From the NCBI GenBank assembly GCA_009699605.1, contig WLNW01000017.1, forward strand, positions 1 to 33,419: 33,419 bases of DNA, written 5' to 3'. Position numbers and translations under genes: made by a program. Shown in pieces: positions 1 through 33,419 of this stretch (position 1 is the first letter of the stretch; each line of letters begins with the position of its first letter). Source of the DNA: Actinomycetota bacterium. GTDB taxonomy: Bacteria > Actinomycetota > Acidimicrobiia > Acidimicrobiales > WLNW01. The notes beneath the pieces were generated by a model. That model was not told where the DNA came from. It made no database searches and saw nothing but the letters and a program-made list of their open reading frames with translations.

Positions 1-174
1 CCGAGCTTCGCCGCGGCATCAGGCACCTTCGAGATCGAGGACACGTTCGTCGCTGGCGATCGTGTGGTGCAGATGTGGCGTTACCTCGGCGGCGCGAACG
101 TCGTGCGCGGGGTCGATGTGCTGCGAGTGCGCGACGGTCGCGTCGCCGAGAAGTTCGGCTACGTCAAGACCTGA
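1..174 (+). CDS. SnoaL/NTF2-like protein, C-terminal part
   Basis: Reading frame open from the first base of the window to a TGA at 172-174, giving the last 57 residues of a protein whose start lies outside. The segment ends in a pattern typical of SnoaL-like/NTF2 cone folds: a strand with FEIEDTFVAGDRVV, a second with the W-R-Y pair, then a G-V-D-V-L-R-V-R-D-G-R-V strand and a short tail with K-F-G-Y. This fold serves as ester cyclases, isomerases, or uncharacterised small-molecule binders, so the reaction is not predictable. It converges on the SDR gene at 179, with only 4 nt between the stop codons. Family assignment is from the tail only. Confidence 0.6.
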   Translation, partial: PSFAAASGTFEIEDTFVAGDRVVQMWRYLGGANVVRGVDVLRVRDGRVAEKFGYVKT

Positions 175-178
175 GGGG

Positions 179-1036
179 TCACAGCGTCTTCGGGCGATTC
201 ACGAAGCGCCGCGCGGTGGGCGAGTAGAACCAGCCTCCTCCGGCCTTCGAGCCGCCGTCGACGGGGATGTTGTGGCCCGTGACGTACGACGACAAGTCGG
301 ACGCGAGGAACAGTGCGACTCGCGCCTGGTCCTCGGGCCAACCGAGGCGACCAACCGGTGCCCACGACGGCCACAGATGTTCGGCGTCCTCGTAGCCCGT
401 CATGTAGTCGACCTGTGGCGTCTGCGTGAGGTCGGGTCCGATGCCGTTGACGCGGATGCCATAGCGACCCATGGTCACCGCGAGGCTCGTGGTGAAATGG
501 CCGACCGCCGCCTTCATCGATGCGTAGACCGGTTCGCCCGGATAGCCACGCATGCCTTCCACGGAGTGGAAGTTCACGATGGAACCGCCGCCGTTGCGCA
601 TCATCGAGTTGATGAACGCCTGCGTGACCGAGAAGAAGTGCAGCAGGTTGATCTCGTACATGGCCTGCCACGACTCGACGTTGGAGTCCTGGAAGCGCAC
701 GATCGGGCGAAAGTCGCCGACATTGTTCACAAGCACGTCGATCGAACCGTGTTTGCCGAGGACGGCCTCGGCCAATCGCGCGACGTCGTCGGGCTTGCGC
801 ACGTCGACGATGTGCACGAACGCAGTGCCGCCCGCAGCCTCAATGGCCGCGCGGGTGGTCTCGGCACGGTCGGAGTCGATCTCGGCGATCTCGACCGTGG
901 CGCCGTGCTGGGCGAACAGTCGTGAGATCGCGCCCCCGATGCCATCGCCGCCGCCGGTCACCACCGCGACCTTGCCGTCGAGCAAGCGGTTCCAGTCGGC
1001 GATCGGTGGGACATCGGAGGGCTGAGGTGAGGTCAT
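179..1036 (-). CDS. SDR family oxidoreductase
   Basis: Classical short-chain dehydrogenase/reductase of 285 residues, expected to be a cytosolic NAD(P)-dependent alcohol/ketone oxidoreductase. It has the TGGGDGIGG cofactor loop near residue 27, the VNNVG motif, a Ser in VNFHSVEG and the catalytic YASMK (Y-x-x-x-K). The acidic E-I-D after strand 2 suggests NAD(H). The frame opens further upstream to 1084, but I chose the ATG at 1036 because AAGGA lies 8 nt before it and the extra residues look unstructured. A short C-terminal extension (WFYSPTARRF) follows the usual end at VDGG. It is convergent with the SnoaL-like gene; substrate unknown. Confidence 0.85.
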   Translation of the reverse strand: MTSPQPSDVPPIADWNRLLDGKVAVVTGGGDGIGGAISRLFAQHGATVEIAEIDSDRAETTRAAIEAAGGTAFVHIVDVRKPDDVARLAEAVLGKHGSIDVLVNNVGDFRPIVRFQDSNVESWQAMYEINLLHFFSVTQAFINSMMRNGGGSIVNFHSVEGMRGYPGEPVYASMKAAVGHFTTSLAVTMGRYGIRVNGIGPDLTQTPQVDYMTGYEDAEHLWPSWAPVGRLGWPEDQARVALFLASDLSSYVTGHNIPVDGGSKAGGGWFYSPTARRFVNRPKTL

Positions 1037-1117
1037 GGTTGGCGTCCTTGCGTTGGTTGGCGCGGTCAGTTCAGCAGATGCCACGCCGCCGTGACGGGTG
1101 CTGTCGCCGCGCCGTGG

Positions 1118-1735
1118 TCAGAGCTCGGCGACGAGCAAGGCCAGCAGATCGTCGTACGTCTCGATGGCGGGCAGGTGCGGGAACTCGCGCTGCACCTTGG
1201 CGGGGGACCGGAAGAGCACACCGACATCCGCGCTCTGCAACATCGCGATGTCGTTGTACGAATCGCCCGCCGCGAGCACCCGGTAGTTGAGTCCGTGCAA
1301 CGCCTCGACTGCGCGACGCTTCTGGTCGGGCTGGCGGAGCCGGTAGTCGACGACCCGATCGTCGTGGTCGATCACGAGGCGATGGCAAAGCAGTGTCGGC
1401 CAGGCGAGCTGGCGCATGAGCGGGTGCGCGAACTGCTCGAAGGTGTCGGAGAGGATCAGCACCTGCGTGCGGCTGCGCAGTTCGTCGAGGAACTGGCGCG
1501 CTCCGGCCATTGGCTCGAGCTCGGCGATGACTGCGGCGATGTCGGGCAGCCGCAATCCGTGCTCGTCGAGGATGGCGAGGCGCCCGCGCATCAGCACGTC
1601 GTAGTCGGGCTCGTCGCGAGTAGTGCGCTTCAGCGCTTCGACGCCGGTTCGTTCGGCGACGGCGATCCAGATCTCGGGGACCAGAACTCCCTCCAGGTCG
1701 AGGGTGACGATCGTCTGACGTTGGTCGGCGGCCAT
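1118..1735 (-). CDS. thrH: ThrH-type phosphoserine phosphatase / phosphoserine:homoserine phosphotransferase
   Basis: HAD-superfamily phosphatase of 205 residues, the same length as Pseudomonas ThrH, which dephosphorylates phosphoserine and can transfer the phosphate to homoserine. Motif I is D13-L-E15-G-V with the ThrH-specific Glu instead of a second Asp, followed by LVPEIWIA; further ThrH signatures are RTGVEALKRTTRD, PDYDVLM, motif II ILSDTF, the LMRQLAWPTLLCH stretch, and motif IV AGDSYND. The role is the last step of serine synthesis or a bypass to threonine. It starts at ATG 1735, 41 nt after the stop of a GntR remnant on the same strand. No other serine or threonine genes are nearby. 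Family recognition is strong; which of the two activities dominates is not visible. Confidence 0.85.
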   Translation of the reverse strand: MAADQRQTIVTLDLEGVLVPEIWIAVAERTGVEALKRTTRDEPDYDVLMRGRLAILDEHGLRLPDIAAVIAELEPMAGARQFLDELRSRTQVLILSDTFEQFAHPLMRQLAWPTLLCHRLVIDHDDRVVDYRLRQPDQKRRAVEALHGLNYRVLAAGDSYNDIAMLQSADVGVLFRSPAKVQREFPHLPAIETYDDLLALLVAEL

Positions 1736-1776
1736 CCCCGCAGTGTCGTCAGCGCGACCGGCCCTTGGCGAATCGG

Positions 1777-1941
1777 TCAGCGGATCGGACCGCCGACGCA
1801 GTCTCGGATCAGGAGGCCGTCGATCTTCGGCAGCAACGCGCCATCGTCGACCGCACCCGACAGGATGCGCTCGCGGGGGCGGTTCGCGACCTCTTCGGCC
1901 GGCTCGAATCGAAGCCGTGGCCGGCGCGCTGCAGCGCTCAT
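1777..1941 (-). pseudogene. GntR/FadR-type regulator, N-terminal remnant
   Basis: A 54-codon frame starting at ATG 1941, with GGAG 5 nt upstream, encodes a recognisable start of a GntR-family winged-helix regulator: an R-L-R-F-E-P lead, then EEVANRPRERILSG and DGALLPK, matching the family pattern of a first helix (ANQLRERILSG) and the G-x-x-LP turn. The recognition helix and the whole effector domain are missing and a TGA follows at 1777-1779. The last residues, CVGGPI, resemble the N-V-G-G-A-V at the wing end of intact members, so an internal deletion is possible. An intact member would be about 230 residues. It is probably the former regulator of the divergent operon at 2041. Confidence 0.6.
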
Positions 1942-1965
1942 CGGTGCTCCGGTACGACTGCGCTG

Positions 1966-1978
1966 ATCATACGATGAT
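1966..1978. promoter_or_regulatory. Palindromic divergent promoter/operator
   Basis: ATCAT-ACG-ATGAT is an inverted repeat with perfect 5-bp arms and a 3-bp centre. It contains a TAnnnT -10 hexamer on each strand: TACGAT (1970-1975) towards the amidohydrolase operon at 2041, and TATGAT on the minus strand towards the GntR remnant at 1941. A regulator bound here would cover both promoters, which is how GntR regulators usually control themselves and a neighbour. Site assignment is inference; no second copy of this exact palindrome was noticed in the window. Confidence 0.4.
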
Positions 1979-2040
1979 GCAAAGATCGCAATATTGGCCC
2001 GAGTGGTAACTGTTCTGCCCGGCCGAGGGGAGCCCGACGC

Positions 2041-3300
2041 ATGGAACTTCAGTTCGATGATCTCGAAAGCAAGAAGGGGTTCTTCGTCACGAAGAAGCCC
2101 GACAAACCGACCTTCCTGCCCGAGCCCGAGCGTCGGCGCCGTCGCTTCACCTTGATCTCGGTCGACGACCACCTCGTAGAACCGCCGAACATGTTCACCG
2201 GTCGCGTCCCGGGCCGCTTCGCGGAGCTTGCCCCGCGCGTCGAGCTCGACGAGAAAGGCATGGAGTACTGGCTGTACGACGGCAAGCGCCAGTACAAGGT
2301 CGGTCTCAACGCGGTCGTCGGGCGGCCCATCGAGGAGCGAAGCTTCGAACCGGCGCGCTTCGATGAGATGCGGCTCGGCGCGTACGACATTGCGGCGCGC
2401 GTCCACGACATGGACCTCAACGGTGTCTACGCGTCGTTGAACTTCCCGTCGTCGCTCGCTGGCTTTGCGGGGCAGCGCTACCAGCTGGGCATCAGTGATC
2501 CGGGACTTGCCCTGGCCGTCGTGCAGGCGGCGAACGATTGGCACGCCGAGGAGTGGGCGGGTCGCTTCCCGGATCGCATCATCCCGTTGCAGCTCCCGTG
2601 GTTGCTCGACCCCGAGGTCGGCGCGGCCGAGATCCGTCGCAACGCGGCGCGCGGCTTCCGCGCCGTCACGTTCCCCGAACTGCCCGAGCGCCTCGGCCTC
2701 CCCTCGTTGCATACCGGCTACTGGGACCCGTTCATGGCCGCCTGCGAGGAGACCGAGACGGTCATCTGCCTGCACGTCGGGTCATCGTCGAGCGCGCCGA
2801 TGACATCGTCGGACGCGCCATCCGACACGATCGGGGTGCTGTTCTTCGGGTGGGCGATGTTCGCGGGCGTCGACTGGCTCTACTCGAAAATCCCGGTCCG
2901 GTTCCCGAAGATCCGCATCTGCTTGTCCGAAGGTGGCATGGGGTGGGTGGCCGGACTGCTCGATCGTCTCGATCACGTCAGCCGCTACCAACAGGTCTAC
3001 GGAACCTGGGAGGGCATCGAGCTCACGCCGCGCGAAACGATGCAACGCAACTTCTGGTTCTGCGCCATCGACGATCCGACCGGTCTGCAGCAGCGTCATC
3101 AGGTGGGTGTCGAGCACGTACTGCTCGAATCGGACTACCCGCACCAAGATGGCACCTGGCCCGACACCCAAGAACTGCTGCACGACCAGATCGGTTCGTT
3201 CCCCGCCGACGACATTCGCAAGCTCACGTGGGAGAACGCGTCGAAGCTGTTCTCGTTCCCCGTTCCCGCCGCCGTACAAAACGATCCCGAGGCCTACTGA
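2041..3300 (+). CDS. Amidohydrolase-2 family metal-dependent hydrolase/decarboxylase
   Basis: TIM-barrel enzyme of 419 residues in the amidohydrolase-2 family (PF04909), which includes ACMSD, gamma-resorcylate decarboxylase and other C-C or C-N bond-cleaving enzymes. Visible metal-site elements are D-D-H in LISVDDHLVEP (about residues 41-43), the His of CLHVGSSS, and the Asp in ESDYPH. The family landmarks NDWHAEEW, PDRIIPLQLP and TWENASKLF are also present. A 35-residue Lys/Arg-rich leader precedes the barrel and is unusual relative to the paralogues at 16452 and 22258. ATG 2041 has GAGGGGAG about 10 nt upstream. It is the first gene of a four-gene operon with an aldolase and two SDRs. The substrate is unknown. 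Confidence 0.85.
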   Translation: MELQFDDLESKKGFFVTKKPDKPTFLPEPERRRRRFTLISVDDHLVEPPNMFTGRVPGRFAELAPRVELDEKGMEYWLYDGKRQYKVGLNAVVGRPIEERSFEPARFDEMRLGAYDIAARVHDMDLNGVYASLNFPSSLAGFAGQRYQLGISDPGLALAVVQAANDWHAEEWAGRFPDRIIPLQLPWLLDPEVGAAEIRRNAARGFRAVTFPELPERLGLPSLHTGYWDPFMAACEETETVICLHVGSSSSAPMTSSDAPSDTIGVLFFGWAMFAGVDWLYSKIPVRFPKIRICLSEGGMGWVAGLLDRLDHVSRYQQVYGTWEGIELTPRETMQRNFWFCAIDDPTGLQQRHQVGVEHVLLESDYPHQDGTWPDTQELLHDQIGSFPADDIRKLTWENASKLFSFPVPAAVQNDPEAY

Positions 3301-3986
3301 TGAACACCGACGACATCCGCTTCAAGATCGCCGCAGCACGTCGCATCCTCTACCGCGAGGGTTGTGATTCCAACGTCGGGGGCCACGTGAGTGCGCGAGC
3401 CCACGGCGAGGAGGCGTTCTGGTCCACTGGCTTCGAGTACTTCGATCAGACCACCCCAGCCCGGGTGGCCAAGCTCAACTTCTCGCTCGAAGTACTCGAG
3501 GGCGAGCTGTCGTTCTCGCCCGCGTTGAACTTCCACGCCCGCATCTACGAGTTACGGCCCGACGTCAATGCAATCGTGCATCTCCACTCGCACCACATCT
3601 CCGTGCTGTCGTCGGTCGAAGGCCGCACAATCGGTATGTACAACGTGAGCTCGGTGCTCTTCCACAACGATCAGGCCACGTACTTCGATGACGGCCACAA
3701 GTCGCACGTCTCGGTGGCCGATGAGCTCGGCGACAAGCGGCTCGTGATCATGAAGAACCACGGCGCGATCATCGCGTCGCAGTCGATCGAATCGGCCACG
3801 ATCGAAGCGCTCGTAGCCGAGCAAGCGGCGAAGTATCACCTCGAGTGCGAGGCCATCGGTGGCACACCGATCCTCGAGGATGAAGTGGTCGGCGGTCGTG
3901 CGATGTACTTCAAGCATTTCATCCCCAACATGTGGGACTCGAACGTGGCGCGTCTCCGGAGTTCCGACCCCGATCTGTTCGTGTGA
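3300..3986 (+). CDS. Class II aldolase/adducin family protein
   Basis: A 228-residue protein of the class II aldolase/adducin fold (as in FucA and AraD), normally a zinc enzyme cleaving or epimerising sugar phosphates or related hydroxy acids. Metal-binding histidines are visible at H94 and H96 in VHLHSHH and H154 in MKNHGAI. The conserved Glu that normally lies four residues before the conserved His of the preceding helix (SSE-x-x-x-H, catalytic Glu73 of FucA) is Ala75 here, in SPALNFHARIY. The enzyme is therefore probably not a standard aldolase, and decarboxylation or another lyase chemistry is possible. The start ATG overlaps the TGA of the amidohydrolase by 1 nt, so the two are co-translated. 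Confidence 0.85.
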   Translation: MNTDDIRFKIAAARRILYREGCDSNVGGHVSARAHGEEAFWSTGFEYFDQTTPARVAKLNFSLEVLEGELSFSPALNFHARIYELRPDVNAIVHLHSHHISVLSSVEGRTIGMYNVSSVLFHNDQATYFDDGHKSHVSVADELGDKRLVIMKNHGAIIASQSIESATIEALVAEQAAKYHLECEAIGGTPILEDEVVGGRAMYFKHFIPNMWDSNVARLRSSDPDLFV

Positions 3987-4648
3987 GCGTGCCGCCTGCT
4001 CCGCCGATGCGGCTCGGGTTCCTCGGCGGAGATTCACGGCTTGTCGACGCACTCGCGGCCGCGCTCGCTCCGGATCATCGTGTGGACGTGCCCGACGTCC
4101 GTTCCGATCCCTGGGCCGGCCCGACGCGTGACGCGCTCCATTCGTTTCGTGGCACGTTCGCCGCTGCGGGCCGGCTCGAAGCGGTGGTCCTCTGCACGTG
4201 GCCCACGGCGTCGCTCACGGTGCCGGCCGCGGCGATCGCCGTGGAGGAATGGATGAAACACGTGGAATGGCCGATCGCTTGCTGGTCCAACGCGCTCGTC
4301 GCCGCGGTCGAGCGCTGCGCCGATGGCGGATCAGTCGTCGTGGTCGCGGAGCTGCCGGCCGCACTCGACGTGGCCGGACACCTCGCGCACGTCGTCGTGG
4401 CCGAGGCGCTGACCGCTTTGGCACGATCGCTCGCGTTGGCCGAAGGGCAGCGGGGCGTGCGGGTGAACGTCGTCTCGACCGAGATCCTGACGGCACCCGA
4501 GCAACCAATGGGCTCGCCGCCTCCGCTCCGGTCGTTCCCCGGCCGCGCCGAGACCGAAGTGGCCGGCGCAGTGCGGCTGTTGCTCGATCCCGGAGCGTGC
4601 GGTATCACGGGCACGGTCGTCCGGGCGGACTGCGGGCGTGCATGGTGA
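3983..4648 (+). CDS. Degenerate SDR-fold protein lacking catalytic residues
   Basis: A 221-residue protein that follows the SDR (Rossmann) layout but has lost the catalytic residues. The N-terminal strand MRLGFLGGDSRL has no TGxxxGIG loop. Where active SDRs have Y-x-x-x-K before the ALxRSLA helix, this one reads H-V-V-V-A followed by EALTALARSLA. The RVNVVSTEI strand and the final GITGTVVRADCG segment are still SDR-like. I use GTG 3983, which overlaps the aldolase stop by 4 nt; ATG 4007 is the alternative. It sits directly before an intact SDR with a 7-nt overlap, so a non-catalytic partner subunit is plausible. Function unproven. Confidence 0.6.
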   Translation: MSVPPAPPMRLGFLGGDSRLVDALAAALAPDHRVDVPDVRSDPWAGPTRDALHSFRGTFAAAGRLEAVVLCTWPTASLTVPAAAIAVEEWMKHVEWPIACWSNALVAAVERCADGGSVVVVAELPAALDVAGHLAHVVVAEALTALARSLALAEGQRGVRVNVVSTEILTAPEQPMGSPPPLRSFPGRAETEVAGAVRLLLDPGACGITGTVVRADCGRAW

Positions 4649-5394
4649 ATCATCGAGTGCTCATCACCGGCGCCACCGGCGGGGTGGGGCGGGGCATCGC
4701 GCTTGCATGTGGAGCTGCGGGGTGGGAAGTCTGGATCGCGGCGCGGCGCGAGGCGGAGGGGCGCGCGGTGGCGGCCGAGGTCGACGCGCGAGGTGGCGCC
4801 GGCCGTTTCGTTGCGTGCGACGTCGCCGATGACGCGTCGGTGACCGCAGCCTTCGCAGCCGTTTCGTCGGCTGGCGCAATCCATGGTGTCGTGCACAACG
4901 CGACCAGTTCGTACTCGAGCGTGCCTCACCCAGCGACCGAGCTGCACCTCGACGAGCTTGGTCACCAAGTAGCCGTCGGCCTCCGCGGCTGTCATCTCGT
5001 TGCGCTCGCCGCCCACGCACCGCTCCGAGCCACGCAAGGGTCGTTCCTCGTGCTCACCTCCGAGGCGGGCTTCGAGGGCAAGAAGCTTCTGTCGACCTAC
5101 GCGACGGTCAAGGCCGCGCAGCGCGGTTACATGCGCGTGCTTGCGCGTGAGTGGGGCCCCGACGGCATACGGGTGAATGCGCTCGCGCCTCTGGCATCCT
5201 CGCCGGCAATGGACGACGCGCTGAGGCTCGACCCCGAGATGCGCGAGCGAGTAATGCGCCGCAACCCGCTCGGTCGCCTCGGCGATGCCGAGCACGACAT
5301 CGGCCCTGTCGCACGCTTCTTGCTCGGTGACGACTCGCGCTTCGTCACCGGCCAGACGATCATGGCCGATGGCGGAAGCTGTCCGATCACGTGA
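4642..5394 (+). CDS. SDR family oxidoreductase
   Basis: Intact classical SDR of 250 residues with cofactor loop TGATGGVGRG (from residue 9), Asp60 in the ACDV motif, S140 in VLTSEAG and the Y153-x-x-x-K157 pair in YATVKAA, ending with the normal FVTGQTIMADGG segment. NNAG is replaced by HNAT. It is the last gene of the 2041-5394 operon and begins inside the end of the degenerate SDR (ATG 4642; GTG 4645 also possible, giving a 4-nt GTGA overlap). It probably oxidises or reduces a hydroxyl/keto group on the compound handled by the amidohydrolase and aldolase, which is inferred from context only. Confidence 0.85.
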   Translation: MVNHRVLITGATGGVGRGIALACGAAGWEVWIAARREAEGRAVAAEVDARGGAGRFVACDVADDASVTAAFAAVSSAGAIHGVVHNATSSYSSVPHPATELHLDELGHQVAVGLRGCHLVALAAHAPLRATQGSFLVLTSEAGFEGKKLLSTYATVKAAQRGYMRVLAREWGPDGIRVNALAPLASSPAMDDALRLDPEMRERVMRRNPLGRLGDAEHDIGPVARFLLGDDSRFVTGQTIMADGGSCPIT

Positions 5395-5589
5395 CAGAGG
5401 ACGACTGAGCGACACCTGCATCGTCGCCTAGTTCCCCTTATTCAAAGAGATTTGCGGTGCGAGCCAATTGGTAATCGTCGTCTATGGCGTCGGGCTGGCG
5501 GATCGGTTCGGATCCTCCACGACGGCCGTCGTCGCGCTCATCTTCCAGTTGGCCGTGGAGGAACCCACCAGACGGTGACCCGCGACGCG
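5395..5589. other. Convergent intergenic region with hairpin and palindrome
   Basis: A 195-bp gap between the operon ending at 5394 and the molybdoenzyme ending at 5590. No convincing gene is present; frames crossing it are continuations of antisense shadows. It holds a stem-loop at 5496-5519 (TGGCGGATC paired with GATCCTCCA, one mismatch, 6-nt loop) and, immediately after, the perfect 14-bp palindrome ACGACGGCCGTCGT at 5519-5532. There is no T-tract. The structures could act as a bidirectional transcription stop. Confidence 0.35.
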
Positions 5590-7830
5590 TCAGATTGCAC
5601 ATACCTCGACCGGAATTCCGTTGACTGCGGCGTTCCCGGAAGGCACGTCGAGCAGATGCGCCGGCGCGAGCAGGTTGGCATTGACGCCTGCGTGCTCGCG
5701 CGCGATGGACAGGCGCGTACCTGCTTTGTCGTGCCCCCAACCATGCGGGAGGCTCACGACGCCGGGGCGGATCTCGTCGCTGATCTCGACCGTGGCCTCG
5801 ATGCTCGCCGCCTCCGAGGTGACGCGGGCGCGTCGTCCGTCGATGAGGCCAAGCGCGACGGCGTCGTGCGGGTTGACCACGAGTGTGCACCGATCGCGTC
5901 CCTTGACGAGAACGCTGATGTTGTGCATCCATGAGTTGTTCGACCGCACGTGGCGGCGGCCGATCAACACGAGACCGGCGCGGTCGCGTGCGATGAACTC
6001 GTGTAGCCGCGGCAGGTCGTCGAGGATGAGATCGTGCGCGAGTTCGACGTCGCCCGATGCCGTGCGCAAGATCTCGTCGATGCGTGGGGTCATTGGCCCG
6101 AAGTCGACGCCGTGGGGGTGCTCGGTGCGGAGCTTGTCGAGCGTGAGTCCCCCCGGGCGGGCGCCGTAGCCATCACCCCACGGCGACGAGCGAATAGCGA
6201 GATCGGCGAACCGGTCGGGGCCACGCAGTCCTCCCGTGTCGATCACATCGGCGGCGACGACGCCGTGGCGCGTCGCACGATCTGCGAACAGGACGTCGTC
6301 GAGTGCTGCGACGTCGACGTCTGCTGCTGCCGTGCCCGCAAGAATCGCGCCGAGCCGGATGAGTATCTCCCACTCGGCCGGCCGGTCGTTGCGCGGGAAG
6401 ATGGCCGGTGACCATCGCACCGCGCTGCGGACTGCGAAGCCCCAGAGCGCTTCGTCGCAGTGTGGTTGTTCGAGCGATGACAACCCGGGCAGGATCACGT
6501 GCGCGTGTCGCGACGTCTCGTTGAGGAAGTTGTCGACGCTGATCATCGCGTCGAGCATCGGGAGCGCTTCGTCGAGTCGGCCGGCATCGGGTGCGGACAG
6601 CACCGGGTTGCCGGCAATGGTGATGAGGGCGCGCACGCGACCCTCGCCGGGCGTCGCTATCTCCTCCGCCAGGCACGACAACGGCGCCTGACCGAGCACC
6701 TCCGGCGCCTTGCGGACGCGCGTGTGCCAGCGGCCCACGCGCACGGGGCCGCGTCGTCGGGCGGTCGAGGACAGGGTTGCGATGGCCGGTCGGGGGAACA
6801 TCGCGCCGCCCTCGACGTCGAGGTGGCCCGTGAGCACGTTGACCACGTCGACCGCCCACGACGCGAGCGTGCCGAACTGCTGGTTGCACAGCCCGATGCG
6901 GCCGTACACCACAGCTCGTGGCGTGCTCGCGATCTCGTGGGCCAGGCGGCGTATGCGTTCGGAGGAGATGCCGCACGCGTCGGCGACGCCTTCGGGCGTG
7001 AACGCGCGCGCAGCGTCCAGGACCTCTTCGACGCCCCGCACCCGGCCGTCGAGGGTGCCGAGGTCGACCAGGTCATCGACGTCGAGCACGTTGACGATCG
7101 CGAGCAGGAACGCCGCGTCGGTTCCCGGGTAGATGGGCAACCATTCTTCGGCGCGCTCGGCGGTTCCGGTGCGACGTGGGTCAATGACGATGGTGCGACC
7201 GCCTCGCTCGCGAATGCGGTCGATCTCGCCGAGGAGGTCGGGACACGACAGCAGCGATCCCTGCGAGGCGTGGGGGTTGGCGCCCATCACGATGAAGAGG
7301 TCGGTGCGGGGGACGTCGGGAATGGGGATGGCCCATGCATTCCCGAACATCTCCGCGCACGCAAGGTTCTTGGGCCATTGATCGACAGTGCCGGCCGACC
7401 AGATGACGGGCATGCGGGGGATCGCGGCCAGCGCACCCGTGTAGCGGCTCAATGAGTAGTTGTGGACCGCGGGATTCCCGATGTACGCAGTGACGGCACG
7501 TATGCCGTGCTCGTGCACGATGGGTGCCAACAGCTCTTCGCAGCGGGCGAACGCTTCGTCCCAGGTGACCTCGCGCCAGATCTCGCCTTCGCGCACCATG
7601 GGGACACGCACCCGATCGAGATCGTGGTGCAGGTGCCCGAGCGCTGCGCCCTTGGGACACAGATAGCCCTTGCTCCATACATCGTTGCGATCGCCGCGTA
7701 CCCGGGTGACCTGATCGCCGACAGTGAGAATCTCGAGGCCGCACATGGCTTCGCACAGCGGGCAGGTGCGATGGTGCGTGCGGACCGCGACGTCGGTCTC
7801 GGCCAGCGGGGGCGTGGTGTCCAAGCTCAC
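5590..7830 (-). CDS. Molybdopterin-dependent oxidoreductase (DMSO reductase family)
   Basis: A 746-residue catalytic subunit of the DMSO-reductase/formate dehydrogenase superfamily. The N-terminus carries a [4Fe-4S] site C23-x2-C26-x3-C30-x27-C58 (CPLCEAMCG, then YLCPKG), followed by the molybdopterin domain with [14 protein letters not shown] in the region of the Mo ligand, FIVMGANP, and a C-terminal dinucleotide-binding domain ([22 protein letters not shown]). There is no twin-arginine signal, so it should be cytoplasmic. It has no adjacent iron-sulfur, membrane or chaperone subunit. It starts at GTG 7830 without a ribosome site but with TAACGT 6 nt upstream, so a leaderless mRNA is likely. 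Substrate unknown; oxidation or hydroxylation of an organic compound is as likely as formate oxidation. Confidence 0.85.
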
Positions 7831-7836
7831 GCCCCG

Positions 7837-7842
7837 ACGTTA
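7837..7842 (-). promoter_or_regulatory. Leaderless -10 element of the molybdoenzyme gene
   Basis: On the minus strand TAACGT is followed by 6 nt and then GTG at 7830. The distance fits a transcript beginning at the start codon, as for leaderless genes of mycobacteria. No Shine-Dalgarno sequence is present. Confidence 0.5.
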
Positions 7843-7893
7843 CCCGGCTGGCAGATGATGCTCGATTGCGCGCTCCACGGCCCGCAGCCGTCA

Positions 7894-7899
7894 TACTTT
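7894..7899 (+). promoter_or_regulatory. Leaderless -10 element of bioA
   Basis: TACTTT followed by 5 nt and the ATG of bioA at 7905, with no Shine-Dalgarno sequence upstream. Transcription would start at or within a base of the ATG. The 74 bp between the two divergent starts contain no palindrome resembling a BioQ or BirA box that I can see. Confidence 0.5.
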
Positions 7900-7904
7900 C
7901 GCCG

Positions 7905-9212
7905 ATGTACACCGACCCGATACCGCACGAGCACGCTCTCGTGCGGCGCGACCGCGCCGTCGTGTGGCATCCCTACGCCGCGATGCCAATGGCCGAGCCT
8001 GCGATCGAGGTGGTCTCCGCATCCGGGGTGCGCCTCACCCTTGGCGACGGCCGCGAGGTGATCGACGCGATGTCGTCGTGGTGGGCGGCCATCCACGGCT
8101 ACCGCCACCCGGTGCTCGATGCGGCGATCTGCGCCCAGCTCGAGCAGATGGCGCACGTGATGTTCGGCGGGCTCACGCATCGTCCGGCAGTCGAGCTCGC
8201 CGAGTTGCTCGTCGAGATCACACCACCGGGGCTCGAGCACGTCTTCTTTGCTGACTCGGGCTCGGTCGCCGTGGAGGTCGCGGTGAAGATGGCGCTGCAG
8301 TACTGGGCTGGCATGGGACGACCACGACGACACCGTCTTCTCACCGTGCGCGGCGGCTATCACGGCGACACGCTCGCCGCGATGTCGGTGTGCGACCCCG
8401 ATACCGGTATGCACCATCTGTTCGCCGATGTGGTGCCGACCCAGTTGTTCGCGCCGATTCCTTCGCCCCGCTTCGACGAGCCCTTCGCTGACGACCACGT
8501 CGAAGAGCTCGCAGCCCTCCTCCGCAAGAACCATGAGGAGATAGCGGCGGTGATCATCGAGCCGATCGTGCAAGGAGCGGGTGGCATGCGGTTCTATGCG
8601 CCGGGTTACCTCCGCGCGGTTCGGGCGCTTTGCGACGAGTACGACGTGCTCCTCATCGCCGACGAGATCGCCACGGGTTTCGGCCGTACGGGAGCGCTGT
8701 TCGCGTGCGAGCACAGCGGCGTGTCTCCCGACATCATGTGCGTCGGCAAGGCGCTCACCGGAGGCTACCTGTCGATGGCCGCCACGTTGTGCACGTCGAT
8801 GGTCGCTGCGGGGGTGAGTCGTGCCGAGCCAGGTGCGCTGATGCACGGCCCGACCTTCATGGCGAACCCGTTGGCGTGCGCGGTGTCGCTGGCCAGCGTC
8901 CGTCTGCTTTGCTCGCGGCCGTGGCGCCACGAGGTCGGTCGCATCGAGCTCGGGCTGACACGTGGGCTCGCGCCGGCGCTCGGTGCGGCGGGGGTGCGCG
9001 ACGTGCGGGTGCTCGGCGCCATCGGCGTGATCGAGATGGACGAACCGATCTCGATGCGTGACTCGCAGCGGGTTGCGCTCGACCATGGTGTGTGGATCCG
9101 ACCCTTCGGCCGGTTGCTGTACACGATGCCGCCGTTCGTCAGCACCGATGAGGATGTCGCGGCGATCTGCGGTGCGATGGTCGCGGTGCTCGAGCATGCG
9201 AGGTGTGCGTGA
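7905..9212 (+). CDS. bioA: Adenosylmethionine-8-amino-7-oxononanoate aminotransferase
   Basis: PLP-dependent class III aminotransferase of 435 residues catalysing KAPA to DAPA with S-adenosylmethionine as amino donor, the third step of biotin ring assembly. Signatures of BioA are WHPYAAM near the N-terminus, [22 protein letters not shown], the PLP segment [38 protein letters not shown], the Schiff-base Lys282 in VGKALTGGY, and [12 protein letters not shown]. Length is normal for the family. First gene of the bioAFD operon; its stop overlaps the bioF start by 4 nt. Translation probably starts from a leaderless transcript. Confidence 0.95.
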
Positions 9213-10348
9213 GCGACCCGAGCTGGACCGCGTGGGTCGCGGGGCAACTCGAGCAGGTGCGCCAGGCCGGGCAATGGCGAGTCACCCGGGCCTTCGACGC
9301 CGCCGGGCCGGCGGGCCATCTCACAACACCGGGGGGCACGAGCGAAGGTTTCGATGTCGTGTCGTTCGCGTCCAACGACTACCTCGGTCTGTCGATGCAC
9401 CCCGCTGTCATTTCCGCTGCGCACGAGGCGATCGACCGTTGGGGTACCGGTTCGACGGCGTCGCGATTGATCGTGGGCACACGCCCCTGTCACGAGGAGC
9501 TCGAGTGCGAGCTCGCCGAATGGAAGCACGCGCCGCGAGCTCTGGTCTTCTCGAGTGGCTACGCCGCGAACGTGGGCGTGCTGGCGTCGCTAGGCGGCCC
9601 CGACGTCACCGTCTTCAGCGACGAGCTGAACCACGCCTCGATCATCGACGGTTGCCGGCTCGGTCGATCGAAGGTTGTCGTGTACCGCCACAACGACATC
9701 GAACAACTCGACGCGTTGCTCACTGCGACACCGGGCCGCAAGCTCGTCGTGACCGACGTCGTCTTTTCGATGGACGGCGATGTGGTACTGCTCGACACAC
9801 TCGCGTCGTCGTGTGTGCGCCACGGGGCGCTGCTCGTGCTCGACGAGGCGCACGCGGTGCTCGGCCCCGAGGTACCGGCGCTCGACGGCCTCGAGGTGGT
9901 GCGCATCGGCACGCTGTCGAAGACCCTCGGTTCGTTGGGTGGCTGGGTGGTCGCGTCCAGCTCGATCATCGATCTGCTCGTGAACCGCGCCAGGTCGTTC
10001 ATCTTCACCACGGCGTTGACGCCGGCGGACGCGTCCGCCGGCCTCGCCGCGATTCGCGTCGTGCGTTCGCCGGACGGAGCGCGGCTCGTCGCGCGGCTCC
10101 GCGACACGATCGATCGTGTCCGTAACGGGCATCCCTCGCCGATCATCCCGGTCGTGCTGGGCGACGAAGGCGCGGCGCTGCGGGCCGCGGACGCGCTGCT
10201 CGCGCGGGGCGTGTTCGTGCCGGCGATCCGGCCCCCGACGGTGCCGGCGGGGACGTCGCGGCTGCGCATCGCGCTGTCGGCCGCGCACACCGACGCGATG
10301 GTCTCGCAGTTGCTCGATGCGCTGGCCGCGCAAGGTCTCGCGCCATGA
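9209..10348 (+). CDS. bioF: 8-amino-7-oxononanoate synthase
   Basis: PLP-dependent alpha-oxoamine synthase of 379 residues that condenses pimeloyl-ACP/CoA with alanine to KAPA, the step before BioA. Visible motifs are [22 protein letters not shown], the HxxLE-like [49 protein letters not shown] and the PLP lysine K238 in [14 protein letters not shown] 9209 overlaps the bioA stop as GTGA; the upstream in-frame GTG at 9203 is less likely. Full length, all catalytic motifs intact. Confidence 0.93.
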
Positions 10349-10992
10349 GACCCCGGCACGTGGTGGCGGTGGTCGGCACGGGTACCGATGTCGGCAAGAC
10401 CTGGGTTTCGTGTGCGCTTGCCCTAGCCGCACGCCGGCGCGGTGCGAACGTACAGGTCCGCAAGCCCGTGCAATCCTTTGCCCTGAATGCCCAGGGGATC
10501 AGTGGCCTCGACACGGACGCCGTGCTCCTCGCCGCAGCCACGGGTGAGGAGCTCGACGCCGTGTGCCCCGCGCATCGTTGGTACGGGCAGGCCATGGCTC
10601 CACCCATGGCCTGCGATGCGCTCGAGCTCCCGTCGTTCACTGCCGCCGACCTCCTGAGCGAGCTCCGATGGCAAGGCATTGCCGACCTCGGTCTCGTCGA
10701 GACCGCAGGGGGCGTCCGTTCGCCGATGACTCACGACACGGACTCGGCCGGATTCGTGCGCGCGCTCGCGCCGAATGCCGTCGTGCTCGTGGCCGATGCC
10801 GGTCTCGGCACGATCAACGCGGTCCGCTCGGCGTGTGACGCGCTCGACGGCTTGGTGTTCACGATCCTGCTCAATCGCTACGACCCTGCTGACGACCTCC
10901 ATCGGCGAAATCGTGAGTGGCTCGCAGTGCGCGACGGTCTCCCGGTGTTCGTCGATCTGCACGATGCGGCCCTGCTCGGTACTGCGGCGTGA
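10345..10992 (+). CDS. bioD: ATP-dependent dethiobiotin synthetase
   Basis: A 215-residue P-loop enzyme converting DAPA, CO2 and ATP to dethiobiotin. It has the BioD Walker A GTGTDVGKT at residues 11-19, the RKPVQSF segment following it, the ETAGGVRSP motif that replaces the usual E-x-A-G-G-x-x-x-P, and the VVLVADAGLGTINA strand. The ATG overlaps the bioF stop (ATGA). It closes the operon; bioB, needed for the last step, is not in the window. Confidence 0.92.
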   Translation: MRPRHVVAVVGTGTDVGKTWVSCALALAARRRGANVQVRKPVQSFALNAQGISGLDTDAVLLAAATGEELDAVCPAHRWYGQAMAPPMACDALELPSFTAADLLSELRWQGIADLGLVETAGGVRSPMTHDTDSAGFVRALAPNAVVLVADAGLGTINAVRSACDALDGLVFTILLNRYDPADDLHRRNREWLAVRDGLPVFVDLHDAALLGTAA

Positions 10993-11063
10993 TCGAGCCG
11001 CAGGTCGCCAGAACTCGCGGTGCACCGGGTTGTACCATCGACTGACCCCGGGGAGGACCATCC

Positions 11064-11477
11064 ATGGCCAAGCTTCGCCACCTTGCGATCGCGACCGATG
11101 ATCCGGATCGCACCGCGCAGTTCTACATCGACACGTTCGAGTTCACGAAGGTGCGAAGCGCCGAAGGCATCTGGGGCCACGGCCACATCCTCTCGGATGG
11201 CACCATCAACCTGGCGATCCTGAAGTTCATCACCGACGAGGCCGCCGGGATCGAGCGCGGTGTCGGCTATCGAGGGCTGCACCACATCGGCTTCGAGGTC
11301 GACGACGTCGACGCGGTGGCCACACGGGTCGAGTTGGCCGGGTGTCGCGCTCGGGAGGACATTGACGCGGCGTTGGGCATTCCCCACGATGGTCCCATCA
11401 AGGGAGAATTCAAATATGAAGGCCCCGACGGCGTGGTGTTCGACCTGAGCCAGCCCGGGGTCTGGCAGGTGGCCTGA
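11064..11477 (+). CDS. VOC (glyoxalase/bleomycin resistance) family protein
   Basis: A 137-residue protein with two beta-alpha-beta-beta-beta units of the vicinal oxygen chelate fold. A metal-site His is at the start (LRHLAIAT), a second near the middle (HHIGFEVDD), and the last strand ends GPDGVVFDLSQPG with an Asp-Leu in place of the usual E-L ligand. Members are glyoxalases, epimerases or dioxygenases. ATG 11064 has GGGGAGGA 6 nt upstream and a TACCAT -10 at 11033-11038, so it has its own promoter after bioD. The methylmalonyl-CoA epimerase reading is not supported. Substrate unknown. Confidence 0.75.
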   Translation: MAKLRHLAIATDDPDRTAQFYIDTFEFTKVRSAEGIWGHGHILSDGTINLAILKFITDEAAGIERGVGYRGLHHIGFEVDDVDAVATRVELAGCRAREDIDAALGIPHDGPIKGEFKYEGPDGVVFDLSQPGVWQVA

Positions 11478-11499
11478 CGGCCGACGAACCCTGCGTTAG

Positions 11500-11515
11500 T
11501 ATGACATGTGTCATA
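11500..11515. promoter_or_regulatory. Operator-like inverted repeat overlapping -10
   Basis: TATGACA-TG-TGTCATA has perfect 7-bp arms around a 2-bp centre, the size and symmetry of TetR-family operators. It overlaps a TAGTAT -10 hexamer at 11497-11502, so a bound protein would block transcription of the gene starting at 11578. No TetR gene is in the window, so the regulator would act from elsewhere. Confidence 0.5.
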
Positions 11516-11577
11516 GACGATGGTCACAGGTCATCAGCTCTGGGTGCCTGCGTTGCCCTCACGGAAGGCCGATGCAC

Positions 11578-12045
11578 ATGGGTCGAGTTCTGATCGTCGC
11601 CAACGAGACGCTGCGCTCCGAGGAACTGTACGACGCCGTGCTGGCCCGAGCGGCTGCCGGTCACACGTTGCGGTTCGTGGTGCCGTTGCGCATCCCCAGG
11701 TACGCCGAACTCGGCGGGCTGAGCATGTACGGCTTCGTTTCGCTCGAGGCCGCCGACGCCGACGCCGTTGAGCGCGACGGCTGTGCCCGACTTGACGAGG
11801 TTTTGGCTCGCCTCGACCGTGACGGGGTGCGCGCCACCGGACGCGTGCGCTGTGTGGACCCCATGGCGGCGATCGATCGTGAGCTCGAACGCCATCTCGT
11901 GGACGAGATCATCGTGTCCACCAAGGCCCGGGCGATCTCGCGTTGGCTTGGCGTCGATCTGCCGCGGCGCGTCGAGCGTCGCTTCGCGGCGGTGAAGGTC
12001 ACCACCATCGAGAACCGCGTTCGGGTCAACGCGGTCGCGGGCTGA
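11578..12045 (+). CDS. Universal-stress-like Rossmann protein
   Basis: A 155-residue alpha/beta protein. The N-terminal strand GRVLIVANETL and the later VDEIIVSTKARAISRWLGVDLPRRVERRFAAVKVTTIE segment resemble the first and last strands of a flavodoxin-like UspA fold, with a D-P-M-A-AI helix between. No catalytic residues are evident. Of two nearby ATGs I chose 11578 because GGAAGG lies 9 nt upstream; 11572 is only 3 nt from it. The gene sits behind a strong operator-like palindrome, suggesting it is repressed by a dedicated regulator. Function not known. Confidence 0.6.
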   Translation: MGRVLIVANETLRSEELYDAVLARAAAGHTLRFVVPLRIPRYAELGGLSMYGFVSLEAADADAVERDGCARLDEVLARLDRDGVRATGRVRCVDPMAAIDRELERHLVDEIIVSTKARAISRWLGVDLPRRVERRFAAVKVTTIENRVRVNAVAG

Positions 12046-12065
12046 CGCGGGGACACCGGCGCCGC

Positions 12066-12085
12066 GACCGGCGATTGACCGGCGA
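12066..12085 (+). repeat. Short direct repeat, 11-bp period
   Basis: GACCGGCGA occurs twice, at 12066-12074 and 12077-12085, separated by TT, placing the copies one helical turn apart. It lies upstream of a TACCGT -10 candidate (12098-12103) of the amidohydrolase gene. It could be an activator site or chance in GC-rich DNA. Confidence 0.3.
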
Positions 12086-12136
12086 CATGATCACCACTAC
12101 CGTCGCTGTAACGCCGATACAGAGCGGAGGGTGCTC

Positions 12137-13408
12137 GTGGAACGGGACGCCATCGTGGTCGACGACCAAGGTGATCAGCGCTACATCGTGATCTCGGCCG
12201 ATGGCCACGCCGGAGGAAGCATCGGCGGCTACCGGCCCTACCTCGATCGGGAGTGGCTCGACGAGTTTGACGCGTGGGCCGCGACCTATGAGATCCCCTA
12301 TGAGGACCTCCTCGGCGACAAGGGCGAGCGCAACTGGGACTCGGCGCGGCGCCGTAGCGACCTCGAGCTTGATGGTCAGGTGGCCGAGGTCATCTTTCCC
12401 AACACCGTCCCACCGTTCTTTCCGAAGGTCGCGCTCACGAGTCAGCCCCCTGCCCTGACCGCGGGAGACATGGATCGTCGATGGGCCGGGCTTCAGGCGC
12501 ACAATCGTTGGTTGGCCGACTTCTGCGCCGACGCTCCTGGCCGCCGGGCCGGGGTTGCGCAGATCACGCTGTACGACATCGAGGCTTCGGTGGCCGAGGT
12601 GCGGCGCACCCACGCCGCAGGGCTGCGCGGCGGGGTCCTGCTGCCAGGCACACCGCCAGGCCTCGGTCTGCCCCAGCTCTTCGACCCGTGCTACGAGCCC
12701 CTGTGGCAGGTGTGTGCTGAGCTCGGCGTCCCCGTAAACCACCACACCGGTAGCGCATCCCCGCCCATGGGGGCCACGGACGTCGACGCCGTGGTGTTCC
12801 TGCTCGAGGTCTCCTGGTGGGCCCATCGCGCATTGACACATCTCCTCGTCGGCGGCGCGCTCGATCGCCATCCCGACCTGCAACTGGTGTTCACCGAGCA
12901 GGGCACGGCGTGGGTGCCCGAGGAGTTGGCCAAGCTCGACTACTTCTTCGATCGCATGCGCAGCGCCGATGGTTCGCAGGAACAGGTGTGGGGTCGGGCG
13001 GTCGTCGAGCGGCTGTCGCTCAAGCCCAGCGAGTACTGGTCCCGCCAGTGCCACGTCGGCGCCAGCTTCATCCGCCCACCCGAGGTCGGGTTGCGCGACC
13101 TGGTCGGCGTCGATCGCATCATGTGGGGCAGCGACTACCCGCACAAGGAGTCGAGTCACCCGTTCTCGCACGAGGCCATGCGTGCGGCCTTCGCGGGCGT
13201 GCCCCACGACGAGACCGCGCGGATGCTCGGCGGGAACGCTGCTGCGCTCTACGGCTTCGATCTCGACGCTCTGGCCCCGCTGGCCGCCGTGTTCGGTCCT
13301 CGCGTCCTGGCGATCGACCAGCCGCTCGCTCCGGGTGAGCTGCCCATCGCCGCTGCGAAGTGTCCTGCGTTCGTGGGTCAGCAGTTCGCCGAGGCATTGC
13401 CCGGCTGA
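12137..13408 (+). CDS. Amidohydrolase-2 family protein, divergent subgroup
   Basis: A 423-residue amidohydrolase-2 TIM-barrel enzyme. Metal-site elements are D-G-H in VISADGHAGG (residues near 20), the histidines in VNHHTGSASPP and the Asp of WGSDYPHKES. It differs from the paralogues at 2041, 16452 and 22258: the opening is SADGHAGG instead of SVDDHxxEP, and a VIFPNTVPPFFP segment precedes the long helix region. GTG 12137 is preferred over GTG 12131 because GGAGG ends at 12130, 6 nt before it. It heads a probable operon with the SDR at 13479 and the dehydrogenase at 14414. Likely a hydrolase or decarboxylase; substrate unknown. Confidence 0.8.
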   Translation: MERDAIVVDDQGDQRYIVISADGHAGGSIGGYRPYLDREWLDEFDAWAATYEIPYEDLLGDKGERNWDSARRRSDLELDGQVAEVIFPNTVPPFFPKVALTSQPPALTAGDMDRRWAGLQAHNRWLADFCADAPGRRAGVAQITLYDIEASVAEVRRTHAAGLRGGVLLPGTPPGLGLPQLFDPCYEPLWQVCAELGVPVNHHTGSASPPMGATDVDAVVFLLEVSWWAHRALTHLLVGGALDRHPDLQLVFTEQGTAWVPEELAKLDYFFDRMRSADGSQEQVWGRAVVERLSLKPSEYWSRQCHVGASFIRPPEVGLRDLVGVDRIMWGSDYPHKESSHPFSHEAMRAAFAGVPHDETARMLGGNAAALYGFDLDALAPLAAVFGPRVLAIDQPLAPGELPIAAAKCPAFVGQQFAEALPG

Positions 13409-13478
13409 GCCCGCGGTCGATGGTCCCGTGGCGCATCCTCTAGCGTTCGCCGCAGCGGGCGAGACGCGGGGGATGGCA

Positions 13479-14417
13479 ATGGGGACAAGACTCGACGGCA
13501 AGGTGGCCATTGTGACCGGCGCCGGTGGCGGCATCGGGCGCGAGCACGCGTTGCTGATGGCTTCCGAGGGCGCGTATGTGGTCGTGAACGATCTAGGCAC
13601 GCGTCCGGGAGCCGACGCGGCGTCGGTGGTCGCCGAGATCACCGAGCGCGGCGGGACCGCGGTGGCCAATTCCGGTTCGGCAACTTGGGACGGCGCGGCA
13701 GGCATCGTGGCGCGTGCCATCGACGCGTTCGGTCGCGTCGACGTGCTCGTGAACAACGCCACCGCCGGTCGCAACAATGACATCTGGCGCTTCACCGAGG
13801 AGGAGTGGGACCTCACAGTCGGGGTGAACCTCAAGGGCTACTTCGCGATGATCCGCGAGGTGGCGCCGCACTTCTGTCGCCAGGGTTCGGGCGCGATCGT
13901 GAACACCAGCTCGGGTTCCGGATTCGGCCACCCGTCGCACGTGGCGTACTCGGCGGCGAAGGAAGGTGTGGTCGGCCTCACGCGCACGGTCGCACGCGAG
14001 CTCGGCCGATTCGGCGTGAGGTGCAACGCTATTCGTCCTCTGGCTGTGGGGGCGTCCACCGCCGACTACGAGGTGCGCACCGCGCGGTGGTCGACGTTGA
14101 TGGCCTTGACCATGGCCCCACGCGGCGCGAAGCCGCCGGCCAACACTGCGCCACCCACGTTGACCCCGGCGAAGATCGCCCCGCTCGTGGTGTGGCTGTG
14201 CACCGACGCGGCCAGCGGGGTGAACGGCCGAACATTCCACGTCGGCGGCGACACCATCTCGCGGCTGAGCGAGCCGGCCCGTGAACGCGTCCTCACGAAC
14301 CCTGCGGGTTGGACACTCGACGCGCTCGACCAGGTGGCACCGACCCACCTCGTCGACGATCTCACCAACGACTACACGCTCGACGATCACCCGGAACTGA
14401 AAGAGTTCAACGTATGA
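13479..14417 (+). CDS. SDR oxidoreductase, MFE-2 (3-hydroxyacyl-CoA dehydrogenase) like
   Basis: A 312-residue SDR whose N-terminal half matches the 3-hydroxyacyl-CoA dehydrogenase domain of multifunctional enzyme 2: IVTGAGGGIGREHALLMASEGAYVVVNDLG, VNNAT, the Ser pair in VNTSSGSG and Y157-x-x-x-K161 (YSAAK). The VVVNDLG ending of strand 2 points to NAD(H). A C-terminal extension of about 60 residues after the TFHVGG segment is typical of this subgroup. ATG 13479 is 6 nt after a GGGGG tract; ATG 13473 is the alternative. A TAGCGT -10 lies at 13441. It overlaps the next gene by 4 nt (ATGA). Confidence 0.85.
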   Translation: MGTRLDGKVAIVTGAGGGIGREHALLMASEGAYVVVNDLGTRPGADAASVVAEITERGGTAVANSGSATWDGAAGIVARAIDAFGRVDVLVNNATAGRNNDIWRFTEEEWDLTVGVNLKGYFAMIREVAPHFCRQGSGAIVNTSSGSGFGHPSHVAYSAAKEGVVGLTRTVARELGRFGVRCNAIRPLAVGASTADYEVRTARWSTLMALTMAPRGAKPPANTAPPTLTPAKIAPLVVWLCTDAASGVNGRTFHVGGDTISRLSEPARERVLTNPAGWTLDALDQVAPTHLVDDLTNDYTLDDHPELKEFNV

Positions 14418-15526
14418 AGACCACCGCTGCAGTCATGCGAGCCCACAATCAACCGCTCTCAATCGAGACCATCGACGTGGATCCACCCAAGGCGGGTGAG
14501 CTGCTCCTTCGGATGGCGGCGGCCGGCATCTGTGGCTCGGATCGCCATGTACTCGAAGGCCACTTTCCCGGCGCGGTGCCCACGGTCGGCGGCCACGAGG
14601 GCGCCGGGGTGGTCGAAGCGGTGGGCGAAGGTGTGCAGGGCTTCGCCGTGGGCGACCACGTGCTGCAAACGTTTGTCGGTCCGTGCGGCGTCTGCGCCTC
14701 GTGTCGGCGCGGCCAGCGCACGTTCTGCACGCTGCGGTGGACCACCGATGGCACGTTGCCCGACGGTACGTTTCGCATGCACGCGGCCGACGGCTCGCCG
14801 ATCGGCACGTTGCTCGGCCTCGGGAGCTTCAGCGCCCACACCGTGAGCCCGGCTCGCAACTGCGTCGTGGTCCCACCCGACGTCGACCTCGCCTGCGCGG
14901 CCCTCGTGTCGTGCGGAGTGTCGACCGGCGTCGGTGCGATGGTCAACGTTGCCCGTACCCAGATCGGAGACGACGTCGCGATCCTCGGCGCGGGTGGCGT
15001 GGGTGCAGCGGCCATCATGGGTGCGGTGATCGCCGGCGCCGGGCGCATCATCGCTATCGACGTGCACGACACCAAGGAAGGGCCCGCTCGATCGTTCGGT
15101 GCCACGCACTTCCTCAACGCGCGCACCCAGAACGTTGCCGAGGCCATCTCGCAGATCACCGAGGGACGTGGAGTCGACCGGATCGTGCTCACGCTCGATC
15201 GCATCTTCCCCGAGCACTACAAGCTGGCGATCGAGGCCCTGGCGCCCGGCGGGGTCGCGGTGCAGGTGGGCTCCACCGACCATGGCATGGATCATCTCCC
15301 GGTGAGCCCCAATGCGTTCGCAAGCCGGCAGGTGTCGTTCACGGGCACGGTATACGGCGGCATGAACCCCGAGGCCGACGCCCGTCGTTGGCTCGAACTG
15401 CATCGACGCGGCGCGCTCCCCGTCGAGAAGTTGATCACGCGTGAGTATGAAATCGGCGATATCAACAAGGCGTTCGACGACCTTGCAGCAGGGCGAAACA
15501 TCCGCGGTCTCGTGCGATTCGAGTAG
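14414..15526 (+). CDS. Zinc-dependent alcohol dehydrogenase, NDMA-dependent type
   Basis: A 370-residue medium-chain dehydrogenase. Catalytic zinc ligands: C40 (GICGSD), H61-E62 (GGHEGAG) and C167 (LVSCGVSTG). The structural zinc site C91-x2-C94-x2-C97-x7-C105 is complete. The nucleotide site is LGAGGVG (192-197) followed by an Asp ending the next strand (AIDV), indicating NAD. The LPDGTFRMHA and LGLGSFSAHTV segments, and the C-terminal PVEKLITREYEIGDINKAFDDL, are those of the NDMA-dependent alcohol dehydrogenases, whose tightly bound NADH is reoxidised through mycofactocin in actinobacteria. Whether mycofactocin genes occur in this genome is not visible. Start overlaps the SDR stop (ATGA). 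Confidence 0.85.
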   Translation: MKTTAAVMRAHNQPLSIETIDVDPPKAGELLLRMAAAGICGSDRHVLEGHFPGAVPTVGGHEGAGVVEAVGEGVQGFAVGDHVLQTFVGPCGVCASCRRGQRTFCTLRWTTDGTLPDGTFRMHAADGSPIGTLLGLGSFSAHTVSPARNCVVVPPDVDLACAALVSCGVSTGVGAMVNVARTQIGDDVAILGAGGVGAAAIMGAVIAGAGRIIAIDVHDTKEGPARSFGATHFLNARTQNVAEAISQITEGRGVDRIVLTLDRIFPEHYKLAIEALAPGGVAVQVGSTDHGMDHLPVSPNAFASRQVSFTGTVYGGMNPEADARRWLELHRRGALPVEKLITREYEIGDINKAFDDLAAGRNIRGLVRFE

Positions 15527-15540
15527 GCCATAGGGCGCCC

Positions 15541-15639
15541 CGTCGCACCATCGATCCGATGCGGGCCGCGGTGGACGCACTGGAATGGGGCGGCACTACG
15601 GTCGCGATCGGCGTTCCCGAGCAGGGGACCGAGGTGTGA
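15541..15639 (+). pseudogene. Fragment of a medium-chain alcohol dehydrogenase
   Basis: A short open frame (ATG 15559, stop 15637-15639) encodes MRAAVDALEWGGTTVAIGVP followed by EQGTEV. This matches the strand-helix-strand of medium-chain dehydrogenases after the nucleotide site, where intact enzymes read AL-x-x-GG-x-x-V-x-V-G-x-P-x-x-G-x-E-V. The equivalent part of the neighbour at 14414 is IEALAPGGVAVQVGSTDHG, so this is a relic of a different dehydrogenase rather than a duplicate. Both flanks of the domain are missing, hence a deletion remnant. Confidence 0.5.
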
Positions 15640-15645
15640 TCGTCT

Positions 15646-16356
15646 TCAGCTGCTGAGCGAGAGCGAGGCCGCGTGTACCAGAGCGCCGATCGCCGCGTAC
15701 TTGGTGCGCGGGAGGCGCTCGGTGGGTGCGCTCACCACGAGCGCGGCCACCGGACGACCGCCCGGGTCGAGCAGCGCGGCGCCGATTGAGGTGGCCGCGG
15801 CCGAGACCGCTCCGGCGTTGAGCGACCAACCGCGGGTGCGCGTGCGCGCAAGCTCGTCGAGGAAGGACGGATCATCGACCGCGCCGCCGTAGGACTGCAC
15901 TTCCTCGAGGGGTAACCGCGAGAAGATCGCGAGTGCCGCCGCACCACCGTCGGGGAGCACCATGCCGCGATGGGGCGCCGAGCGCACGAGATGCCGGCTC
16001 TCGACCACGTCGAGGGTGATGATCTGGCCGGCGTCGGGTACCGCGAGCACGACCGACTCGCCGGTGGCCTCGCGGAGTTGGTCCATGGCGAGGCGCGCCC
16101 GATCGAGGATGCCGGAACCGCGCTGCGCCTTCGTGGCGACCACCGCCGGGTGCGAGGTGAGCTCCCAGCGCGTGAGCTCGCCGCCCGCCGGGCGGATCCA
16201 ACCGGCGGCGTGCAGCGTGACGAGCACCCGCTGCAGCGCGCTCTTGTCCTCGTCGAGGGCGCGGGCGAGCGCGCTGAGCCCCACCGGCTGGTGCTCGGCG
16301 ATCGCGTCGATCGCGGCGAGTGCACGTGCGAGGCTTTGGAGAGGTTTGACCGCCAT
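15646..16356 (-). CDS. IclR family transcriptional regulator
   Basis: A 236-residue regulator with the IclR layout: winged helix at residues about 5-70 (KPLQSLARALAAIDAIAEHQP, then GLSALARALDEDKSALQRVLVTL and AGWIRP) and an effector-binding domain containing TGESVVLAVPD, VRSAPHRGMVLP and a C-terminal VSAAATSIGAALLDPGGRPVAALVVSAP stretch with the usual small-molecule pocket signature. ATG 16356 has AGGAGG 7 nt upstream, so longer starts are rejected. It is divergent from the amidohydrolase at 16452 and is the obvious candidate for its control; IclR proteins often respond to aromatic-acid intermediates, but the effector here is unknown. Confidence 0.85.
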   Translation of the reverse strand: MAVKPLQSLARALAAIDAIAEHQPVGLSALARALDEDKSALQRVLVTLHAAGWIRPAGGELTRWELTSHPAVVATKAQRGSGILDRARLAMDQLREATGESVVLAVPDAGQIITLDVVESRHLVRSAPHRGMVLPDGGAAALAIFSRLPLEEVQSYGGAVDDPSFLDELARTRTRGWSLNAGAVSAAATSIGAALLDPGGRPVAALVVSAPTERLPRTKYAAIGALVHAASLSLSS

Positions 16357-16451
16357 CCGCGTCCCTCCTAGGCTGAGTCGCAGGTAGATGTAGCATATCG
16401 CCATGTGATCCACCCACCCAATCTCCTCCTCGAGCCCACTAGGAGCACCCG
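16357..16451. promoter_or_regulatory. Divergent promoter region, IclR/amidohydrolase
   Basis: A 95-bp region between divergent starts. TAGCAT at 16391-16396 on the plus strand and TATGCT (16397-16392) on the minus strand are overlapping -10 candidates within TAGCATA, so both genes would be transcribed from one place. A T-rich minority patch here (16384-16405) contrasts with the GC-rich flanks. I see no clean IclR palindrome; the operator is not assigned. Confidence 0.4.
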
Positions 16452-17726
16452 TTGCAGGCCGACGATCTCATCCTCATCAGCGTCGACGATCACATCGCCG
16501 AACCGTCCACCATGTTCGACGCGCATGTTCCTGCCCGTTACAAGGCCCAGGCGCCTCGGGTCCTCACCGACGAGCGCGGCATCCAGCAGTGGTGGTACGG
16601 CGACGTCAAGGGTCGCAATCTCGGCCTCAATGCCGTGGCCGGCAAACCCCGCGAGATGTTCAACGTCGACGCGAGCCGCTACGACGAAATGCGTCCGGGC
16701 TGCTTCGACGTAGACGAGCGCGTGCGCGACATGAACGCGGGTGGTCAGCTCGCGGGACTCAACTTCCCCAACTTCACCGGCTTCTCCGGGCAGGTGTTGA
16801 ACCAGGGCCCCGATCTCGATGTCAACGAGGTCATGATCAAGGCCTACAACGACTGGCACGTCGACGAGTGGTGCGGTGCGCATCCCGGTCGCTTCATCCC
16901 GTGCGGCGTGCTGCCGTTGTTCGATGTCGAAAAAGCTGCGGCCGAGGTGCGGCGGCTTGCGGCCAAGGGCTGCCACGCGGTCACCTTCTCCGAGAACCCC
17001 GAAGCGCTCAACATGCCGTCGATCCACTCGGACCAGTGGGACCCCCTCTTCGCCGCGTGCGTCGAGACGGAGACCGTGTTGTGCTGTCACCTCGGCTCGT
17101 CGTCCCGAAGCCCGATGTCGGCCGTCGACGCGCCGGCCGGTGTCAACATGACCACATCGTCGGCGGCCACGATCTACACGCTCGTCGATCTCGTGTGGGC
17201 CACCTTCTGGGAGCGTTTCCCCACGCTGAAGTTCTCGCTGACCGAAGGTGACATCGGCTGGATCCCGTACTTCCTGTGGCGGGCCGAACACGTCAACGAT
17301 CGCCACGGCGGGTGGACCAAGCACGACTTCACCAAGACCGGTGGCCCCATACAGATCTTCCGCGACCACATCCTCGTGTGCTTCATCAAGGAGAACATCG
17401 GCGCGAAGCTCATCGAGGAGTTCAACGTCGAGAACGTCTGCTGGGAGAGCGACTACCCGCACTCCGACAGCACCTGGCCGTACGGACCCGAGGAGCTGCT
17501 GAAGTCGCTCGACGGCTTCAGCGACGCGAACATCAACAAGATCTCGCACGAGAACGCGATGAAGCATTACTCGTTTGATCCGTTCGTGCATCGTTCCAAA
17601 GAGAAGTGCACCGCCGCAGCGCTGCGCGCCGAGTCGCCCGAAGTCGACACCGTGACGCACGCGGGGCGGCCCGCGGATGAGCGCGACCTCGAGTCGTGGC
17701 GCGCGATCACCGGCACGCGCCGCTGA
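16452..17726 (+). CDS. Amidohydrolase-2 family metal-dependent hydrolase/decarboxylase
   Basis: A 424-residue paralogue of the enzymes at 2041 and 22258. Metal-site elements: D-D-H in LISVDDHIAEP (near residues 11-13), His in LCCHLGSSS, Asp in ESDYPHSDSTWP. Shared landmarks include VPARYKAQAPR, AYNDWHVDEWCGAHPGRFIP, VTFSENPEALNMPSIHSDQWDP and EGDIGWIPYFLWRAEH. It starts with TTG at 16452, supported by AGGAG 6 nt upstream and by the alignment of its N-terminus with the paralogues. The last 35 residues after the FDPF segment are an unshared polar tail. Divergently transcribed from an IclR regulator, which probably controls it. Substrate unknown. Confidence 0.85.
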   Translation: MQADDLILISVDDHIAEPSTMFDAHVPARYKAQAPRVLTDERGIQQWWYGDVKGRNLGLNAVAGKPREMFNVDASRYDEMRPGCFDVDERVRDMNAGGQLAGLNFPNFTGFSGQVLNQGPDLDVNEVMIKAYNDWHVDEWCGAHPGRFIPCGVLPLFDVEKAAAEVRRLAAKGCHAVTFSENPEALNMPSIHSDQWDPLFAACVETETVLCCHLGSSSRSPMSAVDAPAGVNMTTSSAATIYTLVDLVWATFWERFPTLKFSLTEGDIGWIPYFLWRAEHVNDRHGGWTKHDFTKTGGPIQIFRDHILVCFIKENIGAKLIEEFNVENVCWESDYPHSDSTWPYGPEELLKSLDGFSDANINKISHENAMKHYSFDPFVHRSKEKCTAAALRAESPEVDTVTHAGRPADERDLESWRAITGTRR

Positions 17727-17772
17727 GTAGGGTTTGGCTCGCCGACGGATTCGGCTGATCTGGGGGACACGC

Positions 17773-18696
17773 ATGGACTCGGTAATTCTCGACGCGGAGT
17801 TGTTGCCGCTCATGGCATCGGCTCCGGTGTTCGTCCTGTCAAACGAGATCTTGGCGCCGATGCGCGCCAATGGTCTCGGCGTCGCGCCGTCACTGTCGGA
17901 TGCAGTCGAGCGCACCGACCACGTCGTGTCGACCGACCCGCATGTAGTGGTGCGGGTGCATCGCCCTCGCAACGTCGAGGGACTGTTGCCGCTCGTGTAC
18001 TCCGTCCACGGCGGGGGGTTCGTGTTCGGCTCGCGTTCCATGGACGACGCGAAATTCGATCGGTGGTGCCCGCGCTTCGGATGCGTCGGTGTCTCGGTCG
18101 AGTACCGCTTGGCGCCCGAGACGCCGTACCCGGGTCCGCTCGAGGATTGCTACGCCGGTCTCCTGTGGACCTGGGAGCACCGCGAGGAACTCGGCATCGA
18201 TGCGTCAACGGTGATCATCGCCGGCGTCAGCGCGGGCGGAGGGCTCGCTGCGGGGTTGGCGCTGCTCGCACGCGATCGCGGCGAGGTGCCGGTGACCCAC
18301 CAGTTGCTCGAGTGCCCCATGATCGACGATCGTCAGGTGACCTCGTCGAGCCAGCTCGACGGACTGCCGGTGTGGAGCCGTGATTCGAACACCTTCGGGT
18401 GGCGGGCGTACCTCGGTGACCTCTACGGCACCGATGCCATTCCCGGGTACGCAGCACCGACGCGGGCCGACGACCTCGTCGGCCTACCGCCGGGCATGGT
18501 CATCGTGGGCGGCGCCGACGGGTTCCGCGACGAGGACATCGCCTACGCCTTGCGCTTGAACCAGAGCGGCGTCCCCACCGAGTTGCATGTGTTGCCCGGC
18601 GCACCTCATGGGGTGCAGATGTTCGCCGGCACCGCGGTTGCCGAGTTGTGGGCCACGCTCGTCGAGCAATGGCTCGCGAGGGTGCTCAGTCGGTGA
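17773..18696 (+). CDS. Alpha/beta hydrolase, hormone-sensitive-lipase (GDXG) family esterase
   Basis: A 307-residue carboxylesterase of the HSL/GDXG family. The oxyanion-hole motif is HGGGF (79-83), followed by VEYRLAPETPYPGPLEDCYAGLLW; the nucleophile is S153 in GVSAGGG; the acid is Asp249 or Asp253 (GGADGFRDED) and the base His279 in GAPHGV. It should hydrolyse short acyl esters in the cytosol; no signal peptide is present. ATG 17773 follows TGGGGGAC and a TAGGGT -10 lies at 17728-17733, so it has its own promoter despite following the amidohydrolase by 46 nt. Confidence 0.88.
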   Translation: MDSVILDAELLPLMASAPVFVLSNEILAPMRANGLGVAPSLSDAVERTDHVVSTDPHVVVRVHRPRNVEGLLPLVYSVHGGGFVFGSRSMDDAKFDRWCPRFGCVGVSVEYRLAPETPYPGPLEDCYAGLLWTWEHREELGIDASTVIIAGVSAGGGLAAGLALLARDRGEVPVTHQLLECPMIDDRQVTSSSQLDGLPVWSRDSNTFGWRAYLGDLYGTDAIPGYAAPTRADDLVGLPPGMVIVGGADGFRDEDIAYALRLNQSGVPTELHVLPGAPHGVQMFAGTAVAELWATLVEQWLARVLSR

Positions 18697-18796
18697 TGCC
18701 CTCGAGGCTCACGTAGCGGTCGTATACGTCGATGGCCCCGGCGATCCTTGCCTGCGATCTCGGCGGGTGGCAGGTGATCTCGGTATGGGTGAAGCG
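18686..18796 (-). pseudogene. C-terminal remnant of an unidentified gene
   Basis: A minus-strand frame with no start codon runs from a TAG at 18799-18797 to a TGA at 18688-18686. The last 20 residues (ARIAGAIDVYDRYVSLEGIT, then D and stop) have G or C at nearly every third codon position and read like a genuine protein end, overlapping the esterase gene by 11 nt. The upstream part in other frames looks shifted. I cannot name the family. It is probably the end of a decayed gene, partly replaced by the promoter of the gene at 18810. Confidence 0.35.
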
Positions 18797-18797
18797 C

Positions 18798-18803
18798 TAC
18801 GGT
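18798..18803 (+). promoter_or_regulatory. Leaderless -10 element
   Basis: TACGGT followed by 6 nt and the GTG at 18810. No ribosome site is present between or before, so this places the transcript start on the start codon. Confidence 0.45.
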
Positions 18804-18809
18804 CGGCGG

Positions 18810-19664
18810 GTGACGCACGTGGGGTCGGGGCTGTGGTGGGGTTCGCTCGAGGGCTCGGATCTGTCGACGCTCGTGACGGCCGCCGGACGAGCGGGGTTCT
18901 CCGAGGTGTCTGCGACACCGGCGATGTACTTCGCGGCCCGCGCCCAGGGACATACCGATGCGATGCTCGCAGCGTTGGTGGCCGAGTCGGGTGTGACGGT
19001 GCCAGTGATCGACCCATTGCTGCGAGGGCTACCCGGTGCGTGCCCGGCGGCGAACGTCGGCCGGCGCTGGCGCAGCACGTTCGAGTACGACGAGGACGAC
19101 TGCCACCGCGCGGCGGACGCACTCGGTTCGACGGTGATCAATCTCGCCCACTTCCTCGGCTCGCCGACCTGCTTCGGCGCGCTGGTCGAGGCGATCGGTG
19201 CGATCACGGAGCGAGCCGTGCGCCGGGGCCGGGCCATCGCCGTCGAGGCGATGCCCGAGGGGTCGATCCCCGACCTCGCCACCGCCACCGCGATCGTGCG
19301 CGCCGTGGCCAGCGCGGGCTGTGGGCTCACCGTCGACACGTGGCACTGGTGGCGCAGCGGCGGCGATGATGCCGAGATCGTCGACCTGGCATCCGGCGAG
19401 GTGTTCGTGCTCCAGTTGAGCGACGCTCCGGCGAAGGTTCGGGCGAGCGGTACCGAGCCGCCGATGCGTGACCGGTTGCTGCCAGGTGCGGGCGCCATCC
19501 CGTTGACCGATGTGTTGCGGCGCGTTCGGAACAACAACCCGCTCGTGCACGTCGGCCTCGAGGTATTCGACACGTCCGCGATCGATCGGACGGTCGACGA
19601 GCGTGCGACAGCAGCCCTCGGCGCACTCCGCGCCTTGGAAGCTCGAGCCGCAGCGCTGGGGTGA
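18810..19664 (+). CDS. Sugar phosphate isomerase/epimerase-like TIM barrel
   Basis: A 284-residue protein of the xylose-isomerase-like TIM-barrel superfamily (AP endonuclease 2/IolE/UxaE type). Metal ligands fit the family pattern: Glu in AIAVEAMPEG, Asp and His in LTVDTWHWWRS, and the Glu in VGLEVFD near the C-terminus. A QLSDAP segment precedes a GAGAIPL loop. Members isomerise or epimerise sugars and inositol derivatives or, like hydroxypyruvate isomerase, small keto acids. The frame opens upstream, but GTG 18810 is favoured by the leaderless promoter and by homology beginning at VTHVGSGLWWGS. Substrate unknown. Confidence 0.75.
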   Translation: MTHVGSGLWWGSLEGSDLSTLVTAAGRAGFSEVSATPAMYFAARAQGHTDAMLAALVAESGVTVPVIDPLLRGLPGACPAANVGRRWRSTFEYDEDDCHRAADALGSTVINLAHFLGSPTCFGALVEAIGAITERAVRRGRAIAVEAMPEGSIPDLATATAIVRAVASAGCGLTVDTWHWWRSGGDDAEIVDLASGEVFVLQLSDAPAKVRASGTEPPMRDRLLPGAGAIPLTDVLRRVRNNNPLVHVGLEVFDTSAIDRTVDERATAALGALRALEARAAALG

Positions 19665-19732
19665 CCGGTACGTGGCGATCGTCCTTGGTGTCGAGTGCCC
19701 TACGTGCGGCGTCCGAGGCGAGCCCTATTCCT

Positions 19733-19751
19733 GACGCCCACCCGGGGCGTC
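19733..19751. terminator. GC-rich hairpin, possible terminator
   Basis: GACGCCC and GGGCGTC form a perfect 7-bp stem with a 5-nt loop between the isomerase-like gene and the kinase-like gene. There is no T-tract, so this is a candidate only. The rest of the 137-bp gap holds a TAGGGT -10 candidate at 19768-19773. Confidence 0.3.
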
Positions 19752-19801
19752 GGTCCGCGGCCCGATATAGGGTCACCACCGAGCCGACACGGGGGACGCA
19801 C

Positions 19802-21151
19802 ATGGCAGCAGAGGTCGACGACGGCACGACGCAGATTCGTCAGTGGCTCGGCACGAACATCGGCGGCGAGGTTCGCGAACTGAGCCGGCAAGCACGTTGG
19901 CGCCCGGTCTGGTTCGCCGACGTGGAGCGCGACGGGGAGCTCCTCGAACTCGTGATCCGCGGCGATCGCACCGACATGACGCTCATCTTCCCGCTGCCCC
20001 ACGAGATGGCGTTGCAGTCGGTCATGTACGAGCAGGGCATTCCCGTGCCGAAGGTGTACGGGTGGATCGACGAGCCGGCCGCCTATGTGATGGATCGCGT
20101 CGGCGGCCGCAACGACTTCGAGAAGGCCACCGAGGCCGAACGCTCGTCGGCGGTCGACGATTACCTGCAGATCCTCGCCCGACTGCACAAGCTGCCGCTC
20201 GAGCCGTTCCTCGACGCCGGCATCATGCGCGCTCCGTCGCCCGCCGAGTCGGGCACATTCGGCATGGCGCGCTACGAGTCGAACTTCCGATCGATGAAGC
20301 AACTGCCCGACCCGTTCATTGAGTTCTCCCTCGGATGGCTGCGCCGGAACCCACCGGTGTCGCACGGCCGTGAGGCAGCGATCGTTTGGGACTCGGGCCA
20401 ATTCCATCACGAGGCCGGGCGCATCCTCGCCGTGCTCGACGTCGAGATCGGCCACATCGGCGACCCGATGATGGACCTCGCGGCGTGGCGCCAACGCGAC
20501 ACGGTGATCGGGTACGGCGAGTTCGCCAAGCTCTACGACCGCTACAGCGAGCTCACCGGCGAGCCGCTCGACTTCGATGCATTGCAGCGCCACCACTTCT
20601 TTTTCTGCCTGTCGAACCAGCTTTCTGTAGGCCCGGCCACGCGGGTCCCGTCGCCCGAGAGCGACCTCATGACCAACCTTCAGTGGTGCTACGAGACGAA
20701 CCTGTTCGCGACCGAGGCCCTCGGCGAGATCCTCGACGTCGAACTACCAGCCGTCGAGATGCCGTCGCCTCGTGAATCGCGCGCCGAGGTCGCAGTCGAC
20801 CACCTCGTCCGCAACCTGCGCACGGTGCACATCGACGACGAGTACCTCACCTACAAGCTGCGGACGATGTTCCGCCTCGCACGCCACGTGAGCCGCATCG
20901 ACCAGATCGGCGATGCGTCGAGTACCGCCGATCTCGACGACCTTCACCAGTTGCTCGGCCACCGGCCCGAGTCATGGCTCGACGGCGAGGCTGAGCTCGA
21001 GCAGTTCGTTCTGACCAATGCCGACAACGCGACCTACGACGAGGAACTCGTGAAGCTCTTCCACAAACGACATCTGCGAGCCCACATGCTGCTCGGCCCG
21101 GCCGGCTCGGCGATGGCCCACCACGCCAAGATCCAGACGTTCCGGGACTGA
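19802..21151 (+). CDS. Aminoglycoside phosphotransferase (APH)-like kinase
   Basis: A 449-residue protein of the APH/choline-kinase fold. The N-lobe contains ELVIRGDR, where small-molecule kinases have the ATP-binding strand. Catalytic loop: instead of the usual G-D-x-G-P-G-Q-F, it reads W-D197-S-G-Q-F, two residues short, with D197 in place of the catalytic base. The metal-binding D-x-E is D213-V-E215 followed by GHIGDPMMDLAAW. Such APH-fold proteins in actinobacteria often accompany acyl-CoA and lipid genes, and their substrate is unknown. The C-terminal third is longer than in minimal APH proteins. ATG 19802 is preceded by CGGGGGAC. It probably forms an operon with the gene at 21157. Confidence 0.75.
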   Translation: MAAEVDDGTTQIRQWLGTNIGGEVRELSRQARWRPVWFADVERDGELLELVIRGDRTDMTLIFPLPHEMALQSVMYEQGIPVPKVYGWIDEPAAYVMDRVGGRNDFEKATEAERSSAVDDYLQILARLHKLPLEPFLDAGIMRAPSPAESGTFGMARYESNFRSMKQLPDPFIEFSLGWLRRNPPVSHGREAAIVWDSGQFHHEAGRILAVLDVEIGHIGDPMMDLAAWRQRDTVIGYGEFAKLYDRYSELTGEPLDFDALQRHHFFFCLSNQLSVGPATRVPSPESDLMTNLQWCYETNLFATEALGEILDVELPAVEMPSPRESRAEVAVDHLVRNLRTVHIDDEYLTYKLRTMFRLARHVSRIDQIGDASSTADLDDLHQLLGHRPESWLDGEAELEQFVLTNADNATYDEELVKLFHKRHLRAHMLLGPAGSAMAHHAKIQTFRD

Positions 21152-21156
21152 CCCCA

Positions 21157-22128
21157 GTGGCCAACGACGATCGCGCCATCGACGCTGCAGACGACTGGGG
21201 GCTACGGCCCGACGACGACATGTTCCACCCACCGGAATCGTCTGATCCTTGGTGGACCGAGACGATCTGGTTCTCGTGGATGGTGCCCGAGCGAAACCTG
21301 CTCGGCTACTGGTACACGGTGTTCCGGCCGAACATCGGTGTGGTGTTCGGCGGGGTGCTCGTGTTCGATCACACCGCAGTGCTCCCCTGGGAGATCCCGG
21401 TGTTCGACTGGAACTGGCACCAGCCGATGCCCGCGGGTGGTGTCGACCTGCGTGACCTGAACGTGCTCAACGACATGACCTTGCAGTGCGTCGAGCACGG
21501 ACGCCGCTTCCGGTTCGGGTACACCGCCGAGCACGTTGCATTCGACCTCACCTACGAGGCATTGATGCAACCGATGCTTAGTCGCCATACGCCCCCGTTC
21601 AATCATGGCAATCACATCGATCAGCCGGGCCGCGTCACCGGCTCGTTCATGCTGCACGGCGAGTCGATCCCGGTCGATTGCATCGCTATGCGCGATCGTT
21701 CGTGGGGGATCCGGACGCCGCGACGCCAACCCAAGCTCGGGTACTGCCACGCCACGGCCGGTCCCGACAGTTCGTTCCTCGCGATCACCATCGATCGCAA
21801 GGGGGTCGATGGACTTGTCGGCGGTTACCTCATGCGCGACGGGCAGTGGGAGGCGCTTGTGTCGGGGGAGCGCCGCGTGGTCCGCGACGCCGGCGGGCGT
21901 CCGGCCGAGGTCACGCTGCAGGCAACCGATGCTGCGGGACGCGATCTCGAGGCTGTTGGCAACACGGTGAGCCGGCAGGTCTTCACGGCCTATCCCGACA
22001 TGTTCTGCTGGAACAGCCTGGCCCGCTGGCACTACGACGGTGTCGACGCATGGGGTGAGGACCAGGACATTTGGCACCCGCGGAAGTGGCGCGCCCACGC
22101 CCTGTCGATCGGCGCGTTGGTTCACTAG
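21157..22128 (+). CDS. CrtC/lipocalin-like protein of unknown function
   Basis: A 323-residue protein rich in Trp and beta-strand patterns, starting at GTG 21157 only 5 nt after the kinase-like gene. It opens with an acidic leader, then FHPPESSDPWWTETIWFSW; strands VVFGGVLVFD, FRFGYTAEHV and VTGSFMLHG and the segment CIAMRDRSWGIR resemble CrtC/AttH-type double-lipocalin proteins, which hydrate or cyclise isoprenoids. The conserved R-D-x-S-W-G element (ARDRSWG-like) is typical of this superfamily. No transmembrane or signal segment. Co-transcription with an APH-like kinase suggests the pair acts on the same lipid or terpenoid-like compound. Family call is moderate, function unknown. Confidence 0.6.
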   Translation: MANDDRAIDAADDWGLRPDDDMFHPPESSDPWWTETIWFSWMVPERNLLGYWYTVFRPNIGVVFGGVLVFDHTAVLPWEIPVFDWNWHQPMPAGGVDLRDLNVLNDMTLQCVEHGRRFRFGYTAEHVAFDLTYEALMQPMLSRHTPPFNHGNHIDQPGRVTGSFMLHGESIPVDCIAMRDRSWGIRTPRRQPKLGYCHATAGPDSSFLAITIDRKGVDGLVGGYLMRDGQWEALVSGERRVVRDAGGRPAEVTLQATDAAGRDLEAVGNTVSRQVFTAYPDMFCWNSLARWHYDGVDAWGEDQDIWHPRKWRAHALSIGALVH

Positions 22129-22139
22129 TGGACGAGCGA

Positions 22140-22181
22140 CCGTGAAGTCTCAGGTACCTCTACGGACCTGAGACTTCACGG
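22140..22181. repeat. Perfect 16-bp inverted repeat (palindromic element)
   Basis: The arms CCGTGAAGTCTCAGGT (22140-22155) and its exact reverse complement (22166-22181) flank a 10-nt spacer. It lies 12 nt after the stop at 22128. With no T-tract after it, a standard intrinsic terminator is unlikely, though RNA would fold strongly. Its perfection and base composition, lower in GC than the flanks, fit a dispersed repetitive palindromic element or a small mobile remnant. No other copy was noticed in this window. Confidence 0.7.
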
Positions 22182-22257
22182 AACTCCGTTCGGACCGGCA
22201 GCTACGATTCTTCCATCGCGCGCCGTGACGGGTCGGCGCGAGTCGGAGGGGGACTCG

Positions 22258-23469
22258 ATGCTCACTGGTGAACGGTCGCTTGATTGGATGGTCTCGGTCG
22301 ATGATCACGTGCTCGAGCCGCCCACCGTGTGGCAGGACCGCGTGCCCGCTCGCTACCGCGACGTCGCTCCTCGTCTGGTCACCCTCGATAACGGTGAGTT
22401 CTGGGCGTACGAGGATCGGCTCGTGCCTACGGGTGGTCTGGCCGCCTGCGCCGGCAAGCCCCGCGAAACGTTTTTTACCCCGAACGCGATCACCTATGCC
22501 GACATGTTGCCCGGGTGCTACGACGTCAAGGCCCGCGTCGAGGACATGGACACCGGCAACATCCTCGCGTCGCTGTGCTTCCCGTCGTTCCCGCGCTTCT
22601 GCGGGCAGATCTTCCACGAGGCCAAGGACAAGGAGCTCGCGCTCCTCTGCGTGCAGGCCTACAACGACTGGATGATCGACGAGTGGTGCGCCTCCGCGCC
22701 CGGCCGCTTCATCCCGCTCATCATCGTGCCGTTGTGGGACCCTCCCTCGATTGCGCGCGAGATAGAACGCTGCGCCGCCAAAGGTGTCACCGCGGTCGCG
22801 TTCTCCGAGAACCCCGAGCCGCTCGGGCTGCCCACCATCCACGATCTTGGTCGCTACTGGGATCCGCTCATGCGGGCCGCCGAGGAGACGGGCATGGTGT
22901 TGTGCATGCACGTCGGCTCGTCGTCGCAGCTCCCGGCCATCTGTCACGACGCGCCACCGCTCGCCAACATCTCGTACGGCACGATCCGCACCGCGGGCAG
23001 CATGCTGTCGTGGATCTACGGCGATGCGTTCGTCAAGTTCCCCAAGCTCAAGGTGGCGTTCTCCGAAGGCAACATCGGCTGGATGTCGTACTTCCTCGAG
23101 CGAGCCGAGCAGTGTCTCGACAAACAGCGGCATTGGCTCACGCAGGGCATCGAACTGCACGGGTACGACAACAAGTACGACAAAGGCACGGCGGCCGACG
23201 TGGCCGACATCGACATCCGCGCCATCTTTCGCGACCACATCTACGGGTGCTTCCTCGAGGACCGAACCGGCATGCGGGTACTCGACATGATCGGCGAGGA
23301 CAACGTCATGTGCGAGTCCGACTATCCGCACGCTGACACGACATGGCCCCACTCGGTGAAGGTCGCTCGCGACTGCATGCAGGGCCTGTCCGATGAGACC
23401 CAGTACAAGCTCCTGCGCGGCAACGCCGAGAAGTTGTTCCGCTTCACCCCCGCGCCGCTACCTCACTGA
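22258..23469 (+). CDS. Amidohydrolase-2 family metal-dependent hydrolase/decarboxylase
   Basis: A 403-residue paralogue of 2041 and 16452. Metal-site elements: D-D-H in VSVDDHVLEPP (near residue 14), His in LCMHVGSSS, Asp in ESDYPHADTTWP. Shared segments are VPARYRDVAPR, ACAGKPRETFF, AYNDWMIDEWCASAPGRFIP, VAFSENPEPLGLPT and EGNIGWMSYFLERAE. ATG 22258 follows GGAGGGGGA; a TACGAT -10 candidate lies at 22203-22208, 22 nt downstream of the large inverted repeat. It converges on the alpha/beta hydrolase gene 9 nt away. Not adjacent to an SDR, so it seems monocistronic. Confidence 0.85.
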   Translation: MLTGERSLDWMVSVDDHVLEPPTVWQDRVPARYRDVAPRLVTLDNGEFWAYEDRLVPTGGLAACAGKPRETFFTPNAITYADMLPGCYDVKARVEDMDTGNILASLCFPSFPRFCGQIFHEAKDKELALLCVQAYNDWMIDEWCASAPGRFIPLIIVPLWDPPSIAREIERCAAKGVTAVAFSENPEPLGLPTIHDLGRYWDPLMRAAEETGMVLCMHVGSSSQLPAICHDAPPLANISYGTIRTAGSMLSWIYGDAFVKFPKLKVAFSEGNIGWMSYFLERAEQCLDKQRHWLTQGIELHGYDNKYDKGTAADVADIDIRAIFRDHIYGCFLEDRTGMRVLDMIGEDNVMCESDYPHADTTWPHSVKVARDCMQGLSDETQYKLLRGNAEKLFRFTPAPLPH

Positions 23470-23473
23470 GGTA
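23459..23473. terminator. Inverted repeat at convergent gene ends
   Basis: TACCTCA-C-TGAGGTA spans the stop codon of the amidohydrolase and the 9-nt gap before the convergent hydrolase stop at 23479. As RNA it gives a 6-bp stem with a 3-nt loop. Weak without a T-tract; similar stop-overlapping hairpins occur at 30654 and 32481. Confidence 0.3.
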
Positions 23474-23478
23474 CCCCG

Positions 23479-24186
23479 TCAGGCGTGCCGACCCACTTCG
23501 TTGATGATGTCCGCGAGGGCGCCGGGTTGGGACAACATCACGTCGTGATCCGCGTCGATCTCGTGGTGGCGGGTGGGGGTGAGCTGCGCGGCAAGCATCG
23601 TGGCGAGCGCCTCTGGCACTGCGCCGTCGCGTGTGCAGCGCACGGTGATCGCGGGGATCTGCGAGTCGTAGTGCGGAACGGTGGCGAGGAAGAGCCCGAT
23701 TGGTTCGGGAACGCAGCGGGCGTACATCGCATCGAAGGCGGCGTCATCGAGATCGCCTGCGAACAGCGCACGTGCCGCCTCGCGTGATGCGAGGGGCTGC
23801 ACGCCGGCTTGGTCGTCGATTACTGGTGCCTCGTCGCCGAAGAACAGCCGGTTCGTCGACATGCCGACGGGCGGGGTGAGCGCGGCAACGTACACCAGCG
23901 ACGTCACGCGGTCGGGCGCCTGCGCTGCGGTCGCGGTGAGCGTGAGCCCACCCATCGAGTGGCCGACGAGTACAAACCGATCGAAGCCCGCAGCGTCGGC
24001 ATCCTCGAGCACCGCCGCCACGCAGCGCGCCAACGTGACCGGCTCGGTGTCGAGTGGCCGCCGTCCGCGGCCGGGCAGATCGACGGCGACCGACGGCAGG
24101 TCGAGCAACGGTTGTACGAGCTCCCAGCACCACGCGCCGTGCATTCCGCCGTGGACGAGCACGATGCCGTCGGGTCGTGAGGTCAC
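23479..24186 (-). CDS. Alpha/beta hydrolase, esterase type
   Basis: A 235-residue alpha/beta hydrolase resembling plant-type methylesterases and hydroxynitrile lyases: VLVHGGMHGAWCWELVQPLL near the N-terminus, VDLPGRG, the nucleophile elbow GHSMGG, and the C-terminal His in EIDADHDVMLSQP; the acid residue is not pinpointed. It would hydrolyse an ester or thioester. Start GTG 24186 is 14 nt after the end of the upstream amidohydrolase and follows GAAGGCAGG; the longer frame to 24411 is shadow. Last gene of a four-gene minus-strand operon with the amidohydrolase, an SDR and a dioxygenase. Confidence 0.83.
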   Translation of the reverse strand: MTSRPDGIVLVHGGMHGAWCWELVQPLLDLPSVAVDLPGRGRRPLDTEPVTLARCVAAVLEDADAAGFDRFVLVGHSMGGLTLTATAAQAPDRVTSLVYVAALTPPVGMSTNRLFFGDEAPVIDDQAGVQPLASREAARALFAGDLDDAAFDAMYARCVPEPIGLFLATVPHYDSQIPAITVRCTRDGAVPEALATMLAAQLTPTRHHEIDADHDVMLSQPGALADIINEVGRHA

Positions 24187-24199
24187 GTGATGCCTGCCT

Positions 24200-25408
24200 T
24201 CAGTCGGGGAGGAGCCAGGCGGCGTTCTCGACGAACACTTTGCGCAGCACATCAGAGCCGAGGCGCGCCAGCTTTCCGCTGATGTCGCCCATGGGGTCAC
24301 GGCCGCCTTCGGGGTGAGGGTAGTCGCTCGAGTAGCAGTAGATCTCGGGCATCGAGAACTGGTCGATGTAGACATCAACCGGCTCGATGTCGAACAGCGA
24401 AACGCGAACATTGCGCCGGATGTAGTCGCTCGGCTGCATCGTGATGGGCAACGCCCCCTCGGTGTTGTCCAGCGAGAACTTGCGTGAGTTCGCGTGCCAG
24501 AAGTCCAGGTTCTGCGCGAGCGGACCCACCCACTGACCGAGCACCTCGCACGCGCCGAAGCGCAAACGCGGGTGACGCTCGAACACCCCGCCGAGCACCA
24601 TGGTGGCGAGGAAGTTCTGTACGGGAAGGTGCAGCGTGGACAACGTCCACGGATCCATCTGGAACTCCTCGCCGGCCTTCCACCCTTGGAACGCAGGAGC
24701 GTCGCGCCATGCAGCGGTTTTCAAGAAGTCAAGGTCGGCACCGACGTGGGCCAATACCGGCACGTCGGCTTCGGCGAGCAAGGACCACATCGGATCGAGA
24801 TCGGGATGTGCAGGGGAGCAGCCTCCCGGAAGGGAGGCGCTGGGCAGCCACACCGCACGCACGCCGCCGGTGACGAGTCGGGTGACCTGCGCCTGCAGTT
24901 CGCCGACGGTGGGAGCGATCGCGACGCCGACTGCGCGGATCCGGTCGGAGCGTCGAGCGACGCGGATACAGAAGTCGTTGTACGCCTCGATCAGCGACAA
25001 CGCGTACGCGCGGCGGTCGCCCCGGATGCTGCGGAACATGTCGGGGTACTGCTCGGCCCGGTAGTAGAAGCTCACGGCGTAGAGCCCGATGCTGCCCGGG
25101 AACATCAGCTGACGTTCGACACCGAGGAAGTCCATGACCTCGAGTCGACGATCGAGATCGAACGCGCCTGGGGCTTGTGCGAATTTCGTGTTCCAGACCG
25201 AATGGGCGGTGATCTCGGTGGTGTCGGCGGCGACGAACCTGCGGATCGGCATCATCGAGGCTTCGAATGCATCGACGAATGGCCGCACGACCTCGCCGAA
25301 CTGCTCCTCCCAATGGTTGACCGGCGTGTACTCGTGCGTGTCGGCGTCGAGCATGCGGCCGATGAACGGGTGCAGAGCCGCGGGAACGGCGTCGTAGGTG
25401 GTGGTCAC
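24200..25408 (-). CDS. Amidohydrolase-2 family protein, divergent subgroup
   Basis: A 402-residue amidohydrolase-2 enzyme. Metal-site elements: D-T-H in MLDADTHEYTP (near residues 22-24), His in VLAHVGADLDF, Asp in YSSDYPHPEGG. It diverges from the SVDDH group: the first metal motif is DADTHEY, and LLAEADVPVLAHVG replaces the CxHxGSSS motif. The GTG start overlaps the stop of the SDR by 4 nt, so the two are coupled. Its partners (dioxygenase, SDR, esterase) differ from those of the other amidohydrolases, suggesting a different substrate. Confidence 0.82.
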   Translation of the reverse strand: MTTTYDAVPAALHPFIGRMLDADTHEYTPVNHWEEQFGEVVRPFVDAFEASMMPIRRFVAADTTEITAHSVWNTKFAQAPGAFDLDRRLEVMDFLGVERQLMFPGSIGLYAVSFYYRAEQYPDMFRSIRGDRRAYALSLIEAYNDFCIRVARRSDRIRAVGVAIAPTVGELQAQVTRLVTGGVRAVWLPSASLPGGCSPAHPDLDPMWSLLAEADVPVLAHVGADLDFLKTAAWRDAPAFQGWKAGEEFQMDPWTLSTLHLPVQNFLATMVLGGVFERHPRLRFGACEVLGQWVGPLAQNLDFWHANSRKFSLDNTEGALPITMQPSDYIRRNVRVSLFDIEPVDVYIDQFSMPEIYCYSSDYPHPEGGRDPMGDISGKLARLGSDVLRKVFVENAAWLLPD

Positions 25409-26379
25409 GTGGAGTGCTCCCTGTGGGGCGGCACTGCCGCGGCCATCAACACGGGCTCGGTCAGGTCGTAGCCGAGCACCGCGGCCGCGATGGCCCCGGC
25501 GTCGGCTGCGTCGATGGGATAGGTGTAGTCCGTTTCGCTCAGCACCTCGGGCAGGTGTTCGAGGACGTCTTCGGGAGTCAGGTTCGTGCTCAGGTAGCCG
25601 AGCGTCTCCGCCATCACGGTGCGCGCCACCCTTCCGCCGCCCACCACCAACATCTCGCCCGTGACCGAACACGTCGAATGGACGAGCGCTGCGACGACCG
25701 GCGACACGAGTTCGGGCCGCATGGTGGCGAGGAACCAGTCGCGGAACTCGGAGTGGGCCATGTTTTCGGCCATGCGTGTGGCCCCTGCCGGCTCGAGGAG
25801 GTTCACCGTGATGCCGAATGCTTCGCCCTCTCGTGCGAGACCGCGGGTGAACCCGATGAAGGAGGCCTTTGCGGTGCTGTAGGGAATGCTTCCGGCGAGT
25901 CCGTAGATGGCGGTGGATGCCGCGAGCACGATGCGACCGTGCTGTTGACGCTGCATGACCGGCCATGCCTCTTGCACAAGCGCATACGCGGCGCGTGTGT
26001 TGATCGCGAGCAGCTTGTCGAGGCGCTCGAGCGACTCGTTCTCGAATGCCATGCCACCGAGCGTGAACCCGGCGTTGTGGACGAGCACGTCGATGCGACC
26101 GTACGCATCGATGGTGGCTCGCACTGCGCCACGCGCTCCGCCTTCATCGGTGAGATCTTCGACGTAGGGGACTGCGTCACCGCCCAGTCTGCGGATCGCG
26201 TCGACGGTCTCGGCGGCCGGCCCAGGATCGTGGCCTGTGCCGAACAGATCGGTCCCGGTGTCGCTCACCACGACTCGCGCGCCGCGACTTGCGAGCAGCA
26301 TCGCGTGCGCACGACCCATGCCGCGGCCACCGCCGGTGACCAGCGCAACGCGGCCGTCGAAGCGCAGCTCGTCGATCAT
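25405..26379 (-). CDS. SDR family oxidoreductase with C-terminal extension
   Basis: A 324-residue SDR: cofactor loop VTGGGRGMGR (from residue 14), VVVSDTG, VHNAG, the Ser in LAASTAIYG, and the YSTAK catalytic pair. The core ends near VVGGGRV and is followed by about 70 residues (GYLSTNLTPEDVLEHLPEVL...) similar to the tail of hydroxyacyl-CoA-dehydrogenase-like SDRs of actinobacteria. ATG 26379 overlaps the TGA of the dioxygenase gene (ATGA), and its own stop overlaps the amidohydrolase start. Expected to oxidise a hydroxyl formed or released by the neighbouring enzymes. Confidence 0.85.
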   Translation of the reverse strand: MIDELRFDGRVALVTGGGRGMGRAHAMLLASRGARVVVSDTGTDLFGTGHDPGPAAETVDAIRRLGGDAVPYVEDLTDEGGARGAVRATIDAYGRIDVLVHNAGFTLGGMAFENESLERLDKLLAINTRAAYALVQEAWPVMQRQQHGRIVLAASTAIYGLAGSIPYSTAKASFIGFTRGLAREGEAFGITVNLLEPAGATRMAENMAHSEFRDWFLATMRPELVSPVVAALVHSTCSVTGEMLVVGGGRVARTVMAETLGYLSTNLTPEDVLEHLPEVLSETDYTYPIDAADAGAIAAAVLGYDLTEPVLMAAAVPPHREHST

Positions 26380-27332
26380 TCGGCTAGGCCGCCGTGTTGG
26401 CGCATGTATCGCCGCTGGCCGCCGGGTACGGCGCCGCGGCGATGCTGCAGCCCGATGTTGTCCCAGAGGACGAGGTCTCCGGTCGACCACTGGTGGACGA
26501 GCCGAGGCGCGGTGGCGTCGATGTGGGTCCGCAGTTCGGCGAGGACGCGATCGCTTTCGTCGCGGTTCATACCCGCGATGCGGTCGGCGAAGTCGTTCAC
26601 GTAGATGGTTCGGCGCCCGGTGTTCGGATGTGGGGTGAATACCGGGTGCGTGGCATCGGCGAGGCGCGGCATGTCGGCCGGGCTCGGCAGTCGCGGGTCG
26701 AAGTAGATCACCTGGCGGTTCTCGAGCAGTGTGCGCAAAGAGGTCGGGAGCGTTTCGTAAGCCGTGTAGAGGTCGCGGTACTCGGTGGGCGTGACGCCGG
26801 GCTCGACGTCGAGCGCTTCGAACACGCTCACGACCTTGCGCATCGGCCGATGACTCTGGTCGTTGTGCCAGACAAGTTCGCTGATGCCATCGGTGCCTGG
26901 CGCGTACAGTGTGCTGCCGGTGTTGTCGGCACTGCGATCCATGTACTGCTTGCTCTCGATGGCCATCTGGCTGGCGGGACCGCCCTGGTTGCGATGCCCC
27001 GAGTAGTGCGCGGCGCCGTCCTCGGTCTCGAGCACGAGGCGACCGAATTGACGAAGGAATGCATCGAGTTGGACCTCCGACGGGCACGGCTGGCCGCGCA
27101 GCACGAGCAGCAGGTTTCGACGCAGTGCAAGGGTCAGCAGGCGCACCACCTCGGGATCGTGCACGTCCCAGCGCACCCCCGTGACCTCGATGCCGAACGA
27201 AGTGTCGGGCAGCGTCGCGAATTGCAGACCGGTCGACAGCGCAACATCGAGGCCGAGGCTGGGGGAGAACGACGATGGGGTGGTTGCCTCGGTGGTCGTC
27301 GCCTTGGTGGTCGTGGTCGCGGCGATCGACAT
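26376..27332 (-). CDS. TauD/TfdA-type Fe(II)/2-oxoglutarate dioxygenase
   Basis: A 318-residue dioxygenase of the TauD/TfdA family, which hydroxylates a substrate next to a sulfonate, ether or carboxyl group and releases succinate and CO2. The iron triad is H156-x-D158 (VWHNDQSH) and H297 in LQHRRGAVPGGQRRYMRQ, where R308 should bind 2-oxoglutarate. The first 25 residues are an unusual Thr-rich tract (ATTTTKATTTEATT) with no counterpart in the family. ATG 27332 has GGGGAG 6 nt upstream; a TACCAT -10 lies on the minus strand at 27378-27373. First gene of the TauD-SDR-amidohydrolase-hydrolase operon. Confidence 0.85.
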   Translation of the reverse strand: MSIAATTTTKATTTEATTPSSFSPSLGLDVALSTGLQFATLPDTSFGIEVTGVRWDVHDPEVVRLLTLALRRNLLLVLRGQPCPSEVQLDAFLRQFGRLVLETEDGAAHYSGHRNQGGPASQMAIESKQYMDRSADNTGSTLYAPGTDGISELVWHNDQSHRPMRKVVSVFEALDVEPGVTPTEYRDLYTAYETLPTSLRTLLENRQVIYFDPRLPSPADMPRLADATHPVFTPHPNTGRRTIYVNDFADRIAGMNRDESDRVLAELRTHIDATAPRLVHQWSTGDLVLWDNIGLQHRRGAVPGGQRRYMRQHGGLAE

Positions 27333-27388
27333 TGGCATCTCCCCATCAGGCGTGCGCTCGGCCCCTTCGTCGATGGTAGACGATGCCG

Positions 27389-27394
27389 TACGAT
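27389..27394 (+). promoter_or_regulatory. Leaderless -10 element
   Basis: TACGAT is followed by 6 nt and GTG 27401. No Shine-Dalgarno sequence is present. This supports a start at 27401 rather than the ATG at 27383, which would lie upstream of the promoter hexamer. Confidence 0.45.
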
Positions 27395-27400
27395 CCGCTG

Positions 27401-27904
27401 GTGGCCCGCCCGACACCGTTGACGAGCGCCGACGAGTTGGTCCTGCCCGCCGGTTCCACGCTCGACCCGGCGATGGTGTTCGCTGTCGCGACCCGCACCA
27501 ACGTCGCTCAGGCCACACTCGGTACCCAGCTCCTGGGCGTGGGCGCGCAGCACGCCACGATACGCGTCCCGTGGCGAGCCGATCTCGGGGCCGGCGGTGC
27601 CACCGCTCGGTGGGCCGACTTCGTGGTCCCCATGCTTGTTGATCACGCGTGCTCGCTCGCCGTCCTCATGGTGCTCGACGACGCCGCTCGTTGGGCCGGA
27701 TCGCTCGACCTGCGGGTGGACTATCGCCGATCGCTCGACGCGTCACCGTTCCTCGTGGCGCACGCGGTGTGCGACGAACGCGTGGGCGCCGTGATGCGTG
27801 TGCGTGCCATGGTCTCGGCCGACCCAGACGACGACGATCCAATGGCGGTGGGGCTCTGCACGATCGCAGTAGTCGCTGGCCCGACTGGTGAGTCCCGACC
27901 GTGA
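27401..27904 (+). CDS. Hotdog-fold (PaaI/thioesterase-like) protein
   Basis: A 167-residue protein with hotdog-fold features: GAGGATARWADFVVPMLVDHACSLAVL resembles the long central helix of thioesterases, followed by strands LDLRVDYRRSL, FLVAHAVCDERVGAVMRVRAMV and MAVGLCTIAVVAG. The conserved HGG/Asp of PaaI is not clear. GTG 27401 is chosen from the leaderless promoter; ATG 27383 is an alternative. It overlaps the next gene by 4 nt (GTGA), and the next one is also a hotdog protein, so the two may form a heterodimeric thioesterase or dehydratase. Function inferred only. Confidence 0.65.
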   Translation: MARPTPLTSADELVLPAGSTLDPAMVFAVATRTNVAQATLGTQLLGVGAQHATIRVPWRADLGAGGATARWADFVVPMLVDHACSLAVLMVLDDAARWAGSLDLRVDYRRSLDASPFLVAHAVCDERVGAVMRVRAMVSADPDDDDPMAVGLCTIAVVAGPTGESRP

Positions 27905-28317
27905 CGCAACCTGAGGCACTGTTGCTCGAAAGGCTTGCGGTGGTGCTGGCCACGTCGCCCGCAGTCCCGTACCTCGGTCTGCGGGGCGAGATCGTCGACG
28001 CTCGTGTCGTGGTCACCCTGCCTGGGCTCGAACAACACGTGGGCGACGTGAGCCAGCGTTCGGTGCACGGTGGTGTACTCGCGGCGTTCCTCGAGACCGC
28101 TGCGCTCGCAATGCTGCAGGCGCACGGTTCCGGCGACCCCGTTAAGGCGCTGTCGTTCACGTCGGCGTTCGTCCGGCCGGCGCAGGTCGTCGACACCTAT
28201 GCGGCGGTCGATGTCGTGCGCATCGGTCGTCGCATTGCTCACGTGCGCGTCGGCGCGTGGCAGGGCGACGTCGACAACTTTGTGGCGACGGGCCAAGGGA
28301 CCTTCTCCCTCCGATAA
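27901..28317 (+). CDS. PaaI-family hotdog thioesterase
   Basis: A 138-residue hotdog thioesterase. The PaaI signature is clear: SVHGGVLAAFLETAALAML (His-Gly-Gly loop followed by the central helix), then VKALSFTSAFVRPAQ and RIGRRIAHVRVGAWQGD strands and a C-terminal FVATGQGTF. It should hydrolyse acyl- or aryl-CoA thioesters. GTG 27901 overlaps the upstream hotdog gene. The role is likely release of an acid from a CoA ester in one of the neighbouring catabolic routes, but it could equally be housekeeping. Confidence 0.75.
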   Translation: MTQPEALLLERLAVVLATSPAVPYLGLRGEIVDARVVVTLPGLEQHVGDVSQRSVHGGVLAAFLETAALAMLQAHGSGDPVKALSFTSAFVRPAQVVDTYAAVDVVRIGRRIAHVRVGAWQGDVDNFVATGQGTFSLR

Positions 28318-28375
28318 CAAATCCCGGCCGCCCGTCGACGATGTGGTCGCCCCGAGCGCGTACCGTTCCGTACTC

Positions 28376-29344
28376 GTGGACACCGACTCGACCCAACCCT
28401 CCGATCGCACAGACGCTGAACCCCCTGCGAACCCGGCGAGCTCGGCGTATGCCTTGCCGACCAGCGGACGCGTCGCCTACCAGGGCGAGCCCGGGGCCAA
28501 CAGCTTTGCCGCGTGCCTCGAGGTGCTACCGGGCATGGAGCCAGTCGGGTGTCAGACCTTCGAGGACGCGTTCGCCGCCGTACAAGGTGGCGACGCCGAC
28601 CTGGCGATGATCCCGGTCGAGAATTCGATCGCCGGGCGTGTGGCCGACATCCACCACCTGTTGCCCGAGTCGGGTCTGCACATTATCGCCGAGCATTTCA
28701 TGCCCATCCACTTCCAGCTCATGGTGCTTCCCGGCACCACGCTTGCCGACGTGCGGCGGGTGCGCAGCCACATCCACGCGCTCGGGCAGTGCCGGCGCAT
28801 CATCCGCGACAACGGCTGGGCCACGTCCGTGGCCGACGACACCGCAGGCGCGGCGCGCGAGGTGGCCGAGGCCGGCGACCGCGGGGTCGCGGCGTTCGCT
28901 CCTGCCGCGGCGGCTGAGCTCTACGGCCTCGAGATCCTGGCGCACGATGTCGAGGACGAGCACTACAACATGACGCGGTTCTTGGTGCTGTCACGGTCCT
29001 CCGTCGAACCGCCCGTCGATGGTGGCCCGGCGATCACGAGCTTCTGCTTCCGCGTGCGCAACGTGCCGGCTGCGCTTTACAAGGCCATGGGTGGCTTCGC
29101 CACGAACGGCGTCAACCTGACCAAGCTCGAGAGCTACCAACTCGGCGGCACGTTCTTCGCCACACAGTTCTATGCCGACGTCGAGGGTCATCCAGCACAG
29201 ACCTCGTTGGGCCTCGCACTCGAGGAGCTTGCGTTCTTCTCCGTGCAATTGCGCATCCTCGGTACGTATCCCGCGCATCCGTTCCGCTCCCAGATCGCCG
29301 AACCCGCCAGCAATGCGCTGCTCCGTCCAAACAGCGTGCACTGA
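28376..29344 (+). CDS. pheA: Prephenate dehydratase
   Basis: A 322-residue monofunctional prephenate dehydratase with regulatory ACT domain, making phenylpyruvate for phenylalanine. Catalytic domain: AYQGEPGANSFAA, FEDAFAAVQGGDADLAMIPVENSIAGRV, and the TRF triad in MTRFLVLSR. ACT domain: FRVRNVPAALYKAMGGFATNGVNLTKLESYQLGG. The sequence, especially ADIHHLLPESGLHIIAEHF, HALGQCRRIIRDNGW and LESYQLGGTFFATQFYADVEGHP, closely matches alphaproteobacterial PheA rather than the usual actinobacterial type. GTG 28376 follows a TACCGT -10 (28361-28366) by 9 nt; GTG 28343 is an alternative. An N-terminal tail of about 30 residues precedes the domain. Confidence 0.9.
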   Translation: MDTDSTQPSDRTDAEPPANPASSAYALPTSGRVAYQGEPGANSFAACLEVLPGMEPVGCQTFEDAFAAVQGGDADLAMIPVENSIAGRVADIHHLLPESGLHIIAEHFMPIHFQLMVLPGTTLADVRRVRSHIHALGQCRRIIRDNGWATSVADDTAGAAREVAEAGDRGVAAFAPAAAAELYGLEILAHDVEDEHYNMTRFLVLSRSSVEPPVDGGPAITSFCFRVRNVPAALYKAMGGFATNGVNLTKLESYQLGGTFFATQFYADVEGHPAQTSLGLALEELAFFSVQLRILGTYPAHPFRSQIAEPASNALLRPNSVH

Positions 29345-29381
29345 TCGGAGGTCGATCCCAGGCTTGCGCTCGAACGGCTCG

Positions 29382-30116
29382 TCAGCCGGCCAGATCGCGT
29401 AGGTCGACTACCGAGGGATCGCCGAAGGACTCGCTCAGCAGATGTTCGACAAGTCGGCGCGCTGTGCGATCGGGCGACGCGAGCATCCCGTCACGATTCA
29501 TCTCGACGAAGCGCTCCAGTTCGGGAAAGTCGTTCACGTTGCTGGCCCGTATCTGGGCTTGCATCGCGGTGTCGACGACCCCTGGCGCGATCGAGCAGAC
29601 GCGGCAGCGCAGGGGTGCGTCCAGCGCGACGCTGCGAGTGAAGTGATCGAGGCCCGCTTTCGTGGCGCAGTACGTCGACCAACCTGCGTATGGCGTTCGC
29701 GCGGCACCCGACGAGACCTGTGCGATACGCCGCTCGATGTCGAGGTCTGCGGTGAGCCGGAGCAGTTCGTTCGTGAGGACGATCGGCGTGGCCAGGTTCA
29801 GGTTCACGGCTTCGGCAAGGTCTATGGCATCCAGGCTGCCGACTGGCCCGATCGGTGGCAGTACGCCCGCGTTGTTCACGAGGAGCACCTGCGTGATGCG
29901 CGACCAGTCGGCGACATCGAGTGCGCCGGACATCGCGTGCGCTGCGTCGGCGGGTGAACGGAGGTCGACGACGAGCTGACGCATGTTCGGGTCGGCTCGC
30001 AACGAGCGTCGGCGGCCCAGCGCGACGACCGTGTTCTCGGGCTCGCCGACGAACACGTCGAGTAGCGCTGCGCCCAGGCCGCTCGTATGACCGGTGAGGA
30101 TGACGAGACGGCCCAT
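29382..30116 (-). CDS. SDR family oxidoreductase, sepiapterin-reductase-like
   Basis: A 244-residue SDR: cofactor loop ILTGHTSGLG at the very N-terminus, VVDLRSP, LLVNNAG, the Ser in AQVSSGAAR and YCATK. The early ALGRRR after strand 2 suggests NADP(H), and the overall pattern resembles sepiapterin reductase and related carbonyl reductases. ATG 30116 is preceded by GAGGAG at zero spacing and by CATACT 6 nt upstream on the minus strand, which favours a leaderless transcript. It converges on pheA. Confidence 0.8.
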   Translation of the reverse strand: MGRLVILTGHTSGLGAALLDVFVGEPENTVVALGRRRSLRADPNMRQLVVDLRSPADAAHAMSGALDVADWSRITQVLLVNNAGVLPPIGPVGSLDAIDLAEAVNLNLATPIVLTNELLRLTADLDIERRIAQVSSGAARTPYAGWSTYCATKAGLDHFTRSVALDAPLRCRVCSIAPGVVDTAMQAQIRASNVNDFPELERFVEMNRDGMLASPDRTARRLVEHLLSESFGDPSVVDLRDLAG

Positions 30117-30138
30117 CTCCTCAGTATGTGCATCCGGA

Positions 30139-30162
30139 GGCCGTGTCGGCGAGTGCACGGCC
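30139..30162. promoter_or_regulatory. Inverted repeat in divergent intergenic region
   Basis: GGCCGTG and CACGGCC, 10 nt apart, lie between the divergent genes starting at 30116 and 30231. It might be an operator; chance cannot be excluded in GC-rich DNA. A TACCGT -10 for the gene at 30231 lies at 30199-30204. Confidence 0.25.
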
Positions 30163-30230
30163 GGTTCGGAGCGGGGTGCCCCGACTGCGCGCCGCGACTA
30201 CCGTGCGCGTCGAGCAACCGAGGGGGATCG

Positions 30231-30671
30231 ATGGCGATCGACGAGAACGAGCTTCAGGCGATGATGGACGAGCGAGCGATCATCCGCACGATGCACCGCT
30301 ACTGCCGGGCGCTTGACGGCGGCCTCGATGCCGAGTGGCTCGACGTGTTTACCGAGGACGCTGTGTACGACACCGTGCTGCCCAACGGCGACGTGTACGC
30401 ACACCTCACCACGCGAGACGACTTCGTCGCGTTCCTGCACGCGTATCCGCGTCAGCCGGTGACTGCGCCGAAGCACGTGATGGTCAACCCCATCCTCGAG
30501 ATCGATGGTGACACCGCACGCGGCGAGAGCACATTTCTTTACCTCAACCAATCGCCGGGTGAAGTGCCCAAGGTGATGGCATGGGGCCGCTACATCGACG
30601 AGTTCCGGCGCGAGGGCGGTACTTGGCGCATTTCCCTACGGCGCTGCGATACCGAGGCGGTGGACGGCTGA
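30231..30671 (+). CDS. SnoaL-like (NTF2-fold) protein
   Basis: A 146-residue cone-fold protein. The N-terminus (DERAIIRTMHRYCRALDGGLDAEWLDVFTEDAVYDT) is the usual SnoaL/ring-hydroxylating-dioxygenase-small-subunit-like helix and first strand; KHVMVNPILEIDGDTARGES and the final RREGGTWRISLRRC strand complete the sheet. A Tyr/His/Asp set is present, but catalysis cannot be inferred. ATG 30231 follows GAGGGGGA. Possible roles are isomerase, dehydratase or binding of a small aromatic or polyketide-like molecule. Confidence 0.75.
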   Translation: MAIDENELQAMMDERAIIRTMHRYCRALDGGLDAEWLDVFTEDAVYDTVLPNGDVYAHLTTRDDFVAFLHAYPRQPVTAPKHVMVNPILEIDGDTARGESTFLYLNQSPGEVPKVMAWGRYIDEFRREGGTWRISLRRCDTEAVDG

Positions 30672-30678
30672 CCGCCTC
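30654..30678. terminator. Stem-loop over stop codon, convergent genes
   Basis: GAGGCGGT pairs perfectly with ACCGCCTC around a 9-nt loop containing most of the stop codon of the SnoaL-like gene, 16 nt before the convergent VOC gene stop. There is no T-tract. It may terminate transcription from both sides. Confidence 0.35.
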
Positions 30679-30693
30679 CAGGTCCGCGCCGTC

Positions 30694-31191
30694 TCAGCCC
30701 CCGCGCAACAGCGTTGCGTACTCGCCCCAACCGAGTTGCGCGAGCGTGGTGTCGAGGTCGGAGCCGTCGGTGAGCTCGATGCGTGCGTGTCCGGGCTTGG
30801 TGAGATACGCGAACCCAATGGGGATCGCGTCGGGATTCGCCACCGTGACCTCCACGTCCCAACCGGCGCTCATCATGCGTCTGGTCGACGCGGTGACGTC
30901 GTCGACCCAGTAGGCCACGTGGTGTAGCCGTGCGATCTCGTCGGTGTGCCACACGCTGCCCGGTCGGCCCTCGAGGAGCTCGACCCGCATCGGGCCACCA
31001 CGTGAGGTGGTGACGCGGCGCAGTCCGGGAGTGGGCGAGCCGTCACCACTTGCGAACGGCGGCGCGAGCGCACCGTCGAACGGTTCGTTGAACGTAATGC
31101 CGAGCAACGCGCCGACGCTCTCGATTGACGCGTCGAGGTCACAGGTGACGATGCCCACGTGGGCGTGGATCCCCGGTAGTTCGATCGCCAT
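30694..31191 (-). CDS. VOC (glyoxalase/dioxygenase) family protein
   Basis: A 165-residue vicinal-oxygen-chelate protein. The first His is in IHAHVGIVT, the second in RLHHVAYWVDD, and a Glu in ARIELTDG closes the site, consistent with a 2-His-1-Glu metal triad. An LLEGRPGSVWH loop precedes the second half. It resembles lyase/dioxygenase-type VOC proteins of actinobacterial catabolic loci. ATG 31191 has AGGGGA 4 nt upstream; a TACCAT -10 lies on the minus strand at 31223-31218. Convergent with the SnoaL-like gene. Confidence 0.8.
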   Translation of the reverse strand: MAIELPGIHAHVGIVTCDLDASIESVGALLGITFNEPFDGALAPPFASGDGSPTPGLRRVTTSRGGPMRVELLEGRPGSVWHTDEIARLHHVAYWVDDVTASTRRMMSAGWDVEVTVANPDAIPIGFAYLTKPGHARIELTDGSDLDTTLAQLGWGEYATLLRGG

Positions 31192-31362
31192 ATGTCCCCT
31201 TCGGCCAGCGTCTGCGGATGGTACCCGGCGATGAATGGACGCTGGGGCACGATGCGCACACCTTGTGCCCGAACACGCCGCGCTACGCCGACCGATCGGT
31301 TGCCGAGACCGGGTGGTCGGGCCCCTATGGTTTCGTCTGCTCACGAACCGGAGTTGCGATCG

Positions 31363-32499
31363 ATGCGCGATACAGAGTTTCCGATCCATGTCCTACCCGA
31401 GGTGATCGATGACCTTCACCGTCGCGTTCGCGCCACCCGGTGGCCCGATCAGCTAACCGACACCACGTGGGAGCATGGCGCCGACCTTCGCTACATTCGC
31501 GACCTGGCGCAGAGTTGGGTTGATGCGTTCGACTGGGCCCGCGTCGAAGGCGCGCTCAACGCCGAGATGCCCAGTAGGCGCTGCACGATTGATGGCCTCG
31601 ACGTGCACTTCACCCGTACCGTCCCCGACCTCGCCTCTCGCGAGCGCGGCCTGCCGCTCGTGTTGCTCCATGGATGGCCGAGCTCGTTCGTCGAGATGCG
31701 AGCGCTCGTGCCGCGACTCGTGCGTGCCGGTCACGAGGTGATCGTGCCTTCGTTGCCCGGCCACGGGTTCTCGTCGATACCGCTCCGCGTCGGCTTCGGC
31801 GCAGACGAAGGTGCGGCGGTGATCGCGTCGCTCATGACCGACGTACTCGGCCACGAGCGATATGTGGCCCACGGTGGCGACCGCGGGTCGTTCGTCGCGA
31901 CCTCCCTCGGTCTGACAGCGCCCGCGAACGTCGCCGGCATCCATCTGACACTGCCCGGCGGCATCCCGGGCGAGGGCGGCGATCGAAGTGCCGAGGAGAC
32001 CGAGTGGCTGACCACGACGGCCGCATGGGCGGTAGAGGAGGGTGGCTACTCGGCGATACAAGGCACGCGTCCGCAGTCGCTGGCCTACGCGATGCACGAC
32101 TCGCCGGTCGGGATGCTTGCGTGGATCGTCGAGAAGCACCGTGCGTGGAGCGACTGCGGTGGCGACGTCGAACGATGCATCTCACGCGAGCAGTTGCTCA
32201 CCAACGCAACCATTTACTGGGTCACCGGCACGTTCCGCGCCGCGTCGCACTGGTACTGGGAGCACCGGGTTCGTCCGCCAGCGGCGATGCGACCGATACG
32301 CATCGAGGTGCCCACCGCCGTCGTGCGCTATCCGAAGGAGGTCATGCGGACGCCCCGCTCGGCCGTCGGCCGCAAATACCAGCTGGTGCGATGGACCGAA
32401 CGACCCTCCGGTGGCCACTTCCCGGCGTACGAGGACCCCGAGTTCCTCGCCGATGACCTGGCGACCTTTGCGAGCGACCTGGGCGCGACGCTTCGGTGA
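31363..32499 (+). CDS. Microsomal-type epoxide hydrolase
   Basis: A 378-residue alpha/beta hydrolase preceded by the N-terminal EHN domain (FPIHVLPEVIDDLHRRVRATRWPDQ), as in microsomal epoxide hydrolase. HGWP oxyanion motif at 103-106, nucleophile D173 in HGGDRGS, C-terminal catalytic His in SGGHFPAYEDPE, and the PKEVMRTPRS segment before it. It opens epoxides to diols in the cytosol, likely from an alkene or arene oxidation. Start ATG 31363 is chosen because the longer start at 31327 lies inside a TATGGT -10 element at 31326-31331; GGAG lies 9 nt before 31363. No signal peptide. Confidence 0.88.
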   Translation: MRDTEFPIHVLPEVIDDLHRRVRATRWPDQLTDTTWEHGADLRYIRDLAQSWVDAFDWARVEGALNAEMPSRRCTIDGLDVHFTRTVPDLASRERGLPLVLLHGWPSSFVEMRALVPRLVRAGHEVIVPSLPGHGFSSIPLRVGFGADEGAAVIASLMTDVLGHERYVAHGGDRGSFVATSLGLTAPANVAGIHLTLPGGIPGEGGDRSAEETEWLTTTAAWAVEEGGYSAIQGTRPQSLAYAMHDSPVGMLAWIVEKHRAWSDCGGDVERCISREQLLTNATIYWVTGTFRAASHWYWEHRVRPPAAMRPIRIEVPTAVVRYPKEVMRTPRSAVGRKYQLVRWTERPSGGHFPAYEDPEFLADDLATFASDLGATLR

Positions 32500-32507
32500 T
32501 CGCGCCC
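32481..32507. terminator. Stem-loop over stop codon, convergent genes
   Basis: GGGCGCGA and TCGCGCCC form a perfect 8-bp stem around an 11-nt loop holding the TGA of the epoxide hydrolase gene and a CTTCGG element. It lies 29 nt from the convergent ATPase stop. Candidate bidirectional terminator, no T-tract. Confidence 0.4.
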
Positions 32508-32536
32508 GGCGACCCGGCGGTAGGACGCAACGTCGG

Positions 32537-33419
32537 CTAGGGACGAAGCGTGGCCAGGGCGGCCGCCGGCAGAACGCCGATCACCTCGCGTTGCTCGGCC
32601 GTTGCCGTGACCGCGAGTGCCTCGGCACCGTGGAGCACCATGAGCGCCAAGGCATCGCGCAACGGTGTACCCAACGCGATGACCGGGAGGTCAGGTGGGC
32701 TGCTGTGCGTATGCGGGGGCACCGGCGAGAGCATCGACCGGTCGACCGGGGTCACCGCGAGCAGTAGCAGTGCACGCTCCGCGCCGACGAACGACTCGAC
32801 AAAAGGTGTCGCAGGGCTCGTGAGCAGTTCCCGTGCGGTCGCACGCTGCGCGAGGGTGCCGTCCTCGGCGAAGATGGCGATGCGATCACCGAGTCTGACC
32901 GCCTCGTCGATGTCGTGGGTGACGAACACGATCGTCTTGCGGATGCCGGCCTGGATCGAGAGCAGCTCGTCCTGAAGATGGGTGCGGGTGATCGGGTCGA
33001 GTGCGCCGAACGGTTCGTCCATCAACAGCACCGGCGGATCGGCGCCGAGGGCTCGAGCGACGCCGACGCGTTGCTGTTGGCCGCCCGACAACTCGTGTGG
33101 GTAGCGATCGCGATACGCGTCGGGGTCGAGCCCGACCAGCGAGAGCAGCTCGGCGACCCGGTCGGCCTGACGCTTCTTCGACCAGCCGAGCAGGCGCGGG
33201 ATCATTGCGACGTTCGCGCCGATGGTGAGGTGGGGGAAGAGTCCGATCTGTTGGATCACGTAGCCGATGCCGCGACGCATGATCACCGGGTCGAGGGTCG
33301 CAATGTCCGTGCCGTCGATCAGGACTCGACCGTTGGTCGGCTCGACGAGCCGATTGATGAGTCGCAGCGTGGTCGTCTTGCCACAGCCCGACGGACCGAC
33401 GAGCACGGTGAGCTCGCCG
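32537..33419 (-). CDS. Quaternary amine/betaine ABC transporter ATPase, partial
   Basis: ABC ATPase of the ProV/OpuCA type; its N-terminus lies beyond the window end. The visible 294 residues contain Walker A GPSGCGKTT, the Q-loop in YVIQQIGLFPHLTIGANVAMIPRLLGW typical of the glycine betaine/choline branch, signature LSGGQQQRVGVARAL, Walker B VLLMDEPFGALDP and the H-loop FVTHD. A C-terminal region of about 80 residues (RSMLSPVPPHT..., AEALAVTATAEQREVIGVLP) looks like a single degenerate CBS domain, which in OpuCA senses ionic strength. It would energise uptake of betaine, choline or carnitine. The rest of the operon (permease, binding protein) must lie upstream of it, outside the window. Confidence 0.85.
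   Translation of the reverse strand, partial: GELTVLVGPSGCGKTTTLRLINRLVEPTNGRVLIDGTDIATLDPVIMRRGIGYVIQQIGLFPHLTIGANVAMIPRLLGWSKKRQADRVAELLSLVGLDPDAYRDRYPHELSGGQQQRVGVARALGADPPVLLMDEPFGALDPITRTHLQDELLSIQAGIRKTIVFVTHDIDEAVRLGDRIAIFAEDGTLAQRATARELLTSPATPFVESFVGAERALLLLAVTPVDRSMLSPVPPHTHSSPPDLPVIALGTPLRDALALMVLHGAEALAVTATAEQREVIGVLPAAALATLRP

Follow-up and report, generated by a model that had tools for sequence, protein, structure and literature searches.

Candidate oxidation module with two predicted O2-dependent hydroxylases in a TauD-SDR-PF04909 operon of an Actinomycetota bacterium

Which chemistry is encoded by an operon that joins a TauD-type dioxygenase, a short-chain dehydrogenase (SDR), a protein of the amidohydrolase-related family PF04909 and an alpha/beta hydrolase, and is its third product a hydrolase at all? 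A preliminary description of this locus had proposed a four-gene unit that hydroxylates, oxidises, cleaves and releases a product in order. We examined the operon within a 33,419-nucleotide stretch of an Actinomycetota genome (the window), together with its paralogues in the host and its relatives in other genomes.

Organization of the operon

The four minus-strand genes lie in the order TauD, SDR, PF04909 protein and alpha/beta hydrolase, and they constitute a real operon (Table 1). The ATG start of the SDR gene overlaps the TGA stop of the TauD gene as ATGA, the GTG start of the PF04909 gene overlaps the TGA stop of the SDR gene as GTGA, and the alpha/beta hydrolase gene begins 13 nt past the PF04909 stop, as the preliminary description had read from the sequence. 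The divergent intergenic region upstream likely contains the operon promoter. Beyond it, the divergent gene at 27383-27904 received no confident family assignment, and it is therefore given no thioesterase label here; the position of the next gene, a hotdog thioesterase-like sequence, makes it a possible partner of the operon. Another PF04909 gene, which runs towards the operon from the other side, has the same six metal ligands as the operon's protein and an Asp at the seventh position; it is not counted in the conserved module described below. Neither an acyl-CoA ligase nor a CoA-transferase or thiolase was detected among the window ORFs scanned, a set that excludes the last 2 kb and some other ORFs, and these Pfam-scanned ORFs gave no terpene synthase match either.

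Table 1. Features of the operon and its flanks in the window.
Feature	Coordinates	Strand	Evidence
Second PF04909 gene, convergent with the operon	22225..23469	+	Same six ligands; Asp at seventh position
Alpha/beta hydrolase, esterase/hydroxynitrile lyase/methylketone synthase group	23479..24186	-	PF12697, 95.5 bits; start GTG
PF04909 protein, candidate PtmU3-like amidohydrolase-related dinuclear oxygenase	24200..25408	-	Ligands, profile, fold
SDR, like the (3R)-hydroxyacyl-CoA dehydrogenase region of multifunctional enzyme 2/17beta-HSD4	25405..26379	-	phmmer
TauD/TfdA-type Fe(II)/2-oxoglutarate dioxygenase, gene 1	26376..27332	-	PF02668; start ATG
Divergent intergenic region, 50 bp	27333..27382	.	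Sequence
Hotdog acyl-CoA thioesterase-like gene, far side of the divergent region	27901..28317	+	4HBT_3, 45.3 bits; 4HBT, 43.8 bits

All four assignments have Pfam support: TauD (125.5 bits), adh_short (125.5), Abhydrolase_6 (95.5) and, weakly, Amidohydro_2 (47.0 bits against a cut-off of 26.4). In the dioxygenase, H156-x-D158, H297 and R308 are invariant across the seven TauD sequences aligned, and we take these residues, by analogy with TauD, to form the metal-binding HxD...H triad and the 2-oxoglutarate-binding Arg. The odd Thr-rich N-terminal tail noted at first sight is indeed encoded (TTTTKATTTEATT) and is private to the window protein, with a comparable Thr run in 0 of 6 orthologues; the AlphaFold model of this dioxygenase (pLDDT 58.5) was left out of the argument. 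The SDR contains the TGxxxGxG and Ser-Tyr-x-x-x-Lys motifs, with S155, Y167 and K171 invariant in the seven sequences aligned, and is nearest to hydroxyacyl-CoA dehydrogenases (phmmer E = 9.7e-68 for 2et6 and 6.7e-48 for 1zbq), the similarity spanning residues 7-285. It shares both sequence and the Ser-Tyr-Lys residues with the (3R)-hydroxyacyl-CoA dehydrogenase domain of multifunctional enzyme 2 (MFE-2), but stands alone, lacking the hydratase domain of that enzyme, and its predicted activity is on 3-hydroxyacyl-CoA. The PDB matches of the alpha/beta hydrolase were 8hfw, SABP2 and MKS1.

A probable oxygenase in an amidohydrolase-related family

The PF04909 protein contains the complete dinuclear ligand set D23, H25, H221, E288, D362 and H365 (numbered from the GTG start), together with E367. 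These six positions match the ligands listed for LynB7 (D11/H13/H197/E252/D320/H323) and AibH2 (D25/H27/H211/E265/D337/H340). All seven positions are invariant in 35 sequences, comprising the window protein and 34 relatives, although most of these relatives came from a scan with the pattern D[YF]PH[PV]EGG, which partly builds in the invariance of D362, H365 and E367; one locus with a stop codon in the stretch (L047), the split locus L030 and more distant loci were left out of this alignment. Profile searches ranked every known oxygenase above the decarboxylases and the mononuclear AibH1, with E-values of 1.6e-33 for PtmU3, 5.6e-18 for AibH2, 1.6e-16 for SfbO and 3e-13 for the best decarboxylase. 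The structural model is confident (pLDDT 91.1) and has the (beta/alpha)8 fold of PF04909, with 4dzi and PtmU3 as its best matches (for PtmU3, Z 32.3 over 324 residues, rmsd 3.2, identity about 22%); Foldseek, too, places PtmU3 first.

The reading in the preliminary description, by which TauD hydroxylates, the SDR oxidises, a mononuclear PF04909 hydrolase or decarboxylase cleaves and the esterase frees the product, has to be weighed against these data. PF04909 does cover hydrolases, hydratases and decarboxylases (carboxylases, hydratases, hydrolases and monooxygenases in the literature), and fold scores do not separate its one-metal from its two-metal members: decarboxylases reach Z scores of up to 26.6 and the mononuclear AibH1 chains score 28.7-29.1, as oxygenases do. 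The ligands speak against this reading: the published ligand list of AibH1 omits the final His of the D-x-x-H motif and the decarboxylase 4icm has a Tyr there, whereas the window protein retains H365 along with the five other ligands and the acidic residue of PtmU3. Together with the profile ranking and the failure of the esterase to be kept with the other three genes (see below), this makes the cleaving scheme quite unlikely, and a cleavage step by an amidohydrolase is not supported. The six dinuclear ligands, the PtmU3 acid and the confident fold model instead indicate that the operon's "amidohydrolase" is probably an O2-using hydroxylase, predicted to attack a C-H bond with a diiron or Mn/Fe centre, in which case the operon would encode two O2-dependent hydroxylases.

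Comparison with characterised dinuclear enzymes places the protein closest to PtmU3, with which it shares the PF04909 fold class, the six ligands and the Glu at the seventh position. The diiron oxidative decarboxylases LynB7 and BarH display the same D-x-H, H, E, D-x-x-H pattern, but have Asp rather than Glu at the seventh position, and LynB7 is encoded within a PKS-NRPS cluster. The 2-aminoisobutyrate monooxygenase AibH1H2-AibG/F, and SfbO with its related proteins, have the six ligands and the fold in common with the window protein, yet these systems include an adjacent small Rieske protein that the operon does not have; of the eight Rieske (PF00355) matches in the host genome, none is on the operon's contig.

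A conserved set of three genes

TauD, SDR and oxygenase occur together in all six alphaproteobacterial genomes found with a close oxygenase, at identities to the window proteins of 44-51%, 57-63% and 68-73%, respectively; the Sphingomonas montanisoli oxygenase is at 72-73%. TauD was present in 5/5 genomes with a close oxygenase orthologue against 0/2 control genomes, and the SDR in 6/6 against 0/2. The TauD protein shares the HxD...H triad, the C-terminal Arg and PF02668 with TfdA/AtsK-type dioxygenases, but forms a separate subfamily, as judged from its identity of 26-31% to the 10 best of 378 plasmid records versus the range seen within the module. Two of the six genomes, G426 and G751, share 95-99% identity across the module proteins, so the six represent about three lineages. 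Among 397 genomes of the Sphingomonas montanisoli family, with the best 4-5 candidates per genome scored, TauD and oxygenase were found in the same two, both close relatives; one further search scored the best 33 or fewer candidates per genome, with both the host and genome G046 at 33. The contig scan for oxygenase relatives kept the best 80 of 525, so some orthologues may have escaped it; its patterns covered a portion of the metal site.

The conserved unit is thus an uncharacterised oxidation module of three genes, and their recurrence elsewhere, in linked pairs or as a set, exceeds a chance grouping. The alpha/beta hydrolase has an orthologue in 0 of the 6 genomes that share the other three, so that of the earlier proposal the partly conserved operon of oxidative enzymes stands and the four-gene unit does not. 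One other instance of the TauD-SDR-PF04909 order in a single run was seen (L026/L137), where an SDR-like stretch separates the outer two genes. No named pathway with this composition emerged from the literature searched, including searches for the set by name, in agreement with the initial impression; no literature was found for plasmid pJE1, the 20 papers listed of 910 for DitZ were unrelated, and none of the three listed for S. montanisoli concerned catabolism by title.

Linkage of the module genes varies among genomes, and in three Novosphingobium genomes they are split over two contigs. This variability would fit loosely related catabolic genes joined by operon shuffling, their co-presence reflecting transfer of a genomic island rather than one pathway. 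By its oxygenase, an Actinomycetota-class genome is indeed grouped with alphaproteobacterial ones, a sign of possible horizontal transfer, and proximity of host TauD genes to PF04909 genes was not significant (4 of 19 within 2 kb, the window pair included, against 1.8 expected; P = 0.10). An island alone, however, would not explain the retention of all three genes even on separate contigs, and the coincidence of TauD and oxygenase in just two of the 397 genomes, albeit close relatives, also argues against this explanation, which we regard as highly improbable. A mis-binned sphingomonad contig was considered and rejected: the cluster's tetranucleotide profile correlates at 0.826 with other stretches of the same genome, compared with 0.751 or more for the genome's own chunks (n = 16) and at most 0.736 for alphaproteobacterial chunks (n = 28). 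This speaks against recent contamination; an older transfer would be compatible with it.

Proposed pathway and host repertoire

Genes beside the module in other genomes point to CoA-linked substrates: the S. montanisoli cluster includes a FadD3-family ligase (681 bits against a cut-off of 657), locus L118 has two family III CoA-transferases beside TauD-SDR, and locus L029 has a thiolase-like gene near the module genes. Two plasmids carry oxygenase relatives of 47% identity in the vicinity of further CoA genes, but without this TauD. The ptm pathway also employs 2-oxoglutarate oxygenases (PtmO3/PtmO6) and SDRs, but the ptm cluster belongs to platensimycin/platencin secondary metabolism in Streptomyces, whereas the genes beside the present module in other genomes have a catabolic look and its SDR resembles MFE-2. 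PtmU3 is reported to be a diiron monooxygenase with the PF04909 TIM barrel, acting at C-5 of CoA-linked diterpenoid intermediates as a hydroxylase, and PtmO6 to be a C7 hydroxylase.

Alternatively, the substrate could be a small molecule that is not linked to CoA (an ether, sulfonate, amine or acid), which TauD would attack first and which the dinuclear oxygenase would hydroxylate at the stage of a later intermediate. Precedents are found in AibH2, reported to hydroxylate 2-aminoisobutyrate, and in SfbO, which oxidises small sulfonate buffers; the structure-known relatives of TauD likewise include 2,4-D and phenoxypropionate dioxygenases. The affinity of the SDR with hydroxyacyl-CoA dehydrogenases, the CoA-related neighbours elsewhere and the greater proximity of the oxygenase to PtmU3 than to AibH2 or SfbO, by profile and fold, all weigh against such a substrate, which we consider unlikely.

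On balance, we lean towards a catabolic oxidation module of two different O2-dependent hydroxylases and a dehydrogenase whose substrate would be processed at least partly as a CoA thioester. The PF04909 enzyme would hydroxylate a C-H bond of an acyl-CoA, probably beta to the thioester; the equivalent PtmU3 site is, we assume, also beta to the thioester, although "beta" in the papers may denote the face. The SDR would then oxidise the new 3-hydroxyacyl-CoA to a 3-oxo compound, TauD would hydroxylate or O-dealkylate a second position, and the locally added alpha/beta hydrolase may finally remove an ester, thioester or 3-oxo acyl group. Such a route, of which both the order and the substrate are conjectural, could stand in for the dehydrogenase and hydratase reactions of beta-oxidation with substrates, for instance branched or alicyclic ones, that do not permit them.

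All six ligands are present in 56 of 59 host PF04909 paralogues, gathered without any motif (60 profile rows corresponding to 59 distinct genes, with one further Pfam match, C113, unmatched by the profile), so that the genome is predicted to encode at least 56 candidate oxygenases of this kind. For the 80 external loci the profile returned 102 rows; the six ligands are complete in 95 of these, and the other 7 have gaps at one or more of the positions. More speculatively, the module might be an O2-dependent detour around beta-oxidation that bacteria share by horizontal transfer. In it, the PtmU3-like oxygenase would add the beta-hydroxyl straight onto an acyl-CoA refractory to dehydrogenation and hydration, the SDR would oxidise it and a dedicated TauD would open a second site. 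The host lineage would have expanded this oxygenase type to 56 or more copies in its 3.4 Mb, a main catabolic toolkit comparable to the P450 sets found elsewhere; we put this scenario forward only tentatively.

Members of PF04909 commonly carry the label amidohydrolase in annotation. Should the window protein and its 55 host look-alikes be oxygenases, this label would mask a large oxidative capacity of this bacterial lineage. The conserved TauD-SDR-oxygenase set in a named species, Sphingomonas montanisoli, offers a way in to the catabolic role of such enzymes.

Operon layout and metal ligands of the PF04909 protein

Gene coordinates and Pfam matches bear out the preliminary description of a four-gene operon with ATGA and GTGA overlaps and a 13-nt gap. 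The odd Thr-rich tail noted in TauD is encoded as described; a comparable Thr run is found in none of six orthologues, and the tail therefore looks like a private low-complexity extension. TauD presents the HxD...H triad and Arg, and the SDR presents Ser-Tyr-Lys.

Genes of the operon and other PF04909 genes in the window
Gene	Coordinates	Strand	Remarks
TauD	27332..26376	minus	Pfam-named
SDR	26379..25405	minus	Pfam-named; start within TauD stop (ATGA)
PF04909 protein (candidate oxygenase)	25408..24200	minus	Pfam, 47 bits; GTG start within SDR stop (GTGA)
Alpha/beta hydrolase (esterase)	24186..23479	minus	Pfam-named; GTG start, 13 nt past preceding stop
PF04909 gene	2041-3297		
PF04909 gene	12131-13405		
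PF04909 gene	16452-17723		
PF04909 gene	22225-23469		

The PF04909 family is described as comprising, besides mononuclear enzymes, a group named 'amidohydrolase-related dinuclear oxygenases' (PMC10811679), with the dinuclear ligands D-x-H, H, E and D-x-x-H reported for LynB7 (PMC10127204) and AibH2 (PMC7782822), and also in PMC10401708. Against these lists, the window protein presents D23, H25, H221, E288, D362 and H365, and E367, two residues past H365, occupies the place of PtmU3 E313 (PMC7782822). All seven residues are invariant in 35 aligned sequences, the window protein included; most of the relatives came from a scan with patterns including D[YF]PH[PV]EGG, so that D362, H365 and E367 were partly selected for. 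The six ligands are also complete in 56 of 59 distinct host PF04909 genes collected with no motif filter, the other three comprising two genes without the N-terminal part and one with a different pattern. Mononuclear AibH1 is reported to have the first five ligands only (PMC7782822), and decarboxylase 4icm aligns a Tyr in place of the last His. Because of this ligand set, the protein first called an amidohydrolase is here read as a candidate dinuclear oxygenase.

In a single-protein search of solved structures, 4dzi, PtmU3, 8sm7 (one SfbO relative of PMC10811679) and DitZ ranked first. A profile built from the 35 sequences matched PtmU3 (1.6e-33), 4dzi (4.5e-31) and DitZ (2.3e-21), with SfbO relatives, AibH2 and SfbO all at 1e-15 or below; weaker were the decarboxylases (3e-13 at best) and AibH1 (4e-12). 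AlphaFold gives a confident model (pLDDT 91.1, pTM 0.91), which has PtmU3 as its top Foldseek match. VIA-align scored this model against 4dzi (Z 32.7), PtmU3 (Z 32.3), DitZ, AibH2, SfbO and SfbO relatives (Z 27.7-29.4) and decarboxylases (Z at most 26.6); mononuclear AibH1 chains reach Z 28.7-29.1, so fold alone does not separate one-metal from two-metal members. 4dzi, Mycobacterium avium map2389c, is a solved 'amidohydrolase' of no assigned function; being as near to the model as PtmU3 and having D-x-x-H visible in the alignment, it may also be an oxygenase.

Recurrence of TauD, SDR and oxygenase in alphaproteobacteria

No oxygenase match at E 1e-60 was detected in 58 other genomes of the host's order. 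Scoring the best 4-5 first-look candidates per genome, two of 394 other genomes of the class presented matches at 1e-50 (40% identical), the host alone carried TauD among 396 genomes of its phylum, and oxygenase and TauD occurred in the same two of 397 genomes of the Sphingomonas montanisoli family. Among the best 80 of 525 relatives, close oxygenase relatives (68-73% identity) were found in five alphaproteobacterial genomes (S. montanisoli, three Novosphingobium MAGs and one Alphaproteobacteria MAG), and a sixth, G751, belongs to the S. montanisoli family. TauD is present in all of the first five, unlinked cases included, and absent from two control genomes and two plasmids with more distant PF04909 relatives, while the SDR is present in 6/6 oxygenase genomes versus 0/2 controls.

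By tblastn, locus L026 harbors TauD (47%), SDR (64%) and oxygenase (73%), with an SDR-like stretch reading in two overlapping frames between the latter two. In S. montanisoli (L027), TauD (48%) lies immediately 5' of the oxygenase (72%), with the SDR (58%) about 3.7 kb further, and L029 contains SDR (59%) and oxygenase (68%). The window, L137 (same genome as L026), L116 and L118 each have TauD next to the SDR; the oxygenase adjoins TauD in L119 and L136, and the SDR in L029 as well as in the window. Across these neighbourhoods, coding-frame matches of at least 40% identity involve the three window genes alone; below that level, an SDR frame and a single further frame reach 36-37%. The esterase matches at 26-35% in five of the six genomes, beside the module in none, and has no match in the sixth. 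The proposed four-gene unit thus contracts to three genes that recur together, the esterase lacking a counterpart beside them in the six genomes. Since the three proteins are 95-99% identical between G751 and G426, of the same family, and three genomes are Novosphingobium, these occurrences represent about three lineages plus the window. In L030:5089-6271 the oxygenase orthologue match falls in two pieces, through frameshift or assembly error. In agreement with the earlier remark that no named pathway is known to have this composition, no description of the set was found among the papers listed in searches of an open-access library, outside which most subscription papers fall.

Origin of the cluster and PF04909 in the host genome

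In a quick tree, the oxygenase groups with the alphaproteobacterial sequences, six in all (SH-aLRT 100), and the composition of the cluster agrees with its own host genome. Transfer between phyla is likely.

PF04909 is strongly multiplied in the host genome: all six ligands are present in at least 56 genes, and five PF04909 genes lie within the 33-kb window. First-look candidates number 112 in the host and no more than 52 in any of 58 relatives; the host and genome G046 each have at least 33 scored matches. The Rieske profile gave eight host matches, a single one of which has a short frame (135 aa) and lies on contig C243, which carries none of the fetched PF04909 genes; hence, no dedicated AibG-type ferredoxins were seen beside these genes with this profile. 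The closest paralogue of the window oxygenase (G000:C205:6861-8060, loci L010/L021) is 46% identical and is flanked, as read from ORFs, by a GntR/FadR-like regulator gene and, on the opposite strand, by a FAD monooxygenase-like gene. Three consecutive window genes (7866-10989) resemble bioA, bioF and bioD, names suggested by two aminotransferase matches (class III and class I/II) and one to AAA_26.

Predicted substrate and reaction order

In sequence the SDR comes nearest to multifunctional enzyme 2, in its (3R)-hydroxyacyl-CoA dehydrogenase part (2et6, 9.7e-68). The C-5 position targeted by PtmU3 probably lies beta to the thioester, although 'beta' in the term beta-hydroxylase may denote the face instead. 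PtmU3 is reported to perform C-5 hydroxylation of diterpenoid-CoA intermediates (PMC10127204) and is named a beta-hydroxylase taking CoA-ligated substrates (PMC7782822). In G426 and G751, the module neighbours an AtuA-family protein, a Coq4-like protein, an MFS-type transporter (from ORF reading) and an acyl-CoA ligase above the FadD3-family cut-off, as tested on the S. montanisoli gene, whose G751 counterpart is 96% identical. Two family III CoA-transferases adjoin TauD-SDR in L118, the end of one adjoins TauD in L117, and L029 contains a thiolase-like gene. On plasmids pLA3 and pJE1, which lack this TauD, the 47% relatives are likewise surrounded by genes with acyl-CoA metabolism annotations. 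The window itself has a hotdog thioesterase gene on the far side of the divergent region from the operon. Together, the SDR affinity, the PtmU3 precedent and the CoA-type neighbours favour a CoA-linked substrate for the module.

Several loci present further genes around the module. A luciferase-like flavin monooxygenase adjoins the oxygenase in L028:6973-7899 (Pfam) and L030:4058-5014 and lies one gene away in L029:1678-2655, the L029 and L030 genes being 51-87% identical to that of L028. Near the TauD-SDR pair of L118, a 593-aa ORF (9700-11478) combines TauD and class-I glutamine amidotransferase domains. In S. montanisoli, the AtuA-family and Coq4-like genes (L027:4424-7057) lie directly 5' of TauD-oxygenase.

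Within the module, hydroxylation by the oxygenase would be followed by SDR oxidation as consecutive steps, with TauD presumably acting at a different site of the substrate, and the AtuA-family and Coq4-like neighbours hint that such substrates may be terpenoid-like.
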